Of a stretch of DNA of 64,000 nucleotides, positions 1 through 64,000 are shown piece by piece. A program made the translations under genes and the position numbers. The stretch spans positions 992,001 to 1,056,000 of the forward strand of contig NZ_CP115175.1 in NCBI RefSeq assembly GCF_027912415.1, written 5' to 3'. The DNA is from Homoserinibacter sp. YIM 151385 (lineage in GTDB: Bacteria > Actinomycetota > Actinomycetes > Actinomycetales > Microbacteriaceae). The notes under the pieces were generated by a model. That model made no database searches. It was not told the origin of the DNA and worked only from the letters and a program-made list of their open reading frames with translations. Within the stretch, counting starts at the first letter, position 1, and every line of letters begins with the position of its first letter.

Positions 1-159
1 CGCCCACGCCGCATCGGCGGCTCGCCCTCCCGCGCCGTCGCGCCGGCCGAGCGAGGGGTGCTCGGAGCTCGGAGCGGCCGACGGGGACGCTGCGGGGGGA
101 CGCGCACCCGGCAGGTAGCTGACGGGGGCGAGACCCCCGTCGGCACGCTCCGAATCCAT
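1..159 (-). CDS. recX: RecX regulatory protein, N-terminal part (runs off the window)
   Basis: An open minus-strand frame starts with ATG at 159 and stays open for 53 codons to the window edge. It begins six bases after the recA stop and has a GGGGAG ribosome-binding site that overlaps that stop. The visible residues ([20 protein letters not shown], then a Pro/Ala/Ser-rich stretch) fit the low-complexity leader of actinobacterial RecX. The conserved RecX helical repeats would lie outside the window. RecX binds RecA filaments and limits their activity, and in this group it is normally co-transcribed directly downstream of recA. The call rests mainly on position and spacing. Confidence 0.6.
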
Positions 160-164
160 GTCGG

Positions 165-1244
<1,080 letters not shown>

Positions 1245-1498
1245 GAGGGGTCTCCTTCGTCTGTCGTGGTGGTGCGCCCATCGGCTGTCCGCCCGCCTCG
1301 CGCCGATGGTGCCGGGCGCTCGGGTTCGGGACAGGGCTGCCGCATCGAGCCGGATCCTCCTCCAGGCATCACTGGCGGTCTCTCCGGTGCGGTGCGGTGG
1401 TCTGCTTCCGACGCTCCAGACGCTACGGGGGGCGACCGACATCCATGCCGGGCGACCCGCGAACCGTGGAGGAGCGACGGAATCTCGACCTGTTGAGG

Positions 1499-1527
1499 AG
1501 ACTACTCCGATGCGAACAGATGTTCGA
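1499..1527 (-). promoter_or_regulatory. recA promoter overlapped by a LexA (SOS) box; recA leader 1245-1498
   Basis: The palindrome CGAACAGATGTTCG at 1513-1526 matches the actinobacterial LexA operator (TCGAAC-N4-GTTCGA). On the minus strand a -35 TCGAAC (1527-1522), a 17-nt spacer and a -10 TAGTCT (1504-1499) put the box over the -35 element and spacer, where bound LexA would block RNA polymerase. The stretch from about 1492 to 1245 is then the recA 5' leader; I see no clear gene in it. Confidence 0.8.
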
Positions 1528-1593
1528 GCAGCGGCGCGTCGGCGTGTCGGCGCATTCGAACGCGCACCCGGGGCTCGGTCCGGAGCGAGCGGC

Positions 1594-1818
1594 TCAGCTC
1601 CGCGGATCCGGGAGCCCGACGCCGTGCCGGCGGTCCACCGGCACGTCGCGGGAGCGGCAGAGCGCGAGCCACACCTCGCGCGCCGGAAGTCCCGCCTCCA
1701 GCGCCTCCTCGGGTGTGCGGTCGCCGAGATCCGCGAGCACCGAGTCGCGGACGAGCACGCGCCCGAAGCCCGCGCCGAACTCGTCGTCGACGGCGCGGCG
1801 GAACTCGCTGATCTTCAC
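1594..1818 (-). CDS. DUF3046 family protein
   Basis: This 74-residue protein matches the DUF3046 pattern: an N-terminal [14 protein letters not shown] segment, a central [13 protein letters not shown] and a C-terminal [12 protein letters not shown]. The family is almost confined to Actinobacteria, is typically found just upstream of recA as here, and has no established function. It starts with GTG at 1818 behind GAAGGG. A hairpin separates it from the clgR-type gene upstream, so it may have its own promoter. The SOS box is about 70 bp past its stop and drives recA rather than this gene. Confidence 0.75.
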
Positions 1819-1843
1819 GCGCGGCCCTTCGAGCGGAGACGGC

Positions 1844-1869
1844 GATGCCCCGGCCGGGACCGGGGCATC
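1844..1869 (-). terminator. Hairpin downstream of the clgR-type gene
   Basis: GATGCCCCGG (1844-1853) and CCGGGGCATC (1860-1869) form a perfect 10-bp stem with a 6-nt loop, 20 nt past the regulator's stop. There is no T-run, as is usual for terminators in very GC-rich actinobacteria. It could terminate the cinA/clgR transcripts. Confidence 0.55.
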
Positions 1870-1888
1870 GAGGAGATGGCGGGACGGC

Positions 1889-2209
1889 TCAGCGGACCGC
1901 GAGGTCGGCGTCGAACTCGGCCACGAGCTCGTCGGGGAGCACGTCGGGGACGACCGGCGAGACCGTGTCGACGCCCTCGATGACGGCGAGGCGGTCGCCC
2001 ACCTCGCGCATGATCAACGAGATCGGGGTGTCGAGGGCCTCGGCGACCGAGGCGAGGATCTCGCTCGACGCCTCCTTCTGGCCGCGCTCCACCTCGCTGA
2101 GGTAGCCGAGCGCGACGCTCGCGCGGGAGGCGACCTGGCGCAGGGTCATGGCCTTCTGCAGGCGGACATCGCGGAGGACGTCGCCGATCTCCTGTCGAAC
2201 CAGAATCAT
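1889..2209 (-). CDS. clgR: XRE-family transcriptional regulator, ClgR-like
   Basis: This 106-residue protein carries one helix-turn-helix of the XRE/Cro type at about residues 10-65, with the typical turn and recognition helix ASVALGYLSEVERGQKEASS, and a short Asp/Val-rich tail. Size, the GYLSEVERG motif and the place between cinA and recA match ClgR, which activates Clp protease and some repair genes in other Actinobacteria. The ATG at 2209 has a strong AGGAGG site 6 nt upstream. The GC palindrome at 2236-2251 is a candidate operator. The family is firm, the exact orthology is inferred. Confidence 0.7.
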   Translation of the reverse strand: MILVRQEIGDVLRDVRLQKAMTLRQVASRASVALGYLSEVERGQKEASSEILASVAEALDTPISLIMREVGDRLAVIEGVDTVSPVVPDVLPDELVAEFDADLAVR

Positions 2210-2235
2210 GGTGATCCTCCTTCTGCGCGTCGGGT

Positions 2236-2251
2236 GCGGCCCGCGGGCCGC
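2236..2251. promoter_or_regulatory. Perfect 16-bp GC palindrome upstream of clgR
   Basis: GCGGCCCG followed directly by CGGGCCGC is a perfect inverted repeat 27 bp upstream of the clgR-type start codon. It may be an autoregulatory operator or end the cinA transcript. Its low complexity means chance is possible. A weak promoter (TTACAG with TAGGGT) also lies in the 2260-2300 stretch. Confidence 0.3.
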
Positions 2252-2356
2252 GGGTGCGGGGTGCCCACCCTACCCCCGTCGGATGCAGCAACTGTAACCG
2301 GCTCGGACTGGGCGGGGCGTGTGAACCCGCTGCCTGTAACGTGATCGAAACCGGGC

Positions 2357-2848
2357 CTATTCCACAGACCCCGGATCGAGGGCCCGCTCGAGCAGCTCGA
2401 GCGCCGCCGCCGCCGCCGCCGCCCGGATCTCCGCACGCGAGCCGTGCAGCTCGAGTTCCTCGACGACGACGCGCTCCCCCGCCGCCGCCGCGACGAACAC
2501 CGTGCCCGGCGCGCGGCCGTCCTGGGGAGCCGGACCCGCGACGCCCGTCGTGCCGATGCCGGCATCCGCCGGGCGGCCGTCGACCGCGAGCGCGCCGCGG
2601 ACCCGGTCGGCCAGCTGGGCGGCGACCTCGGGGTGGACGGCGCCCTCCCGCTCCAGCAGCGCCGCATCCACCCCGACCGCATCCCGCTTGAGCGCCGTCG
2701 CATAGGCGACGACGCCGCCGAGGAGCACCTGCGACGCCCCCGGCACGGCGATGATCGAGGAGGCCACCAGCCCGCCGGTGAGCGACTCCGCGACCGCGAG
2801 CGTCATCCCCCGCGCCGCGAGCGCGGCGACGAGCGACTCGGCGCTCAC
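2357..2848 (-). CDS. cinA: CinA C-terminal-domain protein (nicotinamide-nucleotide amidohydrolase family)
   Basis: This 163-residue protein is a stand-alone CinA C-terminal domain. It shows the family blocks TLAVAESLTGG near the N-terminus, the VLLGGVVAYA segment, and GIGTTGVAGPAPQDGR. Relatives with this domain (PncC) hydrolyse nicotinamide mononucleotide to nicotinate mononucleotide in pyridine-nucleotide salvage, and in many bacteria the gene lies near recA. GTG at 2848 overlaps the pgsA stop (GTGA), so translation is probably coupled; the longer upstream frame is only a shadow over pgsA. Confidence 0.88.
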   Translation of the reverse strand: MSAESLVAALAARGMTLAVAESLTGGLVASSIIAVPGASQVLLGGVVAYATALKRDAVGVDAALLEREGAVHPEVAAQLADRVRGALAVDGRPADAGIGTTGVAGPAPQDGRAPGTVFVAAAAGERVVVEELELHGSRAEIRAAAAAAALELLERALDPGSVE

Positions 2849-3471
2849 GCGCGCGAGCGCCCCGCGCGGGCCGCCGCCACGAGGTACTCGATCCCGCTGC
2901 CGACCGTCAGCACCACCGCGAGCGACATGAGCACGAGGTTCGCGATGTCGACCCAGGAGCCGAGCAGGAGCGCGAAGGGGAACAGGGCGAGCGAGATCGC
3001 GACCGCCTGCACGACCGTCTTGAGCTTGCCCCAGACGGAGGCCGCGATCACCCGGTCGCGAAGCGCGATGAAGCGGAACACCGTGATGCCGATCTCGCGC
3101 ACCAGGATGAGCGCGGCGACCCACCAGGGCAGCTCGCGCAGGATCACGAGCGCGACGAGTGCGCCGCCGATGAGGACCTTGTCGGCGATCGGGTCGACGA
3201 GCTTGCCGAAGTCGGTCACCAGGTTCTGGCGGCGCGCGAGGAGGCCGTCGACCGAGTCCGTGACGATCGCGAAGACGAAGAGGCCCGCCGCGACCCAGCG
3301 CAGCACGCCGAGCTCGCCGGCATCCGCGAGGAGCAGCCAGATGAAGACGGGCGCCATGAGGATGCGCGCGATCGTGACGATGTTCGCCACGTTGCCGAGG
3401 CTGGCCTGCGTGTCGCCGTTGCGGGCGACGCGGCCTCGCATCGGATTGGGACGGGGCTCCGAGAGCGCCAT
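2845..3471 (-). CDS. pgsA: CDP-diacylglycerol-glycerol-3-phosphate 3-phosphatidyltransferase
   Basis: PgsA makes phosphatidylglycerol phosphate from CDP-diacylglycerol and glycerol-3-phosphate at the membrane. The complete CDP-alcohol phosphotransferase signature is visible: D72-x2-D75-G76-x2-A79-R80-x8-G89-x3-D93-x3-D97, giving all metal and catalytic aspartates. The 208-residue protein has several membrane segments (about 30-50, 58-75, 97-120, 150-175 and 175-195). It starts 4 bp after the ftsK stop with GGGAGTGA upstream and overlaps cinA by 4 bp, so ftsK-pgsA-cinA form one operon. Confidence 0.95.
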   Translation of the reverse strand: MALSEPRPNPMRGRVARNGDTQASLGNVANIVTIARILMAPVFIWLLLADAGELGVLRWVAAGLFVFAIVTDSVDGLLARRQNLVTDFGKLVDPIADKVLIGGALVALVILRELPWWVAALILVREIGITVFRFIALRDRVIAASVWGKLKTVVQAVAISLALFPFALLLGSWVDIANLVLMSLAVVLTVGSGIEYLVAAARAGRSRA

Positions 3472-3475
3472 GCGG

Positions 3476-6244
3476 TCACTCCCTGCCGGTCAGGTTCCAG
3501 GCGTCCTCGTCCGAGGGGCCGTCCTCCTCAGGATAGCCGCTCGTCATGGCCTCGACGGGATCGACCGGCGCTGCGGGACCCGCGGCGGCGGCCGACCCGC
3601 CCGGCGCCGGCTCCCCGCGGAGCGTCGCGAGGATCCCGGGCAGCTGCTCGGGCGTGACGAGCACGTCGCGCGCCTTCGAGCCCTCCGAGGGGCCGACGAT
3701 CTCGCGCGACTCCATGAGGTCCATGAGCCGCCCCGCCTTCGCGAAGCCGACGCGGAGCTTCCGCTGGAGCATCGAGGTCGAGCCGAACTGCGTGTTCACG
3801 ACCTGCTCGACCGCCGCGAGCAGCAGCTCGAGATCGTCGCCGATGTCCGCGTCGATCTCCTTCTTCTCCACGACCGCCGCGACGTCGTCGCGGTACTCGG
3901 GGCGCGCCTGCTCCGTCACGTGCTTGACGACCTCGTTGATCTCGGCCTCCTGCACCCAGGCGCCCTGCGTGCGGATCGCCTTCGAGGCGCCCATCGGCAG
4001 GAACAGGCCGTCGCCCTGCCCGATGAGCTTCTCGGCGCCCGGCTGGTCGAGGATGACGCGCGAGTCCGTCATGGAGGACACCGCGAAGGCGAGGCGGCTC
4101 GGCACGTTCGCCTTGATGAGCCCCGTCACGACGTCGACCGAGGGCCGCTGCGTCGCGAGCACGAGATGGATGCCGGAGGCGCGCGCGAGCTGCGTGATGC
4201 GCACGATCGAGTCCTCGACGTCGCGCGGGGCGACCATCATGAGGTCCGCGAGCTCGTCGACGACGACGAGCAGATAGGGGTAGGGCTGGAGCGTGCGCTG
4301 GGACCCCTCCGGCAGCTTGATCTCGTCGGCGAGGACGGCGCGGTTGAAGTCGTCGATGTGGCGGAAGCCGAACGACGCGAGGTCGTCGTACCGCATGTCC
4401 ATCTCCTTCACGACCCACTGGAGCGCCTCGGCCGCCTTCTTCGGGTTCGTGATGATGGGCGTGATGAGGTGCGGCACGCCCTGGTACGCGGAGAGCTCGA
4501 CGCGCTTCGGGTCGATGAGCACCATGCGCACCTCGGCCGGCTTCGCCCGCATGAGCACGCTCGTGATCATCGAGTTGATGAAGCTCGACTTGCCGGATCC
4601 CGTCGAGCCCGCGACGAGGAGGTGGGGCATCTTCGCGAGGTTCGCGACGACGAAGCCGCCCTCGACGTCCTTGCCGAGGCCGATGGTCATGGGGTGCTGG
4701 CTCTTCGCCGCCGCCCCCGAGCGCAGCACGTCGCCGAGGGAGACGATCTCGCGGTCGCGGTTCGGGATCTCGACGCCGATCGCGCTCTTGCCCGGGATCG
4801 GCGAGAGGATCTGGACCTCGTTCGAGGCGACCGCATACGAGAGGTTCTTCGCGAGCGCCGTCACGCGCTCCACCTTGACGCCGTGGCCGAGCTCGATCTC
4901 GTAGCGGGTGACGCTCGGCCCGCGCGTGAAGCCGGTGACCTTCGCATCCACCTGGAACTGGCCGAGCACGCTCGTGATGGCGGCGATGATCTCGTCGTTC
5001 GCGGCGGTCCGCGCCTTCGGCGGCGTCCCCGCCGCGAGCACGGAGGCCGCGGGCAGCCGGTAGGGGCGCTTCGGCGAGGAGGCGGGCTTCGGGGCGAGAC
5101 GCGGGGCCTCGCTCGTCTCGAGCGCCTCCTGCGGCGCGTCCTCCCGGATCGCCGTCGCGCCCGTCTCGACCTCGCCCGTGAAACGCTTCACGGCATCCTC
5201 GGCCTTCACGAGCTCCTCGAGGAGCTCGATCCCGAACCCGCCCTCGGGACTCGACAACGCCGGGACCTCGGCGGCCGCCGCCGCGGCCTGCGCCGACGCC
5301 GGCGGGGCGACGACGTCGGTCGCCTGCTCGTCGGCGATGACCTGGTCGAAGGCCTTCTCCTCGCGCTTCTTGCCGCGGCGCCACCACGGCATCGAGCTCT
5401 CGTCCTCCATGTCGAGGCCGAGGTCGCTGAAGGCGTCGAGGTGCTCGTCGGCGGGCGCATCCGCGTCGCGGCCGCCGCGCTCCGGCTTCTCCGCCGGCTC
5501 GGGCAGCTGCGCGCCGAAGAGGTAGGCGTAGAGCTCGTGGAGCCGCCTCGGGATGCGGTTCGGGGGCGTCTTCGTGATGATGAGCAGCGAGAGCGCGAGC
5601 ACGAGGCAGACGAGCGGCCAGGCCGCCCACGGCGCCGAGAGCGCGACGAAGGGCTGGGTGACCACCCAGCCGACGATGCCGCCCGCGCGGGCCAGGACCG
5701 GCATCCCGTCGTCCGGCTGGGGCGTGCCGCCCGCGAGCGCGCAGATGCCCGAGATGCTCGTGAGCATGAGCCCCAGGCCGATGCCGATGCGGGTGTTGTC
5801 GTGCACGCTCGAGGGATGCCGGAACAGCCAGACGGCGAACACGAGCATGATGACCGGCAGCGCGAAGGCGACGCGGCCGAGCAGCCCGCCGAAGGTGAAG
5901 GCGTCGAGGGCGATCGCGACCTCGTGGCGCGGGTTGAACCACTCGACGACCGCGCCGGCGACCGCGAGGAGGACGAGGAGGAACGGCACGCCGTCGCGGC
6001 GCTCGTCCTTCTCCAGCGACTCCTTGCCGAAGAGCCGCGCCGCGCCGCCGACGACGTGCGCGAGCCCGAGCCAGGCGGAGGTGAGGATGCCGGGGCCCTC
6101 GTCCTCGATGCGGACCTGCTGCTGCTTGGCCGTGTAGCGCTTCGTCGCCTGCGTCTTCGCGGGCGCCTTCGCGCTCCTGGACGTGCGGGCAGGGGCCGAC
6201 CCCGTGCGGGCACGCCCGTTCTTCGACCGTGTGCTCGTGGCCAT
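3476..6244 (-). CDS. ftsK: DNA translocase FtsK
   Basis: FtsK pumps the chromosome terminus through the division septum and activates XerCD recombination at dif. The 922-residue protein has four hydrophobic segments in about residues 90-235, an acidic Ala/Pro-rich linker to about 400, the motor with Walker [10 protein letters not shown] near 546 and Walker [12 protein letters not shown] near 658, and a C-terminal winged-helix gamma domain that would read KOPS. The extreme N-terminus is basic and Lys/Arg-rich. ATG at 6244 is the only sensible start. It leads the ftsK-pgsA-cinA operon. Confidence 0.96.
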
Positions 6245-6256
6245 GCGGTCACGGTA

Positions 6257-6301
6257 CCCGCGGCTCGCGCGCTCGCCGGGAGGCGGGGCGCGCGCCGCGG
6301 G
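6257..6301 (-). terminator. GC hairpin after the lipoprotein gene
   Basis: CCCGCGGC (6257-6264) pairs with GCCGCGGG (6294-6301), and after a 2-nt bulge six more G/C pairs follow. It lies between the lipoprotein stop and the ftsK start on the minus strand and probably ends the lipoprotein transcript. Confidence 0.45.
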
Positions 6302-6306
6302 AATGG

Positions 6307-6999
6307 CTACAGCGGGCAGTCTCCCAGCACGTTGTCGGAGCCGGCGATGCCGTAGGGCTCCGTGTCGGCGGTGACGGCCCGGACCGCGAAGACGTGCCCG
6401 GGCTCGGTCGCGGAGTCGGCCCAGTACCGCTCGTCGTCGCCGGCGACCTCGATCTGCAGGACGCCGCCGTCACCCGGGACGAGGTAGACGGTCGACACCC
6501 CGCCCCCGTGGACGAGCTGCTCGGCGTCGGGGTAGGCCGCCTCGACGTCGGCGCGCGCGTCGCCGACCCGGAGGCCGCCCTCGACCGCGACATCCCCGTT
6601 GTACAGGTCGATGCGGGTGATGACGTCGTCGACGCCGGCGACCGCGAAGGCGGTGTCGGGGCCGAACGGGTTCTCGGCGGCGTACGACGGGTCGACCGCC
6701 CAGAGCCCCTCGTAGCCGGCGACGGCTCCCGGGCAGGCCTCGGGGTCGAAGCTCGCCATGGCGGTCGCGGGATCGAGATCCGCGGCACGCGTGCCGAGCG
6801 GCAGCGCCGCGAAGCCGCCGGGGCCGAGCACGAGGTCCCCGGTCGCGGGGCGGCTCGGCGTCGGGCTCGGCGCCGTGCTCGCGCTCGGCGCGGGATCGGG
6901 TGCGGGTCGAGCCGCCGGCGGCGCCGCGGTGCATCCGGCGAGGAGCGCGGTGGCGGCGAGGACGCCGACGACGGGGACGGGGATCGGAGCGCGGCTCAT
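6307..6999 (-). CDS. Predicted secreted lipoprotein of unknown function
   Basis: The 230-residue product starts with a hydrophobic signal peptide ending in the lipobox LLAGC (Cys23), so it should be exported and lipid-anchored. A Pro/Ala/Ser-rich linker to about residue 55 leads into a compact, mostly beta-looking domain without motifs I recognise. Cysteines near residues 93 and 228 could form a disulfide. A CAGGAT box 6 nt before the ATG suggests a leaderless transcript. It stands alone between RNase J and ftsK. I cannot assign a family. Confidence 0.75.
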
Positions 7000-7066
7000 G
7001 TCCGAATCCTGTCAGCCCTCGAGGACGCGGGGATCACGCATCCTTCACGTGTCGATCACGATCCGG

Positions 7067-8743
7067 TCACGCCTCGATGACCACCGGGATGATCATCGGG
7101 CGGCGACGGTGCTTCGTGTTCACCCAGCGGCCGACCGTGCGGCGGACCACCTGCGTGTACCCGTGCTGGTCGCGCGTGCCGTTCGCGGCCGCCTCCGAGA
7201 GCGCCTGGAGGATCTTCGGGCGGATGTCGTCGAAGATCTCCGCATCCTCCGCGAAGCCGCGCGCCTGGATCTCCGGACCGACGATGACGCGGCCCGTCTG
7301 CTTGTCGATCGCGAGGAAGATCGAGATGAAGCCCTCCTCGGACAGGATGCGGCGGTCCTTGAGGTCGGCGTCCGTGATCTCGCCGACCGTCGAGCCGTCG
7401 ACGTACACGTAGCCGAGATCGAGCTGGCCGACGACGTCCGCGACGCCGTCCGTCATGTCGATCACGAGGCCGTTCTCGCCGATGAAGGTGTTCGCGGCCG
7501 GGACGCCGGTCTCGATCGCGAGGGCCGCGTTCGCCGTGAGATGACGGGTCTCGCCGTGCACCGGGAGGACGTTGGTCGGCTGCAGGATGTTGTAGCAGTA
7601 GAGGAGCTCGCCGGCCGCCGCGTGGCCCGAGACGTGCACCTTCGCGTTGCCCTTGTGGACGACCTTCGCGCCGAGCTTCATGAGCCCGTTGATGACGCGG
7701 TAGACGGCGTTCTCATTGCCGGGGATGAGGCTCGAGGCGAGGATGACGGTGTCGCCCTCGCCGATCTCGATCTGGTGGTCGAGGTTGGCCATGCGCGCGA
7801 GGACCGCCATCGGCTCGCCCTGCGAGCCCGTGCTCATGAAGACGACCTCGTCGTCGGGCAGGTTCATCGCCTTCTTGCTGTCGATGAGGATGCCGTCCGG
7901 CACGCGCAGGTAGCCGAGCTCCGCCGCGATCCCCATGTTGCGGACCATCGAGCGCCCGATCAGCGCGACCTGGCGTCCGTTCGCGGCCGCCGCATCCAGC
8001 ACCTGCTGCACACGATGGACGTGGCTCGAGAAGCTCGCGACGATGACGCGGCGGCGCGCCTTCGCCATGACGCCCTCGATGACCGGGCCGATGTCGCGCT
8101 CGAGGGCCGTGAAGCCCGGCACGTCGGCGTTCGTGGAGTCCGGGAGGAAGAGGTCCACGCCCTCCTCGCCGAGGCGGGCGAAAGCGCGCAGGTCGGTGAT
8201 GCGCTCGTCGAGCGGCAGCTGGTCCATCTTGAAGTCGCCCGTGTGGAGCACGAGGCCGGCCTTCGTGCGGATCGCGACCGCGAGCGCATCCGGGATCGAG
8301 TGGTTGACCGCCACGAACTCGAGCTCGAAGGGCCCCATCCGCTCGGTGCCGCCCTCGCGGACGACGTGCGAGACCGGCTGGATGCGGTGCTCCTTGAGCT
8401 TCGCCTGGATGAGCGCGAGCGTCAGCTCCGAGCCGAGGAGCGGGACGTCCTGGCGGAGCTTCAGGAGGTACGGCACCGCGCCGATGTGGTCCTCGTGGCC
8501 GTGCGTGAGCACGACGCCGACGACGTCGTCGAGGCGGTCGCGGATCGGCGTGAAGTCGGGGAGGATCAGGTCGACGCCCGGCTGGTGCTCCTCGGGGAAG
8601 AGCACGCCGACGTCGACGATCAGCAGCTTGCCGTCGATCTCGTAGACGGTCATGTTGCGGCCGATCTCGCCGAGCCCGCCGAGCGGGATCACCCGGAGCG
8701 TTCCGGGGGCGAGTGCGGGCGGGTCGTAGACGTCCTGGGGCAT
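7067..8743 (-). CDS. rnj: Ribonuclease J
   Basis: RNase J is a metallo-beta-lactamase/beta-CASP nuclease with 5' exonuclease and endonuclease activity in RNA decay and rRNA processing. The 558-residue protein has the zinc motif HGHEDH at residues 81-86, further metal-ligand motifs (HTGDFK; HVSGHA near 380) and the beta-CASP insert around GRSMVRN and STGSQGE. The frame is open further upstream inside dapA, but the start at ATG 8743 (MPQDVYDPPALA) gives the normal family length and lies 8 bp after the dapA stop. It is co-transcribed with dapA. Confidence 0.95.
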   Translation of the reverse strand: MPQDVYDPPALAPGTLRVIPLGGLGEIGRNMTVYEIDGKLLIVDVGVLFPEEHQPGVDLILPDFTPIRDRLDDVVGVVLTHGHEDHIGAVPYLLKLRQDVPLLGSELTLALIQAKLKEHRIQPVSHVVREGGTERMGPFELEFVAVNHSIPDALAVAIRTKAGLVLHTGDFKMDQLPLDERITDLRAFARLGEEGVDLFLPDSTNADVPGFTALERDIGPVIEGVMAKARRRVIVASFSSHVHRVQQVLDAAAANGRQVALIGRSMVRNMGIAAELGYLRVPDGILIDSKKAMNLPDDEVVFMSTGSQGEPMAVLARMANLDHQIEIGEGDTVILASSLIPGNENAVYRVINGLMKLGAKVVHKGNAKVHVSGHAAAGELLYCYNILQPTNVLPVHGETRHLTANAALAIETGVPAANTFIGENGLVIDMTDGVADVVGQLDLGYVYVDGSTVGEITDADLKDRRILSEEGFISIFLAIDKQTGRVIVGPEIQARGFAEDAEIFDDIRPKILQALSEAAANGTRDQHGYTQVVRRTVGRWVNTKHRRRPMIIPVVIEA

Positions 8744-8751
8744 GCGGTCCT

Positions 8752-9729
8752 TCAGCGTGTCGTGCCCGCGACCTTGGGCAGGGCGCCGCCGGCGGCGGCG
8801 TTGCGGTCGGGGCGGAAGTTGGAGAAGTCGACGCCCGGGATGTGCTTCACGAGGTCGATCTCGTCCTCGATCTGCGCCGCCTCCCACTCCTCCGGCCCGA
8901 CGAGCGGGAGCCGGACGCGCGGGGAGGTGATGCGGCCGAGGCCGTGGAGGATGTACTTCGCCGCGACCGTGCCGGGCACGTGCGTCATCGTGGCGCGCAC
9001 GAGCGGCTCGAGCGTCTGGTGGGCCTCGGTCGCGGCGCGCAGGTCGCCCGTGTTCACGGCATCCACCATCGTCCGGTACGGGCGCGGGGCGATGTTCGCG
9101 GTCACGCCGATGAGGCCGGTGCCGCCGATCGCGAGGGTCGGCAGCGCGTTCGCGTCGTCGCCGGCGAAGTACATGAGGTCGGTCTGGTTGAGGACGCGGC
9201 TGACCTCGCTGAGGTCGCCCTTCGCATCCTTCACCGCGAGGATGTTGGGGTGCTTCGCGAGGCGGAGGATCGTCTCGTAGCGGATCGGGACGCCCGTGCG
9301 GCCCGGGATGTCGTAGAGCAGCACCGGGAGGTCGGTCGAGTCGGCGACCATGCGGAAGTGCGTGAGGATGCCGGCCTGCGTCGGCTTGTTGTAGTACGGC
9401 GTGACGATCATGATGCCGTCGGCGCCGACCTGCTCGCTCTTGCGGTAGAGCTCGATCGCGTGCGCCGTCTCGTTCGAGCCGCCGCCCGTGATGATCTTCG
9501 CGCGACCCGCCGAGACATCCTTCGCGACCTCGACGAGGCGGATCTTCTCGGGGTCGGTGAGGGTGCTCGTCTCGCCCGTGGTGCCGGTCACGACGATGCC
9601 GTCGGCGCCGTCCTGGATGACGCGGTCGATGTGCTTCTCGACGTCGCCCCAGTGCACCTCGCCGTCGGCCGTGAACGGGGTCACGAGCGCGACGAGCACC
9701 TGTCCGAAGGGGTTCTCTGGCGTCGACAC
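8752..9729 (-). CDS. dapA: 4-hydroxy-tetrahydrodipicolinate synthase
   Basis: DapA condenses pyruvate with aspartate semialdehyde, the first committed step to lysine and diaminopimelate. The 325-residue protein has the GTTGET motif at about 49-54, catalytic Tyr in VTPYYNKP (about 113), and the Schiff-base Lys167 in ILAVKDAKGD. It starts with GTG at 9729, supported by a TAGCCT box exactly 7 nt upstream (leaderless). Related actinobacteria usually have thyX directly upstream of dapA; here a DUF559-type gene and repeats intervene. Confidence 0.96.
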   Translation of the reverse strand: MSTPENPFGQVLVALVTPFTADGEVHWGDVEKHIDRVIQDGADGIVVTGTTGETSTLTDPEKIRLVEVAKDVSAGRAKIITGGGSNETAHAIELYRKSEQVGADGIMIVTPYYNKPTQAGILTHFRMVADSTDLPVLLYDIPGRTGVPIRYETILRLAKHPNILAVKDAKGDLSEVSRVLNQTDLMYFAGDDANALPTLAIGGTGLIGVTANIAPRPYRTMVDAVNTGDLRAATEAHQTLEPLVRATMTHVPGTVAAKYILHGLGRITSPRVRLPLVGPEEWEAAQIEDEIDLVKHIPGVDFSNFRPDRNAAAGGALPKVAGTTR

Positions 9730-9736
9730 GTCGTAC

Positions 9737-9742
9737 AGGCTA
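9737..9742 (-). promoter_or_regulatory. -10 box of a leaderless dapA transcript
   Basis: TAGCCT on the minus strand (9742-9737) is followed by 7 nt and then the dapA GTG, so transcription would begin at the start codon. No Shine-Dalgarno sequence is visible. It supports the GTG start and means dapA-rnj has its own promoter downstream of the inserted cassette. Confidence 0.6.
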
Positions 9743-9770
9743 TCGGGTGCGGGTGTCGCCCCCGATCCAG

Positions 9771-9841
9771 CCGTTGTGCAGGAGTTCTCGGCTCCTGCGC
9801 CGTTCCGACTGTGCTTCGACGTCAGAAGTCCTGCACAACGG
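9771..9841. repeat. Inverted-repeat end element, dapA side of the DUF559 cassette
   Basis: CCGTTGTGCAGGA (9771-9783) and its exact complement TCCTGCACAACGG (9829-9841) bound a 71-bp element; after one mismatch the stem continues with TTCT. A second pairing is possible because GCAGGAG (9778-9784) also matches CTCCTGC at 9792-9798. The same 13-mer recurs at 10877-10889 beyond the next gene. I saw no other copies in the window. Confidence 0.8.
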
Positions 9842-9856
9842 GAGTGGGGGATGCCG

Positions 9857-10711
9857 TCAGGCGCGATGATCGCCGCGAGCGATCGAAGCTTCGAGCGCCA
9901 TGAGGCAGTGCGACAGCTCGTGCACCACCTGCCCGTACATGAACCGGAGCGTGCGATAGCCGGCGATGCTGGCCTCCGCGTCGCGTCGACGATCTCGATA
10001 CGCGTCAGAGTGGTACTCCCGGCTGTCGGCCTCGACGATCAGCCGCTCCCCGATGACGAAGTCGACGCGGCCGACCCCGTCGATCGGCACCTGCTGCCGG
10101 AAGGGGATCCGGCGCTCGATCATGGCGAGCTTCAGGAGCGACTCCGTCCCGCTCTCCGACTCCGCCCCGGTCCGGATCGCGACTCGACGCAGCCGACCGG
10201 GGATCCGGCTCACGACATCCGCTCGCGCGGACGCAGGGAGGACGCGGCTCAGGATCGCCGACTCCATCGCGGCGAAGAAGTCGGCCTTGGGCGCGCAGCT
10301 CGCCATCGAGACGAGGCAGTCCGGGACCGACTGGATGCCCCGAGTCGTCGACCCGCTCCAGTGGACCACCACCGCATCCCGATCGGCGGACTGCGCGAGT
10401 CGGAGGCGGCGATCGCGCGGGGTCCGGAGCCTGGCGGAATCGGCCGGGACTTCCACATGCAGGGGCGGCCGATTTCGGAGCCAGAGGCCGTGATGCCCGG
10501 CGGCGCTCAGGCAGGCGAGCGATCCGCCGACGCGCACCGCGGCGATGGCCTCAGGGCCGAGTCGCGGGTCGACGTACCAGCCCTTCCGCGGTCGGACGAC
10601 GTCGCCGTGCGCGACGGCGGCGCGCAGCGCACCGGGGCCGAACCCCGCATCACCGAGTTCGCAGGCACGCGCCACGCCGCCGAGCAACCTGATCGCTCGA
10701 AGCACCGACAC
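9857..10711 (-). CDS. AbiEi-like/DUF559 domain protein (Vsr-like putative endonuclease)
   Basis: The N-terminal 80 residues resemble the winged-helix region of AbiEi-type antitoxins (LLGGVARACEL, then VVRPRKGWYVDP). The C-terminal part, about residues 195-275, is a DUF559 fold of the PD-(D/E)xK/Vsr class, with GTESLLK, VDFVIGERLIVEADSREYH and a basic RDRRRDAEA helix. Similar two-part proteins are common in Microbacteriaceae and their function is unproven. I chose GTG 10711 (284 residues) because GGCGAGG lies 8 nt upstream; the frame is open to 10816. Inverted-repeat elements bracket it within the conserved thyX-dapA interval, suggesting acquisition. Confidence 0.7.
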   Translation of the reverse strand: MSVLRAIRLLGGVARACELGDAGFGPGALRAAVAHGDVVRPRKGWYVDPRLGPEAIAAVRVGGSLACLSAAGHHGLWLRNRPPLHVEVPADSARLRTPRDRRLRLAQSADRDAVVVHWSGSTTRGIQSVPDCLVSMASCAPKADFFAAMESAILSRVLPASARADVVSRIPGRLRRVAIRTGAESESGTESLLKLAMIERRIPFRQQVPIDGVGRVDFVIGERLIVEADSREYHSDAYRDRRRDAEASIAGYRTLRFMYGQVVHELSHCLMALEASIARGDHRA

Positions 10712-10786
10712 ACCATGAGCCTCGCCGGACCGGTGTCCCGGCCCGACCGAACCGCTCGATCTGTGGACGCATCCCCCGCCGCGGGG

Positions 10787-10889
10787 GTTGTGGAGGAGGG
10801 TATGTCGCCCTGGCACCTGCCGTTTCGCAGGAGCGGCGCATGCTCGACGCTCTCAAGCGCTCACGATCCGCGGATCTCCTGCACAACGG
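10787..10889. repeat. Inverted-repeat end element, thyX side of the DUF559 cassette
   Basis: TCCTGCACAACGG (10877-10889) is identical to the arm at 9829-9841 and exactly complementary to 9771-9783. Its local partner GTTGTGGAGGA (10787-10797) has one mismatch in 11. An inner GCAGGAG at 10827-10833 can also pair with CTCCTGC at 10876-10882, as in the other end element. Together the outer 13-mers bound 1,119 bp (9771-10889). Confidence 0.7.
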
Positions 10890-10912
10890 GAAGGCGGAGG
10901 CGGCTCCAGGGA

Positions 10913-11701
10913 CTAGGGGGCGACTCGGCCGTTCGCCTGGAAGGCGGCGTGGGTCAGCGGCATGAGGCGCTGCCAGGCCTCCTCCAGCTGCTCGGCCGCC
11001 ATCTCGATCTCGCGCTGCGGGAAGGAGGGGAAGTGCGAGTCCTCGCGCTTCGTGCGCAGCGAGAGGAAGTTCATGAGCGAGCGCGCGTTCATCGTCACGT
11101 ACATCGAGGAGTAGAGGTTGAGCGGGAGGACGATGCGCGCGACCTCGCGCGCGATGCCGGCCTCGAGCATCCGCTGGTAGGAGGCATAGGCCTCGAGGGA
11201 GACCGCGGTCGCCTCGCGGACGGCGAGCTCGCTCTGTTCGGGGCTCCCCTCCTCGAAGACGTAGGCGCCCGGCTTGCCGACCTGCACGAGGCGGCGCTCG
11301 GCGCCGGGCACGTAGAAGACGGGGCGCAGCTCGCGGTAGCGGCCCGACTCCTCGTTGTAGGACGCGATCCGGTGGCGCATGAACTCGCGGAAGACGAAGA
11401 TCGGCGCCTGCACGTAGAAGGTCATCGAGTTGTGCTCGAAGGGCGAGCCGTGGCGGTCGCGCATGAGGTAGTTGATGAGGCCCTTGTCGCGCTCGCCGGC
11501 CTCGGTGCCGGCGGCGGCCTTCTCGAGGGTCTGCTCGCCCTGCGTCGAAACGCGGGCGGCGAAGAGGACGTCGGCGTCGGCGGCACTGGATCGCACCAGC
11601 TCGACGGCGATGTCGGAACGGAAGACGGGCTCGCGGGTCTCGCTGGCATCGGGCACGGTCGCCACGATATCGCCGGCCCCCGACACGTCATAGTCGGACA
11701 C
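10913..11701 (-). CDS. thyX: Flavin-dependent thymidylate synthase
   Basis: ThyX methylates dUMP to dTMP using methylenetetrahydrofolate, FAD and NADPH. The signature RHRxxSxNxxSxR is present as RHRIASYNEESGR at about residues 109-121, and the protein is colinear with the family over 250 residues. The start is uncertain: GTG 11701 gives 262 residues, GTG 11686 is possible, and neither has a clear ribosome-binding site. In related genomes thyX immediately precedes dapA; here the DUF559 cassette lies between. It is divergent from the thioredoxin-like gene. Confidence 0.93.
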   Translation of the reverse strand: MSDYDVSGAGDIVATVPDASETREPVFRSDIAVELVRSSAADADVLFAARVSTQGEQTLEKAAAGTEAGERDKGLINYLMRDRHGSPFEHNSMTFYVQAPIFVFREFMRHRIASYNEESGRYRELRPVFYVPGAERRLVQVGKPGAYVFEEGSPEQSELAVREATAVSLEAYASYQRMLEAGIAREVARIVLPLNLYSSMYVTMNARSLMNFLSLRTKREDSHFPSFPQREIEMAAEQLEEAWQRLMPLTHAAFQANGRVAP

Positions 11702-11740
11702 ACGGGACCGCGACGAGCCGGGCCGGTCTCGCGTCTCGGC

Positions 11741-12148
11741 ATGGACCTGGCGCCGCTCCTCGTGATCGTCGCGCTCCTCGCGGGCGCGACCGTGATCGGC
11801 CTGCGGGTGCGGCACCGCGACGGACGGCTCCGGCCCGCCGCGGCGGGCGAGCGCATCCTCGAGGTCCCGCTCGGCGAGCGCGGCACGCTGCTGCAGCTCT
11901 CGAGCGCCGCCTGCGCGAGCTGCCCCGGCACGGCGCGCCTGCTCGGGACGATCGCGGAGCGCCGCCCCGGAATCCGGCACGTCGAGCTCGACGTCGACGA
12001 GCACCCCGAGCTGGTCGCACGGCTCCGGGTGCTGCAGACCCCCACCACCCTGATCCTCGACGCGGACGGCGCCGTCCGCTCCCGCATCGGCGGGCCCGCC
12101 CGACCGGACGCCGTCGAGGACGCGATCGAGAGGCTGGACGCACCATGA
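11741..12148 (+). CDS. Membrane-anchored thioredoxin-like protein
   Basis: The 135-residue protein has one N-terminal transmembrane segment (about 4-22), a short basic stretch, and a thioredoxin fold with a CASC active site (Cys58, Cys61) and the later cis-proline region LQTPTTLILD. It should be a membrane-tethered thiol-disulfide protein; which side of the membrane the domain faces is not certain. Its stop overlaps the start of the DUF4395 gene (ATGA), and OsmC follows, so a shared thiol redox role is likely. The start ATG 11741 precedes the membrane segment. Confidence 0.85.
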   Translation: MDLAPLLVIVALLAGATVIGLRVRHRDGRLRPAAAGERILEVPLGERGTLLQLSSAACASCPGTARLLGTIAERRPGIRHVELDVDEHPELVARLRVLQTPTTLILDADGAVRSRIGGPARPDAVEDAIERLDAP

Positions 12149-12609
12149 CCGAGGACCGCACCCCCGCCGGGATCGACCCGCGCGGACCCCGATTCGGCGC
12201 CGCCGTCACGGCGGTGCTCGCGCTCGCCGTCGTGGGCCTCGCGACCGCCGGCGCGCTCGTCGCCGCCGTCTCGGTGCTCGCCGTGCTCGCGGCCGCCTTC
12301 GCCGCGGGCGCCCTCGGCGGCGTCCAGCGCAACCCCTTCGGAATCCTCTACCGCGTGCTCGTGCAGCCCCGGCTCGCATCGCCCGCCGAGCGCGAGGACC
12401 CGCGCCCGCCGACCTTCGCGCAGCGCCTGGGCCTCGGCATCACGCTGGCCGGAATTCTGGGCGCGCTCCTCGCCCCGGCGCCCGCCTCGATCGCCGCCGG
12501 ATCCCTCGTCTTCCTCGCGGCCTTCCTCAACGCGGTCTTCGGCCTCTGCGTCGGCTGCCGCATCCACCTCATCATCTCCCGGGTGCGCCGCGGCGTGACC
12601 GCGGCATAG
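12145..12609 (+). CDS. DUF4395 membrane protein with a CVGC motif
   Basis: The 154-residue protein has four predicted membrane segments (about 18-35, 36-58, 96-114 and 117-140) and matches DUF4395, including NPFGILYR after the second segment. Near the C-terminus is a Cys135-Val-Gly-Cys138 pair at the membrane edge, a likely redox pair. It is translationally coupled to the thioredoxin-like gene by a 4-bp overlap. The family has no established function; neighbours suggest it passes electrons across or within the membrane to thioredoxin-type partners. Confidence 0.75.
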   Translation: MTEDRTPAGIDPRGPRFGAAVTAVLALAVVGLATAGALVAAVSVLAVLAAAFAAGALGGVQRNPFGILYRVLVQPRLASPAEREDPRPPTFAQRLGLGITLAGILGALLAPAPASIAAGSLVFLAAFLNAVFGLCVGCRIHLIISRVRRGVTAA

Positions 12610-12633
12610 GCTGGAGCTCCGGATCGAGGAGGA
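12607..12633 (+). promoter_or_regulatory. -10 box and ribosome-binding site of osmC
   Basis: TAGGCT (12607-12612) overlaps the DUF4395 stop, and GAGGAGG lies just upstream of the osmC ATG at 12638. This would give osmC its own short-leader transcript in addition to read-through from the thioredoxin operon. Confidence 0.45.
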
Positions 12634-12637
12634 TGCC

Positions 12638-13063
12638 ATGCCCGTCACGAGCGAAGCCACGACCCTCTGGTTCGGCGACCTGGCCGCGGGCCACGGCACG
12701 ACCTCCCTCGACTCCTCGGACGCCGCCGAGTTCCCCGTCACCTGGGCCGCGCGCTCGGAGGGCGAGGCCGGCCGCACGAACCCCGAGGAGCTCCTCGGCG
12801 CCGCGCACTCCGCCTGCTTCTCGATGGCGCTCTCGCACGCGCTCGCCGGCAACGGCACCCCGCCGGAGAGCCTCCAGGTGACCGCGGCCGTGACCTTCCA
12901 GCCCGGCGAGGGCATCACCGGCAGCCACCTGCTCGTGAGCGCCCGCATCCCCGGGATCTCGGAGGCCGACTTCGCGAGGATCGCCGAGGAGGCCAAGACG
13001 GGCTGCCCCGTCTCGGCCGCGCTCGCCGGCATCCCCATCACGCTCGAGGCGAGCCTGGCCTGA
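12638..13063 (+). CDS. osmC: OsmC-family peroxiredoxin
   Basis: OsmC/Ohr proteins reduce organic hydroperoxides with a reactive cysteine pair. The 141-residue product has the first catalytic cysteine in GAAHSACFSMALS (Cys60) and the second in TGCPVSAAL (Cys123), at the spacing expected for the family, and ends with the usual short C-terminal strand. It has a strong GAGGAGG site. It follows the thioredoxin-like and DUF4395 genes by 28 bp and overlaps the epimerase gene by one base. OsmC versus YhfA-type subfamily is not resolved here. Confidence 0.9.
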   Translation: MPVTSEATTLWFGDLAAGHGTTSLDSSDAAEFPVTWAARSEGEAGRTNPEELLGAAHSACFSMALSHALAGNGTPPESLQVTAAVTFQPGEGITGSHLLVSARIPGISEADFARIAEEAKTGCPVSAALAGIPITLEASLA

Positions 13064-13980
13064 TGATGGCCGACCGTCTGCGGGTCCTCGTCTCCGGCGC
13101 CTCCGGCCTCGTCGGGCAGGAGCTGCAGCGACAGCTGCGCACCGAGGGCGCCGAGGTGCGGCGCCTCGTGCGGCGGCCGCCGACGTCGTCGGAGGAGGTC
13201 CGCTGGGAGCCGGGCGTGCGCCCCCTCGACCCGGCCGTGCTCGACGGCGTCGACGCGGTCGTGAATCTCTCCGGCGCGAGCGTCGGACGCCTGCCGTGGA
13301 CGCCCGCCTACCGGCGCGAGCTCGCCGACTCCCGGATCGAGCCGACGCGCACGCTCGCCGCCGCCATCTGCTCGGCCGAGCGGCCGCCGGCGGTGCTGCT
13401 CAGCGCCTCCGCGGTCGGGTTCTACGGCGACCGCCCCGGCGAGCGGCTCGACGAGGACTCGGCGCCCGGCACCGGCTTCTTCCCCCAGCTCGTCGCCGCG
13501 TGGGAGGCCACCGCCCACGAGGTGCCCGACGCGACCCGCGTGGTCACCTTCCGCTCCGGTGTCGTCGTCGCAACGGGGGGCGGGATGGCGCCCGTGCGGA
13601 TCCTGAGCCGCGTCGGCCTGGGCACGCGGTTCGGCTCGGGGCGCCAGCACTGGCCCTGGATCTCGCTGCGCGACGAGGCGGCCGCGATCCGCCATCTCCT
13701 CCGCTCGGAGCTCGCCGGCCCCGTGAACCTCGTGGGACCGGAGCCCGCGACGAGCGAGCGCGTCACCCGCGCCTTCGCCCGGCAGCAGCACCGGCCGCAC
13801 CTGCTGATCGCGCCGCGCGCACCCGTCGAGGCGCTGCTCGGCGAGGGCGGGCGGCGGCTGCTCTTCGACAGCATGGAGGTGCGGCCGACGCGGCTGATCG
13901 CCGACGGCTTCCGCTGGCAGGATGCGACGATCGAGCAGGCGGTCGCCCGGACGCTCAGCGCGACGAGCGCTCGAGGCTGA
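13063..13980 (+). CDS. TIGR01777-family NAD(P)-dependent epimerase
   Basis: This 305-residue short-chain-dehydrogenase-like protein starts with a Rossmann nucleotide-binding motif (SGASGLVGQEL, residues 11-21) and contains the family segments VVNLSGASV, LLSASAVGFYG and HWPWISLRDEAAAI, then a C-terminal DUF1731-like region (RPTRLIADGFRWQ). Members include YfcH/SulA-type proteins with unknown substrates. Its start overlaps the osmC stop (TGATG). Its 3' end overlaps the convergent minus-strand gene by 26 bp. A second family member lies at 45335-46258. Confidence 0.85.
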   Translation: MMADRLRVLVSGASGLVGQELQRQLRTEGAEVRRLVRRPPTSSEEVRWEPGVRPLDPAVLDGVDAVVNLSGASVGRLPWTPAYRRELADSRIEPTRTLAAAICSAERPPAVLLSASAVGFYGDRPGERLDEDSAPGTGFFPQLVAAWEATAHEVPDATRVVTFRSGVVVATGGGMAPVRILSRVGLGTRFGSGRQHWPWISLRDEAAAIRHLLRSELAGPVNLVGPEPATSERVTRAFARQQHRPHLLIAPRAPVEALLGEGGRRLLFDSMEVRPTRLIADGFRWQDATIEQAVARTLSATSARG

Positions 13981-14398
13981 TCGCGCGGCGGGTCGCCCAG
14001 CGCGCGCGGCGCCGATCCCCGCTCGCATCGTAGGCGAGCGCGAGCCGGAACCAGGCGCGCCAGTCCTCGGGAGAGGCCTCGGCCGCCCGCTGATACGCGG
14101 GGAAGGCCTCGCGCGCGGCGGCGCGATCGACCCGGCCGCTCGGCGCCGCGGGGAGGGATTCCCCGGGGAGGCCGCCCTCCGTCTCCAGCCGGCGTCCGAG
14201 CCGCTCCGCGCCCAGGCCGAAGCGGATCTCGAGCACGAGCGCCAGGATCCCGAGCACGGCCAGCAGCAGCAGCGCCGCGCCCATCGCGATCGCCACCGGC
14301 TCGCCGACCGAGAACAGGATGCTCGCGTAGTAGCCGGAGAAGAGCAGGTAGAGCAGCAGCAGGCCGCCCATGCCGAGCGCCGCGAGTCGGGTCCTCAC
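13955..14398 (-). CDS. Two-helix membrane protein with a TPR-like C-terminus
   Basis: The 147-residue protein has two hydrophobic segments (about 7-30 and 35-58) followed by a soluble tail whose last 45 residues resemble a tetratricopeptide helix pair (AREAFPAYQRAAEASPEDWRA, then FRLALAYDASGDRRRARWA, shown here in two parts). The GTG start overlaps the dapB stop (GTGA), so it is coupled to dapB. Such proteins often follow dapB in Microbacteriaceae, with no known function. The 3' end overlaps the convergent epimerase gene. Confidence 0.7.
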   Translation of the reverse strand: MRTRLAALGMGGLLLLYLLFSGYYASILFSVGEPVAIAMGAALLLLAVLGILALVLEIRFGLGAERLGRRLETEGGLPGESLPAAPSGRVDRAAAREAFPAYQRAAEASPEDWRAWFRLALAYDASGDRRRARWATRRAISLERSSR

Positions 14399-15150
14399 GA
14401 GGATGCGGCGCCGGGAGCCTGGGCGGCGGCCGCGTCGAGCAGCGCCCCGAGCCCCACCGTGAGGCCGCGCGCCGCCGGCAGCGAGCGCAGCCCGAGCAGG
14501 ATGCCCGCCTCGTAGGAGCTCGGCGAGAGGGTCTCGTGCGTCAGGGTCAGCACCTCGCCCTCGCCGCCGAAGTGCACATCCTGACGCGCCTGCACGCCCC
14601 GCAGGCGGAGGCTGTGGATCGGGATGCTCGCCACCTGCTGGCCGCGGGCGCGCTGATCGGAGTGCGGGGCGTCGACCGGCCCGAGCTCGCCGCGCGCCGC
14701 CGCCATGAGCTCGGCGGTGCGGACGGCGGTGCCGGAGGGCGAGTCGACCTTGCCGGCGTGATGGGCCTCGACGATCTCGATCGACTCGAAGTACCGGGCC
14801 GCCTCCGCCGCGAAGCGCGTCGCGAGCACCGAGCCCACCGAGAAGTTGGGGATCACGATGACGCCGAGGCCCTCGGGGATGCGGCGCTCGAGACCGGCGA
14901 GCCGCTCCGCCGACCAGCCGGAGGTGCCGACGAGGGCGGGGATGCCGTGCTCGAGCGCGCGGTCGACGACCCCGGGCGAGACCTGCGGCACCGTGAGGTC
15001 GAGGACGAGGTCGGCGCCCGCCATCCGCTCGGGGTCGTCCTGCGAGCCGATCGCGGCGTGGAGCGCCAGGTCGGGCTCCCGCTCGACGAGCCCGACGGCG
15101 AGCCGCCCCATCCGACCGTTCGCGCCGACGACGGCGACCCGAGAGACCAT
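14395..15150 (-). CDS. dapB: 4-hydroxy-tetrahydrodipicolinate reductase
   Basis: DapB reduces the dapA product with NAD(P)H in the lysine/diaminopimelate pathway. The 251-residue protein has the nucleotide-binding GANGRMG at 9-15, the VGTSGW segment, and the catalytic block EAHHAGKVDSPSGT with His130, His131 and Lys134. A -10 box TAGCAT sits 6 nt before the ATG, so the mRNA is probably leaderless. In many actinobacteria it follows the M16 peptidase; here the phosphatase and GNAT genes intervene. Confidence 0.96.
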   Translation of the reverse strand: MVSRVAVVGANGRMGRLAVGLVEREPDLALHAAIGSQDDPERMAGADLVLDLTVPQVSPGVVDRALEHGIPALVGTSGWSAERLAGLERRIPEGLGVIVIPNFSVGSVLATRFAAEAARYFESIEIVEAHHAGKVDSPSGTAVRTAELMAAARGELGPVDAPHSDQRARGQQVASIPIHSLRLRGVQARQDVHFGGEGEVLTLTHETLSPSSYEAGILLGLRSLPAARGLTVGLGALLDAAAAQAPGAASS

Positions 15151-15156
15151 GCCCCC

Positions 15157-15175
15157 ATGCTACGGGCCCTAGCCT
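15157..15175. promoter_or_regulatory. Divergent leaderless promoters, dapB and the GNAT gene
   Basis: On the minus strand TAGCAT (15162-15157) lies 6 nt before the dapB ATG. On the plus strand TAGCCT (15170-15175) lies 6 nt before the GNAT ATG at 15182. The two start codons are 31 bp apart and neither has a Shine-Dalgarno sequence, so both transcripts probably begin at the start codon. Confidence 0.6.
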
Positions 15176-15181
15176 TGGGGC

Positions 15182-15643
15182 ATGGTCTCGATGCGCCCCG
15201 CCTCCCCCGCGGATCCGGCCTCCCACGCGCTGCTCGCCGAGTACTTCGCGGACCGCGCCCGCGGCTTCCCCGCCGAGCAGGGCGAGTACCGGACGACCTT
15301 CCCGGACCCCGCCGCCTTCGAGGGCGGGCGCGGGGTGTTCCTGCTCGTCGAGGACGAGGAGCTCGGCCCGGTCGGCTGCGGCGGGATCCGCCTGCTCTCC
15401 CCCGGGCGCGCCGAGGTGAAGCACCTCTACCTCCAGCCGCGCACCCGCGGACGCGGGCTCGGGCGGGTGCTGCTCTCGGAGCTGGAGCGGCTCGCCGCCG
15501 GCCTCGGCGCGACGGAGGTCGTGCTCGACACGAACCGGAGCCTCGCGGCGGCGGGCGGGCTGTACCGCGCGAGCGGCTACGAGTCGACCGAGCCCTACAA
15601 CGACAACCCGAACGCGACCGACTGGTACCGCAAGCCGCTCTAG
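15182..15643 (+). CDS. GNAT-family N-acetyltransferase
   Basis: The 153-residue protein has the GNAT fold: a central strand LVEDEELGPVGCGGIRL, the VKHLYLQP strand, the acetyl-CoA pyrophosphate loop RTRGRGLGRVLL at about 88-99, and a C-terminal YRASGYESTEPYNDNP segment typical of small-molecule acetyltransferases. The substrate is unknown. It is divergent from dapB, is probably leaderless, and ends one base before the convergent phosphatase gene. Confidence 0.9.
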   Translation: MVSMRPASPADPASHALLAEYFADRARGFPAEQGEYRTTFPDPAAFEGGRGVFLLVEDEELGPVGCGGIRLLSPGRAEVKHLYLQPRTRGRGLGRVLLSELERLAAGLGATEVVLDTNRSLAAAGGLYRASGYESTEPYNDNPNATDWYRKPL

Positions 15644-15644
15644 C

Positions 15645-16247
15645 TCAGTAGGGCTGCTCGACCGGCAGGCCGGTGCGCAGCTCCGTCGGCAGGTGGCCGA
15701 GATCGTTGTGGGTGATGAGCACGGGCGGCTTCGCCGAGCGCACGCGGATGATCGTGAGACCCGCGTTCGCCTGGTTGACGCCCATCCAGCGCCACGGCGC
15801 CGCCCCGAACACCTCGCGCACGAACCACGCGATCACGAAGTTGTGGGTGATGAGGAGCTCGTGGCGGTCCTCGCGCGAGGGCGTCAGCCACTCCGACACG
15901 GCATCCGCCATCTGCGCCTCGCCCGCCTCGATCTCCTCCTCCGTCACGCCGCCGAAGAAGGACTCGAAGGCGTGCGGCATGTCGGACGTCGGCCCGGAGG
16001 GGATGCAGTCCATGAGCAGCGCCGAGGGCTCCGGCTCGATCGCGGGCATGCGGGCCGTCATGATCCGCGCCGTCTCCTGCGCGCGCTGGAGCGGCGAGGT
16101 CCACGCGCCGTCGAAGGGGACGCCGCCGAGCCGCTCCGCGAGGAGGGTCGCCTGGCGGACGCCGCGGGGGCTCAGCGGGCCGTCGGGGAGGCCGTGCTCG
16201 GCATCCTGCTGCTCGCCGTGCCGGACCAGGTAGAGGTAGCGGGACAT
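15645..16247 (-). CDS. Histidine phosphatase family protein
   Basis: The 200-residue protein has the phosphoglycerate-mutase-like active site LVRHGE with nucleophile His10, the SPLQRAQETA block, and the second catalytic histidine in LLITHNF (His135). It probably dephosphorylates a small metabolite or phosphoprotein; the substrate cannot be read from sequence. I chose ATG 16247 because AGGAAG lies upstream and the protein starts directly at the first strand (MSRYLYLVRHG). It follows the M16 peptidase gene by 23 bp. Confidence 0.9.
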   Translation of the reverse strand: MSRYLYLVRHGEQQDAEHGLPDGPLSPRGVRQATLLAERLGGVPFDGAWTSPLQRAQETARIMTARMPAIEPEPSALLMDCIPSGPTSDMPHAFESFFGGVTEEEIEAGEAQMADAVSEWLTPSREDRHELLITHNFVIAWFVREVFGAAPWRWMGVNQANAGLTIIRVRSAKPPVLITHNDLGHLPTELRTGLPVEQPY

Positions 16248-16270
16248 GGTGCTGGGGCTTCCTGTCGGGG

Positions 16271-17623
16271 TCACGCTGCGACGTCGTCGTCGAGCGCTGC
16301 GAGGGCGTCGTCGTCGAGGGCGCCGACGGCGGCGATCGAGCGGGGGCGCGCGAGGAGCTCGGCCGCGAGCGCGCGGACCTGCCCGGCGCCGACCTCGTGG
16401 AGGCGCCGCAGCGACTCGTCGAGGTCGAGGAACTCGCCGAGCGCGAGCTCGCTGCGGCCGAGTCGGGACATGCGGGTGTCGGAGTCCTCGAGCGCGAGGG
16501 CGGCCGCACCGCCGAGCTGGCCGCGCGCGCGACGCAGCTCCTCCTCGGTGATGCCGGACTCGGCGAGCCGGCGCCACTCGTCGACCATGAGCTGCGCGAC
16601 CTCCTCCGCCCGCTGCGGCGAGCAGCCGGCCGAGAGCGCCATGATCCCGGTGTCGCTGTAGCCGGCGGCGAAGGAGTAGACCGAGTAGGCGAGGCCGCGG
16701 CGCTCGCGGATCTCCTGGAAGAGCCTCGACGACATCCCGCCGCCGAGCACCGAGTTGAGGACCGCGAGCTCGCTGCGGCGCTCGTCGCCCGCCGCGAGCC
16801 CCTCGACCCCGAGGATCAGCGCGACCTGCTCGAGCGGCCGGCGGACGATCGCGCGGCGGCCCGCGCCCGCGAACGGCTCGGCCCGCGGTGCGCGTCGCGC
16901 GACGGGTGCGGCCTCGATGCCGAGATCCCAGCCGGCCCGGGTGAGCGCATCCTCGACCCAGGCGACGAGCGCGCCGTGGTCGACCGAGCCCGCGACGGTC
17001 ACGACGAGATCCCGCGGCCCGTACTGCGCACGGTAGTGGGCCCAGACGGAGTCGCGGTCGACCGCGGCGATCGAGGCGGGGCTCCCGCCGATGGGGCGGC
17101 CGAGCGGGTGGGCGCCGAAGACCGCCTCGAAGAAGCGCTCCCCCGCGACATCGCCCGGGTCGTCCTCCGCCATCGCGAGCTCCTCGAGGATCACGCCGCG
17201 CTCCTGCTCGAACTCGTCCGGGTCGAGCGTCGAGGAGGTGAACATGTCGGCGAGGACGCGCACCGCCATCTCGAGATCGCCGTCGCGCACCTTCGCGTAG
17301 TAGCAGGTGTGCTCCTTCGCGGTGAGCGCGTTGTGCTCGCCCCCGACCTCGTCGAAGGCGACCGCGATGTCGAGCGCGCTGCGGCCCCCGGTGCCCTTGA
17401 AGAGCAGATGCTCGAGGAAGTGCGTGGATCCGGCGCTCTCGGGCTGCTCGTCGCGCGAGCCGACCGCGACCCAGAAGCCGACCGTCGCGCTCTGCGCACC
17501 CGGCATCCGCTCGCTGAGGATGCGGACCCCGCTCGGCAGGACCGTCCGGCGGATGGAGGATCCGCCGGAGGCCTCGAAGGCCAGTTCCGGCAGATCGAGA
17601 GGCAGTCCGACAGCGCCGTTCAT
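16271..17623 (-). CDS. M16-family zinc peptidase (processing-protease-like)
   Basis: The 450-residue protein is a pitrilysin/mitochondrial-processing-peptidase homologue. The inverted zinc motif HxxEH appears as H68-F-L-E71-H72, with the downstream glutamate in the RGVILEELAM segment about 75 residues later. The inactive-like second M16 half is present. In actinobacteria this gene usually follows pnp directly; here a TetR/aldo-keto-reductase pair separates them. TAGGCT lies exactly 7 nt before the ATG, so the transcript is probably leaderless. Confidence 0.93.
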   Translation of the reverse strand: MNGAVGLPLDLPELAFEASGGSSIRRTVLPSGVRILSERMPGAQSATVGFWVAVGSRDEQPESAGSTHFLEHLLFKGTGGRSALDIAVAFDEVGGEHNALTAKEHTCYYAKVRDGDLEMAVRVLADMFTSSTLDPDEFEQERGVILEELAMAEDDPGDVAGERFFEAVFGAHPLGRPIGGSPASIAAVDRDSVWAHYRAQYGPRDLVVTVAGSVDHGALVAWVEDALTRAGWDLGIEAAPVARRAPRAEPFAGAGRRAIVRRPLEQVALILGVEGLAAGDERRSELAVLNSVLGGGMSSRLFQEIRERRGLAYSVYSFAAGYSDTGIMALSAGCSPQRAEEVAQLMVDEWRRLAESGITEEELRRARGQLGGAAALALEDSDTRMSRLGRSELALGEFLDLDESLRRLHEVGAGQVRALAAELLARPRSIAAVGALDDDALAALDDDVAA

Positions 17624-17630
17624 CGAGTCG

Positions 17631-17636
17631 AGCCTA
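17631..17636 (-). promoter_or_regulatory. -10 box of a leaderless M16-peptidase transcript
   Basis: TAGGCT on the minus strand is followed by 7 nt and the ATG at 17623, with no Shine-Dalgarno sequence. It shows that this gene is transcribed separately from pnp here. Confidence 0.55.
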
Positions 17637-17697
17637 CGTCATCGGCACCCCCCGGATGGGCGTCGCGACCCTCCAACTGGGGGCACGCCGATGTGCT

Positions 17698-17717
17698 GAC
17701 AGACGAGTCTGTCTGTC
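17698..17717. promoter_or_regulatory. Candidate TetR operator
   Basis: ACAGAC-GA-GTCTGT (17699-17712) is a 6-bp-arm palindrome followed by a further CTGTC, 85 bp upstream of the TetR start. Overlapping direct and inverted copies of GACAGAC are typical of TetR-type operators. It is probably autoregulatory and could also act on the divergent M16 gene. Confidence 0.45.
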
Positions 17718-17801
17718 CTCATCGCGGTACCCTCAAGGACCGCGACCCGACACCTGCCTGAGCGCGGCGACGTCAACCCGAATGACGATCAGGAGCCCAC
17801 C

Positions 17802-18395
17802 ATGACCGCAGATCTGCTCGCCCCGACCGCGACCAGGCCGCCCGCCCCGGCGAAGCTTCGCATCCTCGAGACCGCGGATCGCCTCTTCACCGACGAGGGC
17901 ATCCGCACCGTCGGCATCGACCGGCTCATCCAGGAGTCGCGCGTGACGAAGGCCACCTTCTACAAGCACTACGGCGCGAAGGAGCGGCTCGTCCTCGACT
18001 ACGTCCGCAACCGGCACCGCCAGGAGGCCGACGCGCTCGTCCGGCGCGCCGCCGACGGGGATGCCGAAGCCGCCGTGCGCGCCCTCCTCGGCGCCACGCT
18101 CGCGGAGCTCGACCGGGCGGGCTTCCGCGGCGACGCCTTCCTCAACACGGCCGCCGAGTTCCCCGACCGCGCGCACCCCGTGCGCGCCGTCGTGACCGCG
18201 CACCGCGACTGGTTCGCCGCCGAGCTCGCGGAGCTGCTGCGCGAGCTCGGCCACGACCTCCCCGGGGATGCCGCCGACGACCTCGTGCTCGCGCGCGACG
18301 GCGCCATGAGCGGCGCGTACGCGGGCGACCCCATCGCGGCCGGCGCCGCGCTGACGCGCGCCTTCGAGCGCGCGATCGCGGAGGCGCGGGCCTGA
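17802..18395 (+). CDS. TetR/AcrR-family transcriptional regulator
   Basis: The 197-residue protein has a typical TetR helix-turn-helix at about residues 18-65 (ILETADRLFTDEGIRTVGID and TKATFYKHYGAKERLV). The C-terminal ligand domain resembles regulators of the CGMCC/YxaF type. The ligand is unknown. ATG 17802 has CAGGAG upstream. It is convergent with the aldo/keto reductase gene. The pair lies between pnp and the M16 peptidase, which are normally adjacent, so it looks inserted; base composition does not differ by eye. Confidence 0.92.
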   Translation: MTADLLAPTATRPPAPAKLRILETADRLFTDEGIRTVGIDRLIQESRVTKATFYKHYGAKERLVLDYVRNRHRQEADALVRRAADGDAEAAVRALLGATLAELDRAGFRGDAFLNTAAEFPDRAHPVRAVVTAHRDWFAAELAELLRELGHDLPGDAADDLVLARDGAMSGAYAGDPIAAGAALTRAFERAIAEARA

Positions 18396-18397
18396 TC

Positions 18398-18430
18398 GCC
18401 CCCGCTCGACGCGCGGAAGGACGAGGGGGC
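18398..18430. terminator. Bidirectional hairpin between TetR and aldo/keto reductase genes
   Basis: GCCCCC (18398-18403) pairs with GGGGGC (18425-18430) in the 37-bp space between two convergent stops. A single GC hairpin there probably serves both transcripts. Confidence 0.45.
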
Positions 18431-18432
18431 CG

Positions 18433-19491
18433 CTAGGCCCAGGCGCTGACGCGGTCGAGCGCGGTCACGTGGTGGCGGCGCAGGCGCAGCTCGGCGGCGG
18501 CGGCGAGGTCGACGACCTGCTCGGGCTCGGAGGCCGAGACGACCGGCGCGACCACGTGCGGCTTCGTGAGCAGCCAGGCGAGCGCGACCGTCGCGACCGA
18601 GGCGTCCAGCTCCACGGCGAGCTCGTCGAGCACCCCGAGCACCTTGAGCCCGCCGCGGGTGAGGTGCGGCGCGAGCTCGCGCGAGCGCGGGCTCTGGCGC
18701 ACGGCCGCGCGCGTGCGGAACTTCCCCGAGAGGAATCCGTGCGCGATCGCGAAGCGCGGCATGACGCCGAGCCCCTGACTCGCCGCGACGCGGGCGAGAT
18801 CCCGCTCGTACTGCTTCCGCCGCACGAGGCTGTACTCGTTCTGGAGCGCGACCATCTGCGCGACGCCGAGCTGGGCGGAGGCGATGCGGGCCTCGAAGAG
18901 CCGGTCGCCCGTGTGGTCGGAGCCGCCGAAGCAGCGGACCTTCCCGGCGCGGATCAGCTTGTCGACCGCGAGCAGCGTCTCGTCGAACTCGACCGACTCG
19001 TCGTCGATGTGGAGGTAGAGCAGGTCGATGCGGTCGGTCCCGAGCCGGCGGAGCGAGGCCTCGACGGCCCCCTGCACGGCCGCGGCGCCGAGGCCGGGGT
19101 GCTCGGCGCTCTTGCCGATCTTCGTCGCGAGCACGAGCTCGTCCCGGTTGCCGGCGTTCCGCATCCAGGTGCCGATCATGATCTCGCTGCGGCCGCTCGC
19201 GTAGCTGTCGGCGGTGTCGACGAAGTTGCCGCCGTGCTCGACGTAGCGGTGGAGGATGCGGTCGGTCGCGGCCGTCGTCGCCGTCCAGCCGAAGGCCTTC
19301 GCGCTGAGCGCGAGCGGGAACACCTCGAGCGGCGAGGCGCCGATCCGGCGACGCGGGGCGCCGCCCGGTCCGCGCACGATCGCGGTCGTCTCGGCGGTCG
19401 TCGGGCGGGGTTCGGCGGCGGAGCTCACGGGGCCTGCGGACGCGGCCCGCGCGGGATCGCGCGAGGCGTCGACTGCGCCGGACTGCTCCAC
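18433..19491 (-). CDS. Aldo/keto reductase
   Basis: The 352-residue NADPH-dependent oxidoreductase has the catalytic tetrad segments: Asp and Tyr in NFVDTADSYASGRSE, Lys in LVLATKIG, and His in DLLYLHID. The nucleotide-phosphate-binding end is near VVSASEPEQVVDL. It resembles the AKR11/YajO-type group; the physiological substrate is unknown. The first 45 residues are a Ser/Ala/Pro-rich extension not needed for the barrel, so a later start is possible. The upstream region contains an unusually AT-rich palindrome. Confidence 0.9.
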   Translation of the reverse strand: MEQSGAVDASRDPARAASAGPVSSAAEPRPTTAETTAIVRGPGGAPRRRIGASPLEVFPLALSAKAFGWTATTAATDRILHRYVEHGGNFVDTADSYASGRSEIMIGTWMRNAGNRDELVLATKIGKSAEHPGLGAAAVQGAVEASLRRLGTDRIDLLYLHIDDESVEFDETLLAVDKLIRAGKVRCFGGSDHTGDRLFEARIASAQLGVAQMVALQNEYSLVRRKQYERDLARVAASQGLGVMPRFAIAHGFLSGKFRTRAAVRQSPRSRELAPHLTRGGLKVLGVLDELAVELDASVATVALAWLLTKPHVVAPVVSASEPEQVVDLAAAAELRLRRHHVTALDRVSAWA

Positions 19492-19571
19492 ATCCCCTCC
19501 CCCGATCGGTCCCGTTGCGAGCAGGTTAGCCCCGGTGCGAGGCGCGCCACGCGCGCACGCACCGAATCGTT

Positions 19572-19583
19572 ATGAATCTTCAT
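19572..19583. promoter_or_regulatory. AT-rich palindrome upstream of the aldo/keto reductase gene
   Basis: ATGAA-TC-TTCAT is a perfect palindrome inside an AT-rich patch (19566-19591) that stands out in this GC-rich DNA, about 80 bp upstream of the reductase start. It is a plausible operator for a regulator of this gene. The rest of 19492-19621 shows no gene. Confidence 0.35.
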
Positions 19584-19621
19584 CATTCTGAGTGCCGCTC
19601 GCGGAATCCCGCTCCCGAACG

Positions 19622-19662
19622 CGACGGAGGCCGCCCCGCGCGATGCGGGACGGCCTCCGTCG
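19622..19662 (-). terminator. pnp terminator
   Basis: A 12-bp stem (CGACGGAGGCCG at 19622-19633 with its complement at 19651-19662) encloses a 17-nt loop that can itself pair (CCCGC with GCGGG). It lies 14 nt beyond the pnp stop on the minus strand. There is no T-run. Confidence 0.75.
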
Positions 19663-19675
19663 TGAGCGCTGCGGA

Positions 19676-21967
19676 TCAGCCCTCGGCCGGCGCCTCGGGA
19701 CCGGCGGCGGCCGCCGAGGAGCCCTCGGTGTCGCCGCCCTCGGTCTCCTCGACGACGGGCGCGAGCGACAGCTTGCCGCGGTCGTCCATCTTCGTGATCT
19801 CGACCTGGAGCTTCTGGCCCACCGAGAGGACGTCCTCGACGTTCTCGACGCGCTTGCCGCCCGCGAGCTTGCGGACCTCGCTGATGTGCAGGAGGCCGTC
19901 CTTGCCCGGCATGAGGGACACGAAGGCGCCGAAGGAGGCGATCTTCACGACCGTGCCGAGGAAGCGCTCGCCGACCTCGGGGTTGATCGGGTTGCCGATC
20001 GCGAGGACGCGGGCACGGGCCGCCTCGGCCGTGGGGCCGTCGGTCGCGCCGATGTAGACGGTGCCGTCCTCCTCGATGGAGATCTCGGCGCCGGTCTCGT
20101 CCTGGATGGCGTTGATCGTCTTGCCCTTGGGGCCGATGAGCTCGCCGATCTTGTCGACCGGGATGTTCACCGAGATCACGCGCGGAGCCGTCGGGGCCAT
20201 CTCGTCCGGGCCGTCGATCGCCTGGTTGAGGACCGAGAGGATGGCCGTGCGGGCCTCCTTCGCCTGCTTGAGCGCGCCGTCGAGGACGGAGGACGGGATG
20301 CCGTCGAGCTTCGTGTCGAGCTGGATCGCCGTCACGAAGTCGGAGGTGCCGGCGACCTTGAAGTCCATGTCGCCGAGCGCGTCCTCCGCGCCGAGGATGT
20401 CGGTGAGCGCCGCGTAGCGGGTCTCGCCGTCGACCTCGTCGGAGACGAGGCCCATCGCGATGCCCGCGACGGGCGCCTTGAGCGGCACGCCCGCGTTGAG
20501 CAGCGACAGCGTCGAGGCGCAGACGGAGCCCATCGAGGTCGAGCCGTTCGAGGACAGCGCCTCGGACACCTGACGGATCGCGTAGGGGAACTCCTCGCGG
20601 CTCGGGAGCACCGGCACGAGGGCGCGCTCGGCGAGGAAGCCGTGCCCGATCTCGCGGCGCTTGGGCGAGCCCACGCGGCCGGTCTCGCCGGTCGAGTACG
20701 GCGGGAAGTTGTAGTGATGCAGGTAGCGCTTCTTCGTCACCGGCGAGAGCGAGTCGATCTGCTGCTCCATCTTGAGCATGTTCAGCGTCGTGACGCCGAG
20801 GATCTGGGTCTCGCCGCGCTGGAAGATCGCGGAGCCGTGGACGCGCGGGATGACCTGCACCTCGGCGTCGAGCGCGCGGATGTCCGCGAGCCCGCGGCCG
20901 TCGATGCGGACGCCGTCGGTGAGGATGCGGCCGCGCACGATCTTCTTCGTGACGGACTTGTAGGCGCCCGAGACCATGGGCGGCACGTCGCCGCCGAGCT
21001 CGCCGGCGTCGACCTTCTCCTGGATCGCGAGCTTCACGCGCTCCTTGAGGGCGTCATCCTGGTTCTGGCGCTCGGTCTTGTCGGCGATCTGGTAGATCGC
21101 GGTGAGCTCGTCCTTCGCGATGGCCTCGACGGCGGCGAAGGCCTCGTCGCTGTAGGCGAGGAACACCGGGTACTCGCGGATCTCCTTCGCCGACTGCGCG
21201 GCGAGCTCCTCCTGCGCCTTGACGAGCGCGGCGATGAAGGGCTTGGAGGCCTCGAGGCCCTGGGCGACGACGGCCTCGTCGGGCTTCGTCGCGCCGCCCT
21301 GGATGAGGTCCCAGCTCTGCTCGGTGGCCTCGGCCTCGACCATCATGATCGCGACGTCCTCGGTGCCGTCCGCGTTCTTGACGACGCGGCCCGCGACCGT
21401 GAGGTCGAAGACGGCGTCGGCGAGCTGCGAGTGCTTCGGGAACGCGACCCACTGGTCGCCGCTCGAGCTCGGGATGAGCGCGAGGCGGACGCCCGCGATC
21501 GGGCCGCTGAAGGGCAGGCCCGAGATCTGGGTCGAGGCGGAGGCCGCGTTGATCGCGAGCGCGTCGTAGAACTCGTCGGGCGCGATCGAGAGGACCGTGA
21601 TGACGATCTGGACCTCGTTGCGGAGGCCGTCGACGAAGGACGGGCGCAGGGGCCGGTCGATGAGGCGACAGACGAGGATCGCCTCGGTGGAGGGGCGGCC
21701 CTCGCGGCGGAAGAACGAGCCGGGGATCTTGCCGGCGGCGTAGGAGCGCTCCTCGACGTCGACGGTCAGCGGGAAGAAGTCGAAGCCCTCCCGGGGGTGC
21801 TTGCCGGCGCTCGTGGCGCTGAGCAGCATGGTGTCCTCGTCGAGGTAGGCGGCGACGGCCCCCTGGGCCTGCTGCGCGAGGCGGCCGGTCTCGAAGCGGA
21901 CGGTGCGGGTGCCGTAGCGGCCGTTGTCGATGACGGCCTCGGCGAACTTGATCTCGGGACCTTCCAT
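19676..21967 (-). CDS. pnp: Polyribonucleotide nucleotidyltransferase (PNPase)
   Basis: PNPase is a trimeric phosphorolytic 3'-5' exoribonuclease of mRNA decay. The 763-residue protein has two RNase PH domains (the first with [11 protein letters not shown], the second with catalytic-site motifs around GVTTLN and [13 protein letters not shown]), then a KH domain ([15 protein letters not shown]) and an S1 domain ([13 protein letters not shown]), ending in an acidic Glu/Ala tail. The start has AAGAGGAGA upstream. The usual upstream partner rpsO is absent here, and a structured leader precedes it. Confidence 0.97.
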
Positions 21968-22040
21968 AGGTCTCTCCTCTTTCTTGCCGAGGAGCAGGGG
22001 CGGGAAGTCGTCGCGCGGCTCAGCATGCCGACGTGCTCAT

Positions 22041-22190
22041 GCGAGCGGCGGACGGGCTCTGCAAGCCTCTGGTCAACAGTCGAAACCCACCGTCCGCGAT
22101 CTCGCGCGCTCGGGGGACCACCACCACTGACCAGCTTCGAGCCGGTCTGCTCCATGGTTCGGCCGCCGGTCGGCGGCCTCGGCCATGGTA
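22041..22190 (-). ncRNA. Structured pnp 5' leader, candidate Actino-pnp-type element
   Basis: A -10-like ATACCAT lies near 22190. Immediately downstream on the minus strand is a hairpin, GGCCGCC/GGCGGCC (22161-22178) flanked by CCATGG on both sides. Further on, GCGGACGG (22048-22055) pairs with CCGTCCGC (22090-22097), enclosing a small GGCT/AGCC stem and flanked by GAGC/GCTC pairing. Actinobacteria are known to have a conserved hairpin motif (Actino-pnp) in pnp leaders, probably an RNase target for autoregulation. Whether this matches that model needs a covariance search. I see nothing in 22191-22264. Confidence 0.4.
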
Positions 22191-22264
22191 TCAGCGCGGG
22201 GCCTCGGGGGGCGAGGATGCGGGTGCGGCGCGCCCGCCGCGGCGACGGCGAGCGCCCCGGCCGA

Positions 22265-22882
22265 TCAGGCGGCGACGCCGGAGGGGTCGAAGCCGGCCGG
22301 CAGCGCGAAAGGGTCCGTCGCGACGCGGGCGGGCGCGCGGAGCACGAGCTCGGCCAGCTCGCCGCCCGCGCGGTCGATCCGACGGCCGAGCGCCGCCGAG
22401 GCCTCGGCGGAGCCCCAGTCCTGCGACGCCGCGTAGACGCCCGTGGACGCGATGCTCGCGCCGAGGTAGGCGAAGACGGGCCGCAGCGCGTAGTCGATCG
22501 CGAGCGAGTGGCGCTCGGTGCCGCCGGTCGCGGCGAGGAGGGTCGGCATCCCGCGCAGCGCCTCCGGGTCGATCCCGTCGACGAAGGTCTTGAAGATGCC
22601 GCTCGCGCCGGTCGTGAAGACGGGGGTGACGGCGATGAGGGCGTCGGCGCCCGTGACGGCCTCGACGGCCCCCGCGAGGCGCGGCGTCGGGTAGCCGGTG
22701 AGCAGCCGGTCGACGGCGTCGTGGGCGAGCTCGCGCAGCTCGATCGTCTCGATGCGCGAGTCCTCCCCCGCGACGGCGAGCGCGCGCGCCGTCGCCTGCC
22801 CGAGCCGGTCCGCGAGCAGCCGGGTCGAGGAGGGCGTCGAGAGCCCGGCGGCGACGACGACGGCGATGGTGCGCGGGGACAT
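22265..22882 (-). CDS. NAD(P)H-dependent FMN reductase (CE1759-type)
   Basis: The 205-residue flavodoxin-like reductase has the phosphate-binding loop VVAAGLSTPSSTRLLAD near the N-terminus and the TPVFTTGASGIFKTFVDGID segment typical of the CE1759 group. Members supply reduced FMN to luciferase-like (LLM) oxidoreductases and are often encoded next to them. Here the likely partner, the LLM gene at 29635-30741, is 7 kb away and interrupted. I chose ATG 22882 because it begins the first strand. A palindrome lies 20 bp upstream. Confidence 0.82.
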   Translation of the reverse strand: MSPRTIAVVVAAGLSTPSSTRLLADRLGQATARALAVAGEDSRIETIELRELAHDAVDRLLTGYPTPRLAGAVEAVTGADALIAVTPVFTTGASGIFKTFVDGIDPEALRGMPTLLAATGGTERHSLAIDYALRPVFAYLGASIASTGVYAASQDWGSAEASAALGRRIDRAGGELAELVLRAPARVATDPFALPAGFDPSGVAA

Positions 22883-22901
22883 GGGGCGACTCCGATCGGG
22901 G

Positions 22902-22922
22902 ATGCAGTCCATGCGTCTGCAT
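22902..22922. promoter_or_regulatory. Palindrome upstream of the FMN reductase gene
   Basis: ATGCAG (22902-22907) and CTGCAT (22917-22922) form a 6-bp inverted repeat with a 9-bp spacer, 20 bp before the start codon and next to a TATCC box. It is a plausible operator. Confidence 0.35.
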
Positions 22923-22964
22923 GGATACCCGGATCAACCCGAGCGGAGCCGCGGCTATTCCCGC

Positions 22965-24383
22965 TCAGCGGCCGCGCCGCTCCTCGCGCTCGACGCCGAC
23001 GATGGTCTCGAGATCGCGCGTCTCCGGCCGCTCCGGGACCTCGCGGCGGGTGCTCGGCGCGATCTCCGTCGCCGACTCCCCCTCCGCGTGCACCTCACGC
23101 GACGCGAAGGCCGCCTCGTCGAAGGGATCGCCCCCGTCGAGGACCGTCTTCACCCTCGCCGCATCCATCTCGCCCGTCCAGCGGCCGATGAGGAGCGTCG
23201 CGACCGCGTTGCCCGTGAAGTTCGTGAGCGCGCGCGCCTCCGACATGAAGCGGTCGATGCCGACGATGACGCCGACGCCGTCCACGAGATCCGGGCGGTA
23301 GGTCTGCAGGCCGCCCGCGAGGGTCGCGAGCCCGGCGCCCGTGACGCCCGCCGCGCCCTTCGAGGCGATGATCATGAAGACGAGGAGCCCGATCTGCTCG
23401 CCGATCGAGAGCGGCGTGCCCATCGCGGTCGCGATGAAGAGCGAGGCCATCGTGAGGTAGATCGCGGTGCCGTCGAGATTGAAGGAGTAGCCCGTCGGCA
23501 CCGTGATGCCGACGACCGGCTTCGAGACGCCGACGTGCTCCATCTTCGCGATGAGCCGCGGGAGCGCCGCCTCCGAGGAGGAGGTGCCGACGATGAGCAG
23601 ATACTCCTTGCCGAGGTACTTCATGAGCTTGAAGATGTTGACGCCCGTGACGAGCCGCAGCAGCGTGCCCAGGACCACCACGATGAAGAGGACGCAGGTG
23701 ATGTAGAAGCCGGCCATGAGCGTCGCGAGGCTCACGAGCGCCCCCGCGCCCGTGTTGCCGACGACCGCCGCGATCGCGCCGAACGCGCCGACGGGCGCGA
23801 GCCAGAGCACCATCGAGAGGATGCGGAAGACGATCGCCTGGAGGCTCTTCACCGCGGCGAGCGCCGGCCTCCCCTTCTCGCCGAGCCCCTGGATCGCGAA
23901 GCCCACGAGGAGCGCCACGAAGAGGGTCTGGAGGATGCTCCCGTCGACGAGCGAGGAGAACAGGGACACGGGGATGACGCCCAGGATGAAGTCGGTCGTC
24001 GACGTCGCCTCCCCCTCCGTCTCGTACGAGGCGCCCGCGATGTCGAGCCCCTCACCCGGGTGGATGAGGTTGCCGACCACGAGGCCGATCGCGAGCGCGA
24101 AGGTCGACATGACGATGAAGTAGCCGAGGGCCAGGCCGCCGACCTTCCCGACCGTCGCGGCCTTCGCGATCGAGCCGACGCCGATCACGATCGTGCAGAA
24201 GATCACCGGCGCGATCATCATCTTGATGAGGGCCACGAAGCCCTTGCCGATGGGCTCGAGGGCGGTCGCGAACTCGGGGGCGGCGATGCCCACGATCGAC
24301 CCGGCGATCACCGCGACGATCACCGCGATGTAGAGGTAGTGGTTGCGGTCGATGCGCCGCAGTGCCTGTAGCGTCGTTGCCAT
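22965..24383 (-). CDS. dctA: Dicarboxylate/cation symporter (DctA-type, DAACS family)
   Basis: The 472-residue membrane protein has the signature features of the glutamate/C4-dicarboxylate symporters: the GTSSSEAALP serine-rich loop, the VVGITVPTGYSFNLDGTAIY motif and a re-entrant region near SKGAAGVTGAG. It imports succinate, fumarate, malate or related acids with protons or sodium. A hydrophilic 65-residue charged C-terminal tail follows the last helix. It is divergent from the CitA/CitB-type two-component genes, which probably control it. Confidence 0.93.
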   Translation of the reverse strand: MATTLQALRRIDRNHYLYIAVIVAVIAGSIVGIAAPEFATALEPIGKGFVALIKMMIAPVIFCTIVIGVGSIAKAATVGKVGGLALGYFIVMSTFALAIGLVVGNLIHPGEGLDIAGASYETEGEATSTTDFILGVIPVSLFSSLVDGSILQTLFVALLVGFAIQGLGEKGRPALAAVKSLQAIVFRILSMVLWLAPVGAFGAIAAVVGNTGAGALVSLATLMAGFYITCVLFIVVVLGTLLRLVTGVNIFKLMKYLGKEYLLIVGTSSSEAALPRLIAKMEHVGVSKPVVGITVPTGYSFNLDGTAIYLTMASLFIATAMGTPLSIGEQIGLLVFMIIASKGAAGVTGAGLATLAGGLQTYRPDLVDGVGVIVGIDRFMSEARALTNFTGNAVATLLIGRWTGEMDAARVKTVLDGGDPFDEAAFASREVHAEGESATEIAPSTRREVPERPETRDLETIVGVEREERRGR

Positions 24384-24448
24384 CGCCCCAGCGTGCTCCC
24401 GGGCCCTGCGGCATGGAAGTTGTGGTCATATTGGTCGAAGGCGAGCGG

Positions 24449-26071
24449 ATGGCGCGTGGACGGGGCTGGTCGATCGCGGGCCGCGCGATCCTCGTCCAGC
24501 TCGCGGCCGTCCTCGTCATCGGCGGCGCGATCGCCCTCCTCCTCGTGCTCGACGCCCGGCGCGGCGCCGACGAGGACGCGGCCGAGCTCAGCCTCGCGAT
24601 CTGCGAGACGATCGCGGTCGACCCGGCCGTGCTGGCGGCGCTCGACGGCCCCGACCCGACGGCGGCACTCCAGCCCTTCGCGCTCGGGGTCGTGGCCGAG
24701 GACCGCGTCGACTTCGTCACGATCATGTCGCCGGACGGCATCCGCTACACCCACCCCGACGAGGCCGAGATCGGGCGGCCGTTCCGCGGCACGATCGATG
24801 CCGCGCAGCGTGGCGGATCGATCACCGAGACCTACACGGGCACGCTCGGCCCGAGCGTCCGCGCGGTCGTGCCGATCGAGCGCGACGGCGAGCTCCTCGG
24901 GATCGTCTCGGCGGGCGTCACGACCGATCGGGTCTCGACCCAGGTGCTGCCCCGGCTCCCCTTCGTCGCCCTCGTCGCCGTCCTCGTCGTCGCGATCGGC
25001 GGGCTCGCCGCCTGGCTCACGGGTCGCGAGGTGCGGCGCGCGACGGGCCGGCTCTCGGGGGCGGAGCTGCAGAACATGGTGCAGTTCTACGAGTCGGTGC
25101 TGCACGCCGTGCGCGAGGGCGTCGTCCTCACGGACGGCACGCGCCGCATCCTGCTCTACAACGACGAGGCGGCCGACCTGCTCGGGCTCCCGCCGGCGCC
25201 CGAGCGGCCGCAGCCGCGCACCGCGGCGGAGCTCGGCATCGAGGGGCCCGTCCGCGCGATCCTGGACACGGGGCGGCGCGCCGTCGAGGAGGCGCACTCG
25301 GCGGCGGGCCGCGTGCTCCTCGTCAACCAGGAGGCGGCCGCCCCGCCCGGCGGCGCGCCCGGCACGGGCGGCGGCAGCGCCGTCATGACCCTGCGCGACC
25401 AGAGCGAGCTGCAGCATCTCGTCGGCGAGCTGGAGTCGGTGCGGACCATGACGGACGCGCTCCGCGCCCAGGCGCACGAGCACGCGAACACCCTCCACAC
25501 GATCGTCTCGCTCCTCGAGCTCGGGCGCACGGCCGAGGCGGTCGAGCTCGTCGCCTCCGCGAGCCGCGCCGGCCAGCAGCTGACCGACGCCGTGCTCGGC
25601 CGCGTCGAGGACCCGGTGCTCGCGGCGCTCCTCCTCGGCAAGTCGGCGCAGGCCGCGGAGCGCGGGATCGAGCTCCGCGTCGAGTCGGCGCCCGCCGCAT
25701 CCCTGCCGCTCCCGCCCGCGGCGATCGTGTCGATCCTCGGCAACCTCCTCGACAACGCGATCGAGGCGGCGCTGCGCGGCCCCGCGCCGCGCGCCGTCGT
25801 GCTGCGGATCCGCGACGAGGGCGGCCGCATCGGGATCGAGATCGAGGACAGCGGCCCCGGCGTCGCCCCCGAGCTCGACCCCGCCGAGGGCGGCGACCCC
25901 TTCCTCGCGGGGGCGACGAGCAAGCGCGGGGATGCGGCGGCCGGCGGCGAGCACGGCATCGGCCTCGCGGTGGTGCGCGCGCTCGTCGAGGCGGAGGGCG
26001 GCGAGGTCGGCTTCCTGCCGGGTCGGCCGACCCGCGTGCTCGTCTCGCTGCCCTCGGGCGGCGCCCCGTGA
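24449..26071 (+). CDS. CitA/DcuS-family sensor histidine kinase
   Basis: The 540-residue protein has two membrane segments (about 13-33 and 170-190) around an extracellular PAS-like sensor, a cytoplasmic PAS domain (about 215-290), then the phosphoacceptor motif AHEHANTLHT (His343/345) characteristic of this family, and an HATPase domain with NLLDNAIEAAL near 430 and GIGLAVVRALVEA. Relatives sense citrate or C4-dicarboxylates. Divergence from dctA supports that. ATG 24449 has GAAGGCGAG upstream; in-frame ATGs at 24362 and 24413 are alternatives. It overlaps the regulator gene (GTGA). Confidence 0.9.
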   Translation: MARGRGWSIAGRAILVQLAAVLVIGGAIALLLVLDARRGADEDAAELSLAICETIAVDPAVLAALDGPDPTAALQPFALGVVAEDRVDFVTIMSPDGIRYTHPDEAEIGRPFRGTIDAAQRGGSITETYTGTLGPSVRAVVPIERDGELLGIVSAGVTTDRVSTQVLPRLPFVALVAVLVVAIGGLAAWLTGREVRRATGRLSGAELQNMVQFYESVLHAVREGVVLTDGTRRILLYNDEAADLLGLPPAPERPQPRTAAELGIEGPVRAILDTGRRAVEEAHSAAGRVLLVNQEAAAPPGGAPGTGGGSAVMTLRDQSELQHLVGELESVRTMTDALRAQAHEHANTLHTIVSLLELGRTAEAVELVASASRAGQQLTDAVLGRVEDPVLAALLLGKSAQAAERGIELRVESAPAASLPLPPAAIVSILGNLLDNAIEAALRGPAPRAVVLRIRDEGGRIGIEIEDSGPGVAPELDPAEGGDPFLAGATSKRGDAAAGGEHGIGLAVVRALVEAEGGEVGFLPGRPTRVLVSLPSGGAP

Positions 26072-26772
26072 TCCGCGTCCTCGTCGTCGACGACGAGCCG
26101 CTCACCGCCGAGGCGCACGCCGGCTATCTCGCGCGCGTGCCCGGCTTCGAGCTCGCCGGCATCGCGCACAGCGCGGGCGCCGCGCACCAGGCGATCGCGG
26201 CGGCGAGCGAGTCGGCGCCGGGCGCGGGCATCGACCTCGTCCTCCTCGACCTCACCCTCCCCGACGCCTCGGGGATCGACCTGGCGCGACGCCTCCGGGC
26301 GGAGGGCTCCTCGGTCGACATCGTCGCCGTCACCGCCGTGCGCGAGCTCGAGGCCGTGCAGACCCTCATGTCGCTCGGCGCGATCCAGTACCTCATCAAG
26401 CCCTTCGACTTCGCCGCGTTCCGCGACCGGCTGGAGCAGGCGGCGCGCCACCGCGAGCGTCTGGAGGCGGTGCGCGGCGCGGCCACCCAGCAGGAGGTCG
26501 ACGAGCTGCTCGCCTCGCTGCACGCCCCCGCGCGCACGGCGCTGCCGAAGGGGCTCTCGAGCGAGACGCTCGACGCGGTCGCGGCACGGCTCCGCACGGC
26601 GGCGACGGCGGTCACGGCCTCCGAGCTGGCCGGCGCGCTCGCGCTCTCGCGCGTCACGGCGCGCCGGTACCTCGAGCACCTCTCCGACCTCGGCCTCGCG
26701 CGGCGCGCGCCGCGCTACGGCGGGCCCGGCCGCCCCGAGCTGACCTACCGCTGGCGCACCGGCGAGCGCTGA
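26068..26772 (+). CDS. CitB/DcuR-family response regulator
   Basis: The 234-residue protein has a receiver domain with acidic Asp8/Asp9, phosphoacceptor Asp61 in LVLLDLTLPD, Thr89 and Lys111 (YLIKPFD), followed by a linker and a C-terminal helix-turn-helix (AGALALSRVTARRYLEHLSDLGL). It is the cognate partner of the upstream kinase, coupled through a GTGA overlap, and probably activates dctA. Its 3' end overlaps the convergent glycosyltransferase-SGNH gene by 28 bp. Confidence 0.92.
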   Translation: MIRVLVVDDEPLTAEAHAGYLARVPGFELAGIAHSAGAAHQAIAAASESAPGAGIDLVLLDLTLPDASGIDLARRLRAEGSSVDIVAVTAVRELEAVQTLMSLGAIQYLIKPFDFAAFRDRLEQAARHRERLEAVRGAATQQEVDELLASLHAPARTALPKGLSSETLDAVAARLRTAATAVTASELAGALALSRVTARRYLEHLSDLGLARRAPRYGGPGRPELTYRWRTGER

Positions 26773-28766
26773 GCCCCGTCCGCGGGGCCGACCGGCACGA
26801 GCGCGTCGTGCTTCGCGACGCGGCCGTCGCCCGCCGTGCGGCCGCGGATGCGGCGGCCCGCCCACGGGCGCACGTGCGTCCACATCCACGCCGGGAGCGT
26901 CAGCTGCGGCTCGATCGGGTCGACGTCGCCGTCGTGGATCGCGTCGTCGAGCGCCCCGAGCTCGGCGGCGCCCGGCACGCCGAGCGCGGCCGCCGCACGG
27001 TAGGAGAGGAGACGGTGGCCGTGCGAGCTGAGGTGCACCCGGTCGTCCGCCCACATGCGCGTCTCGAGGAAGGCCGGATCCTCCGTGAGGTCGAGCAGCT
27101 GCGCGCCCTGCTCGCGGCAGACGCGGTGCAGCTCGAGCGCGAACACCCGGGTGCGCTCGTGGAGCGCGCGGAGGAAGGGCCACGGCGGGATGACGGGCGT
27201 CACCACGAGCACGTGCGCGCCGGTCGCGCGGAGCCGGGCGATCGCGGCGGCGAGGCGGGCCGCGAGACGATCGGGTCGCGCCCCGGCGCGCGCCAGGTCG
27301 TTGCCGCCGATGAAGACCGTCACGAGGTCGGCGCCGAGCGCGATCGCGCGCGGCAGCTGCTCCTCCACGAGGAGCGGGATGGTGCGGCTGCGCACCGCGA
27401 GGTTCGCGAAGCCGAGCGCCTCCGAGCCCGGTCCCCGATGCGCGAGGATCATCGCGAGCCGGTCGGCCCAGCCGCGGTACTCCCCCGCATCCTGGCGGGA
27501 GGTGTCGCAGAGCCCCTCCGTGAGGCTGTCGCCGAGCGCCACATAGCGCTTCCAGACCGGCGCCGCGACCGGCATGGGCGCGGTCTCGGGCGCCGGCCCG
27601 ACCTGGACGGGCACCCTGTGCGGAGCCCCCGCGCTCGCCGCCGCGTGGAGCGAGATCGCCTCGCGGTAGTGGCCGAGCAGCTCGTCGCCGATCGCCGACC
27701 AGCTGCGGCGGGCGACCGCCTCGCGGGCCGCGACCGAGAAGGCGCGTCGCTTCGCGGCATCCCCCGCGAGGTCCATGACGCGCGCGCGCAGGTCGTCGAG
27801 GTCGCCGGGGCGGTACAGCCAGCCGGTGCGGCTCGACTCGACGAGGTCGAGCGGGCCGCCCCGTCCCGTCGCGACGACCGGGACGCCGCTCGCGAGGGCC
27901 TCCTGGATCGTCTGCCCGAAGGTCTCGTGCTCGCCCGGGTGCACGAAGACGTCGAAGCCCGCGAGCGACTCGGCGAGCGCCGCCCCCGACTGGAAGCCGA
28001 GGAAGCGCGCCTCGGGCAGCAGCCGCTCGAGGGCCGGGCGCTCGGGGCCGTCGCCGACGATCACGAGGCGCGTGCCGGGGATGCCGTGCACCGCCCGCAG
28101 GTGCTCGAGCTGCTTCTCGGGGGCGAGGCGTCCCAGGTACCCGATCACGACCTCCCCGCCCGGCGCGTGCTCGGCGCGCCAGGACGCCGAGCGGCGGGCG
28201 GGCGAGAAGCGCTCCGCGTCGACCCCGCGCGCCCAGCGCCGCAGCCGGCGCACGCCGAGGGCGGCGAGCTCGTCGAGGGAGGCGGAGGAGGGCGCGAGCG
28301 TCAGCGTCGCCTTGCGGTGCAGCCGGCCGAGGTGCTGCGAGAGCCCCGCGGTCGCGGCGCCCACGCGGTAGCGCTGCGCGTAGCCCGGCACATCCGTCTG
28401 GTAGACCGCGACGCTCGGGATCCCGAGGCGCTCGGCCGCGCGGAGGGCCTGCCAGCCGGTGAGGAAGGGGGATGCGAGATGCACGACGTCCGGCCGGAAG
28501 TCGCGCAGCGCCGGCTCGATCCAGCGGACCGGCACCGGCGCGAGGCGCACCTGCGGGTAGCTCGGGATCCCGACGGAGCGGAGCTCGCGCAGCTCGGCCG
28601 TGTGGAAGCTCGGATCGGCCTCGGTGCCGGCGGCGGCGGCCGCGGCCGGCGTCACGAGCAGCGTCTCGTGACCGGATCGGCTGAGGTGGCGCACCACCTG
28701 CAGGAGGGAGTGCGTCACCCCGTTCATGTGGTGGATCGAGCTCTCCGCGACCAAGGCGACTCTCAC
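26745..28766 (-). CDS. Fused GT4 glycosyltransferase - SGNH/GDSL hydrolase
   Basis: Residues 1 to about 380 form a GT4 (GT-B) glycosyltransferase of the mannosyltransferase type: VRVALVAESSIHHMNGVTHS at the start, nucleotide-sugar motif GYLGRLAPEKQ, and the EX7E pair Glu281/Glu289 (HETFGQTIQE). After an Ala/Pro linker, residues about 405-600 form an SGNH hydrolase with ALGDSLTEG (Ser414), FIGGND and DRVHLSSHGH (about Asp575, His578). A role in building and trimming an acylated glycolipid is my inference. GTG 28766 fits the family N-terminus; ATG 28787 is an alternative. Confidence 0.88.
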   Translation of the reverse strand: MRVALVAESSIHHMNGVTHSLLQVVRHLSRSGHETLLVTPAAAAAAGTEADPSFHTAELRELRSVGIPSYPQVRLAPVPVRWIEPALRDFRPDVVHLASPFLTGWQALRAAERLGIPSVAVYQTDVPGYAQRYRVGAATAGLSQHLGRLHRKATLTLAPSSASLDELAALGVRRLRRWARGVDAERFSPARRSASWRAEHAPGGEVVIGYLGRLAPEKQLEHLRAVHGIPGTRLVIVGDGPERPALERLLPEARFLGFQSGAALAESLAGFDVFVHPGEHETFGQTIQEALASGVPVVATGRGGPLDLVESSRTGWLYRPGDLDDLRARVMDLAGDAAKRRAFSVAAREAVARRSWSAIGDELLGHYREAISLHAAASAGAPHRVPVQVGPAPETAPMPVAAPVWKRYVALGDSLTEGLCDTSRQDAGEYRGWADRLAMILAHRGPGSEALGFANLAVRSRTIPLLVEEQLPRAIALGADLVTVFIGGNDLARAGARPDRLAARLAAAIARLRATGAHVLVVTPVIPPWPFLRALHERTRVFALELHRVCREQGAQLLDLTEDPAFLETRMWADDRVHLSSHGHRLLSYRAAAALGVPGAAELGALDDAIHDGDVDPIEPQLTLPAWMWTHVRPWAGRRIRGRTAGDGRVAKHDALVPVGPADGAQRSPVRQR

Positions 28767-28894
28767 ACGCCCAGGATGACCCGGCATCCCGCCCGGAGCG
28801 CGGCCGGACGGCCCCGGGCACCGAGACTTCACCCGATGTGCGCCGCCCGGTCACCGGACGCCTGCCGTTCACCCGGCGGGGCGAGGATGCGCGC

Positions 28895-29500
28895 ATGGAC
28901 GACGCCTGGCTGGATGCGGTGGCCGCCTCGCCGTGGCTGCTCCCGGCGCTCTTCGGTCTGGTCGTCGCGGACGCCCTCGTCGTCGTGCTGCCGAGCGAGA
29001 CGCTCGTGGTCGCGCTCGGCGCGCTCTGGGGCGCGAGCGGGGAGCCCGCGATCGGCGCGGTCCTCGCGGTCGCGGCGGCAGGCGCCGTCGTCGGCGACTC
29101 GCTCTGCTACCTGCTCGGCCGCACGGTCGGCCTCGAGCGCTGGCGCTGGCAGCGCGGCCCGCGCGTCGCCCGCGCGGTCGGGCGGGTGCGGGACCAGGTG
29201 CACCGCCGGGCGACGGTCCTCGTCTTCACGGCCCGCTACATCCCCTTCGCCCGCATCGCCGTGAACCTCGCCGCCGGGGCGAGCCGCCTCCCGTACCGCC
29301 GGTATCTGCCCCTCTCGGCGGCGGCCGGCTGCGCCTGGGCGGTCTACAACCTCGCGATCGGGGCGCTGTTCGGGCGGGTGCTCGAGCATGAGCCGCTGCT
29401 CGCGGTGGTCATCGCGGTCGCGGTGGCGATCTCGCTGGGGGTCGTCGTGGATGCGGTGGCGCAGCGCCTCGCGCGACGCCGCGCCGGGCGCGAACGCTGA
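28895..29500 (+). CDS. DedA-family membrane protein
   Basis: The 201-residue SNARE-associated (DedA/VTT) protein has the early VVADALVVVLPSETLVVALGAL segment (split here by context), the GDSLCYLLGR motif and the conserved FTARYIPFARIAVNLAAGAS loop, with four to five membrane segments. DedA proteins support lipid carrier recycling and membrane homeostasis. ATG 28895 fits the N-terminus and has GCGAGGA upstream; the frame is open to 28838. A second DedA gene lies at 58286-58978. Confidence 0.9.
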   Translation: MDDAWLDAVAASPWLLPALFGLVVADALVVVLPSETLVVALGALWGASGEPAIGAVLAVAAAGAVVGDSLCYLLGRTVGLERWRWQRGPRVARAVGRVRDQVHRRATVLVFTARYIPFARIAVNLAAGASRLPYRRYLPLSAAAGCAWAVYNLAIGALFGRVLEHEPLLAVVIAVAVAISLGVVVDAVAQRLARRRAGRER

Positions 29501-29516
29501 TCGCCGGCGCTCGGAT

Positions 29517-29625
29517 GGCGCGGATTCAGGAACCGCACGGACCCTCCGCCGACGCGGGACCGCCGTCGCGGGCGGAGTCCGGCGCATCGCGGCACACCGG
29601 AGTGCGGCGCTCCTGAATCCGCGCC
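29517..29625. repeat. 109-bp inverted-repeat element between convergent genes
   Basis: GGCGCGGATTCAGGA (29517-29531) and its exact complement (29611-29625) are 15-bp arms around a 79-bp core. The core has its own hairpin, CTCCGCC (29544-29550) with GGCGGAG (29571-29577), and an offset repeat of CCGCAC. There is no ORF or T-run. It lies between the DedA gene and the interrupted LLM gene and could be a bidirectional terminator, but arms this long and precise also fit a dispersed repeat. Confidence 0.8.
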
Positions 29626-29634
29626 GGCGAGACC

Positions 29635-30741
29635 TCAGCGCGCGGTCGCCGCGGCGGCGGCGTCGCGCGCGGCGACGAGGTTCTCGTGGGTGGGCGCGTC
29701 GGGCACCTCGGCCGGGCGGCCGCGGTCGAGCTCGCGGCGCAGCACCGGGACGACCTCGGTGCCGAGGATCTCGAGCTGCTCGAGCACGACCTCGAGCGGG
29801 AGGCCGGCGTGGTCCATGAGGAACAGCTGGCGCTGGTAGTCGCCGAAGTGCTCGCGCATGCCCGCGTAGCGGTCGATGACCTGCTGCGGGCTGCCGACCG
29901 TGAGCGGGGTCTGGGCGGTGAAGTCCTCGAGGCTCGGCCCGTGGCCGTAGACGGGCGCGTTGTCGAAGTAGGGGCGGAACTCCGTGACGGCGTCCTGCGA
30001 GCTCGCGCGCATGAAGACCTGTCCGCCGAGGCCGACGACCGCCTGCTCGGGGGTGCCGTGGCCGTAGTGGGCGTAGCGCTCGCGGTAGAAGCCGATGAGC
30101 TGCTGATAGTGCTCCTTGGGCCAGAAGATGTTGTTCGCGAAGAAGCCGTCGCCGTATTAGGCGGCCTGCTCGGCGATCTCGGGGCTGCGGATCGAGCCGT
30201 GCCAGACGAAGGGCGGCACGCCGTCGAGCGGGCGCGGCGTCGACTGGAAGCCCTGGAGCGGGGTGCGGAAGCGGCCCTGCCAGTCGACGGAGTCCTCCCG
30301 CCACAGGCGGTGGAGGAGACCGTAGTTCTCGATCGCGAGCGGGATCCCCTCGCGGATGTCCTTGCCGAACCACGGGTAGACGGGCGCCGTGTTGCCGCGG
30401 CCGAGCATGATGTCGACGCGGCCGCCGGCGACGTGCTGGAGCATCGCGAAGTCCTCGGCGATCTTGACGGGGTCGTTCGTCGTGATGAGCGTCGTGCTCG
30501 TCGTGAGGAGCAGCCGCTCCGTCGTCGCGGCGATGAAGCCGAGCATCGTCGTCGGGCTCGAGGGCACGAAGGGCGGGTTGTGATGCTCCCCGAGGGCGAA
30601 CACGTCGAGCCCGACCTCCTCCGCCTTCTGCGCGATGCGGAGGATGGCCTGGATGCGCTCCGCCTCGGTCGGGGTCCGTCCGGTGGTCGGGTCGGTCGTG
30701 ACATCTCCGACGGTGAAGATCCCGAACTGCATGGCGGTCAT
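29635..30741 (-). pseudogene. LLM-class flavin-dependent oxidoreductase (CE1758-type) interrupted by one in-frame stop
   Basis: The frame reads as a 368-codon luciferase-like monooxygenase: MQFGIFTVGDVTTDPTTGR at the start, the central GRGNTAPVYPWFGKD segment and the C-terminal LPLEVVLEQLEILGTEV helix. Codon 195 is TAA (30159-30157), within AEQAA-stop-YGDGFFANNIF. Both halves are in the same frame and well conserved, so one base change (for example TAC to TAA) explains it. It may be a true nonsense mutation, a sequencing error or a recoded site. ATG 30741 has GAGGAGCG upstream. Confidence 0.88.
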
Positions 30742-30911
30742 CGCGCGCTCCTCGTGTCAATGCAAACGTATCGAATCATCCACGGGAACCGAGCAGCACC
30801 CCGTCGTATTCCAGCAGAGGGAGACCGGGCAATCCGTCCGGCGCGCGCCTCCGAATCCCCCATGACGTTCCGGGGGGAACGCGCCGAGCGGCGTCAGACC
30901 GCTCCCGCACA

Positions 30912-30951
30912 GACGCCGGCCCGGCCCATCGGGGGATGGCCGGCCGGCGTC
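30912..30951 (-). terminator. Terminator of the hrcA-era operon
   Basis: GACGCCGGCC (30912-30921) pairs with GGCCGGCGTC (30942-30951), and the interior continues pairing (GGCCCATC with GATGGCC, one bulge). It lies directly beyond the era stop on the minus strand. The remaining 30742-30911 contains the upstream region of the LLM gene and no gene I can support. Confidence 0.7.
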
Positions 30952-30958
30952 GCGGCGG

Positions 30959-31855
30959 CTAGAAGCCCAGCCGCCCCAGCAGCTTCGGGTCGCGCTGCCA
31001 CTCCTTCGCCACCTTCACGCGGATCGACAGGAACACCTGCTTGCCGACGAGCGGCTCGATCTGCGCGCGAGCGGTGCGGCCCACCTCCTGCAGGCGGGCG
31101 CCGCCGCGGCCGATCACGATGCCCTTCTGGCTGTCGCGCTCGACGAAGAGGTTCGCGTAGACCTCGAGCAGGTCCTTGTCGTCGCGGTCGACCATGTCCT
31201 CGATGGTGACCGCGAGCGAGTGCGGCAGCTCGTCCTCGACGCCCTCGAGCGCCGCCTCGCGGATGAGCTCCGCGATGCGGATGTCGAGCCGCTCGTCGGT
31301 GACGTGGTCGTCCGGGTAGAGCTGCATCGACACCGGCATGAGCCCGATGAGCTCGGAGGCGAGGAGGTCGAGCTGGATGCGGTTCGCCGCCGAGACGGGG
31401 ATGATCGCCTCCCACTCGCCCAGCTCGCTCACCTGCAGCAGCCGCTCCGCGACGACCGGACGCGGCGCCGCGTCGATCTTCGTCACGACGGCGACGCGCT
31501 TCGCCTTCGGGAAGCGCTCCAGCTGCTCGTGGATGAAGCGGTCGCCGGGGCCGATCCGCTCGTCCGCCGGGACGCAGAAGCCGATCACGTCGACCTCCCC
31601 CAGGGTCGACTGCACGACGTCGTTGAGCCGCTCGCCGAGCAGCGTGCGCGGCCGGTGGATGCCGGGGGTGTCGACGACGATGAGCTGGCCGTCCGGGTGG
31701 TGGACGATGCCGCGGATCGCGCGGCGCGTCGTCTGCGGCTTCGAGGAGGTGATCGCCACCTTCTCGCCGACGAGCGCGTTCGTGAGCGTCGACTTGCCGA
31801 CGTTCGGCCGGCCGACGAAGCTCGCGAAGCCGGCGCGGTAGGCGGGGGTGCTCAT
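30959..31855 (-). CDS. era: GTPase Era
   Basis: Era binds the 3' end of 16S rRNA and is needed for small-subunit maturation. The 298-residue protein has G1 GRPNVGKST (15-23), G3 DTPG, the TKID G4-type motif, and a C-terminal KH domain with GRGGARL. The start ATG 31855 overlaps the stop of the CBS-domain gene (ATGA). It is the last gene of the hrcA operon and works with YbeY, encoded two genes upstream. Confidence 0.96.
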   Translation of the reverse strand: MSTPAYRAGFASFVGRPNVGKSTLTNALVGEKVAITSSKPQTTRRAIRGIVHHPDGQLIVVDTPGIHRPRTLLGERLNDVVQSTLGEVDVIGFCVPADERIGPGDRFIHEQLERFPKAKRVAVVTKIDAAPRPVVAERLLQVSELGEWEAIIPVSAANRIQLDLLASELIGLMPVSMQLYPDDHVTDERLDIRIAELIREAALEGVEDELPHSLAVTIEDMVDRDDKDLLEVYANLFVERDSQKGIVIGRGGARLQEVGRTARAQIEPLVGKQVFLSIRVKVAKEWQRDPKLLGRLGF

Positions 31856-33159
31856 CGGGTCTCCTCCATGCCGCCGAGCGCGGACTCCGCATCGATGAGC
31901 GCCGCATCCCGCTCGACGACGACGGTGTGCAGCAGCTTCCGCCGGCCCTCGACGCGCTCCGCCGTGAGCAGGAGGCCCGAGACGACGACCTGCGAGCCCG
32001 CGACCGGCAGGCGCCCGAGCGTCTTCGTGAGGAGGCCGCCGACGGAGTCGACGTCGTCGTCGTCGAGCTCGATGCCGAACAGGTCGCCGAGCTCGTCGGT
32101 CGCCAGTCGCCCGCTCACCCGGTACACGCCGACCGCGAGCTGGGTGATGTCGGGGGTGTCGCGGTCGTACTCGTCGGAGATGTCGCCGACGAGCTCCTCG
32201 ATCAGGTCCTCCATCGTGACGAGCCCGGCGATGCCGCCGTACTCGTCGACGACCATCGCGAGGTGGTTCGAGGCGAGCTGCATCTGGCGCAGCGTGTCGT
32301 CGGCCTTCTTCGACTCGGGCACGAAGGCCGCCGGCCTCGCGAGCTCGCGCGCCGTCGCCGCGACCGCCTCGAGCGGCTGCTCGTGCGCGAGGCGCGCCAG
32401 GTCGCGGAGGTAGAGGATGCCGAGCACCTCGTCGACGTCGCGCCCGATGACCGGGATGCGGGAGACGCCCGACTGCAGGAACAGGTCCATCGCGGAGGCG
32501 ATCGTCGCGTCGTCGTCGACCGTCACCATGTCGGTGCGCGGCACCATGACCTCGCGGACCACCGTGTCGCCCCACTCGAAGATCGAGTGGATGAGCTCGC
32601 GGTCGTCCTCCTCGAGGACGGCGAGCGCGGTCGCCTCGTCGACCATCGAGAGCAGCTGCTCCTCGCTCGAGAAGGTCTGCGTCTTGGGCCGGCCCGGCGT
32701 GACCCGGTTGCCGAGCGCGACGAGCGCATCCGCGATCGGACCCGAGAGCACGCGGATGGTCCGCATCCCGGGTGCCGAGAACGCGAGGATGCCGCGCGGG
32801 TGCGCCCGTCCGACGCTGCGCGGGCTGGACCCCACGAGCACGAAGGAGGCGCCCGTCATGATGAGCGCGCTGATGAGGAGCACCCACCACCACTCGGCGA
32901 TCGCCATCGAGAAGGCGAGCGTCACGAGCACGGCGGCGGTCGTCTCCGCGATGACGCGCGCGAAGTTGACGGCGTTGCCGTGCGCGCCCGTGTCGGCGGC
33001 GATCGCGAGGAGCGAGCGCCTCGCGCGGCTCGTCTCCGCGAGCTCCGCGATGTCGCCGCGGCTCAGGACGCCGAGCGCGGCATCCGCCGCCGCCAGCAGG
33101 CCGCCCGCCGCGACGAGGAGCGCGGCGACGAGCAGGAAGGCGACGGCGAGGGCGCTCAT
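31852..33159 (-). CDS. CNNM/CorC-type transporter with DUF21 and CBS domains
   Basis: The 435-residue protein has an N-terminal DUF21 membrane domain (helices about 1-25, 65-110 and 120-150), two CBS domains (about 205-330, with the MVPRTDMVTVDDDATI start), and a C-terminal CorC/HlyC domain with acidic FGIELDDDDVDSVGG. The family is linked to magnesium/cobalt efflux, though many are annotated hemolysins. It is coupled by ATGA overlaps to ybeY and era, a very common actinobacterial order. Confidence 0.9.
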   Translation of the reverse strand: MSALAVAFLLVAALLVAAGGLLAAADAALGVLSRGDIAELAETSRARRSLLAIAADTGAHGNAVNFARVIAETTAAVLVTLAFSMAIAEWWWVLLISALIMTGASFVLVGSSPRSVGRAHPRGILAFSAPGMRTIRVLSGPIADALVALGNRVTPGRPKTQTFSSEEQLLSMVDEATALAVLEEDDRELIHSIFEWGDTVVREVMVPRTDMVTVDDDATIASAMDLFLQSGVSRIPVIGRDVDEVLGILYLRDLARLAHEQPLEAVAATARELARPAAFVPESKKADDTLRQMQLASNHLAMVVDEYGGIAGLVTMEDLIEELVGDISDEYDRDTPDITQLAVGVYRVSGRLATDELGDLFGIELDDDDVDSVGGLLTKTLGRLPVAGSQVVVSGLLLTAERVEGRRKLLHTVVVERDAALIDAESALGGMEETR

Positions 33160-33617
33160 CGTCGGCGCTCCTCGAGCGCGAAGCCGACGAGGATCTCGCG
33201 CTGGATGCCGAACATCTCCTTCTCCTCCGCGGGCTCCGCGTGATCGAAGCCGAGGAGGTGGAGGATGCCGTGCGTCGTGAGGAGCAGCAGCTCGTCGAGC
33301 GTGGTGTGCCCCGCGGTCTCGGCCTGGGAGGCCGCCACCTGCGGGCAGAGCACGATGTCGCCGAGGAGGCCCGCCGGCGTCAGCTCCTCGTCGCTGCCGG
33401 GACGCAGCTCGTCCATCGGGAAGCTGAGCACGTCGGTCGGGCCCGGCTCGTCCATCCACTGCACGTGGAGCTGCTCCATGGCGGCCTCGTCGACGAGCAC
33501 GATCGCCAGGTCGGCGTCCGCGTGGATGCGCATGTGGTCGAGCGCGAAGGCCGCGAGGCGCAGGATCACGGCCTCCTCGACCGGGATCGCGGACTCGTTG
33601 TTGATCTCGATGGTCAT
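33156..33617 (-). CDS. ybeY: Endoribonuclease YbeY (rRNA maturation factor)
   Basis: YbeY is a zinc-dependent endoribonuclease involved in 16S rRNA 3'-end maturation and ribosome quality control. The 153-residue protein has the metal motif HGILHLLGFDH with His116, His120 and His126, and the upstream TDVLSFPMDE block. Its start overlaps the phoH stop (ATGA). The phoH-ybeY-CBS-era order is conserved in Actinobacteria. Confidence 0.96.
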   Translation of the reverse strand: MTIEINNESAIPVEEAVILRLAAFALDHMRIHADADLAIVLVDEAAMEQLHVQWMDEPGPTDVLSFPMDELRPGSDEELTPAGLLGDIVLCPQVAASQAETAGHTTLDELLLLTTHGILHLLGFDHAEPAEEKEMFGIQREILVGFALEERRR

Positions 33618-34735
33618 GCGCTCCCCCAGCGTCCGCCGCGCTTCGGCTTCGGTCCCGTCGTCGGCGCGCTGCGGTCCTGCGGCGCGCGTCCCCGCCGCTC
33701 GGCGCGGCTGTCGCCGTCCGGGTTCCCGTGCTCGCGCTCGTACTGGCGCGCCTGCTGCCGCTGGTCGTGCTCGGTGTACGCGTCGACGATCTTCCCGACG
33801 AGGGAGTGCCGCACGACGTCCTCGCTCGTGAGGTTCGCGAAGTGGATGTCCTCGACGTGGTCGAGGATGCGCGTCACGAGGCGCAGGCCGCTCGCCGCGT
33901 TGGGGAGGTCGACCTGGGTGATGTCGCCCGTGACGACCATCCGCGTGCCGAAGCCGAGCCGGGTGAGGAACATCTTCATCTGCTCGGGCGTCGTGTTCTG
34001 CGCCTCGTCGAGCACGACGAAGGCGTTGTTGAGGGTGCGGCCCCGCATGTAGGCGAGCGGCGCGACCTCGACCGTGCCGGCTGCGAGCAGCTTCGGCACG
34101 ACCTCCGGATCCATCATCTCGTTGAGCGCGTCGTAGAGCGGCCGCAGGTAGGGGTCGATCTTGTCGGTGAGCGTGCCGGGCAGGAACCCGAGCCGCTCCC
34201 CCGCCTCGACCGCCGGGCGGGTGAGGATGATGCGGTCGACCTCCTTGCGCTGGAGGGCCTGCACCGCCTTCGCCATCGCGAGATAGGTCTTGCCGGTGCC
34301 CGCGGGGCCGATGCCGAACACGATCGTGTGGTCGTCGATCGCGTCGACGTAGGCCTTCTGGCCGAGGGTCTTGGGGCGGATGCTGCGGCCGCGGCTCGTG
34401 AGGATCGCCTGGCTGAGGACGTCGGCCGGGCTCCCCTCCGCGCGCGCGAGCATCCGCGCCGAGGTGGTGACGTCACTGGGCGCGAGCTCGTCGACGCCGC
34501 CGCGGACGAGCGCGAGCAGCTCGCCGATGAGGACGCCGGCGGCGCGCACCTGCTCCCGGTCGCCCTCGAGGGTGATGAGATTGCCGCGCACGAGCACGCT
34601 CACCTCGGGGAACTGCCGCTCGATCGTCGTGAGCAGGCGATCCTGCGGGCCGAGCAGCCGCACCATGGCGATGCCGTCGACCTGGATCTCCGTGCGCTCG
34701 GGGCCGGCGGTGGGCGAGATGTCACTCGGTGCCAA
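33614..34735 (-). CDS. phoH: PhoH family ATPase (PhoH-like, DEAD-type P-loop)
   Basis: The 373-residue protein has a KH-like N-terminal segment (VSVLVRGNLITLEGD), Walker A FGIGPAGTGKTYLA, Walker B VLDEAQNTT, and a basic Arg-rich tail. PhoH proteins are predicted RNA-dependent ATPases acting with YbeY in RNA metabolism. No ATG fits: TTG 34735 overlaps the HIT gene by 14 bp and retains the conserved IQVDGIAMVRLLGPQDR start region; ATG 34667 would remove it. I chose TTG with moderate confidence. Confidence 0.9.
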   Translation of the reverse strand: MAPSDISPTAGPERTEIQVDGIAMVRLLGPQDRLLTTIERQFPEVSVLVRGNLITLEGDREQVRAAGVLIGELLALVRGGVDELAPSDVTTSARMLARAEGSPADVLSQAILTSRGRSIRPKTLGQKAYVDAIDDHTIVFGIGPAGTGKTYLAMAKAVQALQRKEVDRIILTRPAVEAGERLGFLPGTLTDKIDPYLRPLYDALNEMMDPEVVPKLLAAGTVEVAPLAYMRGRTLNNAFVVLDEAQNTTPEQMKMFLTRLGFGTRMVVTGDITQVDLPNAASGLRLVTRILDHVEDIHFANLTSEDVVRHSLVGKIVDAYTEHDQRQQARQYEREHGNPDGDSRAERRGRAPQDRSAPTTGPKPKRGGRWGSA

Positions 34736-35081
34736 GGGAGCCTTCCGGGAGGGTGCCGCCCAGGACATGGGCGTGGACGTGGAACACGGTCTGGCCGGCG
34801 GCCTCGCCCGTGTTGAAGATGAGGCGGAACTGCCCGTCGCAGTGCTCGCGCGCGAGCTCGGCGGCGGTGGCGACGATCTCCTGAAGGAGGGCGGGGTCGC
34901 CCGCGCCCAGCTCGACGACGTCACGGTACTCGGCCGTCCGCGGGACGACGAGGAGGTGGACGGGGGCCTTCGGGGCGATGTCCCGGAAGGCGATGACGCG
35001 CTCGCTCTCGAACACGATCTCCGCCGGGATCTCGCGCGCGGCGATGCGCTCGAAGACGGTGGGCTCAGGCGTGCTCGACAT
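34722..35081 (-). CDS. HIT-family nucleotide-binding protein
   Basis: The 119-residue protein has the histidine triad HVHAHV (His101, His103, His105) and a PVHLLVVPRT strand, matching the HinT/PKCI branch that hydrolyses nucleoside phosphoramidates or adenylated intermediates. A TAGACT box 6 nt before the ATG suggests an additional leaderless start inside the operon. It overlaps phoH by 14 bp if the TTG start is used. Confidence 0.93.
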   Translation of the reverse strand: MSSTPEPTVFERIAAREIPAEIVFESERVIAFRDIAPKAPVHLLVVPRTAEYRDVVELGAGDPALLQEIVATAAELAREHCDGQFRLIFNTGEAAGQTVFHVHAHVLGGTLPEGSLGTE

Positions 35082-35087
35082 GCTCCC

Positions 35088-35093
35088 AGTCTA
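35088..35093 (-). promoter_or_regulatory. Internal -10 box before the HIT gene
   Basis: TAGACT on the minus strand is followed by 6 nt and the HIT ATG at 35081. It overlaps the stop of the phosphotransferase gene (TAG). It would give the HIT-phoH-ybeY-era part of the operon a leaderless transcript independent of HrcA. Confidence 0.55.
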
Positions 35094-35828
35094 GGACTCG
35101 GCGTCCCAGAGCCGCCGGTACCAGTCGATCCGCCCGGGGTCGGGCTCGATCCCGTAGCTCGCCCAGAGCAGCGGCTCCCAGCCGGGGCCGTAGTTCCAGC
35201 CGAGGCTGAGCCCGGCGACCGCGAGGTCGGCCCAGCGGTCGCCGATCGCGAGATCGCCGAGGTCGACGTGCGCGGCGAAGGCGCCGCCGGCGTCCAGCAG
35301 CGTGTTCGGGGCGCAGGCGTCGCCGTGCACGAGCACGGGCTCGTCGAGCGGCGGGCGCGGTCCGAGTGCGGCCGGCCGACGCGTGACCCAGGAATCTTCG
35401 CGCAGCCAGTCCGGCGCGCCCGCGAGCGGGATGCCGTGGAGCGCCCGCAGGCCGGTCGCGATGGCGCGCACCGCCGTCTCGGGCTCGCCGCGCCAGCGCT
35501 CGGAGACCGCCGACTCGCCCGCGAGGGGCGCCGCGAGCATCCAGCGGGCGCCGCCGGCATCCACCCCCTCCTCGAGCGGCCGCGGTGCCGGGTGCCGCGC
35601 GGCGAGCCACCTCGCCGCCCGCGCCTCGCGCGCGAGGTCGGCCCCCGTCGAGGGCGGATCCCATTTCACGAAGCCGCGCGGGATGCGGAAGGTGAGCCCG
35701 TCGACCACGTTGCGCCAGGCGAGCACGGGCTCCGCGCCGCCCGCGAGCTCGCGCACGACCGCCGGGATCTCGATCCCCTCCATCGACCAGGCGCGCTCCA
35801 GGTCGATGCCGTCCTCGTGGAAGCTCAC
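35091..35828 (-). CDS. APH(3')-like phosphotransferase
   Basis: The 245-residue protein kinase-like phosphotransferase has the catalytic loop VHGDACAPNTLL (His168-Gly169-Asp170, Asn175) and the metal site VDLGD near 188-192, followed by IGDRWADLAVA, an arrangement closest to aminoglycoside 3'-phosphotransferases. The ATP-anchoring lysine is probably in GFVKWDPP (Lys55). Whether it modifies an aminoglycoside or a cellular metabolite is unknown. GTG 35828 with GTGAGGG upstream follows rsmE by 12 bp, so it is part of the hrcA operon. Confidence 0.8.
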   Translation of the reverse strand: MSFHEDGIDLERAWSMEGIEIPAVVRELAGGAEPVLAWRNVVDGLTFRIPRGFVKWDPPSTGADLAREARAARWLAARHPAPRPLEEGVDAGGARWMLAAPLAGESAVSERWRGEPETAVRAIATGLRALHGIPLAGAPDWLREDSWVTRRPAALGPRPPLDEPVLVHGDACAPNTLLDAGGAFAAHVDLGDLAIGDRWADLAVAGLSLGWNYGPGWEPLLWASYGIEPDPGRIDWYRRLWDAES

Positions 35829-35840
35829 CGCCGCACGCCC

Positions 35841-36572
35841 TCACCAGCGGGCGAGGCGGGTGTTGAGCACGGCGAGCGCCGCCGGTCCCGCCGTCGAGGT
35901 GCGCAGCACGGCGCCGCCGATCCGCATGGGGCGCGCGCCCGCGGCCGCCAGGGTCTCGAGCTCGCGCGGGGAGATGCCGCCCTCGGGGCCCACGACGAGG
36001 AGGATGCGGCGGACCCCCTGCGGCTCGAGCTCCATGAGCGACTCGCCCGCCCGGGGGTCGAGCACGACGACGAGCCCGTCGAAGGCGGCGAGCTCGGCGG
36101 TCGAGGCGAGCGGCGCGACCTCGGGCACGTGCGCGCGGATCGCCTGCTTCGAGGCCTCCCGCACGATCGCGCCCCAGCGGGCGCGGCCCTTCTCCGCCTT
36201 CGGCCCCGCCCAGCGGGAGACGCTGCGCTCCGCCTGCCAGGGCAGGATGCCGGTCGCGCCGAGCTCGGTCGCCGCCTGCACCGCCAGCTCGTCCCGGTCG
36301 CCCTTCGCGAGCGCCTGCGCGAGCCAGAGCTCCGGCAGCCGCACCGGCTCCTCGACGACGCGCTCGACCCGGATCGCGAGCCCCGCGGCATCCGCCTGCA
36401 CGACCTCGCCCTCGAGGATCAGGCCCGTCCCGTCGCCGATCGACACGCGCTCGCCGAGGCGGGTGCGCGCGACCTGGACCGCGTGCCGCGCCTCCTCGCC
36501 CGAGATGCCGACGTGCGCGCCCACCCGCGCGAGCGAGCGGTCGAGCTCGGGGTCGAGGTAGAGCCAGGCCAT
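35841..36572 (-). CDS. rsmE: 16S rRNA (uracil(1498)-N3)-methyltransferase
   Basis: RsmE methylates U1498 of 16S rRNA using S-adenosylmethionine. The 243-residue protein has an N-terminal PUA-like domain (HAVQVARTRLGERVSIGDG) and a C-terminal SPOUT knot with LVVGPEGGIS, which binds the cofactor, and LRTSTAGPAALAVL. It lies 7 bp after dnaJ. The dnaJ-rsmE-HIT-phoH order is standard in Actinobacteria. Confidence 0.95.
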   Translation of the reverse strand: MAWLYLDPELDRSLARVGAHVGISGEEARHAVQVARTRLGERVSIGDGTGLILEGEVVQADAAGLAIRVERVVEEPVRLPELWLAQALAKGDRDELAVQAATELGATGILPWQAERSVSRWAGPKAEKGRARWGAIVREASKQAIRAHVPEVAPLASTAELAAFDGLVVVLDPRAGESLMELEPQGVRRILLVVGPEGGISPRELETLAAAGARPMRIGGAVLRTSTAGPAALAVLNTRLARW

Positions 36573-36579
36573 CGTGCCG

Positions 36580-37680
36580 CTAGAGGTTGAGGAAGCGGTC
36601 GCGCAGCTTCGCGAAGAGCCCCTGCTGGAAGGTCGAGAACTCGGGCTTGATCGGGGGGCGGCTCGCGGCGAACTGCTCGAGGATCTGCTGCTCGCGGCTG
36701 TTGAGGCGCACGGGCGTCACGACCTGCACGCCGACCTTGAGGTCGCCGCGCCCGCCGCCGCGCAGGCGCGTCACGCCGCGCTCCTTGATCGTGATGATGT
36801 CGGCCGACTGCGTGCCCGCCTTGATCGAGACGGGGATGTCGCCGTCGAGCCCCGTGAGGACGGTCTCCGTGCCGAGCACGGCATCGGTCATCTGCACCTC
36901 GACGGTCGCGAGGAGGTCGTCGCCCGAGCGGCTGAAGGTGTCGTGGTGCTTGACCTTGACCTCGAGGTAGAGGTCGCCGTTGAGCCCGCCCGCGGGGCCG
37001 GCCTCGCCCTCGCCCGGGAGGTGGATGCGCATCCCCGTGTCGACGCCCGCCGGCACGTCGACGCCGATCGAGCGCTTCGCGCGGACCCGGCCCTGGCCGG
37101 CGCAGCTCGCGCAGGGGTTCGGGATGACGGTGCCGTAGCCGCGGCAGGTGCCGCACGGCGCCGAGGTCATGACGTTGCCGAGCATGGAGCGGACGGCGCG
37201 CTGGATCTGGCCCGTGCCGCGGCACATGTCGCAGCTCACGACGCTCGTGCCGGGCGCGCAGCAGCTGCCGTCGCAGGTCTCGCAGCGCACCGCCGTGTCG
37301 ACCTCGACGTCGCGCGAGGTGCCGAACACGACCTCGTCGAGGTCGATCTCGATGCGCAGCAGCGCGTCCTGACCGCGCTCGGTGCGCGAGCGCGGCCCCT
37401 GCGAGCGCTGCGCGGCGCCGAAGAAGGTCTCGAAGATGTCGCCGAAGCCGAAGCTCCCCGAGCCGAAGCTCGCGGCATCCCCCATGTCGTAGCGCTCGCG
37501 CTGGGCGGGATCGCTCAGCACGTCGTAGGCGTGGGTGACGTCCTTGAAGCGCTCGGCCGCCTCCCCGCTCGGGTTGACGTCGGGGTGCAGCTCGCGGGCG
37601 AGCCGGCGGTACGCCTTCTTGATGTCCTCGGGGCTCGCGTCGCGCGCGACGCCGAGCACCTCGTAGTGGTCTGCTGCCAA
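36580..37680 (-). CDS. dnaJ: Chaperone DnaJ
   Basis: The 366-residue Hsp40 has a J domain with HPD at 32-34, a Gly/Phe-rich region, a zinc-finger domain and C-terminal substrate domains. It stimulates DnaK ATPase. The start is TTG 37680 ([11 protein letters not shown]); no closer ATG exists and the ribosome-binding site AGGAAG overlaps the hrcA stop. The first zinc repeat reads CETCDGSC instead of CxxCxGxG, so its last glycine is a cysteine; the other repeats ([24 protein letters not shown]) are normal. Confidence 0.95.
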
Positions 37681-37686
37681 AGCTTC

Positions 37687-38709
37687 CTAATCCTCACCCA
37701 GGAGCCGCGAGAGGTAGCGGGCGACGGCCCGCACCGCGGCGATGTTGTTCGAGTAGTCCATGCGCATGGGGCCCACGACGCCGATACGGGCGGATCCGCC
37801 GCCCGAGGCGCTGTAGCGTCCCGAGACGATGCTCGCCTGCTCGAGCGCGGAGCCCGCGTTCTCGCGCCCGATGCTCGTCGAGAGCTCGAGGCCGTCGAGC
37901 TCCATCTCGCCGAAGAGCCTGAGCAGGGTGACCTGCTCCTCGATGGCCTCCAGGACAGGGTAGATGGAGCCGCCGAAGTCGCGCTCGGTGCGCGCCAGGT
38001 TCGCGGTGCCGGCCATGACGAGGCGATCCTGGCGGTTCGCCTGCACCTGCTCGGCGACGGCCTCCACGACGGCGCGGCCGAGCGCCTGCGCCTCGGGCGG
38101 GAGGGAGTCGGGGAGGGCCGCGAGGAGCGGGCCGGCGTCGCCGAGGGCGCGGCCGTCGATCGCCTCGTTGAGCCGCGCGCGGAGCGCCTGCAGCTGCTCC
38201 GCATCCACGGGCTCGGCCGTGTCGAGGAGGTGCTGGTCGACGCGGCCGGTGTCGGTGATGAGCACCGTCATGAGCCGCTGCGGGCCGAGCGGCACGAGCT
38301 CGACGTGCCGGACGCGGGCCGTGCCGAAGCTCGGGTACTGCACGAGCGCCGCCTGGTTCGTGAGCTGCGCGAGGAGGCGGACGGTGCGGCCGAGCACGTC
38401 GTCGAAGTCGACCGCCTGCCCGAGGAAGGCCTCGATCGCGTGACGCTGCGCGGGGCTCAGCGGTCGGAGGTCGGCGAGCTGGTCGACGAAGAGGCGGTAG
38501 CCCTTGTCGGTGGGGACGCGGCCGGAGGAGGTGTGCGGGGCGGCGATCAGCTCCTCCTCCTCGAGGAGCGCCATGTCGTTGCGGATGGTCGCCGCGGAGA
38601 CGCCGAAGGCGTGGCGGTCGACGATGCCCTTCGAGCCGACCGGCTCGCTGGAGGAGACGTAGTCGAGCACGATGGCGCGGAGGACCGCGAGGCTGCGCTC
38701 GGAGACCAT
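37687..38709 (-). CDS. hrcA: Heat-inducible transcription repressor HrcA
   Basis: HrcA represses groE/dnaK-type heat-shock genes by binding CIRCE. The 340-residue protein has the N-terminal winged helix with VGSKGIVDRHAFGVSAATIR and TSSGRVPTDKGYR, and the C-terminal GAF-like domain ending in GPMRMDYSNNIAAVRAVARY. The frame is open upstream but the start at ATG 38709 (MVSERSLAVLRAI) follows GGGGAGG. It leads the operon and has a CIRCE-like site in its own leader, so it is autoregulated. Confidence 0.95.
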   Translation of the reverse strand: MVSERSLAVLRAIVLDYVSSSEPVGSKGIVDRHAFGVSAATIRNDMALLEEEELIAAPHTSSGRVPTDKGYRLFVDQLADLRPLSPAQRHAIEAFLGQAVDFDDVLGRTVRLLAQLTNQAALVQYPSFGTARVRHVELVPLGPQRLMTVLITDTGRVDQHLLDTAEPVDAEQLQALRARLNEAIDGRALGDAGPLLAALPDSLPPEAQALGRAVVEAVAEQVQANRQDRLVMAGTANLARTERDFGGSIYPVLEAIEEQVTLLRLFGEMELDGLELSTSIGRENAGSALEQASIVSGRYSASGGGSARIGVVGPMRMDYSNNIAAVRAVARYLSRLLGED

Positions 38710-38731
38710 GCGGCACCTCCCCGATCTCGCT

Positions 38732-38763
38732 CTGGCACTCGCTCTGACAGACTGCCAAGTGTA
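38732..38763 (-). promoter_or_regulatory. CIRCE-like operator and -10 box of hrcA
   Basis: TTGGCAGTC-N9-GAGTGCCAG (38758-38732, minus strand) differs from CIRCE (TTAGCACTC-N9-GAGTGCTAA) at two positions per arm and keeps the 9-nt spacer. The -10 TACACT (38763-38758) overlaps its upstream arm, so HrcA would block initiation of the whole hrcA-era operon. Confidence 0.78.
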
Positions 38764-38787
38764 GCGCGAGGCATTTGTCCACAGGCG

Positions 38788-38817
38788 TTGCACCCCCCAA
38801 CCGCGTGCCGCTAGGTT
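38788..38817 (+). promoter_or_regulatory. Promoter of the first DUF4870 gene
   Basis: TTGCAC (38788-38793), an 18-nt spacer and TAGGTT (38812-38817) give a good sigma-70-type promoter about 75 bp before the ATG at 38891. It is divergent from the hrcA promoter 30 bp away. Confidence 0.6.
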
Positions 38818-38890
38818 GTCGTCAGTCGAGCGAGGCTGGGAACCTCGTGCCCGTTCGGCGAGAGACCCTCCCATCCGAAAGGCATCGCGC

Positions 38891-39247
38891 ATGTCCACCA
38901 CGCCCCCGGCCGCTCCGGCCGCTCCGCTCTCCGAGGCCGACGACCGGCAGTACGCGTCCTTCGCGCACCTCGGCGGCATCATCGGCTTCCTGCCGGCCCT
39001 CATCATCTGGCTCGTCTTCAAGGACCGCGGCGCGTTCACGAACGTGGAGGCCAAGGAGGCGCTGAACTTCCAGATCACCGCGCTCATCGTCTACGTCGTG
39101 GGCAGCATCCTCTCGGTCATCCTCATCGGCGCGTTCATCTCGCTCGCGATGTGGATCGTCTCCATCATCTTCTCGATCCAGGGCTTCCTGAAGGCGAAGG
39201 ACGGCGTCAGCTACCGCTACCCCTTCGCCATCCGCCTCATCAAGTAA
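38891..39247 (+). CDS. DUF4870 domain membrane protein
   Basis: The 118-residue protein has a short Pro/Ala N-terminus, the DUF4870 opening DRQYASFAHLGGIIGFLPALI, and three membrane segments (about 28-46, 65-90 and 90-105), ending with SYRYPFAIRLI. The conserved EAKEALNFQIT lies between helices 1 and 2. The family is of unknown function and often forms small membrane assemblies. ATG 38891 is preceded by GAAAGG. A paralogue follows after a terminator. Confidence 0.85.
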   Translation: MSTTPPAAPAAPLSEADDRQYASFAHLGGIIGFLPALIIWLVFKDRGAFTNVEAKEALNFQITALIVYVVGSILSVILIGAFISLAMWIVSIIFSIQGFLKAKDGVSYRYPFAIRLIK

Positions 39248-39260
39248 CATCGCGGATCGC

Positions 39261-39289
39261 AGCGGGCCGGATGCCTCATCCGGCCCGCT
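39261..39289 (+). terminator. Strong terminator after the first DUF4870 gene
   Basis: AGCGGGCCGGATG (39261-39273), loop CCT, and its complement (39277-39289) make a perfect 13-bp stem followed by TTTCG. The tail is about as T-rich as any in this DNA. Confidence 0.85.
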
Positions 39290-39296
39290 TTCGCGT

Positions 39297-39302
39297 TAAG
39301 TT
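39297..39302 (+). promoter_or_regulatory. -10 box of a leaderless second DUF4870 transcript
   Basis: TAAGTT is followed by 6 nt and the ATG at 39309, directly after the terminator tail, so the second DUF4870 gene is transcribed independently and probably leaderless. Confidence 0.6.
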
Positions 39303-39308
39303 GAGGGC

Positions 39309-39854
39309 ATGACGGATCCGACGCAGCCCCCGCAGCCCGAGCAGCCCGAGCAGGGCGGCCAGCCCGGCACCCCGCCCGGCGCCTCCCCCTACGGCGCCGG
39401 CGCGCCGACCCCGCCCCCGTCGCAGCCCGGCGCGCAGCAGCCCGGGTACGGCCAGCAGCCCGGATACGGCCAGCCCGGCGCGTACCCGCCGCCCGCGCCG
39501 CCGCAGCCGCTGCGCCCCGAGGACCAGCGGATGTGGGCGACGCTCATCCACGTCGGCGGAATCCTCTTCAGCTTCGTGCCCGCGCTCGTCGGCTACCTCG
39601 TGCTCCGCGAGCGCGGCGGATTCGTGCGCGAGCACACCGCGACGGCCCTGAACTTCCAGCTCACGATGCTCATCGCGTACATCGGCGGCTGGATCCTCGG
39701 CACCGTCGGCTCGCTCGTCATCATCGGGGCCGTGTTCTACCTCGTCCCGCTCGCCGCCGGCATCCTCGTCATCATCTTCGGCATCATGGCGGCGATCGCC
39801 GCGAACCGCGGCCAGAGCTACCGCTACCCGCTCGCCATCACCTTCGTGCGCTGA
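39309..39854 (+). CDS. DUF4870 domain membrane protein with a Pro/Gly-rich N-terminus
   Basis: The 181-residue paralogue has a long low-complexity leader of about 65 residues rich in Pro, Gln, Gly and Tyr, including two PGYGQ repeats, then the DUF4870 domain (MWATLIHVGGILFSFVPALV, FVREHTATALNFQLT, and SYRYPLAITFV at the end) with three membrane segments. The tail-like leader faces the cytoplasm by prediction. Its function is unknown. Confidence 0.83.
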   Translation: MTDPTQPPQPEQPEQGGQPGTPPGASPYGAGAPTPPPSQPGAQQPGYGQQPGYGQPGAYPPPAPPQPLRPEDQRMWATLIHVGGILFSFVPALVGYLVLRERGGFVREHTATALNFQLTMLIAYIGGWILGTVGSLVIIGAVFYLVPLAAGILVIIFGIMAAIAANRGQSYRYPLAITFVR

Positions 39855-39900
39855 GGCGCCCGAGTCGCTGCGGCGGGGTCCGGTGAGGGCCCCGCCTCAG
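39851..39900. terminator. Bidirectional terminator containing both stop codons
   Basis: CTGAGGCG (39851-39858) and CGCCTCAG (39893-39900) are complementary, and each contains the stop codon of one of two convergent genes. A shorter alternative stem is GGCGGGG (39872-39878) with CCCCGCC (39890-39896). Confidence 0.5.
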
Positions 39901-41123
39901 CCGCCGAGGAGGCGTCGCACGACGGCGTCGGCGAGCAGCCGCCCCCGCCGCGTCAGCACGACGCGTCCCGCGATCGCGGCGCGGCCCTCGACGAGGCCCT
40001 CCGCGATGAGGCCCGCGAGCTCCTGCCGGCCGTCCGCATCCAGCACCGCCGCATCCAGCCCGTCGGCGATGCGGGTCTCGAGCAGCACCCGCTCGACGCG
40101 GCGCGTCTCGGCGTCGAGCGTCTCGCGGCCGTGCGCGGGCGAGGCGCCCTCCGCGAGGCGCCCGGCGTACGCGGCCGGATGCTTGACGTTCCACCAGCGG
40201 ACCCCGCCGACGTGGCTGTGGGCGCCCGGGCCGATGCCCCACCAGTCCTCGCCAGTCCAGTACGCGAGGTTGTGGCGCGAGCGGTGCGCGTCGTCGCGGG
40301 CCCAGTTGCTCACCTCGTACCAGCCGTAGCCGGCGGCGGCGAGCGCGTCATCCGCCATCTCGTACAGGTCGGCGTGGAGGTCGTCGTCGATCGGCGGCAC
40401 CTCGCCGCGCGAGATCTGCCGCGCCAGCTTCGTGCCGTCCTCGACGATGAGCGCGTAGGCGGAGAGATGGTCCGGACGCTGCGCGATCGCCATCTCGAGC
40501 GAGGCCGACCAGTCCTCCGGCCGCTCCCCCGGGGTCCCGTAGATGAGATCCAGGCTGACCTGGAGCCCCGCCTCGCGCGCCCACTCGACGACGCGCGGCA
40601 CGCGCTCCGGGTCGTGCGTGCGCTCGAGGACCGCGAGCACGTGCGGCACCGCCGACTGCATCCCGAAGCTGACGCGCGTGAAGCCCGCGTCCGCGAGGCG
40701 GTGCAGCGCATCCCGATCCACGGAGTCGGGGTTCGCCTCCGTCGTCACCTCGGCGTCCGGCGCGAGCCCCCACGCGCCGCGCACGCCGTCGAGCATCGCG
40801 GCGAGGTCGTCCGTCGGCAGCAGCGTCGGCGTGCCGCCGCCGAGGAAGACGGTGGAGGCCGGACGCCCGCCCGCGCCCGCCGCATCCAGCACCCGGCGTG
40901 CGAGCGCGATCTCCTCGAGCGCCTGGCCCGCGTAGTCGGACTGCGTGACCCCGCGGATCTCGCTCGCCGTATAGGTGTTGAAGTCGCAGTAGCCGCAGCG
41001 CACCCGGCAGAACGGCACGTGCAGGTAGACGCCGAAGGCGCGCTCGGCGGCGCCCACCGCGGCGGAGGCGGGAAGCAGCCCGTCGGCGGGCGCCGGGTCG
41101 CCGAGCGGCAGCGCGCTCGGCAT
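39897..41123 (-). CDS. hemW: Radical SAM protein HemW (heme chaperone/coproporphyrinogen dehydrogenase-like)
   Basis: The 408-residue radical-SAM protein has the 4Fe-4S motif CRVRCGYC (Cys39, Cys43, Cys46), the FLGGGTPT and SFGMQS segments, and a C-terminal HemW domain. HemW-type proteins insert or traffic heme; they lack the oxygen-independent oxidase activity of HemN. It follows lepA in many Actinobacteria; here two DUF1990 genes intervene. Its ATG overlaps the stop of the first DUF1990 gene by one base. Confidence 0.94.
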   Translation of the reverse strand: MPSALPLGDPAPADGLLPASAAVGAAERAFGVYLHVPFCRVRCGYCDFNTYTASEIRGVTQSDYAGQALEEIALARRVLDAAGAGGRPASTVFLGGGTPTLLPTDDLAAMLDGVRGAWGLAPDAEVTTEANPDSVDRDALHRLADAGFTRVSFGMQSAVPHVLAVLERTHDPERVPRVVEWAREAGLQVSLDLIYGTPGERPEDWSASLEMAIAQRPDHLSAYALIVEDGTKLARQISRGEVPPIDDDLHADLYEMADDALAAAGYGWYEVSNWARDDAHRSRHNLAYWTGEDWWGIGPGAHSHVGGVRWWNVKHPAAYAGRLAEGASPAHGRETLDAETRRVERVLLETRIADGLDAAVLDADGRQELAGLIAEGLVEGRAAIAGRVVLTRRGRLLADAVVRRLLGG

Positions 41124-41713
41124 CAGCCCCCCGACCCGTCGCGCGCGGACCCGTCGCGCGCGGACCGGTCGCCCGCGGACCCGTCGCGCATCGACCGCGC
41201 GAGCCGGCGCAGGTAGCGGCGCGTCATCCCCCGCTGCGCGAGGCGGAGCGGCAGCGCGAGCAGCCGCCAGAGGCCCGCGGGGCGCGAGAAGCTGCGCACC
41301 GTGAGGCGCACGACGTCGTCCTCGCCCCACTCGAGGAGGAAGGCCTCCTCGCCGCGGAGCGGGTGGCCGGGCATCGTGCCGTAGCCGAAGCCGGCGCGGC
41401 GGCGCGCATCCTCGACCCAGACGACCTGCACCGGCTCGCGGAGCGTCATCCCGAGCACCGGGTAGCGGAGCTCGGCCGGATCGCCCGGGCTCACGCGCCC
41501 GTCGACGCGGGAGTCGGTGAGCACCCCGAAGCCCGCGAGCTCCTTGACGCCCCAGCTCAGCACCTGGCGCCGCGCGAGCTCCCAGTGCGCCTCGCCCGAG
41601 CCGATCGCGGCCCGGCGCTCGCGCGCCCGGAAGCCGCGGGGCGGGTCGGAGAGGATCTCGGCGTCGCGCGTCGCGCCCGCGCGCGGGTAGGGCAGGGGGC
41701 GGGACGCGCTCAT
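41123..41713 (-). CDS. DUF1990 family protein (first copy)
   Basis: The 196-residue protein matches DUF1990: the RRQVLSWGVKELAGFGV start, the VVWVEDARRRAGFGYGTMPGHPLRGEEAF core (shown in parts), and a C-terminal SFSRPAGLWRLL helix. Its last 20 residues come from a 15-bp tandem repeat (41133-41192) and read as degenerate DGSAR units, so the tail is probably variable. It overlaps the second copy (ATGA) and hemW (TGATG). Function unknown. Confidence 0.82.
   Translation of the reverse strand: MSASRPLPYPRAGATRDAEILSDPPRGFRARERRAAIGSGEAHWELARRQVLSWGVKELAGFGVLTDSRVDGRVSPGDPAELRYPVLGMTLREPVQVVWVEDARRRAGFGYGTMPGHPLRGEEAFLLEWGEDDVVRLTVRSFSRPAGLWRLLALPLRLAQRGMTRRYLRRLARSMRDGSAGDRSARDGSARDGSGG
41133..41192. 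repeat. Four tandem 15-bp repeats in the first DUF1990 gene
   Basis: Copies 1 and 2 (41133-41147 and 41148-41162) are identical GACCCGTCGCGCGCG; copies 3 and 4 (41163-41177 and 41178-41192) differ at 2 to 4 positions. They encode the C-terminal Ser/Asp/Gly/Arg repeats, and unit length keeps the frame, so copy number may vary between strains. Confidence 0.85.
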
Positions 41714-42405
41714 GCCGTCACCTCGCGGCGGCCGCCGCCCTCGGCGGCCTGTCCCGGGATCGGGCCCATGAGCGCGCGGAGGTAGCGCGAGGTGTAGTAC
41801 GCCTGCGCGATGCGGAGCGCGGGGGCGAGCAGCCACCACCAGCCGGCCGGCCGGGAGAAGGCGCGGATCGTCACCCACACGCTGCCGTCGCCCCCGCGGC
41901 TCACGAGGAAGGCCTCCTCGCCCTCCTCCGCGTGCCCCGGCAGCGTGCCGTACGCGAAGCCCTTGCGGTCCGGCTCGTCGACGACGTAGACGACGCGCGC
42001 CGGGAAGTCGAAGCGGATCGGCCAGACGGGGATGCCGAGCCGCGCCGAGTCGCCGGGGCGGATCAGCGACTCGCCCTCGGGGCCGAACGCCGCCTCCCCC
42101 GCGCCCTCGACCGCCGCGGGCGCCACCGGCTGGCCGGCCTCGTCGTAGCCGACCGGGATGTAGGTCGCCTCGCTGACCTCCGCGGGGGCCTCGTCGACCC
42201 GCACGCGGAATCCCGAGCGGCGCTGGATGCCCCAGCTCAGCGTCTGCGACCAGGCGTGGCGCCAGCGGTCCTCGCCGTGCCCGATGCGCACGCGACGCTC
42301 GAGCGGGCGGTAGCCGGCGGGCGGGTACTCGAGCAGGTCGGCGGCGCGCGTCGCCCCGACCGCGCCGTAGGTGACGCTCTGCTCCCAGAGCGGCGGGCGG
42401 GTCAC
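41710..42405 (-). CDS. DUF1990 family protein (second copy)
   Basis: The 231-residue paralogue has the same blocks (WSQTLSWGIQRRSGFRV, VVYVVDEPDRKGFAYGTLPG, AFSRPAGWWWLL) with an insert of about 30 residues. The start is GTG 42405: its GTGA overlaps the stop of a leaderless 10-codon upstream ORF, which replaces a Shine-Dalgarno sequence. A very long frame continues upstream only as a shadow of lepA. Function unknown; the pair is probably one operon with hemW. Confidence 0.8.
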   Translation of the reverse strand: MTRPPLWEQSVTYGAVGATRAADLLEYPPAGYRPLERRVRIGHGEDRWRHAWSQTLSWGIQRRSGFRVRVDEAPAEVSEATYIPVGYDEAGQPVAPAAVEGAGEAAFGPEGESLIRPGDSARLGIPVWPIRFDFPARVVYVVDEPDRKGFAYGTLPGHAEEGEEAFLVSRGGDGSVWVTIRAFSRPAGWWWLLAPALRIAQAYYTSRYLRALMGPIPGQAAEGGGRREVTA

Positions 42406-42446
42406 CGCGGGGCCCGGCTTCTCGCTCGCATCACCGTACGAGGATA
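42402..42446 (-). promoter_or_regulatory. Leaderless 10-codon upstream ORF and its -10 box
   Basis: TATCCT (42446-42441) is followed by 6 nt and GTG 42434, which opens a 10-codon frame (MMRARSRAPR, first codon GTG) whose TGA stop (42404-42402) overlaps the GTG of the DUF1990 gene. Ribosomes that load on the leaderless 5' end would terminate exactly at the next start and reinitiate. Five of ten residues are basic or arginine-rich, so codon-dependent control is possible. Confidence 0.55.
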
Positions 42447-42502
42447 CGCGTGCTACTGGAGCGGCGCGGCGCGACCGCCCCGTCCCCCTCGCGGATGGGA
42501 GC

Positions 42503-42865
42503 ATGAGCGGCATGCCGGACCTCCCTCGCGCCCCCACCGAGACGGAGCGTGCGGTCCTGGAGCTGCTGCTCTCCGTCGACTTCCCCGGCGTCGCGGAGTA
42601 CCGCGACCAGGCTCGCAGGGCGGTGGTGACGGAACGCTGTCCGTGCGGATGTCTGGAGTTCTCGCTCGCGGTCCCGGATGACAGCCATCCAGCGAGCGGC
42701 CGGGCACAGGTGACCGCGTGGAGCGAGGAGCAGCAGGTGCACCTCGACCTGGAGACCCGTCGCGGCCGACTCGCCGGCGTCGCCCTCACCTGGTTCGGCG
42801 AGGATGACGCCCGCATCGCACCGGACCTGGGGACCTTCGAGGTCGCCGCCGGACCAGGCGCGTGA
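42503..42865 (+). CDS. Hypothetical protein with a CPCGC motif
   Basis: The 120-residue protein is predicted soluble and acidic. Residues about 46-50 contain CPCGC, a possible metal-binding or redox-active cluster, within VVTERCPCGCLEFSLAV. The rest alternates strand-like segments with no motif I know. ATG 42503 is preceded by GGGAGC; ATG 42512 is an alternative. It is divergent from the DUF1990 genes and ends 7 bp before the convergent lepA stop. I do not recognise the family. Confidence 0.7.
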   Translation: MSGMPDLPRAPTETERAVLELLLSVDFPGVAEYRDQARRAVVTERCPCGCLEFSLAVPDDSHPASGRAQVTAWSEEQQVHLDLETRRGRLAGVALTWFGEDDARIAPDLGTFEVAAGPGA

Positions 42866-42872
42866 CGCACGC

Positions 42873-44723
42873 CTACTTCTTCTTCGCGGACTCCGTGTCG
42901 CCCGAGAGCGCGGCGATGAACGCCTCCTGGGGGACCTCCACGCGGCCGACCATCTTCATGCGCTTCTTGCCCTCCTTCTGCTTCTCGAGGAGCTTGCGCT
43001 TGCGGGTGATGTCGCCGCCGTAGCACTTGGCGAGGACGTCCTTGCGCATCGCGCGGATCGACTCGCGCGCGATGATGCGGGCGCCGATCGCCGCCTGGAT
43101 GGGGACCTCGAACTGCTGGCGAGGGATGAGCTCGCGCAGGCGCCCGGTCATGAGCACGCCGTAGGCGTAGGCCTTGTCGCGGTGGACGATCGCCGAGAAG
43201 GCGTCCACCTGATCGCCCTGGAGGAGGATGTCGACCTTCACGAGGTCGGCCTCCTGCGATCCCGCAGGCTCGTAGTCGAGCGAGGCGTAGCCGGCGGTCT
43301 TCGACTTGAGCTGGTCGAAGAAGTCGAAGACGATCTCGCCGAGCGGCATCGTGTAGTGCAGCTCGACGCGGTCCTCGCCGAGGTACTCCATGCCGTTCAT
43401 GGTGCCGCGCCGCCCCTGGCAGAGCTCCATGATGGCGCCGACGTAGTCCTTCGGCGCGAGGATCGAGGCCTTCACGACCGGCTCCTCGACCTTCGCGATC
43501 TTGCCGCCCGGGTACTCGCTCGGGTTGGTCACCGTGATGACCTTCCGGTCCTCCGTCGTCACCTCGTAGATGACGCTCGGCGCCGTCGTGATGAGGTCGA
43601 GGTCGAACTCGCGGCGCAGGCGCTCGGTGATGATCTCGAGGTGGAGGAGGCCGAGGAAGCCGCAGCGGAATCCGAAGCCGAGCGCGACCGAGGTCTCCGG
43701 CTCGTAGTTGAGGGCCGCGTCCGAGAGCTTGAGCTTGTCGAGCGCGTCGCGGAGGTCCGGGTAGTCGCTGCCGTCGATCGGATAGATGCCCGAGAACACC
43801 ATCGGCAGCGGCTCGGTGTAGCCGGGCAGCGCGTCGGTCGCGGGGGTGCGGGCGGTCGTGACCGTGTCGCCGACCTTCGACTGGCGCACGTCCTTCACGC
43901 CCGTGATGAGGTAGCCGACCTCGCCGACCGCGAGCCCCTCCGAGGGCTTCGGCTCGGGCGAGGAGACGCCGATCTCGAGGATCTCGTGGGTCGCCTTCGT
44001 CGACATCATCTGGATGCGCTCGCGCGGGTTCAGCCGGCCGTCGACCATGCGGACGTAGGTCACGACGCCGCGGTACGGGTCGTAGACGGAGTCGAAGATC
44101 ATGGCGCGGGCGGCCGCGTCCGCGTCGCCGACGGGGGCGGGGATGCGCTCCACGACCCGGTCGAGGAGCGCCTCGACCCCGAGGCCGGTCTTGCCGGAGA
44201 CCCGCAGCACGTCGTCCGGGTCGCCGCCGATCAGCTGGGCGAGCTCCTTCGCGTACTTCTCCGGGTCGGCCGCCGGGAGGTCGATCTTGTTGAGGACGGG
44301 GATGATCTCGAGGTCGTTCTCGAGCGCGAGGTAGAGGTTCGCGAGGGTCTGCGCCTCGATGCCCTGCGCGGCGTCCACGAGGAGGATCGCGCCCTCGCAC
44401 GCGGCGAGGGAGCGCGAGACCTCATAGCTGAAGTCGACGTGGCCGGGGGTGTCGATCATGTTGAGCGCGTAGGCGTCCTGCTCGAGCTGCCACGGCATCC
44501 GCACCGCCTGGCTCTTGATCGTGATGCCGCGCTCGCGCTCGATGTCCATGCGGTCGAGGTACTGCGCGCGCATGTCGCGGTCGGCGACGACGCCCGTGAT
44601 CTGGAGCATGCGGTCCGCGAGGGTCGACTTGCCGTGGTCGATGTGCGCGATGATGCAGAAGTTCCGGATGCGCGACGGATCGGTCGCGGCGGGCTGCAGT
44701 GGGGTGAGGGCGCGCGGAGACAT
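42873..44723 (-). CDS. lepA: Elongation factor 4 (LepA)
   Basis: LepA is a ribosome-associated GTPase that back-translocates or remodels stalled ribosomes. The 616-residue protein has G1 AHIDHGKST (26-34), the DTPGHVDF G3 region, NKIDLP as G4, EF-G-like domains, and the LepA-specific C-terminus with [21 protein letters not shown] chose ATG 44723 (MSPRALTPL) rather than 44744 because GAGAGAAT sits 8 nt upstream and the N-terminus matches the family. Confidence 0.96.
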
Positions 44724-44770
44724 GACGGTCGATTCTCTCATCACGCGGGCGCGACCAGGTGCAGCGACGC

Positions 44771-44805
44771 CGGGGCCCGCCCGGCGCGATGCCGGACGGG
44801 CCCCG
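44771..44805 (-). terminator. Terminator of the DUF4190 gene
   Basis: CGGGGCCCG (44771-44779) pairs with CGGGCCCCG (44797-44805), then after one mismatch CCGGC with GCCGG, with a GCGAT loop. It lies between the DUF4190 stop and the lepA start on the minus strand. Confidence 0.7.
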
Positions 44806-44831
44806 GATGCGGGTGCGGGTCGCGCCGGCCG

Positions 44832-45248
44832 CTAGCGGGGGTCGAGCGCCTCCATCCAGGCGGGCAGCTGGTCGAGCCCCGCGAAGCCCCCGTTCGCGCC
44901 GTCGAGCAGGAGCAGGAACGGGGCCGCGAAGGCGGCGCCCACGACGCCCATGATCGCGACGAGGATCCAGCCGAAGAGGCCCGCGAAACCGAGGACGATG
45001 CCCCAGGTCGACATGCCGCGGGCGGACTCCGAGCGGTGGCCGAGGAAGCCGAACACGACCGCGGCCCCCGAGAGGAGCCACTGGCCGAGCACGATGCCGG
45101 CGATCGCGGTCACGAGCGCGGTGATGCTGAACGGGATCGCCGACGGGGCGGCGGATGCGGGGGCGGGCTGGTCGGCGGCGGCCGGCTCGGCCGAGATGAC
45201 CTCGGTCTGCTCGCGCTCGTCGACGCTGCGGGTGTCGGTGTTCGTCAT
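44832..45248 (-). CDS. DUF4190 domain membrane protein
   Basis: The 138-residue protein has an acidic Pro/Ala-rich N-terminus (about 45 residues) and two long membrane segments (about 48-78 and 90-118), matching DUF4190 with its central VFGFLGHRSE...GMSTWGIVLGF region. Such proteins are small actinobacterial membrane proteins of unknown function. A TAGCGT box 7 nt before ATG 45248 (45261-45256) suggests a leaderless transcript. Confidence 0.78.
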   Translation of the reverse strand: MTNTDTRSVDEREQTEVISAEPAAADQPAPASAAPSAIPFSITALVTAIAGIVLGQWLLSGAAVVFGFLGHRSESARGMSTWGIVLGFAGLFGWILVAIMGVVGAAFAAPFLLLLDGANGGFAGLDQLPAWMEALDPR

Positions 45249-45255
45249 GTCCTCG

Positions 45256-45261
45256 ACGCTA
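45256..45261 (-). promoter_or_regulatory. -10 box of a leaderless DUF4190 transcript
   Basis: TAGCGT on the minus strand is followed by 7 nt (CGAGGAC) and the ATG. The GAGGA within that spacer could instead serve as a ribosome-binding site, so leaderless initiation is likely but not certain. Confidence 0.45.
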
Positions 45262-45334
45262 CGCAGGCGCCGCGCGCCGGCACATGGGGCCAGCCCCCCT
45301 TTCATCCCGGGGGCGGAGGCGGCGGGAGACGATC

Positions 45335-46258
45335 TCAGCCTCGCGACGGAGCCGGGCGGCCGAGGATCTCGCGCAGCGCCGGCTCGAGCTCGGGGTGCGC
45401 GAAGCGGAAGCCCGCCGCCTCGAGGCGCTCCGGCAGCACCCACCGGCTCTTGAGGATGAGCTCCGTCTCGGTGCGGATGACCGCGGAGCCCAGCTCCAGC
45501 ATCCAGCCGGAGAGCGGGACGCCGACGGGCACGCCCAGGACGCGGCGGATCGTCGCCATGACCTCGCGGTCGGTGGACGGGTTCGGCGAGCTGATGTTGA
45601 CCGCGCCGTCGAGCTCGCTCGTCTGCAGGAAGCGGATCGCGCGGTGGACGTCGTCGAGGTGCACCCAGCTGAAGCGCTGCCGGCCGCCGGGCGTCTTCCC
45701 GCCGATGTGGGGGCCGCCGAGGCCGAGGCGGGCGAGGTTCACGAGCGGGCGCAGCGCCGAGCCGTCGCCGAGGGTGATCGCCATGCGCAGCGCCACCTGG
45801 CGCACGCCCTCGCGCGCGTGCTCGGCGAGGGTCCGCTCCCAGCTCGTCGCGACATCCACGCTGAATCCGGTGCCGATCTCACCCGTCGACTCGGTCATCG
45901 GCCGGTCGTCGGCGTGCCGGTAGATGGTGGCGGTGCTCGCGTTCATCCAGACGGGCGGCGGCGCGTCGGCGGCCTGCACGACACGGCCCAGCTCGGCGGT
46001 CGTCTCGAGCCGGCTGCGGAAGATCTCGGCCCTGTTCGCCGCGTTGTAGCGGCAGTTCACGCTCTTGCCGGCGAGGTTGAGCAGCAGGTCGCTGCCCTCG
46101 ACGAGCGCGCGGATGCCGGCCTCGTCGCCCCAGGCCGCGTCCGCCCCGCTCAAGGCGCGGCCGACGGTGCGGACCTCGGCGCCCTCCGCCTCGAAGCGCT
46201 CGCGGAACCTCCGCCCCATGAAGCCGGACGCCCCGGCGATGACGATGCGCTCGGTCAT
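45335..46258 (-). CDS. TIGR01777-family NAD(P)-dependent epimerase (second copy)
   Basis: The 307-residue protein is a Rossmann short-chain-dehydrogenase relative starting MTERIVIAGASGFMGRRF. It contains the family segments LLLNLAGKSVNCRY, VWMNASTATIYRHADDRP, and RFSWVHLDDVHRA, and a C-terminal DUF1731-like end (RWVLPERLEAAGFRFAHPEL in part). It is only distantly similar to the copy at 13063-13980. The start overlaps the aminotransferase stop (ATGA), so the two are co-expressed. Substrate unknown. Confidence 0.85.
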   Translation of the reverse strand: MTERIVIAGASGFMGRRFRERFEAEGAEVRTVGRALSGADAAWGDEAGIRALVEGSDLLLNLAGKSVNCRYNAANRAEIFRSRLETTAELGRVVQAADAPPPVWMNASTATIYRHADDRPMTESTGEIGTGFSVDVATSWERTLAEHAREGVRQVALRMAITLGDGSALRPLVNLARLGLGGPHIGGKTPGGRQRFSWVHLDDVHRAIRFLQTSELDGAVNISSPNPSTDREVMATIRRVLGVPVGVPLSGWMLELGSAVIRTETELILKSRWVLPERLEAAGFRFAHPELEPALREILGRPAPSRG

Positions 46259-47412
46259 GCGGCGCTCCCCTCCCCCGGCGCGGGCAGGCGCCGGATCCCC
46301 TCCAGCAGGTCCTCGCGACTCGCCGCGAGGCAGAGCCGGATCCATCCCTCGCCCGTGCGCCCGAAGGCGCTCCCGGGGGCGACCGCCACCCGCTCGTGCA
46401 GCAGCAGCCGCTCGGCCCACCCGGCGACGTCGCCGCCGCTCGCGTGCGAGACGTCCACCCACAGGTAGAAGGCGCCGCTCGGCTCGAGATGGCGCAGGCC
46501 GCGCTCGTCGAGCAGCGCGGCCGCCGCCTCGTAGTTGCCGCGGTAGTGCGCGGCGGCCTCCGCCACATGCGCCTGATCGCCCTCGATCGCGGCGAGCGCC
46601 GCGTGCTGCCCCGGTGTCGGGACGCAGCTGATCGAGGTCTCCTGCATCGTCCGCATGACGGCCGAGAGCCCGGGCGGGGTCACGAGCCAGCCGACGCGGA
46701 TGCCGGTCATGGCGTAGGTCTTCGAGGTGCTGAAGGCGGAGAGCACGCGGTCGTCCTCGTCGAGGCTCGCGATGCTCACGTGCGGGGCACCCCAGGTGAA
46801 GCGCTCGTACACCTCGTCCGAGAGCACCCAGAGGTCGTGACGCCGCGCGAGGTCGAGGAGGCCGGCGAGCGTCTTTCGCGGGAACACCGCGCCGAGCGGG
46901 TTCGAGGGCGAGTTGACGATGATCATGCGCGTGCGGTCGGTGACGAGCCGCTCGAGCTCCTCGAGGCTCGGCTCGAAGCCCCGCTCGGGCGCGAGCGAGT
47001 ACGGCACGGGGACGGCGTCGAGCATGCGCGCGCTCATCGTGAAGGTCGTGTAGCCGGGATCGGGGACGAGGACCTCGTCCCCGGCCGCGAGGGTGAGCTG
47101 CATCGCCAGGTGGAGCGCCTGGGTGGCGCCGATCGTCGCCCACACCTGCTCGACCTCCACGGCGAGGTCGTTCTCGCGCGCGAGCTTGCGCACGATCGCC
47201 TGCCGGAGCGGGAGGATGCCGCCGTTCGGGTTGTAGTCGGTGTCGTCGCGCTCCCAGGCCGCCGTCGCCGCGGCCGCGATGTGCGGGGCGACCGGCACAT
47301 CCGGCTCGCCGAGCGCCAGGAGGATCACGTCGTCGAGCTCGGCCGCGATCTCGAAGATGCGCCGGATGCCGGAGGCCGGCACGGCGGGGATGTGGGGCGC
47401 GAGCATCGGCAC
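46255..47412 (-). CDS. PLP-dependent class I/II aminotransferase
   Basis: The 385-residue aspartate-aminotransferase-fold protein has the NSPSNPLGAVF motif, the cofactor Asp/Tyr in LSDEVYERFT, and the Schiff-base lysine in AFSTSKTYAMTG, then GWIRLCLA with the substrate-carboxylate arginine. Substrate specificity cannot be read from sequence. The start is GTG 47412, supported by a TAGCCT box exactly 6 nt upstream. It is coupled to the downstream epimerase. Confidence 0.92.
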   Translation of the reverse strand: MPMLAPHIPAVPASGIRRIFEIAAELDDVILLALGEPDVPVAPHIAAAATAAWERDDTDYNPNGGILPLRQAIVRKLARENDLAVEVEQVWATIGATQALHLAMQLTLAAGDEVLVPDPGYTTFTMSARMLDAVPVPYSLAPERGFEPSLEELERLVTDRTRMIIVNSPSNPLGAVFPRKTLAGLLDLARRHDLWVLSDEVYERFTWGAPHVSIASLDEDDRVLSAFSTSKTYAMTGIRVGWLVTPPGLSAVMRTMQETSISCVPTPGQHAALAAIEGDQAHVAEAAAHYRGNYEAAAALLDERGLRHLEPSGAFYLWVDVSHASGGDVAGWAERLLLHERVAVAPGSAFGRTGEGWIRLCLAASREDLLEGIRRLPAPGEGSAA

Positions 47413-47418
47413 GGCTCC

Positions 47419-47448
47419 AGGCTAGGGCCGGGACGGGCCGATTAGCCT
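47419..47448. promoter_or_regulatory. Divergent leaderless promoters with identical TAGCCT boxes
   Basis: TAGCCT occurs on the minus strand (47424-47419) 6 nt before the aminotransferase GTG and on the plus strand (47443-47448) 6 nt before the hydrolase-like ATG at 47455. Neither gene has a Shine-Dalgarno sequence. Confidence 0.62.
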
Positions 47449-47454
47449 GAGGCC

Positions 47455-48189
47455 ATGTCTGCCGCGGTCGTCCTCGTGCACGGGCTCGGCGGCGCGGCGG
47501 CCGAGTGGTCGGCGGTCGCGGACGCGCTCCGCGCGGAGGGCCGCGAGGTGCGCGTGCCGGAGCTGCCCGGCCACGGCGCGCGGCGCGCGGAGGCCTTCGA
47601 GCTCGAGACGGCGCTGGCGGCGGTCCGGGCGGCCTGCCGCGAGGCCCGGGAAGCCGGGGGCTCGCGGGGAGCCGGGCCGCTCCTGGCCGGGCGCGCGCTC
47701 GGCGGCCACCTCGCGATCCAGGTCGCCGCCACCACCCCCGAGGACGCGCCGCGGGGCGTGCTCGCCGCCGGCATCGGCACCGAGACCCTCGGCTGGCTCG
47801 TCGACAGCTACCGCGTCGCGGGGGCCGTCGCCGGCCTCCTCCCGGATCGCGGCGAGGCCGTGAACCGTCTCGCCGCCGAGACGTTCTCGGCCCCCACCGG
47901 CGGGTCGGCGCAGGCGGCCGAGGTCGTCGCGGGGCTCCGCCCGCAGGCGCTGGACGCCGTGCACGCCCTCGACACGCGCGCGGCGCTCCGGCGCATCGAG
48001 GTGCCCGTCGTCGTCGCGAACGGCGCGAAGGACCGCTTCCGGCTCCAGGAGGGCGCGCTGCGGCGCGCGATCCGCCGCGGCCGGCTCGAGCGGATCCGCG
48101 GCGCGGCGCTCGGCGACGCGATCGCCGGCCCCGAGGCGCTCCTCCCGCTCCTGCCCCACCTCCGCAGCCTCCTCGGGGAGCCCGCATGA
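47455..48189 (+). CDS. Alpha/beta-hydrolase-fold protein lacking the catalytic serine
   Basis: The 244-residue protein has the alpha/beta hydrolase layout: oxyanion-loop start VVLVHGLGG (residues 5-13), LPGHGARR, and an acid residue in NGAKDRF (Asp193). The nucleophile elbow GxSxG reads G79-R-A81-L-G83, so alanine replaces serine, and the region where the catalytic His should follow (GAALGDAIAG, about 216-225) has none. It is therefore probably a non-enzymatic or repurposed fold. It overlaps the NUDIX gene (ATGA), suggesting joint function. Confidence 0.85.
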   Translation: MSAAVVLVHGLGGAAAEWSAVADALRAEGREVRVPELPGHGARRAEAFELETALAAVRAACREAREAGGSRGAGPLLAGRALGGHLAIQVAATTPEDAPRGVLAAGIGTETLGWLVDSYRVAGAVAGLLPDRGEAVNRLAAETFSAPTGGSAQAAEVVAGLRPQALDAVHALDTRAALRRIEVPVVVANGAKDRFRLQEGALRRAIRRGRLERIRGAALGDAIAGPEALLPLLPHLRSLLGEPA

Positions 48190-48659
48190 CCATCCCGCCC
48201 TTCATCGTCGAGCTCCGCGCCCGCGTGGGGACGCATCCCCTCTGGCTCTCGGGCGCCGTCGCGGTGGTCGTGCGGGGCGAGGAGGTGCTGCTGATCCGGC
48301 GCGCCGACACGGGTCGCTGGGATGCCGTCGCGGGCATCATCGAGCCGGGCGAGCAGCCCGCCGAGTGCGCCGAGCGGGAGGTCGCGGAGGAGGCGGGCGT
48401 CGAGGCGCGGGTCGAGCGCGTCGCCGGCGTCGACGTGAGCGGGCAGGTCGTCTACGAGAACGGCGACCGGGCGCAGTACCTCACGATCGTGCTGCGCTGC
48501 CGCTGGGTGTCGGGCGATCCGCATCCCGTCGACGGGGAGGCGCTCGAGGCGCGCTGGTTCCATCGGGATGCGCTGCCCGAGCTGGGCGAGCAGGCGCGGC
48601 AGCGGATCGCCTGGGCGCTCTCCGAGGACCCCGCGGCGGCCTTCGTCCCGAGCGCCTGA
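48186..48659 (+). CDS. NUDIX hydrolase
   Basis: The 157-residue protein has a complete Nudix box: G50-x5-E56-x7-R64-E65-V-x-E68-E69-x-G71, in IEPGEQPAECAEREVAEEAG. Such enzymes hydrolyse nucleoside diphosphate derivatives such as oxidised nucleotides, NADH or ADP-ribose; the substrate is not defined. A two-strand extension precedes the box (LSGAVAVVVRGEEVLLIRR). It is translationally coupled to the preceding pseudo-hydrolase. Confidence 0.93.
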   Translation: MTIPPFIVELRARVGTHPLWLSGAVAVVVRGEEVLLIRRADTGRWDAVAGIIEPGEQPAECAEREVAEEAGVEARVERVAGVDVSGQVVYENGDRAQYLTIVLRCRWVSGDPHPVDGEALEARWFHRDALPELGEQARQRIAWALSEDPAAAFVPSA

Positions 48660-48689
48660 TCGCCGGTCGCGGGCCGGGAGCCGAGCTGG

Positions 48690-48815
48690 TATCGTTGCCT
48701 GTTGGTTTTGCGTGTGGTTCCCTCCACGCGATTCGCCGGGAAGCGTCCCTCTACCGCTGGAACGGCACTCCACACGATTTCAGCGAACGACCTACGAAAG
48801 GCGACGGACTCCGTC
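48690..48815 (+). promoter_or_regulatory. rpsT promoter and leader with two competing stems
   Basis: The -10 TATCGT (48690-48695) gives a leader of about 114 nt before rpsT. Within it CGTGTGG (48711-48717) can pair either with CCACGCG (48724-48730, one G-U) or with the perfect complement CCACACG (48770-48776). Two exclusive structures of this kind could let S20 regulate its own translation, as S20 does in Escherichia coli by a different leader. Confidence 0.4.
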
Positions 48816-49076
48816 ATGGCGAACATCAAGTCGCAGATCAAGCGCATCGGCACCAACAAGAAGGCTCAGGAGCGCAACAAGGCCGTCAAGAGCCAGCTCA
48901 AGACCGCGATCCGCTCCACCCGCGAGGCCGTCACGGCCGGCGACAAGGACAAGGCCGCGGCCGCTCTCCTCGTCGCCTCGAAGCGCCTCGACAAGGCGGC
49001 GTCGAAGGGCGTCATCCACAAGAACCAGGCGGCGAACCGCAAGTCGGCCATCGCCAAGCAGGTCGCGGCGCTCTGA
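48816..49076 (+). CDS. rpsT: 30S ribosomal protein S20
   Basis: S20 is a small-subunit protein that binds 16S rRNA early in assembly. The 86-residue protein is rich in Lys and Arg and colinear with the family: [20 protein letters not shown] at the start, [20 protein letters not shown] near 52-71, and NRKSAIAKQ at the end. The frame is open upstream to 48702, but ATG 48816 is the canonical start. It has a strong terminator and is convergent with holA. Confidence 0.97.
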
Positions 49077-49095
49077 TCGCCCAGCACCTCGACTG

Positions 49096-49124
49096 AACGC
49101 CCCCGCGGATCCCGCGGGGGCGTT
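49096..49124 (+). terminator. rpsT terminator
   Basis: AACGCCCCCGCGG (49096-49108), a 3-nt loop ATC, and its complement (49112-49124) form a 13-bp stem followed by CTGC; the stem end supplies TT. It lies 19 nt after the rpsT stop. Confidence 0.85.
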
Positions 49125-49148
49125 CTGCGTTCCCGGCACGCGCTGCTC

Positions 49149-49259
49149 GGCTCCGGCTCATGCGCCCCCGAGATGGGCGTTTCTCCGCATCCGCGGCGGG
49201 GATCCTCGGTGCGCGTGCGGAGAAACGCCCATCTCGGGGCGCTGGAGCAGGCCGGAGCC
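49149..49259. repeat. 111-bp compound palindrome between rpsT and holA
   Basis: Outer arms GGCTCCGGC (49149-49157) and GCCGGAGCC (49251-49259) enclose a 24-bp perfect inverted repeat (49166-49189 with 49216-49239, for example GAGATGGGCGTTTCTCCGC with its complement) around a 26-nt loop. rpsT already has its own terminator, so this element is extra. It has no ORF. The long comEC frame ends in its outer arm at 49158. Confidence 0.85.
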
Positions 49260-49279
49260 CGGACGGTGGGCGGCGCCGG

Positions 49280-50326
49280 TCAGGCGCGGCCGCGGGCGGC
49301 GATGGTGCGGATGAGGCGCTCGAGCGCGAAGACAGGGTCGCGGCCCGCGCCCTTGACCTGCGCGTCGGTGTCGGCGAGCGCGCGGATGACGGCGCCGAGC
49401 CCCTCGTCCGTCCAGCCCTGGAGGTCGCGGCGCGCGCGGTCGACCTGCCAGGGGGCGAGCCCGAAGCGCTTCGCGAGCTCGCCCGAGCTCCCGCGGGCGC
49501 CCGAGATCTTGCCCATGGTGCGCATCTTGCTCGCGATCGCGGCGACGATGGGCACGGGGTCGGAGCCGGAGGCGATCGCGTGGCGGAGCAGCCCGAGCGC
49601 CTCGCCGTGACGGCCGGCGATCGCGGCATCCGCGACGGCGAAGGCGGTCGTCTCGACGCGGCCGCCGTAGTACTGGCGCACGGTCGCCTCGGTCACGTCG
49701 TCGATGGTGTCGGCGAGGAGCTGCCGGCACGCCGCGGCGAGCTCGGAGAGGTCGTCCTGGAAGGCCGCGACGAGGGCGCGGAGCGCACCCGGCGCGATCC
49801 GGCGCTGCGCCATGCGGAACTCGGCCGCGACGAAGTCGGCGCGGTCGGATTCCCGCTTGAGCTCGGCGCAGACGATCTCGATGCCGCCCCCGAGCCCGCC
49901 GCGGAGCGCGTCGAGCAGCTTCTTGCCGCGCACGCCGCTCGCGTGCCGGAGCACGACGACGGTGTCCTCGGCGGGTGCCGCGAAGTAGGCGAGTGCCTCC
50001 TCGATGAAGGCGTCGGTGCACTTCTCGACGTGGTCGACCCGGATGAGCCGCGGCTCGCCGAACAGCGAGGGGCTCGCGAAGGTCGCGAGCTCGCCGGGCG
50101 CGTAGCCGCCGGCGTCGATGTCGCTCACCTCGAGGCTCGGATCCTCGGCGCGGAGGATGTCGCGGAGCATGCGCGTCGAGCGCTCCGCGAGGAGGCTCTC
50201 GGGCCCGGAGACGAGGACGACGGGCGCCGGACGGACGGCGGTCCAGTCGAGCTGCGGGATGGCGGCCTTCGCCTTCGCCCCGGATGCGCGACCGGCTCCT
50301 CCGGACCGCTGGGGTGCGGCGGCCAT
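49280..50326 (-). CDS. holA: DNA polymerase III subunit delta
   Basis: HolA is the clamp-loader delta subunit that opens the sliding clamp. The 348-residue protein has the family N-terminus with SGPESLLAERSTRMLRDIL, the VVVLRHASGVRGKKLLDAL region, and C-terminal helices with APWQVDRARRDLQGWT. The start is ATG 50326 (MAAAPQRSGGAGR). It lies directly downstream of comEC, whose frame has no stop before this gene and reads through it in another frame. Confidence 0.93.
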   Translation of the reverse strand: MAAAPQRSGGAGRASGAKAKAAIPQLDWTAVRPAPVVLVSGPESLLAERSTRMLRDILRAEDPSLEVSDIDAGGYAPGELATFASPSLFGEPRLIRVDHVEKCTDAFIEEALAYFAAPAEDTVVVLRHASGVRGKKLLDALRGGLGGGIEIVCAELKRESDRADFVAAEFRMAQRRIAPGALRALVAAFQDDLSELAAACRQLLADTIDDVTEATVRQYYGGRVETTAFAVADAAIAGRHGEALGLLRHAIASGSDPVPIVAAIASKMRTMGKISGARGSSGELAKRFGLAPWQVDRARRDLQGWTDEGLGAVIRALADTDAQVKGAGRDPVFALERLIRTIAARGRA

Positions 50327-50373
50327 CCGTCCTCCTCCTGCTGCGCGCGACGGTCGCCGCGAGCCCCTCAAGC

Positions 50374-52691
50374 CTAGCCGCGGGTGCCGACGCGGACGGC
50401 TCGCGGTCTTCGCGCTCCGTCCACAGCCGCACGCCGCCGCCGCGGAGCGCCGGCGCGACGAGCAGGAGCCCCTGGCGATCGGTGCGCGCCGCGGTGGTGC
50501 CCGCGGCGCGGAGCCCGTCGAGGGCGGCGTCGCTCGGGTGCCCGTAGCGGTTCTCCCCGACGCCGATGAGCCCGATCCGAGCGCCGAGCGCGGCCGTGAG
50601 GGGGTCGTGCTGGTCGGCCGAGCCGTGGTGCGAGACCTTGAGGACGTCGACGCGGGGCGGCCGCCAGGCGCCGAGGAGCCGCGCCTGCGCCTCCGCGCCC
50701 AGATCGCCCAGGAGCACGGCCGAGAGGCAGGGGCCGCAGTCCGCGCGCGGCGCGAGGTGGAGCACGAGGCTCGCCTCGTTGCCGGGCTGCGCGCCGCGCG
50801 CGGGCGGCCAGCGCACGGTCCACCGGTGGCCGCCGAGCTCGCCCGAGGCCCCCGCCTGCACCTGCTCGACCCGCGCGCCGCCGGCCGCCAGGAGCTCGGC
50901 CGTCCGCGTCGCCTCGGGCCGGTCCGGCGGACCGACGAGGACGCGGTCGACGCGGCCCCGCACGGCCGCCGCGCCGCCGACGTGATCGAGGTCGAAGTGG
51001 GTGAGCACGAGGAGCTCGAGGCGGCCGATGCCGAGCTCGTCGAGGCAGTCGCCGAGCGCGGCGGGGTCGGGACCGGTGTCCACGAGCGCGACGGAGCCGC
51101 CGGAGCGGACGAGGAGCGCGTCGCCCTGCCCGACCTCGCACATGGCGAGCTGCCAGTCCGCCGGGCGGTCCGCCGTCTCGGCGAGGCGGGCGCCGCCGAG
51201 GAGGCCGGCGTAGGCGGCCGCCGCGGCCCCCAGCCCGAGCGCCACCCCGCGACGCAGCCTCGGCCGGACGCGGGCGAGCACGGCCGCGAGCAGCAGCGCC
51301 GTCGCCGCGGCGAGCGCGAGCGCGCCCGGCACGCCCTCGAGCCAGGGCAGCCGCGCACCGGGCAGCTCCGCCGTGACCTGGGCGACGCCCGCGATCCAGC
51401 TCGCCGGCAGCCAGGCCGCCTGCGCGACGAGGAGCGCGACGGGCGGTGCGATCGGCGCGAGCAGGCAGGCGAGGAGGCCGAGGACGGTCGCGACCGGCGC
51501 CGCCGGGCCCGCGAGGAGGTTCGCGGCGACCCCGTGGAGCGCGATCGCCGGGTCGAGCATCACGAGGACCGGCTGGCAGGCGAGCTGCGCCGCGACCGGC
51601 ACGGCGAGCACGATCGCGAGCGCGCGCGGCAGCACGCGGTCGAGCCGATCGGCGAGCGGGCGCGCGAGCACGAGCAGTCCGCCCGTCGCGAGCACCGACA
51701 GCGCGAAGCCGTAGCTCCGCGCGTGCCAGGGGTCGGCGACGAGCAGCGCCAGGACGGCGAGCGCGAGCACCGGCAGCCCCTGCACCGGCCGCCCGAGCGC
51801 CTGCACGAGGAGGACGACCGCGGCCATGACGCCCGCCCGCACGACGCTCGGCTCGGGCGTCACGAGGAGCACGAAGGCGCCGAGCGCGAGCAGGGCCGCG
51901 AGGATGCGACCCCGCCGGCCGGCGCCGAGCGCCGCCGCGAGCCCCGCGACGAGGCCGACGACGACCGCGCAGTTGGCGCCCGACACGGCCGTGAGGTGGC
52001 TCAGGGAGCTGTCCTTCATCGCCTGGTCGAGCGACTCGTCGACCCGGGAGGTGTCGCCGATCGCGAGTCCGGGCAGGAGCGCGCCGCCGGCGCCGGGGAG
52101 GGTGCCGGCGAGCTGCCGGAAGCCCTCGCGCATCCCCTCCGCCCAGCTCGGCGCGGGCGGCGCCGGTGCGAGCCGCCGGGGCTCGCCGAGCGGCCGCAGG
52201 ATCGCCGAGCGCTGCTCGCCGGGCGCGGTGGCGACCGCCCGCGCCCGGAGCGTCCACCGCTCGCCGAGACGCGCGCGCTCGAGGCCCTCGCCGAGCACGA
52301 GCACGGGCGCCGCGGCGGGCTCGCCCTCCACCCGCTCGACCTGCAGCTCGACGCGCTCGGCGCCCGGTCCCGTCACGACGCCCGTCACGGCGACGGCGCC
52401 GCCCGCGGCGAGCGCCTCGGGAGCCCGCGCCGGCCCGCGGGCCGCGACCTGCAGCGCGACGAGCGACGCCGCCGCGAGCGCGAGGGCGACCAGTCCGAGC
52501 CAGGGCGCGGGCGACCGCCCGGGGACCCGGCGGCGTCGCAGCCCGAGCACGCAGAGCAGGAGCGCCGTCGCGAGGCCGGCGACCGCGACCCCGAGCAGCG
52601 CGCCGGACGCGCCCGTCGGCATCCCGACGGCCGCCCACCCCGCGAGCCAGGCGGCGGCCGCCGGCCCCGCGAGCCGCGCCTCCGGGCTCAT
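50374..52691 (-). CDS. comEC: ComEC/Rec2 competence protein (frame lacks its stop before holA)
   Basis: The protein forms the inner-membrane DNA uptake channel. It has a membrane-rich competence domain (HLTAVSGANCAVVVGLVAG near 270) and a C-terminal metallo-beta-lactamase domain (LTHFDLDHVGG, VSHHGSADQHD). Family homology ends near GGVRLWTERED (about 50400). After that the frame has no stop until 49158, inside a repeat beyond holA, giving 1,177 residues. A stop (TAG at 50374-50376) exists in the neighbouring frame, so a single-base shift near the end, or loss of the stop, explains it. I list the domain-bearing part. ATG 52691 overlaps comEA (ATGA). Confidence 0.85.
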
Positions 52692-53359
52692 ACGGTGACG
52701 AGCTCGCGGAGGCCCTCGAGCGTCGCCTCGCCGATGCCGGGCACGTCGAGCAGATCCTCGACGCTCGCGAAGCGGCCGTTGGCCTCGCGCCACTGGAGGA
52801 TGCGGGTCGCGATCGCAGGCCCGATCCGCGGCAGGGTGTCGAGCGCGGCGGCATCCGCCGTGTTGAGGTCGATCGGCGCACCGGGCGCCGCGGGCGAGCC
52901 CGGAACCGCCGGCGCCCCGCCCGCGTCCCCGTTGCCCGCGGCCGGCGGCCCGGCGCCCTGCTTCGGCACGAGCAGCTGCTCGCCGTCCGTCACGGGCTTC
53001 GCGAGGTTGAGCGCCCCGCGGTCGGCGCCGCGCGCGAATCCCCCGGCGGCGGCCACGGCGTCCATGGCGCGCGAGCCCGCGGCGAGCTCGTAGACGCCCG
53101 GCTCGCGGACCCGCCCGAGCACGTGCACGAGCAGCGGCGCCGCGCCCTCGGCGCCGGCCGTGGTCGAGCCGGCTGAGTCCGTCGGCGGCGACGCCGACGG
53201 CAGGGGCGCCGCCCCCACCTCCGACACCGCGCCGCCCGGCGACAGCAGCGCCGCGAGCACCGCCGCCGCGACCCCCGCCAGCACGAGGATGAGCGCCGCG
53301 CCCGCCGCGACCCTCGACCGGGCGCGGGGAGTCGGGTCGGGCTGGGGCGCGGCGCTCAT
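52688..53359 (-). CDS. comEA: ComEA-family DNA-binding competence protein
   Basis: The 223-residue membrane-anchored protein has a transmembrane segment at about 18-40, a Pro/Ser/Ala linker, an SLBB domain (HVLGRVREPGVYELAAGSRA, about 79-135), and C-terminal helix-hairpin-helix repeats (DLNTADAAALDTLPRIGPA, VPGIGEATLEGLREL) that bind DNA. It is coupled to comEC by a 4-bp overlap. TAGCGT lies 6 nt before ATG 53359, so the comEA-comEC-holA operon probably has a leaderless start. Confidence 0.93.
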   Translation of the reverse strand: MSAAPQPDPTPRARSRVAAGAALILVLAGVAAAVLAALLSPGGAVSEVGAAPLPSASPPTDSAGSTTAGAEGAAPLLVHVLGRVREPGVYELAAGSRAMDAVAAAGGFARGADRGALNLAKPVTDGEQLLVPKQGAGPPAAGNGDAGGAPAVPGSPAAPGAPIDLNTADAAALDTLPRIGPAIATRILQWREANGRFASVEDLLDVPGIGEATLEGLRELVTV

Positions 53360-53365
53360 GCGGGA

Positions 53366-53371
53366 ACGCTA
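53366..53371 (-). promoter_or_regulatory. -10 box of a leaderless comEA transcript
   Basis: TAGCGT on the minus strand is followed by 6 nt and the comEA ATG. Confidence 0.55.
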
Positions 53372-53386
53372 CGAGCGCGTCACCGC

Positions 53387-53403
53387 CGGGAGCGCCGCTC
53401 CCG
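53387..53403 (-). terminator. leuS terminator
   Basis: CGGGAGC (53387-53393), loop GCC, and GCTCCCG (53397-53403) form a 7-bp stem 18 nt past the leuS stop and just upstream of the comEA promoter. Confidence 0.55.
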
Positions 53404-53420
53404 CCCGATCTGTGGAGGGA

Positions 53421-55976
53421 TCAGCCCTTCGTGGCGATGTTGACGACGCGCGGCGCGCGGACGACGACGTTGACGATCTCGCGGTCGCCGATCGTGCGGA
53501 TGACCGCCGCCGACTGCCGGGCGAGCTGCTCGAGCGCCTCGGAGGCGATCGTCGGCGAGACCTCGACGCGGTCGCGCACCTTGCCGTCGACCTGGATGAC
53601 GGCGGTGACCGCCTCCTCGACGAGCAGGGTCGGGTCGGCCTTGCGCCAGCCCGCGAAGGCGACCGTGCCCTCGTAGCCGAGGCGCGACCACATGTCCTCC
53701 GCCGTGAAGGGCGCGAACAGCGAGAGCCCGACGGCGACGACCTCGATCGCCTCGCGGACCGCCGGGTCGCCGGCACCCGGACCGCTGTCGATGGTCTTGC
53801 GGATCGCGTTGACGAGCTCCATGAGGCGCGCGACGACGACGTTGAACTTGAAGGCCTCCACGAGCCCCGGCCCCTCGGCCAGGAAGCGGTGGGTCTGCCG
53901 GCGCAGCGCCGCATCCCCGCCCTTCCACTCGACCTCGGGCGGGCTCGTCACCTCGCCCGCGATGCGCCAGGCGCGCGCCAGGAACTTCGCGCTGCCGGCG
54001 GGCGAGACGTCGGCCCAGTCGATGTCGTCCTCGGGCGGGCCCGCGAAGGCCATCGTGAGGCGGACGGCGTCGACGCCGTGCTCGTCGAGCTGGTCGGAGA
54101 GCTTCACGAGGTTGCCGCGGCTCTTCGACATCGCCGAGCCGTTCATGAGCACCATGCCCTGGTTGAGCAGGGCGCTGAACGGCTCCGTGAAGGAGACGTA
54201 GCCGAGGTCGAAGAGCACCTTGGTGATGAAGCGCGCGTAGAGCAGGTGCAGGATCGCGTGCGTCACGCCGCCGACGTACTGGTCGACGGGCGCCCACTTC
54301 TCGGCCTCCTTCGGGTCGAAGGCCTGCGTGTCGTCCTTCGGCGAGAGGAAGCGGAGGAAGTACCAGGAGCTGTCGACGAAGGTGTCCATCGTGTCCGGGT
54401 CGCGGCGCACCGGCGTGCCGTCGGGCAGCGTCGTCTCGACCCAGTCGGTCGCCGCGCCCAGCGGCGAGGTGCCCTTCGGCTGCAGGTCGAGCCCCTCGCT
54501 CGCCGGCAGCTCGACCGGCAGCGACTCGACGGGCACCGGGTGCATCGTGCCGTCCTCCTCGTGGAGGATCGGGATGGGCGTGCCCCAGTAGCGCTGGCGC
54601 GAGATGAGCCAGTCGCGCAGGCGATAGGTCTTCGCGGCGCGGCCGGTCCCGGCCGACTCGAGCAGCTCGATCGCGCGCTTGATCGCGTTCGACTTCGAGA
54701 GGCCGTCGAGCGGGCCCGAGTTCATGAGGCGCCCGTCGCCGGTCAGCGCCTCGCCCGTCGCGGCGGGGTTCAGCGCCGGCAGCGCGCCGGTGTCGGCCGC
54801 CTCGAGCATCTCGGGCGTGATGACCGGGATCGCGCCGGTGACCGGCGCATTCGTGTCGACGACGACGCGGACCGGGAGGTCGAAGCGGCGCGCGAAGTCG
54901 AGGTCGCGCTGGTCGTGCGCCGGCACGGCCATGACGGCGCCGTGGCCGTAGTCGGCGAGCACGTAGTCGGCCGCCCAGATCGGCAGGCGCTCGCCGTTGA
55001 CCGGGTTGATCGCGTAGCGCTCGAGGAACACGCCCGTCTTCTCGCGGCCGGCGTCCTGGCGCTCGATCTCGGTCTGCTTCTGCGTCTGCTCGAGGTAGTC
55101 CTGGAACCGCATCCGCACCTCCGCGGAGGAGCCCGCCGCGAGCTCCGCCGCGAGGTCGGAGTCGGGGGCGACGACCATGAAGGTCGCGCCGAAGAGCGTG
55201 TCGGGGCGCGTCGTGAAGACGGTGACCCGCGCCTCGCGGCCCTCGATCACGAAGTCGACGTCGGCGCCCGTCGAGCGGCCGATCCAGTTGCGCTGCATCG
55301 CGAGCACCTTCGAGGGCCAGGAGCCCTCGAGCTGCTTGAGGTCGTCGAGCAGGCGATCCGCGTAGTCGGTGATCTTGAAGTACCACTGCGTCAGCTGCTT
55401 CTTGACGACGAGGTTGTCGCAGCGCTCGCAGCGCCCGTCGACGACCTGCTCGTTCGCGAGCACCGTCTGATCGAAGGGGCACCAGTTGACCCAGCTCGCC
55501 TTGCGGTAGGCGAGGCCCTTCTCGTACATCTTCAGGAACAGCCACTGGTTCCACCGGTAGTACTCGGGGTCGGAGGTGTGGAGGACGCGGTCCCAGTCGA
55601 AGGAGGCGGCATAGCGGCGCATCGACTGGCGCTGCTGCGCGATGTTCTCGTACGTCCACTCGCGGGGGTCGACGCCGCGCTTGATCGCGGCGCCCTCGGC
55701 GGGCAGGCCGAAGGAGTCCCAGCCGATGGGGTGCAGCACGCGGAAGCCGCGCTGGCGCCAGTAGCGCGCGATGACGTCGCCGAGCGCATAGGCCTCGGCG
55801 TGGCCCATGTGCAGGTCGCCGGAGGGGTACGGGAACATGTCGAGGATGTACTTCCGGGGGCGCTTGTCCTCGGGGTCGTCGGTCGCGAAGGGCCGCGTCT
55901 CGTCCCAGACCGGGAGCCACTTCTCCTGGATGCGGTCGAAGTCGTAGACGTTCTCGTCGTTCTCGTGGTGCGTCAC
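53421..55976 (-). CDS. leuS: Leucine-tRNA ligase
   Basis: LeuRS charges tRNA-Leu and has a CP1 editing domain. The 851-residue protein has the HIGH-type motif H56-M-G-H59, the editing domain with [14 protein letters not shown], and the KMSKS-type motif AMSKSRGN near 615, followed by the anticodon-binding and C-terminal domains. It starts with GTG 55976 ([14 protein letters not shown]) behind GAGAG. A -10 TACGCT (56071-56066) is the probable promoter. Confidence 0.97.
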
Positions 55977-56046
55977 GGTGCTCTCAATCGTGGAAGCGTG
56001 GAGGCGGATGCGGCGACGGCGCGGCAGGCTCGGCGAGCGCCGGCGC

Positions 56047-56071
56047 GGAGGGCGATCCGCCCTCCAGCGTA
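56047..56071 (-). terminator. pabB terminator adjoining the leuS -10 box
   Basis: GGAGGGCG (56047-56054), loop ATC, and CGCCCTCC (56058-56065) make an 8-bp stem past the pabB stop. Directly next to it is TACGCT (56071-56066), a good -10 for leuS, so the leuS transcript would begin within the hairpin. Confidence 0.55.
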
Positions 56072-56105
56072 GTCACCCCGCGGGCCGAGCGCGGCGAGGG
56101 TCGGA

Positions 56106-57455
56106 TCAGCCCTCGGCGCCGAGCGCGGCGAGGAGCGGTCGGGCCTTGATCCGGACCTCCTCGAGCTCCTCCTCGGGCACCGAGCGCGCCGTGATCCCGC
56201 CGCCCGAGCCGATGCTCGCGCGCGCCGGCTCGACGACGATCGTGCGGATCGTCATGGCGAGGTCGGCCGCGCCGTCCGCGCCGAGCCAGCCCAGGCATCC
56301 CGAGTAGGGCCCGCGCGCCCGCCGCTCGAGCCCGTCGAGCAGCTGCGTCGCACGGCGCTTCGGCGCCCCCGTCATGGAGCCGGCGGGGAAGCAGGAGGCG
56401 AGCGCGTCCAGGGCGTCGAGTCCCGGCGCGAGCCGACCCCGCACGGTGCTCACGAGCTGGTGGACCTGCGCGTAGTGCTCGACCTCGAGCAGCCGCGTCA
56501 CCTCCACGCTGCCGAGCTCGCAGACGCGCGAGAGGTCGTTGCGCATGAGGTCGACGATCATGAGGTTCTCGGCGCGCTCCTTCTCGCTCGCGAGGAGCTC
56601 GGCGGCGAGCACCGCGTCCTCCCCCGCGTCGCGGCCGCGCGGGCGGGTGCCCTTGATGGGGCTCGTCGAGATGCCGCCCTCGGCGTCGATCTCGAGGAAG
56701 CGCTCGGGGCTCGCGCTCACGAGCGCGACCCCGCCCGCGCGGATGAGGGCGCCGTGGTGGGTGGGGCTCGATCGCCGGAGCCGCCGGTGGAGCGCGAGCG
56801 CGTCGTGCTCCCCCTCGACGACGACCTCGTTCGTGAGGCACAGCTGGTAGGCCTCGCCCTCGACGATCGCGGCCTGGCAGGCGCGGATCGCGTCGAGATA
56901 GGCCTCGTCGTCGAGGTGCCAGCGCGGGGACGCGGCGGCAGGCGGGGGCGCGAGCGGCGGCTCGGGCGCCCCGGGCGCCGCGATCCGGGCCACGGCGGCC
57001 TCGACCTCGTCCCGCCACGCCGCGAGCTCGCCCGACCACGCCTCGCCGAGCGCGAGGAGCTCGGCCTCGCCGCTCACGGCATCCACGGCGACGGCGCGGT
57101 CGACGCGCAGCAGCGCCGCATCGGGCAGCCGCGAGGGATGCGCGAGCGGCGTCGCGGTCGTGCGCGCGCGGAGGCCGTAGCCGAGCCAGCCGACGAGTCC
57201 GAGCCGGAAGGCGGGGCCGGGCCGCGCATCCCGCTCGCCGTCGGTGCCGAGCACGCGCATCGCCTCGAGCTCGCGCCGGGCGGCGGCGAGCGGATCGGGG
57301 CCGAGCGCGAGCTCCGTGCCGGTGCCGAGATAGTGCGTGCCCTCGGCGCCGGAGTCGAGCCAGAACAGGCCCGGCGCATCGGCCCACAGCTCGAGCACGA
57401 GGGCCTCCGGGTCGACCCCGCGCCCGAGCGCGTGTCGCAGGAGCCGTCGGCGCAT
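56106..57455 (-). CDS. pabB: Aminodeoxychorismate synthase component I / anthranilate synthase component I family
   Basis: The 449-residue chorismate-binding enzyme has the catalytic C-terminal domain with TSPIKGTRPRG, ENLMIVDLMRNDLSRVC, PAGSMTGAPKRRA and YSGCLGW, and GGGITARSVPEEELEE at the end. The PIKGT lysine typical of PabB (versus the PIAGT of TrpE) supports aminodeoxychorismate formation in p-aminobenzoate and folate synthesis. Divergent pabC supports that. ATG 57455 is preceded by TAGGAT-N7 (leaderless). Confidence 0.9.
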   Translation of the reverse strand: MRRRLLRHALGRGVDPEALVLELWADAPGLFWLDSGAEGTHYLGTGTELALGPDPLAAARRELEAMRVLGTDGERDARPGPAFRLGLVGWLGYGLRARTTATPLAHPSRLPDAALLRVDRAVAVDAVSGEAELLALGEAWSGELAAWRDEVEAAVARIAAPGAPEPPLAPPPAAASPRWHLDDEAYLDAIRACQAAIVEGEAYQLCLTNEVVVEGEHDALALHRRLRRSSPTHHGALIRAGGVALVSASPERFLEIDAEGGISTSPIKGTRPRGRDAGEDAVLAAELLASEKERAENLMIVDLMRNDLSRVCELGSVEVTRLLEVEHYAQVHQLVSTVRGRLAPGLDALDALASCFPAGSMTGAPKRRATQLLDGLERRARGPYSGCLGWLGADGAADLAMTIRTIVVEPARASIGSGGGITARSVPEEELEEVRIKARPLLAALGAEG

Positions 57456-57468
57456 ACCCTGAATCCTA
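57455..57468. promoter_or_regulatory. Overlapping mirror-image leaderless promoters of pabB and pabC
   Basis: TACCCT (57455-57460, plus) lies 7 nt before the pabC ATG, and TAGGAT (57468-57463, minus) lies 7 nt before the pabB ATG. The start codons are only 12 bp apart, so each -10 box begins in the other gene's start codon and there is no room for Shine-Dalgarno sequences. -35 regions would lie inside the opposing coding sequences and are weak. Confidence 0.65.
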
Positions 57469-58280
57469 TGAGCGGCGTCGTGAGCACCTGGCGGGCCGGC
57501 CGCCTCGAGCCTCGCGAGGGCTGCGACCTCCACCCCGCGCGGATCGCCGTCGCCGACTCGTGGCTCGTCGACGACGGCCGCGCCCTCGCGATCGACCTGC
57601 ACCGCGAGCGCTTCCTCGGCGCGCTCCCGCCCGCCTTCGAGTCGCTCGACCCGGCGGGCTTCTGGGATGCGGCGCTTCGCTCGATCGGCCGGGAGGGCGC
57701 CCGCTTCCCCCGGGTCGAGGCGCGCTGGGCGGCGGCGAGCGCTCGGGCGGCGCCCGGCGAGTGGAGGCCGCAGCTGCTCCTGCGGGAGCGTCCGGCCCCT
57801 GAGCTCCGGCGCGCGATCCGCCTGTGGACGCACCCCGGACCCGACCCGCGCACCGAGCCGCGGACGAAGGGCCCCGACCTCGAGGCGCTCCTCCGGCTCC
57901 GCACCGCCGCGCAGGCGGCGGGCACCGAGGAGGCCGTGATCCTCGAGCCCGACGGCGCGGTCGCGGACGGCTCGACGACCTGCCTCGTGTGGTGGCTCGG
58001 CGACGCGCTCGCGATCCCCGACCCCGACATCCCGCGCGTCGACAGCGTGACGCTCCGCAGCCTCGCGGGGCTCGCGACGGCGCTCGGCGTCGAGGTGCTG
58101 CCCGATCGGCGCGGACCGGAGGAGCTCGACGGGCTCGAGGTGTGGGCGCTCAACGCGCTCCACGGGCCGCGGATCGTGACCGGCTGGGTCGACGGACCCG
58201 CCACCGCCGAGCAGCCGGGGCGCCTGGAGGCGTGGCGCAGGCGGCTCTCGGCCCTTCGCAAGCCGCTCCCCCTAGGGTGA
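57468..58280 (+). CDS. pabC: Class IV aminotransferase, probable aminodeoxychorismate lyase
   Basis: PabC converts aminodeoxychorismate to p-aminobenzoate and pyruvate. The 270-residue fold-type IV PLP enzyme has the cofactor lysine in RTKGPDLEALL (Lys134), the EEAVILEPDGAVADGSTTCLVW block (shown in parts), and a C-terminal VWALNALHGPRIV segment. Assignment from fold family and divergence from pabB is strong; D-amino-acid or branched-chain aminotransferase is less likely. It overlaps or abuts the DedA gene. Confidence 0.88.
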   Translation: MSGVVSTWRAGRLEPREGCDLHPARIAVADSWLVDDGRALAIDLHRERFLGALPPAFESLDPAGFWDAALRSIGREGARFPRVEARWAAASARAAPGEWRPQLLLRERPAPELRRAIRLWTHPGPDPRTEPRTKGPDLEALLRLRTAAQAAGTEEAVILEPDGAVADGSTTCLVWWLGDALAIPDPDIPRVDSVTLRSLAGLATALGVEVLPDRRGPEELDGLEVWALNALHGPRIVTGWVDGPATAEQPGRLEAWRRRLSALRKPLPLG

Positions 58281-58285
58281 GCGGC

Positions 58286-58978
58286 GTGAACGAGGCGCTC
58301 ACCTGGATCCTCGACCTCGTCTCCTCGGTGGACCCGGTCCTGCGGACGCTCTTGGCCGGCATCGGCATCCTGCTCGAGACCTCGATCCTCGTCGGGCTCG
58401 TCGTCCCGGGCGACTCGATCGTGATCGTCGCGAGCACGGGCGTCGAGGGGCCGGTCGAGTACGTCGCGCTCGTCGCGACCGTCATCGTGGGCGCGCTGTG
58501 CGGCGAGAGCGTCGGCTTCGCGATCGGCCGGTGGTTCGGCCCGCGGCTGCGCCATTCGCGGCTCGGTCGCCGCCTCGGCGAGCAGAACTGGGCGCGCGCG
58601 GAGCGCTATCTCGCGCGGCGCGGCGGGCCCGCCGTCTTCGTGTCGCGGTTCCTCCCGGTGCTGCACTCGCTGATCCCCGTGACGGTGGGGATGAGCGCCA
58701 TGAGCTACCGGCGCTTCATCGCGTGGACGGCGCCGGCCTGCACGATCTGGGCCGTCCTCTATGTGTCGGTCGGCTCGGCCGCGGCCGGCTCCTACCGGGA
58801 GCTCTCGGGTCAGGCCCACTGGGCCGGCTATCTCTTCGCGGCCATCATCATCGGCTTCGGCATCCTCGCACTCGTCGCGAAGAAGGTCATCCAGGGGCGC
58901 GAGGCGCGGCACATGGAGCACGACGCGCACGACGCGAATCGGGCCGCCGACTCAGGAGTCGACGGCCCGACGGCGTAG
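58286..58978 (+). CDS. DedA-family membrane protein (second copy)
   Basis: The 230-residue protein has the DedA blocks LLETSILVGLVVPGDSIVIVA, LCGESVGFAIGRWFG and FVSRFLPVLHSLIPVTVGMS, four to five membrane segments and a charged His/Asp-rich tail. GTG 58286 lies 7 nt after TAGGGT, suggesting a leaderless start; GTG 58277, which overlaps the pabC stop (GTGA), is equally possible. Family members help recycle lipid carriers. Confidence 0.87.
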   Translation: MNEALTWILDLVSSVDPVLRTLLAGIGILLETSILVGLVVPGDSIVIVASTGVEGPVEYVALVATVIVGALCGESVGFAIGRWFGPRLRHSRLGRRLGEQNWARAERYLARRGGPAVFVSRFLPVLHSLIPVTVGMSAMSYRRFIAWTAPACTIWAVLYVSVGSAAAGSYRELSGQAHWAGYLFAAIIIGFGILALVAKKVIQGREARHMEHDAHDANRAADSGVDGPTA

Positions 58979-58994
58979 CGGCTGGGAGCAGCCG
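58979..58994. terminator. Bidirectional hairpin between DedA and substrate-binding-protein genes
   Basis: CGGCTG (58979-58984), loop GGAG, and CAGCCG (58989-58994) form a 6-bp stem in the 23-bp gap between convergent stops. Confidence 0.45.
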
Positions 58995-59001
58995 ACCCCG
59001 A

Positions 59002-59913
59002 TCAGCCCAGCAGGCCGTGCTCCGTCAGCCAGGCCGTCGCGATCGCGTCCGGCGACTCCTGGTCCTGCACGCTCTGCACGTTGAGCGCGACGAGCTGCTC
59101 GGTGTCCATCTCGGCGCTGATCGCGTCGATGATCGCGATGGCGTCCGCGTCGAGCTTGTCGCTCGCGAGCGGCACGACGTTCGCGGCCGGGATGAGGCCG
59201 TCCGGGTCCTCGAGCGTCACGAAGTCGTTGATCGCGATGCTCGGGTCGGCCGTGTAGACGTTCGCGACGTCGATCGCGCCCTCGGCGAGCGACTCGACCG
59301 TGGTGTCGGCGGTCGGCTCGAACTGGACGTCGATCCCGTACTCCTCGGCGAGACGCGAGGGGCCGTAGGTGCGCTCCTCGAGCTCGGGGGCGCCGCCGAC
59401 GCGGATCGTGCCGCCGACCTTCTCGAGGTCGGGGATCGCGACGAGCCCGTGCTCCTCGGCGTAGGCCGCGGTCACGTTGTACGCGTCCTTGTCGGCCGCC
59501 TCCGAGTACTCGAGCGGCGTGATGCCCTCCGGCAGCACGCCCTCGAGCTCGGTGTAGACCTCGTCCGGGAGCGTCGCCTCGGCGTCCTCGTCGAAGTAGC
59601 GCACGACGCTGCCCGTGTACTCCGGGAACAGGTCGATCGAGCCGTCCTCGATGGAGGGCATGTACGCCTCGCGCTGGCCGATGTTGAACTTGCGCTCGAC
59701 CTCGTAGCCGCCGTCCTCGAGCGCCTGCGCGTAGATCTCGGCGATGATCTCGTTCGAGTAGTAGGCCTGCGAGCCGATGACGATCGCCTCGGTCTCGCCG
59801 CCGTCCGATCCGCTGTCGAGCGGGTCGCCCTGAGCGCACCCTGACAGGGCCAATGCCGCCCCGACCGCGGCAGCCGTGATGGCGAGCCGGCCCTTGTTCC
59901 GTGCTGTGAGCAT
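59002..59913 (-). CDS. Osmoprotectant (glycine betaine/choline) ABC transporter substrate-binding lipoprotein
   Basis: The 303-residue protein has a signal peptide and lipobox LALSGC (about Cys26) and a periplasmic-binding-protein type II fold of the OpuAC/ProX/OpuC group, with IVIGSQAYYSNEIIAEIYAQ (in part) at its start and TADPSIAINDFVTLEDP near the ligand pocket. ATG 59913 has GAGGAA upstream; ATG 59925 is an alternative. It is the last gene of a four-gene importer operon (ATPase, two permeases, binding protein). Confidence 0.88.
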   Translation of the reverse strand: MLTARNKGRLAITAAAVGAALALSGCAQGDPLDSGSDGGETEAIVIGSQAYYSNEIIAEIYAQALEDGGYEVERKFNIGQREAYMPSIEDGSIDLFPEYTGSVVRYFDEDAEATLPDEVYTELEGVLPEGITPLEYSEAADKDAYNVTAAYAEEHGLVAIPDLEKVGGTIRVGGAPELEERTYGPSRLAEEYGIDVQFEPTADTTVESLAEGAIDVANVYTADPSIAINDFVTLEDPDGLIPAANVVPLASDKLDADAIAIIDAISAEMDTEQLVALNVQSVQDQESPDAIATAWLTEHGLLG

Positions 59914-59928
59914 CGTGTTCCTCATTCT

Positions 59929-60657
59929 CTAGGTGGCGGGATCCGCCGTCGCGCTCGGGCGGGTCGCCCGGGTGCGGAGCTTCTTGGGGGCCGCGAGGCC
60001 GCGCGGCTCGACGATCTTGGCGACGATGCCGAAGATCGCGTCGAGCACGAGGGCGAGCACGATGATGAGGAGCGCGCCCGCGAGGATCTGGTCGTAGCTG
60101 CGCAGCTGCAGCCCCTGGATGATGTAGTAGCCGAAGCCGCCGAGGTTGACGAAGCCCGCGAGCGCGACCGTCGCGACCACCTGCAGCACCGCGCTGCGCA
60201 GGCCGCCGACGAGCAGCGGGAGCCCGAGCGGCACCTCGACCTTCCACAGGATCTGCCACTCCGTCATGCCGACGGCACGCGCCGCATCCACGGTCCGCCG
60301 GTCGACGGCCTCGATGCCCGCGTAGGCGCCCGCGAGGATCGACGGGATCGCGAGGATCACGAAGGCCGTGACCGCGCCGATCGCCGTGCGGGTGACCCCG
60401 AGCATGAGCACGAGCAGCAGGATGAGCCCGAAGGACGGCAGGGCGCGCGCCGCACCCGAGATCCCGACGGCGAGCTCGCGGCCGCGACCGGTGTGCCCGA
60501 TGAGGTAGCCGAGCGGGATCGCGATGAGGGCCGCGATGAGCACCGAGACGAAGGTGTAGAAGAGGTAGTCGACGAAGGCGTTCGGGATGCTGAAGCGGCC
60601 GTCGCCCCAGCGGGCGGGGTCGGTGAGCCAGGCGAAGGCCTCGAGGAACAGGTTCAT
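59929..60657 (-). CDS. Osmoprotectant ABC transporter permease (second)
   Basis: The 242-residue permease has five to six membrane helices and the cytoplasmic coupling loop of binding-protein-dependent transporters (VDAARAVGMTEWQILWKVEVPLGLP). It is paired with the preceding permease in an OpuC/YehWXYZ-type importer; two different permeases with one ATPase and one binding protein is normal for this family. Its ATG overlaps the upstream permease stop (ATGA). Confidence 0.9.
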   Translation of the reverse strand: MNLFLEAFAWLTDPARWGDGRFSIPNAFVDYLFYTFVSVLIAALIAIPLGYLIGHTGRGRELAVGISGAARALPSFGLILLLVLMLGVTRTAIGAVTAFVILAIPSILAGAYAGIEAVDRRTVDAARAVGMTEWQILWKVEVPLGLPLLVGGLRSAVLQVVATVALAGFVNLGGFGYYIIQGLQLRSYDQILAGALLIIVLALVLDAIFGIVAKIVEPRGLAAPKKLRTRATRPSATADPAT

Positions 60658-61334
60658 GCGGTCACCGCCTGCTGTCGGACGCGGCGGCGCGCGGTGCGGC
60701 TCGCGGCGCGGGTCCATGGCATGACGAGCCGTCCGAGGAGGACGAGCAGGCCGTCGAGCACGAGCGCGATGAGCATCGTCGTCACGACGCCGGCGAAGAT
60801 CTCCTCGAGGATGCGCCGCTGGAAGCCGTTGGTGAAGAGGTAGCCGAGGCTGTCGATGCCGACCAGCGCCCCGACCGTGACGAGCGCGACGGTCGAGACG
60901 GCGACGACGCGGAGGCCCGCGAGGAGCACGGGCCCGGCGAGCGGGAACTCGACGCCCCAGAAGCGCCGCCAGTCGCTGTAGCCCATCGCCGTCGCGGACT
61001 GGCGGACACCGGGGTCGACCGAGAACAGCGCGTCCGCGACCGAGCGCGACATGATCGCGACCGCATAGATCGTGAGCGCCACGAGGAGGTTGCTCTCGGA
61101 CAGCGGATCGGTGCCCGCGAGCGCCGGCAGCGCGACGATGAGCGCGATCGAGGGGATCGTGTAGAGGAGTCCCGTGAGGGTCAGGATGAGTCCGCGCGTG
61201 AGCTTGAAGCGCCAGGCGACCCAGCCGAGCGGGATGGCGATGAGGAAGCCGAGCAGGATCGGCGGGACCGCGAGCCGGAGATGGTCGAGCGAGAGCGACA
61301 GGATGAGGTCGAGGTTGTTCAGCGTCCAGCTCAC
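60654..61334 (-). CDS. Osmoprotectant ABC transporter permease (first)
   Basis: The 226-residue membrane protein has five helices and the coupling loop VRQSATAMGYSDWRRFWGVEFPLA. A Gly-rich loop (LVGIDSLGYLFTNGF) precedes the C-terminal helices. GTG 61334 overlaps the ATPase stop (GTGA). The C-terminus is strongly basic. Confidence 0.9.
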   Translation of the reverse strand: MSWTLNNLDLILSLSLDHLRLAVPPILLGFLIAIPLGWVAWRFKLTRGLILTLTGLLYTIPSIALIVALPALAGTDPLSESNLLVALTIYAVAIMSRSVADALFSVDPGVRQSATAMGYSDWRRFWGVEFPLAGPVLLAGLRVVAVSTVALVTVGALVGIDSLGYLFTNGFQRRILEEIFAGVVTTMLIALVLDGLLVLLGRLVMPWTRAASRTARRRVRQQAVTA

Positions 61335-62149
61335 GCGGACTCCTCGAGGATCCCGGCGGGCCGTCCGTCCTCGTCGACGACGATGCGACGGCCGTCGACA
61401 TCCCGCACCGCGAGGCGGCGCTTGCCGCGGTCGGCGCCGACGAACTCGGCGACGAAGTCGTTCGCGGGGCGGGCGAGGATCTCCTCCGGCGTGCCGCGCT
61501 GCTCGATCACGCCGCCCTTGCCGAGGATCACGATCTGGTCGCCGAGGAGGAAGGCCTCGTCGATGTCGTGCGTCACGAAGACGATCGTCTTGTCGAGCTC
61601 GCGCTGGAGGCGCAGGGTCTCGCGCTGCAGCTCGGCGCGGACGATCGGGTCGACGGCGCCGAAGGGCTCGTCCATGAGGAGGATGTTGGGGTCGACCGCG
61701 AGACCGCGGGCCACGCCGACGCGCTGCTGCTGCCCGCCCGACAGCTGGTTCGGGTATCGGCCGGCCATCGCGCGGTCGAGCCCCACGACATCCATGAGCT
61801 CGAGCGCCCGGGCGCGCGCGTCCTTCTTCGGGACGCCGTTGAGCAGCGGGACCGTCGCGATGTTGTCGACGACCTTGCGGTGCGGGAGGAGCCCCGAGTT
61901 CTGCATGACGTAGCCGATGGAGCGGCGCAGCTTGACGGGCGGGACGTCGGAGACGTTCTCGCCGTCGATCTCGACCTCGCCGCTCGTCGCATCCACCATG
62001 CGGTTGATCATGCGCAGCAGCGTCGTCTTGCCGGAGCCGGAGGACCCGACGAGCACGGTGGTCTGCCGCGAGGGCATGACGACCGAGAAGTCGTCGACCG
62101 CGAGGGTGCCGTCGGGGAAGCGCTTGGAGACGTTCCGGAACTCGATCAT
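61331..62149 (-). CDS. Osmoprotectant ABC transporter ATP-binding protein
   Basis: The 272-residue ATPase has Walker A VGSSGSGKTT (34-43), signature LSGGQQQR near 136, and Walker B ILLMDEPFGAVD near 155. It belongs to the OpuA/ProV-like group; the C-terminal 40 residues contain only a short degenerate regulatory stretch in place of the two CBS domains used for osmosensing in OpuA. The ATG has GAGGAG upstream. It is the first gene of the importer operon. Confidence 0.92.
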   Translation of the reverse strand: MIEFRNVSKRFPDGTLAVDDFSVVMPSRQTTVLVGSSGSGKTTLLRMINRMVDATSGEVEIDGENVSDVPPVKLRRSIGYVMQNSGLLPHRKVVDNIATVPLLNGVPKKDARARALELMDVVGLDRAMAGRYPNQLSGGQQQRVGVARGLAVDPNILLMDEPFGAVDPIVRAELQRETLRLQRELDKTIVFVTHDIDEAFLLGDQIVILGKGGVIEQRGTPEEILARPANDFVAEFVGADRGKRRLAVRDVDGRRIVVDEDGRPAGILEESA

Positions 62150-62212
62150 CGCTGGGGGTCTCCTCGCGGGGGTCGGGGATCGTCGCCCGCGCCTCGGAGC
62201 GGGGTGGTCACA

Positions 62213-62218
62213 ACCCTA
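62213..62218 (-). promoter_or_regulatory. -10 box of the osmoprotectant importer operon
   Basis: TAGGGT on the minus strand (62218-62213) lies about 64 nt before the ATPase start. The -35 region is weak. The short leader carries GAGGAG at the ATG. Confidence 0.4.
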
Positions 62219-62299
62219 TTCGGAGCCTCCGACACGAGACGTCGCGTGACGGTGTCACTCCCAGGCCGCGCACAGGACGGCGCCGGCCCCGGGAACGCG

Positions 62300-62334
62300 G
62301 AAGCGCCGCCGGCCCGAGGGCTCGGCGGCGCTTC
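62300..62334 (-). terminator. Terminator of the downstream TetR gene
   Basis: GAAGCGCCGCC (62300-62310) and GGCGGCGCTTC (62324-62334) form a perfect 11-bp stem, with part of the 13-nt interior also pairing. It lies 20 nt past the TetR stop on the minus strand. Confidence 0.75.
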
Positions 62335-62354
62335 GCGAGGATCCGGTGCGCCGG

Positions 62355-63005
62355 TCAGGCGAGGGGGTTGCCCCAGTACGGCGAGAGGAGCGCGAGCGTC
62401 GCCGCCTGCCCGTGGCGGAGGGCGACCTCGCTGCCCTTCGGGTCGGCGAGGAAGGCGTGCGCCGCGATCGCGTCGGACATGACGAGCGCCGACTCGAAGG
62501 CCGCACGGGCCTCGTCGCCGCCGTCGACGCCGTAGCGCTCGACGAGGCCGTCGAAGAGCTGGTCGGCGAGGACCGAGTAGGCGGGGCGCTCCTCGCGCGG
62601 ACGGAGGTCGAGGGTGTCGCCGAGGCGGAGCGAGGCGAAGCCGGGCTCGTGGCGGAAGGCCTCGACGAAGATCTCGAAGGCCGAGCTGAGGCCGGCGGCC
62701 CAGTCGGCGTGAGCCTCGGAGCGGAGCTCCTCGAGGACACGGGAGGTGGTGCGCTCCGCATGGCGTGCCGCGAGCGCGTGGAGCACCGCGATGCGGTCGG
62801 GGAAGTAGCGGTAGACGGTGCCGATCGAGGCGCCGGCGCGGTCCGCCACCATGGCGGTCGTGAGGCGCTCGTAGCCGATCTCGTCGACGACCTCCGCCGC
62901 GGCGTCGAGCAGCGCCGCGAGTCGCGCGGTGCTCCGGGCCTGGACTGGCTCGTTGCGGATGAGCGTCGCAGCCGCGGCGCGCTGTGCGGTCTTCGTGTCG
63001 GTCAC
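62355..63005 (-). CDS. TetR-family transcriptional regulator
   Basis: The 216-residue protein has a helix-turn-helix at about 28-75 with LLDAAAEVVDEIGYERLTTA and the recognition-helix region GASIGTVYRYFPDRIAVLHA, and a helical ligand domain. The ligand is unknown. GTG 63005 has GAGGAG 8 nt upstream; the frame is open to 63035 but lacks a site there. A 6-bp-arm palindrome over its -10 suggests autorepression; the divergent App1 gene may share this control. Confidence 0.88.
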   Translation of the reverse strand: MTDTKTAQRAAAATLIRNEPVQARSTARLAALLDAAAEVVDEIGYERLTTAMVADRAGASIGTVYRYFPDRIAVLHALAARHAERTTSRVLEELRSEAHADWAAGLSSAFEIFVEAFRHEPGFASLRLGDTLDLRPREERPAYSVLADQLFDGLVERYGVDGGDEARAAFESALVMSDAIAAHAFLADPKGSEVALRHGQAATLALLSPYWGNPLA

Positions 63006-63027
63006 GGGGGTTCTCCTCTGGGCTGAT

Positions 63028-63049
63028 CCGAGCAAAGTTTAGCGCTCGG
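63028..63049. promoter_or_regulatory. Palindrome over the TetR -10 box
   Basis: CCGAGC (63028-63033) and GCTCGG (63044-63049) flank AAAGTTTAGC, whose minus-strand reading contains the -10 TAAACT (63041-63036). A dimeric TetR protein bound here would cover its own promoter. It lies between the divergent TetR and App1 genes. Confidence 0.5.
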
Positions 63050-63093
63050 AACGTCGGAAAACGTGCAACGGATGCTCATGACACACTGGACGC

Positions 63094-64000
63094 ATGGCCC
63101 GGAGGACAGCGCGCAGCGAGCCCCGCATCCAGGTTCCCCACTTCGCGGCCCGCCTCGAGGACCGCTTCCACCGCTTCCGGGAGCGGCGTGGTCGGCGGCG
63201 CGGGCTCATCCCGACGATCGTGCCCTTCGCCGGCTACGGCGGCGAGGACTGGGCGCGTGTGCTCGCCCGCGTCATCCTGCTCCCTCCCGACCGCCCCGCC
63301 GACGGGCGTTTCACGAACATCCGCGGCTTCCGCAGCTTCCTCTCCATCCCGGTCTCCGACGTCGAGGTCCAGGTGCGGCACGGGGATGCGGTGCGCACGG
63401 TGCGCTCGGACCGCGGCGGCGTCGTCGACGGCCGGGTCGAGCTGCGGATGCCGGCCGGCTGGAACGAGGTGGAGCTCGACATCGCGGACGACGCGGTCGC
63501 GCCCGTCACGGCGCGCATCGACATCGTCCCCGCGAGCGTGCACACCGGCCTCGTCTCCGACATCGACGACACGGTCATGGTGACCGCGCTCCCCCGCCCC
63601 TTCCTCGCGGCCTGGAACAGCTTCGTCCTCAACGAGCACGCGCGGCGACCCGTCGCCGGCATGGCGGTCCTCTACGACCGGGTGCTCCGGCAGTCGCCGG
63701 GCTCCGCCGTCGTCTACCTCTCGACGGGCGCATGGAACGTGGCGCCCGCGCTCACCCGCTTCCTGCGGCGCAACCTCTATCCCGCCGGCGCGCTGCTCCT
63801 CACCGACTGGGGGCCGACGCACGACCGCTGGTTCCGGTCCGGGCCGGAGCACAAGCGCACGGCGCTGCGCCGGCTCGCCGCCGAGTTCCCGGGCATCCGC
63901 TGGATGCTCGTCGGCGACGACGGGCAGCACGACGAGGAGCTCTACGCCGACTTCCTGCGCGAGCACCCGGAGAGCGTGGCCGCGGTCGCGATCCGGCAGC
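63094..64000 (+). CDS. App1-family phosphatase (DUF2183), truncated by the window end
   Basis: The frame starts at ATG 63094 (MARRTARSEPRIQV) and is open for 302 codons to the window edge. The N-terminal part is a beta-sandwich-like region with VQVRHGDAVRT. The catalytic DxDDT motif of HAD-type App1/DUF2183 phosphatases appears as SDIDDT with Asp156, Asp158 and Asp159, then LSTGAWNVAP, LTDWGPTHDRWFRSG and LVGDDGQHDEELY. Yeast App1 is a phosphatidate phosphatase; the bacterial substrate is unknown. CACACT lies 6 nt before the ATG, so the mRNA may be leaderless. Confidence 0.88.
   Translation, partial: MARRTARSEPRIQVPHFAARLEDRFHRFRERRGRRRGLIPTIVPFAGYGGEDWARVLARVILLPPDRPADGRFTNIRGFRSFLSIPVSDVEVQVRHGDAVRTVRSDRGGVVDGRVELRMPAGWNEVELDIADDAVAPVTARIDIVPASVHTGLVSDIDDTVMVTALPRPFLAAWNSFVLNEHARRPVAGMAVLYDRVLRQSPGSAVVYLSTGAWNVAPALTRFLRRNLYPAGALLLTDWGPTHDRWFRSGPEHKRTALRRLAAEFPGIRWMLVGDDGQHDEELYADFLREHPESVAAVAIRQ

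Follow-up and report, generated by a model that had tools for sequence, protein, structure and literature searches.

In bacteria, the spread of short palindromic repeats is a long-standing question, for which RAYTs are the main accepted candidate enzymes. REPINs, the repeats linked to them, consist of two palindromes in inverted orientation; a RAYT dimer is believed to mobilize them, and every repeat family has a distinct enzyme of its own (PMC3116915). Repeat classes without a dedicated transposase have also been noted (PMC3733652). Two other types of described proteins are relevant to the locus presented here: AbiEi and Rv2827c, whose own promoters contain the inverted repeats to which they bind (PMC7319586), and the homing endonuclease I-Bth0305I, which as a dimer occupies nearly 60 bp of target DNA (PMC3943268).

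We analysed a stretch of 64,000 nucleotides from the genome of Homoserinibacter sp. YIM 151385, hereafter called the window. It harbours a nuclease gene paired with locus-specific palindromes, copies of which are dispersed in the same genome; across pairings of this kind, the palindromes measure ~55-110 nt. In the open full-text literature (as distinct from subscription papers), we found no link of DUF559 proteins or AbiEi-nuclease fusions to palindromic repeats, and the pairing looks like a so far undescribed mechanism by which small DNA repeats spread.

The nuclease gene and its two palindromes

The initial annotation described a single element with 13-bp terminal inverted repeats, enclosing one gene for a putative winged-helix and Vsr/DUF559 protein and no transposase. 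The terminal 13-mers were confirmed (CCGTTGTGCAGGA at 9771-9783, its exact complement at 10877-10889), and a third exact 13-mer, again the complement, is present at 9829-9841. These three are the only exact copies of CCGTTGTGCAGGA on either strand of the 2.88-Mb genome, for a chance expectation of ~0.09 over both strands. The internal hairpin versions of the motif pointed out at each end are real and represent the opposite arms of two complete palindromes, e1 and e2 (Table 1). The segment is a palindrome-gene-palindrome arrangement whose ends are two whole 70-71-nt palindromes, and not a single element with short terminal repeats; as each end is a whole palindrome, a simple transposon with 13-bp ends is excluded. 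The nuclease gene is indeed the only gene of the segment, and no transposase was found near it.

Table 1. Features of the nuclease locus and neighbouring genes, with positions in the window
Feature	Positions	Strand	Description
Palindrome e1	9771..9841	.	71 nt; downstream of gene; perfect 13-bp arms CCGTTGTGCAGGA / TCCTGCACAACGG
Palindrome e2	10820..10889	.	70 nt; upstream of gene; outer arm TCCTGCACAACGG exact, inner arm CCGTTTCGCAGGA with two changes
AbiEi-DUF559 nuclease ORF	9857..10816	-	probable true start GTG 10711 (residue 36)
AbiEi-like region	10166..10720	-	residues 33-217; N-terminal winged helix and AbiEi C-terminal-like domain
Vsr/EDxHD-type nuclease domain	9863..10159	-	residues 220-318
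thyX, upstream neighbour	10913..11671	-	Thy1, E 2e-50
dapA, downstream neighbour	8752..9729	-	DHDPS, E 1e-79

The DNA fold of e1 has a z of -3.9. That of e2, whose inner arm has decayed, is only -0.8, indicating a weak hairpin; e2 scores 76 bits against covariance model R1, in the same orientation as e1. A known RNA was considered and discarded, the only Rfam match being a sub-threshold miRNA model (E 0.17, 20.7 bits versus a gathering score of 98). Comparisons with sister species, whose intergenic DNA is too divergent for insertion ends to be placed to the base, revealed neither a target duplication nor an excision junction.

Pfam analyses of the protein agree with the initial annotation: its C-terminal part matches DUF559 (E 7e-8) and its N-terminal part AbiEi_4 (E 2e-4). 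PADLOC matches its AbiEi part only, weakly (E 2.5e-4), and an NCBIfam search returned zero matches. An AlphaFold model generated from 82 homologues has a mean pLDDT of 91. Residues 1-30 are of low confidence in this model and fall outside the homologous region, which makes the downstream GTG the probable real start. Comparison of the modelled nuclease domain (residues 222-318) with the PDB places its predicted fold nearest to a homing endonuclease, the match being the catalytic domain of I-Bth0305I (3r3p; Z 14.0, 94 residues, 1.8 A), with a Neisseria structure (3hrl; Z 12.8) and Vsr (1cw0; Z 10.8) at lower scores. Residues 33-217 match AbiEi of Streptococcus agalactiae (6y8q; Z 8.1 across 172 residues), with its two-domain fold present, and this region is the probable DNA-binding part. 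E225, Q242, D252, E262, D264 and D275 are invariant in 82/82 homologues and H269 is found in 81 of the 82; given these invariant active-site residues, catalysis appears to be under selection. In a collection of genome contigs scanned with the protein, the only relatives detected were three distant DUF559 proteins. The window locus has no methylase or toxin partner, and no AbiEii nucleotidyltransferase gene adjoins the nuclease gene, whose neighbours are thyX and dapA.

The order thyX-nuclease-dapA is found in 4/5 genomes of the genus. Comparing the thyX-dapA loci of relatives, as had been proposed, revealed an empty site in one genome (G118), where ~100 nt without a palindrome separate the two genes. 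While thyX is 82-86% identical in these genus genomes, the nucleases are only 37-41% identical to that of the window, and the palindrome motifs at the site differ within the genus (CCGTTGTGCAGGAG; ACCRTCTCAAGGAGTTGCTG in two genomes; CGATCTCGGCATC). The segment was first taken to interrupt conserved synteny; a fresh interruption is at odds with the related genes found between thyX and dapA in several genera. Among 90 family loci, 12 are at thyX and/or dapA, and 38 different neighbourhoods occur overall. The thyX-dapA label requires 6 changes on a quick tree versus 13.2 when shuffled. On this tree the thyX-dapA residents show clustering, though not one origin. Together, these results suggest that a gene usually keeps its locus by descent and only occasionally moves, and that protein and motif change together. 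Judging from these sequence comparisons, the gene appears mostly to stay in place by descent, and its palindromes and protein to diverge fast.

Flanking palindromes in the family, the order and the genome of the window

With a cut-off of E<=1e-10, nuclease homologues were collected from 104/150 family genomes, at 1 to 8 per genome, mostly 30-44% identical. We set the threshold for a strong palindrome at a span of 45-130 and a score of at least 12. Such palindromes are present on 112/178 flanks of 89 family loci, versus 11/178 control stretches taken 870-1200 bp from the loci and 4/178 Markov shuffles, counts that are non-independent since they cover loci related by descent. Both sides are occupied at 39 of the 89 loci and one side at 34, and no palindrome reaches the threshold at the other 16. 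The palindromes, of 86 nt median span, are found upstream of the gene at 54/87 loci and downstream at 56/87. Where both sides score at least 10 (52 loci), the two sides share the arm motif in 45 cases, and the paired palindromes are within 8 nt of each other in length in 37/52 pairs. Arm motifs differ from locus to locus. The two palindromes have no fixed relative orientation: judged by their middles, 8 loci are direct and 11 inverted, the others being undecidable.

The family-protein profile matches 204/248 genomes of the order. In nine other families of the order (53 loci), palindromes occupy 58/106 sides, versus 2 for distant and 0 for Markov controls. Between genera, motif similarity correlates with protein similarity, weakly (rho 0.15, 0/500 permutations), and does so for the N-terminal (p 0.004), middle (0/500 permutations) and C-terminal (p 0.028) parts of the protein. 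The core idea of the initial annotation was a nuclease that belongs with the palindromes on its flanks, in the manner of RAYT or homing systems. It gains strong support from the matching flanks across the family and the order, the dispersed copies described below and the homing-endonuclease-like fold.

Some loci have peculiar layouts. In the flanks of L086, L093 and L126, the half-site occurs twice per arm, in tandem ~20 bp apart (e.g. CCCAAATCAAGGAGTCGAGCATCCCAAATCAAGGAG), as though each arm were bound by two proteins. The nuclease matches of L057, L060, L085, L090, L096 and L114 carry one or two in-frame stops and are possibly decaying copies, yet L057 has near-identical flanking palindromes.

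As a control for specificity, 418 genes of 600-1400 nt from the genome of the window were analysed. A hairpin is present on 89/836 sides (10.6%), on both sides of 3/418 genes, and with the same motif on both sides of 1/418; palindromes at nuclease loci are six-fold enriched per side over this background. The single same-motif gene retrieved by this blind scan (G000:2531325-2532342) codes for a divergent AbiEi-DUF559 protein. It has no Pfam match, and its assignment to the family is based on hhalign (95.8% to the family profile over both domains), its single-sequence model (pLDDT 39) being useless.

A census of palindromes in this genome, combining a 1.26-Mb scan (44% of the genome) with pattern searches, revealed at least five nuclease genes. 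Every one of them has a separate palindrome family, and no motif is common to two. The five are family A (CCGTTSTGCAGGA; window gene; 5 copies), family B (CTTCCGAAATGCAGGA; gene at 134892; 20 core matches genome-wide), family C (GTGAGGGGTCCCATATGAC; gene L021 2348-3253; 9 copies in the scan), family D (CGTCGGAAACTCAGGA; gene at 458972; 10 copies in the scan) and family J (GTGCCCGAACAGCCTC; the blind-scan gene at 2531325). For several palindrome families, no nuclease gene was found between the copies in the scanned 44% of the genome.

Repeats of the window type are not confined to the thyX-dapA locus, so that the refuting condition named in the initial annotation, the same gene and repeats here and none elsewhere, does not hold. 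A whole-element pattern detected two further genome sites with the exact 67-nt inner span of e1, and zero matches in reverse. The covariance model built from the five family A copies (e1, e2, G000:1096635-1096705, 1853023-1853093 and 2564887-2564956) scores these at 76-80 bits and the next new site at 32. Their sixth arm base varies (G or C) and is still paired where the arms are intact.

In family D, 8/10 scan copies lie within ~15 kb of the nuclease gene at 458972 (G000:445265-474762), a clustering that suggests local spread. The window also harbours a 74-nt solo palindrome at 49166-49239, with perfect 24-bp arms (CCCCGAGATGGGCGTTTCTCCGCA...). Its GTTTCTCCGC core is common to about a dozen shorter palindromes of 48-70 nt elsewhere in the scanned 44% of the genome (e.g. 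at 1304685, 1354794, 1525384 and 2561439). The scan detected no nuclease that would anchor this family, and its long motif has no exact match among the other loci compared. A 109-nt palindrome at 29517-29625 (GGCGCGGATTCAGGA...TCCTGAATCCGCGCC) has two further copies, which form a tandem pair at G000:2306518-2306753; no anchoring gene was identified for them in the own-genome scan.

Dispersed copies in other genomes

The pattern AATGCAGGA-N(34-64)-TCCTGCATT is present in 19/150 genomes, with up to 36 copies each, versus zero matches to the reversed pattern in 150/150 genomes. Although spans of 52-82 nt were permitted, 44/45 copies examined as loci span 73-75 nt, and all 13 copies of genome G037 span 73. 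The solo copies resemble the palindromes of the nuclease locus in their own genome: nearly all those of G037 have GTRCC outer bases (extended motif GTRCCAAATGCAGGAG), as at its locus L055, and those of G127 have CAGA-type outer bases (extended motif CAGAAATGCAGGAG), as at L059. Their middles are related in G037 (identity 0.62 versus 0.33 shuffled). In G127 they are near random (0.40 versus 0.37 shuffled), yet 12/13 are equal in length. Because spacing is conserved where sequence is not, we read the palindrome as a putative bipartite protein-binding site.

Solo palindromes are species-specific and insertion-polymorphic. Almost all (22/23 examined) are intergenic, between convergent, codirectional and divergent genes alike. 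For five G037 copies, the palindrome is absent from the orthologous sites of sister species, with flanking genes 71-88% identical; the orthologous gaps are 0-32 nt versus 125-169 nt in G037 (8 comparisons). The other 6 G037 comparisons revealed unrelated sequence or another hairpin at the orthologous site. At L201 (G152), orthologous to L170, a different 47-nt palindrome (GCGGATTGAGCCCGTCGAAACC..GGTTTCGACAGGCTCAACCCGC) lies where G037 has its own, and the same intergenic site thus seems to attract different palindromes.

Genome G058 harbours fourteen AATGCAGGA palindromes and no close nuclease homologue (best E 2.6e-8), and its genus mate G127 has 36 palindromes and a cognate nuclease gene. 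Such repeats can therefore outlive or lack a nuclease; those of G058 may be orphans after gene loss or be mobilized by a distant relative. Solo palindromes often occur as tandem pairs ~120-205 bp apart, as in G107 (C33:23055/23260 and C29:43024/43223), G029 (C3:73893/74015) and G058 (C1:1279455/1279609), near-identical in G107 and G029. They resemble the tandem clusters of REPINs, as well as the gene-flanking layout minus the gene. A search for Y1 (RAYT) transposases (PF01797) in 12 palindrome-bearing genomes found none, and its control was positive.

Interpretation and relation to known systems

We consider it probable, with moderate confidence, that the window gene and its palindromes represent one lineage of an order-wide nuclease-repeat system that resembles REPIN/RAYT and is built on an unrelated nuclease. 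To the same moderate degree, we favour the view that AbiEi-EDxHD (DUF559) nucleases are a second, independently evolved enzyme class spreading fixed-length bipartite palindromes, with a motif code for each lineage. We infer that the nuclease binds, cuts and moves the palindromes. It would bind as a dimer, with one AbiEi module per conserved arm, across a spacer fixed in length but not in sequence, for an outer span of about 70-75 nt, much as I-Bth0305I, an EDxHD homing endonuclease, sits on its long target. The nuclease would then nick or cut the palindrome as a duplex, as a cruciform or in single-stranded form at the replication fork; new intergenic sites would then receive a copy of it through repair or strand transfer. 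The gene itself would mostly stay in place by inheritance and relocate rarely.

The main rival, which we regard as unlikely, is homing or gene drive of the whole gene: the nuclease would cut a solo palindrome or an empty site, and repair would install a complete palindrome-gene-palindrome copy, the solo palindromes being targets or remnants after gene loss by recombination between both palindromes. The nearest fold is indeed that of a homing endonuclease, the gene is present or absent at thyX-dapA within one genus, the 90 loci lie in 38 different neighbourhoods, whole palindromes on both flanks are expected from solo-site insertion with duplication, and some genes with in-frame stops, such as L057, keep their palindromes. 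However, the genes largely follow their locus, as seen from the 6 tree changes versus 13.2 shuffled, solo palindromes far outnumber gene copies, and the five anchored genes of the own genome share no motif. Moreover, with both palindromes intact the product would still be cuttable, and the empty site of G118 has no palindrome.

Regulation is a somewhat weaker candidate than homing: the palindromes would be operators of an AbiEi-type autoregulator and its regulon, the nuclease domain would serve another purpose, and the motifs would co-vary through protein-site co-evolution. This explanation would fit the binding of AbiEi and Rv2827c to promoter repeats (PMC7319586) and the tracking of protein by motif similarity. 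Pure regulation is made less likely by the equal frequencies of downstream and upstream palindromes (56 and 54 of 87), and the occurrence of solo copies between genes in all orientations, their insertion polymorphism, the tandem pairs, the clustering of family D around its gene and the invariant active-site residues also argue against it.

Vsr-like and AbiE domains are common in defence, and many fast-diverging nuclease copies per genome could point to the same role, in which the nuclease would attack incoming DNA and the genomic palindromes would titrate or inhibit it or mark self. We deem this improbable, as the window locus lacks a methylase or toxin partner, the PADLOC match is weak and limited to the AbiEi part, and defence leaves both the insertion-polymorphic palindromes and the gene-flanking pair unexplained. 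Ordinary terminators or chance inverted repeats in GC-rich DNA, hinted at only by the nonzero own-genome background (10.6% of gene sides), have hardly any likelihood left and are refuted by the flank, motif and reversed-pattern controls, namely the six-fold per-side enrichment, the motifs shared by both sides, the fixed-span dispersed families and the zero reversed-pattern matches.

A nuclease-repeat system of the kind we favour suggests a role for some of the proteins in a Pfam family that has no assigned function. Uncharacterized 'DUF559' proteins form a large family, with 1-8 members per genome and likely DNA substrates beside each gene. With so many protein-motif pairs available in nature, recognition, cutting and the spread of repeats can be tested directly, and a code for the sequence-specific recognition of long DNA sites could emerge.

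Relative to known systems, the locus differs from classical insertion sequences and MITEs in that its ends are separate palindromes and no transposase acts on terminal inverted repeats. It shares its nuclease fold with the Vsr mismatch endonuclease and stand-alone DUF559 proteins, but here this fold is joined to a DNA-binding module and associated with palindromes. The N-terminal 185 residues resemble the antitoxin AbiEi of type IV AbiE systems, which is known to bind inverted repeats (PMC7319586), with, unlike in AbiE, an extra C-terminal nuclease and no adjoining AbiEii nucleotidyltransferase. As in the EDxHD homing endonuclease I-Bth0305I, the catalytic fold is Vsr-like with conserved acidic residues, whereas the gene is not in an intron or intein, the DNA-binding part is AbiEi-like, and two whole flanking palindromes and dispersed copies are present. 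With respect to REPIN/RAYT, Pfam and fold analyses identify the window enzyme as a PD-(D/E)xK/EDxHD nuclease with an AbiEi module and not an HUH Y1 tyrosine nuclease, and its arm motifs have no common GTAG or CGTC tag (as defined in PMC3733652), so that the system is not a REPIN/RAYT member; its palindromes are also longer, with a variable spacer of fixed length. Nevertheless, it shares with REPIN/RAYT systems the palindrome-flanked gene, the numerous copies scattered between genes, whose two ends are conserved and inverted, the tandem clusters, and the presence in one genome of several distinct enzymes, each single-copy with its own repeat family, which in the case of RAYTs is thought to be mobilized in trans (PMC3116915, PMC8266576).
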